Below are positions 1-8,557 of a stretch of DNA of 8,557 bases, piece by piece; within the stretch, counting starts at the first letter, position 1, and every line of letters starts with the position of its first letter. The translations under genes were made by a program, and so were the position numbers. The notes under the pieces were generated by a model, which saw nothing but the letters and a program-made list of their open reading frames with translations, did not search any database and had not been told where the DNA came from. Source of the stretch: a candidate division WOR-3 bacterium (GTDB taxonomy: Bacteria > SDB-A). Location of the stretch: contig JAFGON010000020.1 of the NCBI GenBank assembly GCA_016926475.1, positions 1-8,557 on the forward strand, read 5' to 3'.

Positions 1-980
1 CCGTTGGCGTCCCAGTTTTTTTCGTAGGGCACTATATCTGAAAAATAGAGGTCCGAAGGCATGTCGGTAGAGATCTGGAAAAACGCGACTTCAGAGTGAA
101 TAAACCTTGCCCCCAAATTATCCTGATCTCCGGCCAAAACCAGATATATGAGTCCGTGATTCTGATGGTAATCTCTTACGAAATTTCTGATTCTTTCCAT
201 GTTGTCGTAGCCCTGGTAATGGCTGTAAATCCACTGGGCGCTGAAAACTTTTGCAGGGATTCCCTTTTGGTTTTTCCATCGGACAAGTGGCTCAAAATAC
301 TGTGCCAGTTCTTCCGGAGCGACAATTACATATTCGATATCGCCGTCTCTCGATTCCTTTTCAAGCGGAGCGTTAAAACCGACTTCCTGCGCGTTGAGGA
401 CGAGTCCCGCGACGTCCCAGGAATAGACTTCTATTTGACCTTCGGTAAGAAAAACCGGATAAGACAATCCCTCGGCGTAATCGATGACAAGAGATGCTTT
501 CATGAGAAACTGTAGTTCGCCGGTGACCGGGTTGTAGCGGAAAGGTGTGTAGACGACTCCGGCTATTTGAAATCCCGATTTATTGCCCGTGTTGAAAGAG
601 GTTACAGGATCAGCAGGATAAAAATTGTTTTGACCGTATATCGTATTGTTTTTTATGGTCGGTAAAGGATTGATTCCTATTGGAACATCGGGTTGTCTGG
701 GAAAAATACTGAATATTCCCAGCGACACCCATTCCTGATCGGTCATTTCAACCGAGACAACAGAAGCAGTCAAAGGAATGCTGAATCTTAAAACTTTGCC
801 CGGCAGGTCAGGAGCTCCAGGAGGACAAACCGGGTGTCCGGAATAATTTACAACGTCTCCGCCGGCAAAAGACAACACTTCCGGAAATTCGCTCTGATGG
901 TGAACGGGCCACATTATCTGGCCGGAAAACAATTGCAGAGCTCCCAGTAACAGACCCAGCAAAACCATAATTGCTTTCAT
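1..980 (-). CDS. Secreted gingipain-like peptidase (family C25), N-terminal part, cut by window edge
   Basis: The reading frame is open from the ATG at 980 to base 1, giving 326 complete codons with the C-terminus missing. GGGAGG lies 5 nt upstream of the ATG, a strong ribosome binding site that fixes the start. Residues 1-20 (MKAIMVLLGLLLGALQLFSG) form a typical signal peptide, so the product is probably exported. Residues about 45-205 look like the beta-rich propeptide of C25 peptidases. The catalytic domain seems to begin near YVIVAPEELA (217-226), followed by LVLAGDQD (280-287), MPSDLYFSD (307-315) and WDAN (323-326). In this family the Gly-Asp, PSD-Y and WDxNxDG stretches precede the catalytic His and Cys, which would lie beyond the left edge, so activity cannot be judged. 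C25 enzymes are cysteine endopeptidases, often followed by surface-anchoring or sorting domains. The gene is divergent from the TetR gene. Confidence 0.85.
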   Translation of the reverse strand, partial: MKAIMVLLGLLLGALQLFSGQIMWPVHHQSEFPEVLSFAGGDVVNYSGHPVCPPGAPDLPGKVLRFSIPLTASVVSVEMTDQEWVSLGIFSIFPRQPDVPIGINPLPTIKNNTIYGQNNFYPADPVTSFNTGNKSGFQIAGVVYTPFRYNPVTGELQFLMKASLVIDYAEGLSYPVFLTEGQIEVYSWDVAGLVLNAQEVGFNAPLEKESRDGDIEYVIVAPEELAQYFEPLVRWKNQKGIPAKVFSAQWIYSHYQGYDNMERIRNFVRDYHQNHGLIYLVLAGDQDNLGARFIHSEVAFFQISTDMPSDLYFSDIVPYEKNWDAN

Positions 981-1137
981 CTTCCCCTCCCGTTTGAAGT
1001 TACAATCCATACATTTTATATCAGAATGTGTAAATATGGTAGGTTTATTGAGAGTATTGATTTGAAAAGACTTCTTCACTGATAATGATGCCGTCTATCC
1101 GGAAGCGGCTGTTAAAATTCATTTTATTATGTAAAAA

Positions 1138-1160
1138 ATATTTGTCATACTATCAAATAT
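1138..1160. promoter_or_regulatory. Inverted repeat over the tetR-type promoter, candidate operator
   Basis: ATATTTG (1138-1144) and CAAATAT (1154-1160) form a perfect 7-bp inverted repeat with a 9-nt centre. It covers the -35 box of the promoter just upstream of the TetR-family gene. TetR repressors are dimers that bind such palindromes and commonly repress their own gene, so autoregulation is the natural inference. The arms are AT-rich, so chance cannot be excluded. Confidence 0.4.
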
Positions 1161-1170
1161 ATCTTACAAT
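1142..1170 (+). promoter_or_regulatory. Sigma-70-type promoter of the TetR-family gene
   Basis: TTGTCA (1142-1147) and TACAAT (1165-1170) are separated by exactly 17 nt. They match the -35 and -10 consensus at 5 of 6 positions each. Transcription would start near 1177, leaving a leader of about 25 nt that carries the GGAGGG ribosome binding site at 1191-1196. Confidence 0.6.
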
Positions 1171-1201
1171 GTGTTGAACATTCAAATTCCGGAGGGATTA
1201 A

Positions 1202-1867
1202 TTGACAAGAAAAGAAAAAGAAAAAATATTCAAGAGAGATCATATATTGGATTCGGCGGAAGAGATACTGAAAAATGATGGCTTGAAAAATCTGTCCATG
1301 GAAAGAATTGCGGTTTCGTCGGAATTCACCCGTCAGACAATCTACGCTTATTTTAAAAACAGGGAAGAACTTCTGCTGATTTTATTTCTGAAAGAGAGCC
1401 TTGTGAGATGGAAATACTTGGAAAAAGCGACCGCCGGACACGACAGAGGGATAAAGAAACTGGAAATATTCGGAAACTCTTATTACAACTATTATAAAAA
1501 AAAACCGAATTATCTTGAACTTGCCTTGTACTACGACAATTACGGGATCCCTTTAAAATTGCTGAGAAAGTCCATTTTCAATGAGTTTTACGAACCGAAC
1601 ACGAGCGCCAGAACATTTTTTCGCGACATTTTCATAAAAGGTCAGGAAGAGGGTTCTATACGAAAGGACATCGATGTTGAATGCTCAATGGGTTATTTCT
1701 GCATTGCTCTGCGGGCGGTATTAAAAGAGGTTATCTGCCTGAAATACATGAAAAAAGAATCCTTCTTCGAATTTATGAAAATCATGATAGACGGTTTTAC
1801 AGCGCGAACTGTCGATCGAGAAGCAGGCCTGAAAAACATCCGGAAAGCCGGTATCAAAAATACGTAA
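1202..1867 (+). CDS. TetR/AcrR-family transcriptional regulator
   Basis: This 221-residue protein has the usual length and layout of TetR repressors. The N-terminal DNA-binding domain spans about residues 9-58, with the helix-turn-helix at 32-51 (SMERIAVSSEFTRQTIYAYF) followed by the family signature KNREEL (52-57). The C-terminal all-helical part would bind a ligand and form the dimer; it is too divergent to name a ligand. The start is TTG: GGAGGG (1191-1196) is 5 nt upstream and an in-frame TAA directly precedes the TTG, so no longer start exists. Divergent from the C25 peptidase gene and not next to any efflux pump, the usual target of such regulators. The inverted repeat in its own promoter suggests autorepression. 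Its targets cannot be read from this window; the peptidase gene, sharing the 221-bp intergenic region, is the only local candidate. Confidence 0.93.
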   Translation: MTRKEKEKIFKRDHILDSAEEILKNDGLKNLSMERIAVSSEFTRQTIYAYFKNREELLLILFLKESLVRWKYLEKATAGHDRGIKKLEIFGNSYYNYYKKKPNYLELALYYDNYGIPLKLLRKSIFNEFYEPNTSARTFFRDIFIKGQEEGSIRKDIDVECSMGYFCIALRAVLKEVICLKYMKKESFFEFMKIMIDGFTARTVDREAGLKNIRKAGIKNT

Positions 1868-1920
1868 GGCAGACAAAAAGAGAGAGTAGATAAAATTATT
1901 ACTGTCAGCAGGAGAAAGAC

Positions 1921-2259
1921 TTATTCGGCGTACGGGGGCAGAAGATCATCCGGAATTCTCAAAGAATCGGTTTTCTTTTCGTGTTTGGTTTTAGTCCAGA
2001 CGCCCTTATACTCCCAGTAATAAATACATCCGTCGTCGCTGTTGTAGAGCCATGCTCTGTCGGAGTCGTCCCAAGTCCAGTAGACATTGAATCTTGCAGG
2101 GAATCCTTCTTCGTCGGTGTATAATAATTCTCCTTCTGAATCGGATATCGTCACTTTCCAGTAGTTGCTATAGCCGCCTCTTTCTTCTCTGACTGCAGGT
2201 ACAGTCAGAACATAATTATAAATATTCCTGTGAAATCTCTTAGTCAAGCATATATTCAC
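1921..2259 (-). CDS. Hypothetical protein rich in Trp, Tyr and Asp
   Basis: This open frame encodes 112 residues that I do not recognise. The central and C-terminal part (about residues 30-100) has dense aromatic and acidic residues, including YSNYWKV, FNVYWTWDDSDRAWLY and CIYYWEY. This suggests a compact beta-rich domain rather than random translation, and it is the main reason to call a gene. The N-terminus is doubtful: the GTG at 2259 lacks a ribosome binding site, and an in-frame stop lies eight codons further upstream. The first 25 residues are basic and could be non-native or the remnant of a signal peptide, so the gene may be an N-terminally truncated copy. No membrane segment or cysteine pair is visible. 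Its 3' end converges with the TetR gene, 53 nt apart. Function unknown. Confidence 0.5.
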   Translation of the reverse strand: MNICLTKRFHRNIYNYVLTVPAVREERGGYSNYWKVTISDSEGELLYTDEEGFPARFNVYWTWDDSDRAWLYNSDDGCIYYWEYKGVWTKTKHEKKTDSLRIPDDLLPPYAE

Positions 2260-2310
2260 AAAATTAGTGAAAACAAGGGTTTAAACCATAAACAGCCAAA
2301 TAAATGTATA

Positions 2311-2333
2311 AAATGGAATCATTAATTCCATTT
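2311..2333. repeat. Perfect 9-bp inverted repeat upstream of the AAA_14 ATPase gene
   Basis: AAATGGAAT (2311-2319) and ATTCCATTT (2325-2333) pair perfectly around a 5-nt loop. The element sits between the divergent starts of the 112-residue ORF and the ATPase gene, about 20 nt before the ATPase -35 box. ATTCC recurs at 2359-2363 beside that -35 box. A binding site for an unknown regulator is more likely than a terminator, because the flanking genes point away from each other. Confidence 0.4.
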
Positions 2334-2351
2334 ATTATATATAAAACGGAT

Positions 2352-2380
2352 TTGACAATTCCAAAATTATCATATAATAT
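2352..2380 (+). promoter_or_regulatory. Strong promoter of the AAA_14/DUF4143 ATPase gene
   Basis: A perfect TTGACA (2352-2357) is followed by TATAAT (2373-2378, 15-nt spacer) or TAATAT (2375-2380, 17-nt spacer). Either choice puts the transcription start at about 2385-2387, on or next to the ATG at 2387, so the message would have essentially no 5' leader. Confidence 0.6.
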
Positions 2381-2386
2381 GGAGTT

Positions 2387-3526
2387 ATGTATAACAGAAT
2401 AATAAATTATCCTAAAAACAGCAGTTTCTTTATTTTTGGGCCACGAGGAACAGGAAAGACTACATGGGTTAAAAACGAATTCCCCGGAGCTTTATACCTG
2501 GACCTTCTTGAATCCGAAAAATATATAAACTTGTCCGCAAATCCACAAAGAATTGAACAATTTATACCTAAAATGTTTAGGGAATGGATAATTGTCGATG
2601 AGATCCAGAGAATACCCGAATTGCTCAATGAAGTTCACAGATTAATTGAAAATAGCGGATATAAATTCATTTTGACGGGATCGAGCCCTCGAAAACTTAG
2701 AAAGAAAGGTACGAATTTGTTGGCAGGCAGGGCAATTAAACTTAACATGCACCCTTTGAGTGCGGAAGAGTTGAAAGAAGATTTTAATATCGAAAAATCC
2801 TTAAAATACGGAAATCTTCCTTCTGTGTATAAAGGGGGAGAACCTGAGAAATACCTTCAAAGTTATGTTGGGACATACCTTGAAGAGGAGATTAAACAGG
2901 AAGGTTTGACGAGAAATATGAGAGCTTTCACCCGTTTTCTGGAAGCGGCGAGTTTTTCTCAGTGCTCCGTATTAAACATGTCTGAGGTTGCGAGAGAAAG
3001 CTCCGTCGAAAGAAAAGTTGTGGAAAACTATTTCAACATAATTGAGGATTTGCTTATATCTCAAAGAATACCTGTTTTTAAGAAAAGAGCAAAAAGACAA
3101 GTTTATAATCATCCGAAATTCTTCTTGTTTGATACCGGCGTATATCGTGCTGTGAGGCCATCGGGACCGCTTGACAGCCCTGAGGAAATTGAAGGATCTG
3201 CGCTCGAAACACTGTTATTTCAGGAATTGACGGCAGTAAATGAAAATCACGGATTGGGTTATGATTTGTATTTCTGGAACACTTCCAACAGACACGAAGT
3301 AGATTTTGTTTTATACGGTAAAAGGGGAATTAAAGCTTTTGAGATTAAAAGGACCAGAAGATTGACGCCTGATTGTATTAAAAACTTAAAAATATTTTTA
3401 AAGGATTATCCGGGATCAAAAGCATATTTAATCTATGGCGGTACCGAATATCTGCGGGAAGATAAAATTGAGATTTTACCCTTGGAAAAAACCTTCAGAA
3501 ACTTGTTGTCTATCCTCGAGAGTTGA
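2387..3526 (+). CDS. AAA_14/DUF4143 family ATP-binding protein
   Basis: The 379 residues have the full layout of the widespread AAA_14 plus DUF4143 proteins. The Walker A motif is at 18-25 (GPRGTGKT), Walker B at 68-72 (IIVDE), a sensor-1-like FILTGSS at 94-100 and LLAGRA at 111-116. The C-terminal domain has HEVDFVL (303-309) and AFEIK (317-321), an arrangement resembling the Asp...Glu-X-Lys core of PD-(D/E)XK nucleases; whether it cleaves DNA is unproven for this family. The start MYNRIINYP matches the usual N-terminus, so the ATG at 2387 is credible although GGAG lies only 2 nt before it. These proteins usually occur as lone genes, are often patchily distributed, and have no settled role. 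Not visibly in an operon. Its 3' end converges with the gene for the small membrane protein. Confidence 0.93.
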   Translation: MYNRIINYPKNSSFFIFGPRGTGKTTWVKNEFPGALYLDLLESEKYINLSANPQRIEQFIPKMFREWIIVDEIQRIPELLNEVHRLIENSGYKFILTGSSPRKLRKKGTNLLAGRAIKLNMHPLSAEELKEDFNIEKSLKYGNLPSVYKGGEPEKYLQSYVGTYLEEEIKQEGLTRNMRAFTRFLEAASFSQCSVLNMSEVARESSVERKVVENYFNIIEDLLISQRIPVFKKRAKRQVYNHPKFFLFDTGVYRAVRPSGPLDSPEEIEGSALETLLFQELTAVNENHGLGYDLYFWNTSNRHEVDFVLYGKRGIKAFEIKRTRRLTPDCIKNLKIFLKDYPGSKAYLIYGGTEYLREDKIEILPLEKTFRNLLSILES

Positions 3527-3598
3527 AGCTCTTTTTAGCTTATGCTTCAAAATCCATTCACCATAAAACGAGGGAGAATCTTTTGTCCTATCCTGTTT

Positions 3599-4042
3599 TT
3601 ATCTTTTCCTTCCAAGAGTTTCATTTATGGCTTTTTCGAGTTCTTGCGGTTCGTCGGTTCCTATTCGAAAAGTTTGTCCTGTGTTGATTTTTATCTCCAC
3701 CGCGTCGGTTCCGGATACGGAAAACAGGAGTCCCGAAGGTGTGTTCTGTATACCGAAACCGTAATACCATGGATTTTCTACAATCCTGCAGGACACTATG
3801 TCTTTGAGGGGGAATTTTTTTCTCACAACACCTAATCCGAACCATATCTTGACAAATTCGTCGTCGACGTACGTCGTCATTGATACAAAAAGACCGAGTA
3901 TGATGTTAAATAACATCAGTACGATGATTGAAAAGAGATTAAATCCGAATATATACATGTGGAGAGCGACAAGGATAATAGGCAATGACAGGGCTGCGAT
4001 TATCAAATATCCGATCTGAGTGTGCCTGTAATGTTCGTTCAT
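3599..4042 (-). CDS. Small membrane protein with PH-like C-terminal domain
   Basis: The 147-residue product has two adjacent hydrophobic segments at about residues 10-33 and 36-57, forming a membrane hairpin. A soluble domain of about 85 residues follows. Its pattern (YVDDEFVKIWFGLGVVRKKF, then KDIVSCRIVENP, YGFGIQ, SGLLFSVSG, AVEIKINTGQTFRIGTDEP and a final helix) matches small bacterial membrane proteins with a PH-like fold, whose roles are unknown. The domain would face the cytoplasm if both helices cross the membrane. The start ATG at 4042 has no clear ribosome binding site, but the length and topology look complete. It is transcribed alone and converges with the ATPase gene. I am confident that it is a gene and less so about the domain assignment. 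Confidence 0.78.
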   Translation of the reverse strand: MNEHYRHTQIGYLIIAALSLPIILVALHMYIFGFNLFSIIVLMLFNIILGLFVSMTTYVDDEFVKIWFGLGVVRKKFPLKDIVSCRIVENPWYYGFGIQNTPSGLLFSVSGTDAVEIKINTGQTFRIGTDEPQELEKAINETLGRKR

Positions 4043-4431
4043 AATTGTAATTTATCACAATCCGGTCTGATAGTTAATTGAGATGTTTTTTGTATTCAAT
4101 TTACTTTCTTTTTAAGTCTCTTTAATAATTTTCGTGAGGACCTGTCATTAGCAGTTACAGGACATCTTCTGACATTCAATAGGCCATAAGATATGATTTT
4201 TGTTCGACTTTAAATTTTTTTATAAACACCTTTCAGATCGCCGTTCTTTTTCTCGCTGATTGTTTTTATGACACCAAATCTTTAAAAATCCTGTCTAAAA
4301 TATGTTTATCAATTTTTTTGATTTGAATTAAGGATATAAATCTGAACAACATTTCAAAACTGCAAACAGTGCAATGATTTTAATTTGAAACAGTATTATC
4401 CAGATAAGATAATATCTTTGTAAGATAAAAG
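4043..4431. other. AT-rich intergenic stretch without a supported gene
   Basis: This 389-nt gap lies between the start of the membrane-protein gene and the end of the AraC-family gene. It is T-rich on the plus strand, with several runs of five to seven T. I see no reading frame with protein-like composition, no tRNA, and only short weak hairpins such as AAGAT-AAT-ATCTT at 4406-4418, just past the AraC stop codon. That hairpin lacks a following T-run on the minus strand and is not a convincing terminator. Confidence 0.6.
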
Positions 4432-5325
4432 TTAATTAGCCATATGCTGTCTGCGAAGAATTGTCGCGTCTTTTGCAGGCGTTACTCCAAACAAGCGTTT
4501 GTATTCCCTGTTAAACTGAGAAGAGCTTTCGTATCCCACCTGCATTGCGGCTATGTTGGCATTTAGCCCATCCCTGATCATAAGGGTTCGTGCTCCGTGC
4601 AGGCGGACATTTTTTATGTACTGCAGAGGAGATATATCCGTCACCGCCTTGAAGCTTTTGTGAAAAGTAGAACTGCTCATTCCTAACTCTTTTGCCAGTT
4701 TTTTAATATCAAAATCATTGCTGTACGACTCATGGATTTTCTGCAGTACCTTTGCTATTTGAAAAAACCGCCTGTTGCGGTGAGCAATGGCCTGAAGAAT
4801 CTCTCCTTTTTCGCCCTGCAGCACCCGATAGATTATTTCTCTTTTAATCATCGGCGCCAGCGTTTTTCTGTCCAGAGGATCAGCGATTGCCTGCAAAAGT
4901 CTTATGGTAGCGTCAAAAAGGGCCTCACTCATTGGAGCGCTGTATATGCCCTTTGGCAGAGATCGGGTTTCTTTCTGGATATCCTCCATATCCAACAAGA
5001 TCTCTCCGACTTCTATCGGGTCAATTATAATTGTCAGACCCAGTATCGGCTTGCCCGGCTCGGTTTTTCCCTGGCATTCAGCCGGCAGTGGAACAGGAAG
5101 AACAAGATAATGAGAAGAGTCATAAGTATAAACGTCATTTCCAAGGTAGACCTGTTTTACTCCCTGGCCCAATATGATTATCTCGGAATTATAAGCGTAA
5201 GGTGTTCGGGGAAAAGAATGTTCAATTCTAAATAGTTGGATCCCCTTTATTGAAGTAGCGAGAACAGTTTCGTCAGGCATAATGCCTGTAAAAAGTTCAA
5301 TTAATTTTTTCTGATTTTCATTCAT
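4432..5325 (-). CDS. AraC-family regulator (AraC_N plus HTH_18, YqhC-like)
   Basis: The 297-residue protein has an N-terminal sensory domain (about 20-175) of the AraC_N type and a C-terminal pair of helix-turn-helix motifs. The first HTH is at 206-226 (IKKLAKELGMSSSTFHKSFK) and the second near 253-276, ending in the AraC signature SSSQFNREYKRLFGVTP (267-283). E. coli YqhC has this architecture; it responds to reactive aldehydes and activates yqhD-dkgA, which are divergent from it. Here too the regulator is divergent from an operon led by a DkgA-like aldo-keto reductase, with 174 nt between the two starts. It probably controls that operon. The start ATG at 5325 has a poor ribosome binding site, but no better start is seen. 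The inducer cannot be read from the sequence. Confidence 0.95.
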   Translation of the reverse strand: MNENQKKLIELFTGIMPDETVLATSIKGIQLFRIEHSFPRTPYAYNSEIIILGQGVKQVYLGNDVYTYDSSHYLVLPVPLPAECQGKTEPGKPILGLTIIIDPIEVGEILLDMEDIQKETRSLPKGIYSAPMSEALFDATIRLLQAIADPLDRKTLAPMIKREIIYRVLQGEKGEILQAIAHRNRRFFQIAKVLQKIHESYSNDFDIKKLAKELGMSSSTFHKSFKAVTDISPLQYIKNVRLHGARTLMIRDGLNANIAAMQVGYESSSQFNREYKRLFGVTPAKDATILRRQHMAN

Positions 5326-5362
5326 CGTTTGTTGCCAATTATGCTGAATTTAACAGTAGTGT

Positions 5363-5389
5363 ATTATAAAAACCCCAATATTACAACAA
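5363..5389 (-). promoter_or_regulatory. Candidate promoter of the AraC-family gene
   Basis: On the minus strand a perfect TATAAT occupies 5368-5363. TTGTTG at 5389-5384 is a possible -35 box with a short 15-nt spacer. Transcription would start near 5356, giving a leader of about 30 nt. The -10 is convincing and the -35 is weak, as expected for a regulated or self-controlled regulator gene. Confidence 0.4.
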
Positions 5390-5414
5390 TTTATTGGAAA
5401 ATATACAGGATTAG

Positions 5415-5441
5415 GCAATAATTAACAAGTTCAGGTATTGC
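5415..5441. promoter_or_regulatory. Spaced inverted repeat in the AraC/reductase divergent region
   Basis: GCAATA (5415-5420) and TATTGC (5436-5441) are perfect inverted copies with 15 nt between them, so arm centres are about 21 bp, or two helical turns, apart. The position suits a site for the divergent AraC-family regulator. A possible operon promoter, TTGGAA (5394-5399) with AATAAT (5417-5422) at a 17-nt spacing, would overlap its left arm. Support is positional only. Confidence 0.3.
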
Positions 5442-5444
5442 GAA

Positions 5445-5472
5445 GGATTAATTTATCATTTAAATTAAATCC
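5445..5472. repeat. Near-perfect palindrome in the leader of the reductase operon
   Basis: GGATTAATTTA (5445-5455) is the inverted match of TAAATTAAATCC (5461-5472), differing by one extra base, around the 5-nt loop TCATT. It ends 14 nt before the ribosome binding site at 5487-5494. It could be an operator or a leader stem-loop; only the GGATT/AATCC ends are not pure A/T. Confidence 0.35.
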
Positions 5473-5499
5473 ATCATCGAACAACGTAGGAGGTCTTCA

Positions 5500-6414
5500 A
5501 TGATGGAAATATCAAAATCGACACGCAACAGAATGGGAATGCCTGTAGCGGGATTTGGTACCTATCAGCTTTCAGTTGACGGGGCAGAATTCTGTGTAAA
5601 AGAGGCGCTTAAAGCCGGATTCAGACATATTGATTCGGCCGAGGGCTACAATAATGAAGAGGGCACCGGTAAAGGGATAAAAGCGGCCGGTGTTTCAAGG
5701 GGCGACATTTTTGTAACCACCAAACTTTTTCCCGGATACAAACAGTGGGGTGCGCCTGAAAAGACATATAAACAGACCATTGAAACGCTGAAAAATCAGC
5801 TCAAACAGCTCCGGCTCGATTATGTTGATCTATACCTTATACATGCTCCGCTATCGGAACTCAGGCTGGAACAGTGGAACGCTTTAGCTGAGCTGAAAAA
5901 ATCAGGTCTTACCAGGCATATCGGAGTGTCAAACTACAATGAAGAGAGAATAAAAGAGATTCTGGATGCAGGCCTTTCCAAACCCGAAGCCAACCAGGTT
6001 GAATTTCATCCGCTTTGCGCCAGGATTGATTTGACAATATACATGAAGAAGAATTCAATCGAGCCGATTGCATATAGCTCGCTTGCTCCCCTTTCAACCT
6101 GGCGGGCCGAAGAAGGACAGGGCGGGGAAGTTCTCGCTCAGATAAAAGAAGAATGCCAGTCGGTCGCTAAAGAAATCGCAGCAAAACTCAAGGTATCGGA
6201 AGCCAAATTGTTATTGAGGTGGGGATTGCAGCACGGATACTGTATATTGACGAGAAGCAGTAAGCCAGAGCGAATCCGTGAAAATTTGAATTTATTTGAT
6301 TTCCAGATTCCTGACAGCGACATGGAGCGTTTGAATGGTCTGGATCGGAATCAGGCGTTCGCCTGGGCGGCCAATGGTCTTGATCCGATGGAAGCCGCTC
6401 CTCCCCTCAAATGA
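5500..6414 (+). CDS. Aldo-keto reductase, 2,5-diketogluconate reductase/DkgA type
   Basis: This 304-residue enzyme has the (alpha/beta)8 aldo-keto reductase pattern and would reduce aldehydes or ketones with NADPH in the cytoplasm. The catalytic tetrad is complete: Asp45 and Tyr50 in FRHIDSAEGYNNE, Lys75 in VTTKLF and His115 in LIHAP. IGVSNYN and NQVEFHP are typical AKR blocks. The cofactor loop CILTRSSKPERIREN (248-262) corresponds to the usual IPKSS...RIxEN, with Arg252 in place of the common Lys. It starts at ATG 5500 behind an excellent TAGGAGGT (5487-5494); a second ATG follows at 5503. It leads a three-gene operon, with the next gene 25 nt downstream, and is divergent from the YqhC-like regulator. 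Detoxification of reactive aldehydes such as methylglyoxal is plausible. The true substrate is unknown. Confidence 0.95.
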   Translation: MMEISKSTRNRMGMPVAGFGTYQLSVDGAEFCVKEALKAGFRHIDSAEGYNNEEGTGKGIKAAGVSRGDIFVTTKLFPGYKQWGAPEKTYKQTIETLKNQLKQLRLDYVDLYLIHAPLSELRLEQWNALAELKKSGLTRHIGVSNYNEERIKEILDAGLSKPEANQVEFHPLCARIDLTIYMKKNSIEPIAYSSLAPLSTWRAEEGQGGEVLAQIKEECQSVAKEIAAKLKVSEAKLLLRWGLQHGYCILTRSSKPERIRENLNLFDFQIPDSDMERLNGLDRNQAFAWAANGLDPMEAAPPLK

Positions 6415-6439
6415 GTTTTTAACAAATAGGAGAGAAAAT

Positions 6440-6754
6440 ATGAAAGTTCTGGCAATCGCCAGGGTTGATCCTCAGACAACTCCTGAGAAAATAATGCCTT
6501 ATCTTGAAGCGGAAGTGAAGCACGCCTGGAATCTGTACAAAGAAGGAACATTGCGGGAAATGTACAATTGGCAGAATCGCCGTCTGGGCGTAGTGTTTGT
6601 TCTTGAATGCATAAGTACCGAGGAAGCCCGGAAAATCCTTGATGAATTGCCTTTTGTACGTGAGAAATTAATAGACTTTGAAATTATTCCACTTGAACCA
6701 TTTTCTTACTTTGAAACGCTTTACAGAGACTATAAAAAGCCGCAACAATTATAG
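6440..6754 (+). CDS. Muconolactone-isomerase-like small protein
   Basis: The product has 104 residues. The ATG at 6440 is preferred because AGGAGAG (6428-6434) precedes it at the right distance; a longer reading of the frame from 6335 would overlap the reductase gene and has no ribosome binding site. MKVLAIARVDPQTTPEKIMPYL, the central GVVFVLECISTEEARKILDELP and the C-terminal LIDFEIIPLEPFSYFETLY fit the small ferredoxin-like (dimeric alpha/beta barrel) family near muconolactone delta-isomerase, in which members of this size are common next to oxidoreductases. A true ring-cleavage pathway is not evident here, so isomerase activity should not be assumed. It lies between two aldo-keto reductases and is probably co-transcribed with them, which suggests a shared substrate or stress response. 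Its stop codon lies inside the stem-loop at 6731-6770. Confidence 0.85.
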   Translation: MKVLAIARVDPQTTPEKIMPYLEAEVKHAWNLYKEGTLREMYNWQNRRLGVVFVLECISTEEARKILDELPFVREKLIDFEIIPLEPFSYFETLYRDYKKPQQL

Positions 6755-6770
6755 CGGTCAGCTTTTTATA
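6731..6770 (+). promoter_or_regulatory. Intercistronic stem-loop before the second reductase
   Basis: TATAAAAAGC (6731-6740) and GCTTTTTATA (6761-6770) are perfect 10-bp inverted copies. Inside, CGC (6741-6743) can pair with GCG (6754-6756). The hairpin covers the end and stop codon of the small upstream gene, and its 3' arm touches the AGGAGG of the next gene (6771-6776). It could be a partial terminator, an RNA processing or stability element, or a translational gate on the second reductase. Confidence 0.55.
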
Positions 6771-6781
6771 AGGAGGAATTA

Positions 6782-7735
6782 ATGAAATATGTCAATCTCG
6801 GTTCACAAGGTCTTCGTGTTCCTGCTATCGGTTTGGGCTGTATGGGAATGTCTGAATTTTACGGCTCCACATCAGAAGTACAAAATCTTCACGTTCTCGA
6901 CAGGGCTGCAGAAATCGGGTGCACGTTCTGGGATACGTCGGATATGTACGGTCCGTTTACTAATGAAATCCTACTGTCAAAAGCACTCAAGGGGCGACGC
7001 GATAAAATCATACTGTCGACCAAATTCGGAGTTTCCAGAGGCAAAGACGGCAGTTGCCAAGGTGTTATAGGAAGCGCGGATTATGTAAAAACTTGTTGCG
7101 ACGCCTCGCTGAAACGTTTGGATACGGATTACATCGATCTCTACTATCAGCATCGCGTGGATCCCGATACGCCGATCGAAGAAACGATCGGTGCCATGGC
7201 TGAACTCGTGAAGACGGGTAAAGTGCGCTATATAGGTCTTTCTGAGGCAGACCCGGAAACCATCGTCCGCGCCCACAGGATTCATCCTGTCAGTGCGCTT
7301 CAGACCGAGTATTCATTGTGGTCGAGGGACGTTGAGGCCGAAATTTTGCCTACAATCAGGCGGCTCAACATCGGATTTGTCGCTTACGCTCCCCTTGGCC
7401 GGGGATTTTTATCAGGTGCAATCCGTTCGCGAAGCGATCTGGAACCCGGAGACTGGAGGTTGGAGAATCCGCGATTTACAGAAAAAGCAATCGCCAAAAA
7501 CATCCGTTTGGCAGATTATGTAGCCGATATCGCAAAAGAGATTGGAGCCACGTCGGCTCAAGTCGCACTGGCATGGCTTCTCGCGCGCGACGTACACCCG
7601 GCAGCGATACCGGGGACGCGGAGAATTGAACGCCTGGAGGAAAACTGGGCGTCACAGGATATAACTCTTGGATCTGAACACCTGAACCGTCTTGAATCAC
7701 TTATCAATCATGGCGTAGCGGGCGATCGGTACTGA
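6782..7735 (+). CDS. Aldo-keto reductase, AKR13/YakC-like
   Basis: The protein has 317 residues, close to the usual length of this branch. MKYVNLGSQGLRVPAIGLGCMGMS is the typical start of AKR11/12/13-type enzymes. The tetrad is intact: Asp51 and Tyr56 in WDTSDMYGP, Lys81 in LSTKFG and His124 in YYQHRVDP. The segments GKVRYIGLSE, LQTEYSLWSRD and YAPLGRGFLSG and the C-terminal cofactor block AIPGTRRIERLEEN are all characteristic. It would catalyse NADPH-dependent aldehyde or ketone reduction. Among the best matches by pattern are YakC-type and quinone- or aldehyde-reducing enzymes, but the substrate cannot be assigned. The start is clear: AAGGAGG (6770-6776) is 5 nt from the ATG. It is the third gene of the operon, 27 nt after the small protein, with a stem-loop in that gap. 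It belongs to a different AKR branch from the first reductase, so the pair is not a simple tandem duplication. Confidence 0.95.
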   Translation: MKYVNLGSQGLRVPAIGLGCMGMSEFYGSTSEVQNLHVLDRAAEIGCTFWDTSDMYGPFTNEILLSKALKGRRDKIILSTKFGVSRGKDGSCQGVIGSADYVKTCCDASLKRLDTDYIDLYYQHRVDPDTPIEETIGAMAELVKTGKVRYIGLSEADPETIVRAHRIHPVSALQTEYSLWSRDVEAEILPTIRRLNIGFVAYAPLGRGFLSGAIRSRSDLEPGDWRLENPRFTEKAIAKNIRLADYVADIAKEIGATSAQVALAWLLARDVHPAAIPGTRRIERLEENWASQDITLGSEHLNRLESLINHGVAGDRY

Positions 7736-7779
7736 TGAAAAACTATTCAAGTTTTGAGCTTCTCTAAACGTAAAGACAG

Positions 7780-7814
7780 ATACCTTTTAAAATTTATATA
7801 TCGAAGGTATTTTT
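7780..7814 (+). terminator. Candidate Rho-independent terminator of the reductase operon
   Basis: ATACCTT (7780-7786) pairs with AAGGTAT (7804-7810), and the stem runs into a T-run (7810-7814). It lies 45 nt after the last reductase stop codon. The loop of 17 nt is long and the stem is not GC-rich, so it is only a moderate terminator. The T-run follows the stem only in the plus-strand direction, which fits the operon and not the convergent zinc-ribbon gene. Confidence 0.5.
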
Positions 7815-7850
7815 CAGGTCTTGAAGCCAACGGTGCAGATTTGTGACTTT

Positions 7851-8072
7851 TTATCGTTTGTATGATTTTCTCACAGCGACCTTATTACATTTAGTACATC
7901 TGGCAGCTTTTATTGGATTACCTTTTGCTTTATATCTTATGCCGCCTGTATCCCAAATACTAAACTCATTACCACAGTCACATTTAAAATACCATTCACT
8001 GGATTCCGATTTTATTTTTGAAAAAGTTTTTGATGATACAAATAACTTAATCATTTTTTGATATAAGCTCAT
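7851..8072 (-). CDS. Small zinc-ribbon protein
   Basis: The ATG at 8072 gives 73 residues and has a good ribosome binding site (AAGGAAGGG, 8085-8077). The same frame stays open further upstream, but that extension translates the structured intergenic element and is rejected. Two cysteine pairs, Cys31/Cys33 (KCDCGNEF) and Cys59/Cys62 (RCTKCNK), enclose WDTGGIRYKAKGNP. The order of Cys pair, GGIRYKA block and Cys pair recurs in short uncharacterised bacterial proteins. The first pair is CxC rather than the usual CxxC, which is worth noting. The N-terminus (MSLYQKMIKLFVSSKTF) is amphipathic and the C-terminus is basic, so binding of nucleic acid or protein is possible. It follows the alpha/beta hydrolase gene on the same strand, separated by 173 nt. 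Function unknown. Confidence 0.75.
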   Translation of the reverse strand: MSLYQKMIKLFVSSKTFSKIKSESSEWYFKCDCGNEFSIWDTGGIRYKAKGNPIKAARCTKCNKVAVRKSYKR

Positions 8073-8105
8073 AGACCCTTCCTTAAAATTATTATTTATT
8101 ATTAT

Positions 8106-8235
8106 GTCTGACGTGTGGCGGTATGAATTCGATGGAGAGCACGAGCTACGTTCGTATCCAACGTGACTGATGCTGAGACGAGGCAGGGTGCTGAACAAAC
8201 TGCTGTCCCTGCAATTTTTATTTTGCGTGTTAGTG
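8106..8235. repeat. Long imperfect palindrome, possible attC-like site or structured RNA
   Basis: The two ends of this GC-richer element pair over about 33 positions per arm. On the plus strand, CTGACGTGT (8108-8116) pairs with 8225-8233 through five Watson-Crick and four G-T pairs. After a one-base offset, 8126-8141 pairs with 8201-8216 at 12 of 16 positions. The top of the fold holds a small hairpin (8141-8155). GCAGGG (8183-8188) and CCCTGC (8207-8212) offer a competing fold. The outer ends, GTCTGAC (8106-8112) and GTTAGTG (8229-8235), each resemble an integron core site imperfectly. It begins 10 nt after the hydrolase stop codon and ends 33 nt before the zinc-ribbon start. Confidence 0.45.
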
Positions 8236-8245
8236 CCGGTATTTT

Positions 8246-8557
8246 TTATTTGCTTTCTATCCATTCATACATTGTTTTGAGAGCCAATTCAAAATTACCT
8301 GTCTGGCAATGATTCTCTGCATGTTCAACTTCTGTAAATATTCTTCCAGTAACGGATTTTGCATTAACCAAAGCTTTTAACTGCATTTCGTGCATTTTAA
8401 AGGGAATCAAATGGTCGTTCCTGCCGGTTAAAATCAAAACGTCTTGCCTCACAAGTTCTGAATGGATATTTTTTTCGTTCAACTGCAAGTATAAATCCAA
8501 AGCTTCTATAGGTTTGCTTTTCCTGGTTATATACTTTAAATGGTCAACAACCCATGA
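8246..8557 (-). CDS. Alpha/beta hydrolase, C-terminal part, cut by window edge
   Basis: The frame is open from the right edge to the TAA at 8248-8246, giving 103 visible residues. The TTG at 8500 is internal: the 19 codons before it (SWVVDHLKYITRKSKPIEA) continue the protein without a stop, so the true start lies outside the window. VLILTGRNDHLIPFKM contains the Asp of the alpha/beta-hydrolase triad, in the usual strand followed by an HxIP turn. FTEVEHAENHCQTGN holds the likely catalytic His, and LALKTMYEWIESK is the last helix. The nucleophilic Ser is in the missing part. These enzymes hydrolyse esters, amides or related bonds; the substrate is not predictable. It is on the same strand as the zinc-ribbon gene, but the palindromic element between them argues against simple co-translation. 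Confidence 0.85.
   Translation of the reverse strand, partial: SWVVDHLKYITRKSKPIEALDLYLQLNEKNIHSELVRQDVLILTGRNDHLIPFKMHEMQLKALVNAKSVTGRIFTEVEHAENHCQTGNFELALKTMYEWIESK

Follow-up and report, generated by a model that had tools for sequence, protein, structure and literature searches.

The 133-nt element on the minus strand at positions 8106–8238 of the DNA stretch analysed here (the window, an entire 8557-bp contig, C20, of a 2.15-Mb draft genome of candidate division WOR-3) is very probably the attC-type tail of a hydrolase gene cassette, derived from a Bacteroidota-type (including Ignavibacteria) integron lineage and horizontally acquired by WOR-3. This reading is directly supported by homology of the site, covariation and the cassette-boundary signature of its family, and the layout of arrays and attI shown in relatives; the source lineage of the window cassette is best read as one of integrons lacking the I2 helix. 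More broadly, the observations likely point to an unrecognised, widespread integron class of Bacteroidota (including Ignavibacteria), with attC sites of ~133 or ~190 nt, an I2-less integrase and arrays of at least 64 cassettes, which reaches WOR-3 and would either retain an ancestral mechanism that predates I2 or have found a different solution for recombining folded single-stranded sites. Weighing against the interpretation of the window are the score of its site, just 26 bits, the changed R' core, and the absence of a site belonging to the neighbouring zinc-ribbon gene. The original prediction of an attC site is borne out in kind, the element belonging to a family with the cassette-boundary signature, but not for a canonical IntI-type site; the canonical profile failed, and R' is degenerate.

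The element and its neighbouring genes

Table 1. Features of the window around the probable attC-type site
Feature	Position	Strand	Basis or remark
Alpha/beta-hydrolase gene, 3' part, cassette cargo	8246..8557	-	Cut by contig end; homology
Probable attC-type recombination site (degenerate), 133 nt	8106..8238	-	Bacteroidota 133-nt family; covariance model
R'' core GGCACTAAC, AAC conserved	8229..8237	-	Directly after hydrolase stop; sequence
Long stem, 5' arm, partly decayed	8209..8226	-	Family alignments
Long stem, 3' arm CCATCGAATTCATACCGCC (relatives: CCAACGATTTCATACCGCC)	8117..8137	-	Family alignments
R' core GTCAGAC	8106..8112	-	Sequence and family alignments
Small zinc-ribbon protein gene, possible next cassette	7851..8072	-	3' of site

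The element lies where it had been described and matches, over its full length (model positions 1–133), covariance model R1, which was built from 20 members from the Bacteroidota phylum with the window left out (25.9 bits, E 6.6e-5). Model R2, built from 46 sites, gave nearly the same result (26.0 bits, E 8.7e-5), and no unrelated match in ~0.9 Mb of other sequence scored above 20.7 bits (E 0.17). The E-values of the models are rough and the WOR-3 assembly is a draft; if the E-values are off by no more than two orders of magnitude, a chance feature is refuted. The originally noted gene–element–gene order on the minus strand was confirmed, with the site starting 7 nt past the stop codon of the hydrolase gene, on the same strand, and its intact R'' motif, CACTAAC, 10 nt past it. 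The end sequence originally noted corresponds, on the minus strand, to the R' end, in which the family consensus GTTxxxx is replaced by GTC, the T beside the cut having changed to C. The element forms a G+C island (50% vs 30–35% in the flanking genes). Of its 17 arm pairs, 10 remain Watson-Crick and 5 are lost, with the other 2 reading A.C on the minus strand, hence G.T on the plus strand; the fold of the bottom strand is the more stable one (-12.8 vs -10.4 kcal/mol for the top strand). Inactivity of the window copy is probable, given that R' reads GTC, that ~40% of the arm pairs are non-Watson-Crick, and that the genome yielded no integrase of the array type. GTTGGAT near 8152, considered as an inner R' candidate, was set aside because the family alignment places R' at 8106, and a 15-nt match between the element and the N-terminus of the hydrolase, GTTGGATACGAACG, was taken as chance.

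The end-to-end dyad symmetry on which the prediction had partly rested does not exceed chance. The RNA fold of the element was no better than that of shuffled sequences on the plus strand (z 0.2 to 0.5) and mildly better on the minus strand (z -1.3 to -2), and the score of the single wobble hairpin was equalled by 4 of 60 shuffles. BLAST searches for further copies in the same genome, 98 relatives, plasmids and phages returned nothing beyond chance, and pattern scans of viral contigs produced nothing useful, the one match being a tail-fibre-like gene. Judged by its own letters, the palindrome could be dismissed, and the pairing in the window is recognisable only via homology.

A MITE-like insertion, proposed as an alternative at the outset, or a palindrome that arose by chance in a G+C-rich remnant would be in keeping with a fold that, in isolation, does not exceed chance, and with a second copy that BLAST did not find. 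We nevertheless give this explanation hardly any credence: the element matches the model over its full length and is collinearly homologous to sites in relatives, the arrays carry gene cargo between sites, BLAST found a single copy in the genome rather than the several dispersed, near-identical copies of a MITE, and the model did detect a second one. That second family site, in contig C70 of the same genome (G000:C70, 180–312), scores 70–82 bits, better than the window copy, is diverged from it (65% identical) and is cassette-linked, with a near-match to a cassette boundary (8/9) located 84 nt upstream of its methyltransferase gene. The contig carries, in order, the methyltransferase-like gene, the site and a hydrolase-like ORF running off the contig end (L170, 1–1137). 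The search of the genome for further copies, suggested originally, thus succeeded with the model; no other sites were found in the ~1.07 Mb of the WOR-3 genome sampled as stretches. The original prediction was to be abandoned if there were no copies, no model hit and no conserved pairing; with the C70 site in the same genome and the strongly covarying pairing of relatives described below, this condition does not hold.

The proposal that the hydrolase gene is a former cassette gained support from its relationships. The gene is 92% identical at the amino acid level (93% in nucleotides) to its homologue in an Ignavibacteria MAG (L038) and 80–82% identical to copies from Chlorobiaceae and Acidobacteria, but only 68% identical to that of a candidate division WOR-3 MAG of the same genus (G002). 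The DNA match between the window and L038 ends at 8242, 4 nt past the hydrolase stop codon. Composition of the contig is host-like, and the cassette parts are AT-rich (GC 0.33–0.35 vs 0.42). The hydrolase is therefore supported as a gene that behaves as a mobile cassette gene. The contig ends inside it, and the 5' boundary of the cassette, expected to be GTTAGTGCC-like and to lie upstream of the hydrolase gene, falls beyond the contig end. For the zinc-ribbon gene, a cassette origin is possible; as had been noted, no second site follows it, the 3' flank (7736–7850) containing no model match beyond chance. A candidate truncated site at 7825–7859 was rejected (5.8 bits, not significant), and a homologue of the gene in G003 occurs without any such site.

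Members of the hydrolase family were also seen in other settings. In a Chlorobiaceae MAG (L037, 2755–4488), the hydrolase cassette adjoins a truncated redoxin gene, and immediately upstream of the cassette lies a large palindrome whose end reads GTTACCGCC; this arrangement looks like insertion at a secondary site. The WOR-3 genome itself contains a decayed second hydrolase of the same family, with fused N- and C-terminal pieces (L026, 1435–1632; G000:C40, about 56568–56735). In a Methanosarcinales MAG (L044, 2874–2959), a weak site-like match of 20.7 bits lies upstream of a hydrolase gene.

The site family, its covariation and its arrays

The stretch 3' of the hydrolase gene in L038 is collinear with the window element (score 17 vs 10.0 +/- 1.5, reached by 0 of 300 shuffles), and searching 395 genomes from its phylum with the L038 element yielded matches in 31; no more than two candidates were scored per genome, which makes the copy numbers minimum estimates. 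An alignment of twenty oriented members spans ~133 nt and has a common layout, namely, xxxxAAC, an arm, a conserved core, a second arm and CCGTTxxxx, and AAC occupies the R'' position in 19 of them. Conserved pairing among homologues, which the original prediction had named as a check, is evident from strong covariation: both sides have changed in 11 of 21 arm pairs, and the arms contain 62 double-change cells, vs 22 in shuffles and 2–10 when the pairing is slid. The bottom strand folds more stably in 17 of the 20 members. BLAST, which misses diverged sites, detected no further copies of the L037, L038 and L092 elements in the genomes that carry them. The family also includes a second size class, ~190 nt long, represented by L101 (1515–1708) and by the sites of this length in L238; in a ~190-nt copy from Gaoshiqia, the bottom-strand fold is strongly stable (z -4.2).

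Conservation of the central core and the stem, together with the location of the sites, mostly directly 3' of stop codons, is what a structured RNA, either a 3' UTR element or a one-strand sRNA conserved downstream of genes, would display. However, among the 340 arm pairing cells, 309 are Watson-Crick, 3 are A.C and a single one is G.U, and such strict Watson-Crick pairing fits DNA hairpins, not RNA. The element has no Rfam match either, and an RNA cannot account for the rule described below, which ties the R'' of a site to the R' of the site before it, with a gene in between. We thus consider a structured RNA very unlikely, including the version originally suggested, an RNA made from the plus strand.

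Model searches of 20-kb neighbourhoods revealed arrays of sites on the same strand in relatives of the window element. Integron cassettes with a cut at G|TT would require each R'' (site k) to be complementary to the R' of the preceding site (k-1), but not to that of its own site. Across 24 pairs, this complementarity averaged 4.4 of 6 positions vs 2.0 for the site's own R' (permutation p <1e-4). The clearest case comes from a named isolate: in plasmid pPP2 of Persicobacter psychrovividus, we found 64 sites within 50 kb, one strand throughout (L238, NZ_AP025294.1, 354700–404592), with perfect complementarity in 54 of 63 neighbouring pairs, compared to 4 of 63 for a site's own R'. Most pPP2 cassette genes are hypothetical, and several are annotated as DUF4272, DUF4279, DUF6678 or suppressor-of-fused, families that we take to be polymorphic-toxin immunity proteins.

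The R'' of the first site predicts a 9-mer at the head of the array, and in all seven loci in which R'' is usable and a tyrosine recombinase is encoded upstream on the same strand, this 9-mer is found 74–101 nt past the stop codon of the recombinase gene, compared to 0 of 42 in a cross-locus control. This is the attI position. Outside these seven loci, the recombinase is on the opposite strand in L139 and is a fragment in L144. At the head of the pPP2 array, a recombinase 50% identical to that of L146 spans the record start, and this integrase gene is absent from the gene table. Taken together, these sequence patterns support the conclusion that the family sites carry the defining cassette-boundary signature of integrons.

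Array integrases and the I2 helix

The six complete array recombinases have their best match to NF040815 (XerA type), at 217–230 bits (cut-off 220), whereas against the IntI model TIGR02249 they score 196–216 bits, under the cut-off of 265 (508 for the IntI1 control), and the match consists of two pieces flanking a missing segment. In alignments, the IntI1 segment ~190–225 is absent from all six, and this segment holds the I2 helix. The C-terminal SPxDxL of IntI1 is common to five of the six, with PxDxF in the sixth. The I2 helix of IntI1 has been described as necessary for cassette capture and as absent from other proteins (Escudero et al. 2020, PMC7790495). The intI gene that the original prediction proposed to look for was not detected, with no TIGR02249 match above the cut-off in the WOR-3 genome; an integrase of the array type was not found there either, only two Xer-like recombinases.

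The element could, alternatively, be a merely degenerate canonical attC site of an ordinary, I2-containing IntI. Members of the same hydrolase family sit between canonical attC sites in HGW-Deltaproteobacteria-12 (L045), complete integrons have been reported in Chlorobi and Ignavibacteriae (PMC9024848), and a true IntI located elsewhere could act in trans. However, on a profile of 12 real attC sites, the window element scored 10–13, under the maxima of shuffled windows (28–38; controls 21–68), and therefore is not a canonical attC site; the same profile did find a further, unseen attC site in L045. Furthermore, the family integrases at array heads lack the IntI domain, and no IntI was found in the WOR-3 genome. 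All told, we regard the canonical alternative as unlikely. In L045 itself, a deltaproteobacterial MAG, the canonical cassette array (2909–6236) combines toxin-antitoxin-like genes with the hydrolase.

Returning to the attC-type tail of a cassette from an I2-less lineage, a mechanism can be outlined largely from the relatives. A family site would be extruded as a folded single strand, with the bottom strand, which corresponds to the plus strand in the window, probably being the one that recombines. The tyrosine recombinase encoded at the array head would cut at G|TT, and the cassette would be moved into attI, ~75–100 nt past the recombinase gene, by an integrase that presumably recombines without an I2 helix.

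No published description of a class of I2-less integrons with ~133-nt sites was found in the open-access literature. Published attC models cover 11 taxa, Bacteroidota not among them (PMC8352920), and the IntI definition of IntegronFinder, the standard search tool, demands the IntI-specific domain (PMC9668308), so that arrays with an I2-less integrase, attI and attC sites would be missed by design. Work on IntI1 regards the I2 helix as the innovation behind the emergence of integrons (PMC7790495). If our interpretation is correct, the I2-less arrays would allow the origin of integrons from Xer-like recombinases to be tested directly in Persicobacter psychrovividus, which is in culture, and the window demonstrates that cassettes of this kind pass between phyla. 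The observations bear on how integrons work and how they arose; for specialists, the strongest claim is the one about the site family.

Comparison with known integrons and Xer systems

The family sites resemble the attC sites of class 1, chromosomal and archaeal integrons in many respects. They are imperfect palindromes behind a gene, with AAC and GTT cores, a G|TT boundary and an R'' complementary to the 5' end of the cassette itself; the bottom strand is the more stable one, and the sites form same-strand arrays beside an integrase gene and attI. They differ from those sites in their uniform length of ~133 nt (~190 nt in the second class), in the long conserved central core, and in R boxes that are complementary over up to 9 nt and do not conform to RYYYAAC/GTTRRRY, and they are not captured by the canonical attC profile. 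In the L045 array, too, a cassette carries a member of the window's hydrolase family, but the attC sites there are short and canonical (profile score 44–52), unlike the window's site.

Like IntI (TIGR02249, NF011946), the array recombinases are tyrosine recombinases encoded at the array head, with an IntI-like core and the SPxDxL C-terminus. Unlike IntI, they lack the I2 domain and stay below the TIGR02249 cut-off, and their genes are on the cassette strand, with attI past the 3' end. Xer proteins (XerC, XerD and XerA_Arch, NF040815) lack I2 as the array integrases do, and the title of NF040815, the best curated match of the array integrases, reads 'site-specific tyrosine recombinase/integron integrase'. 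Xer proteins act at dif sites, and none is known to be encoded at the head of a cassette array with an attI.
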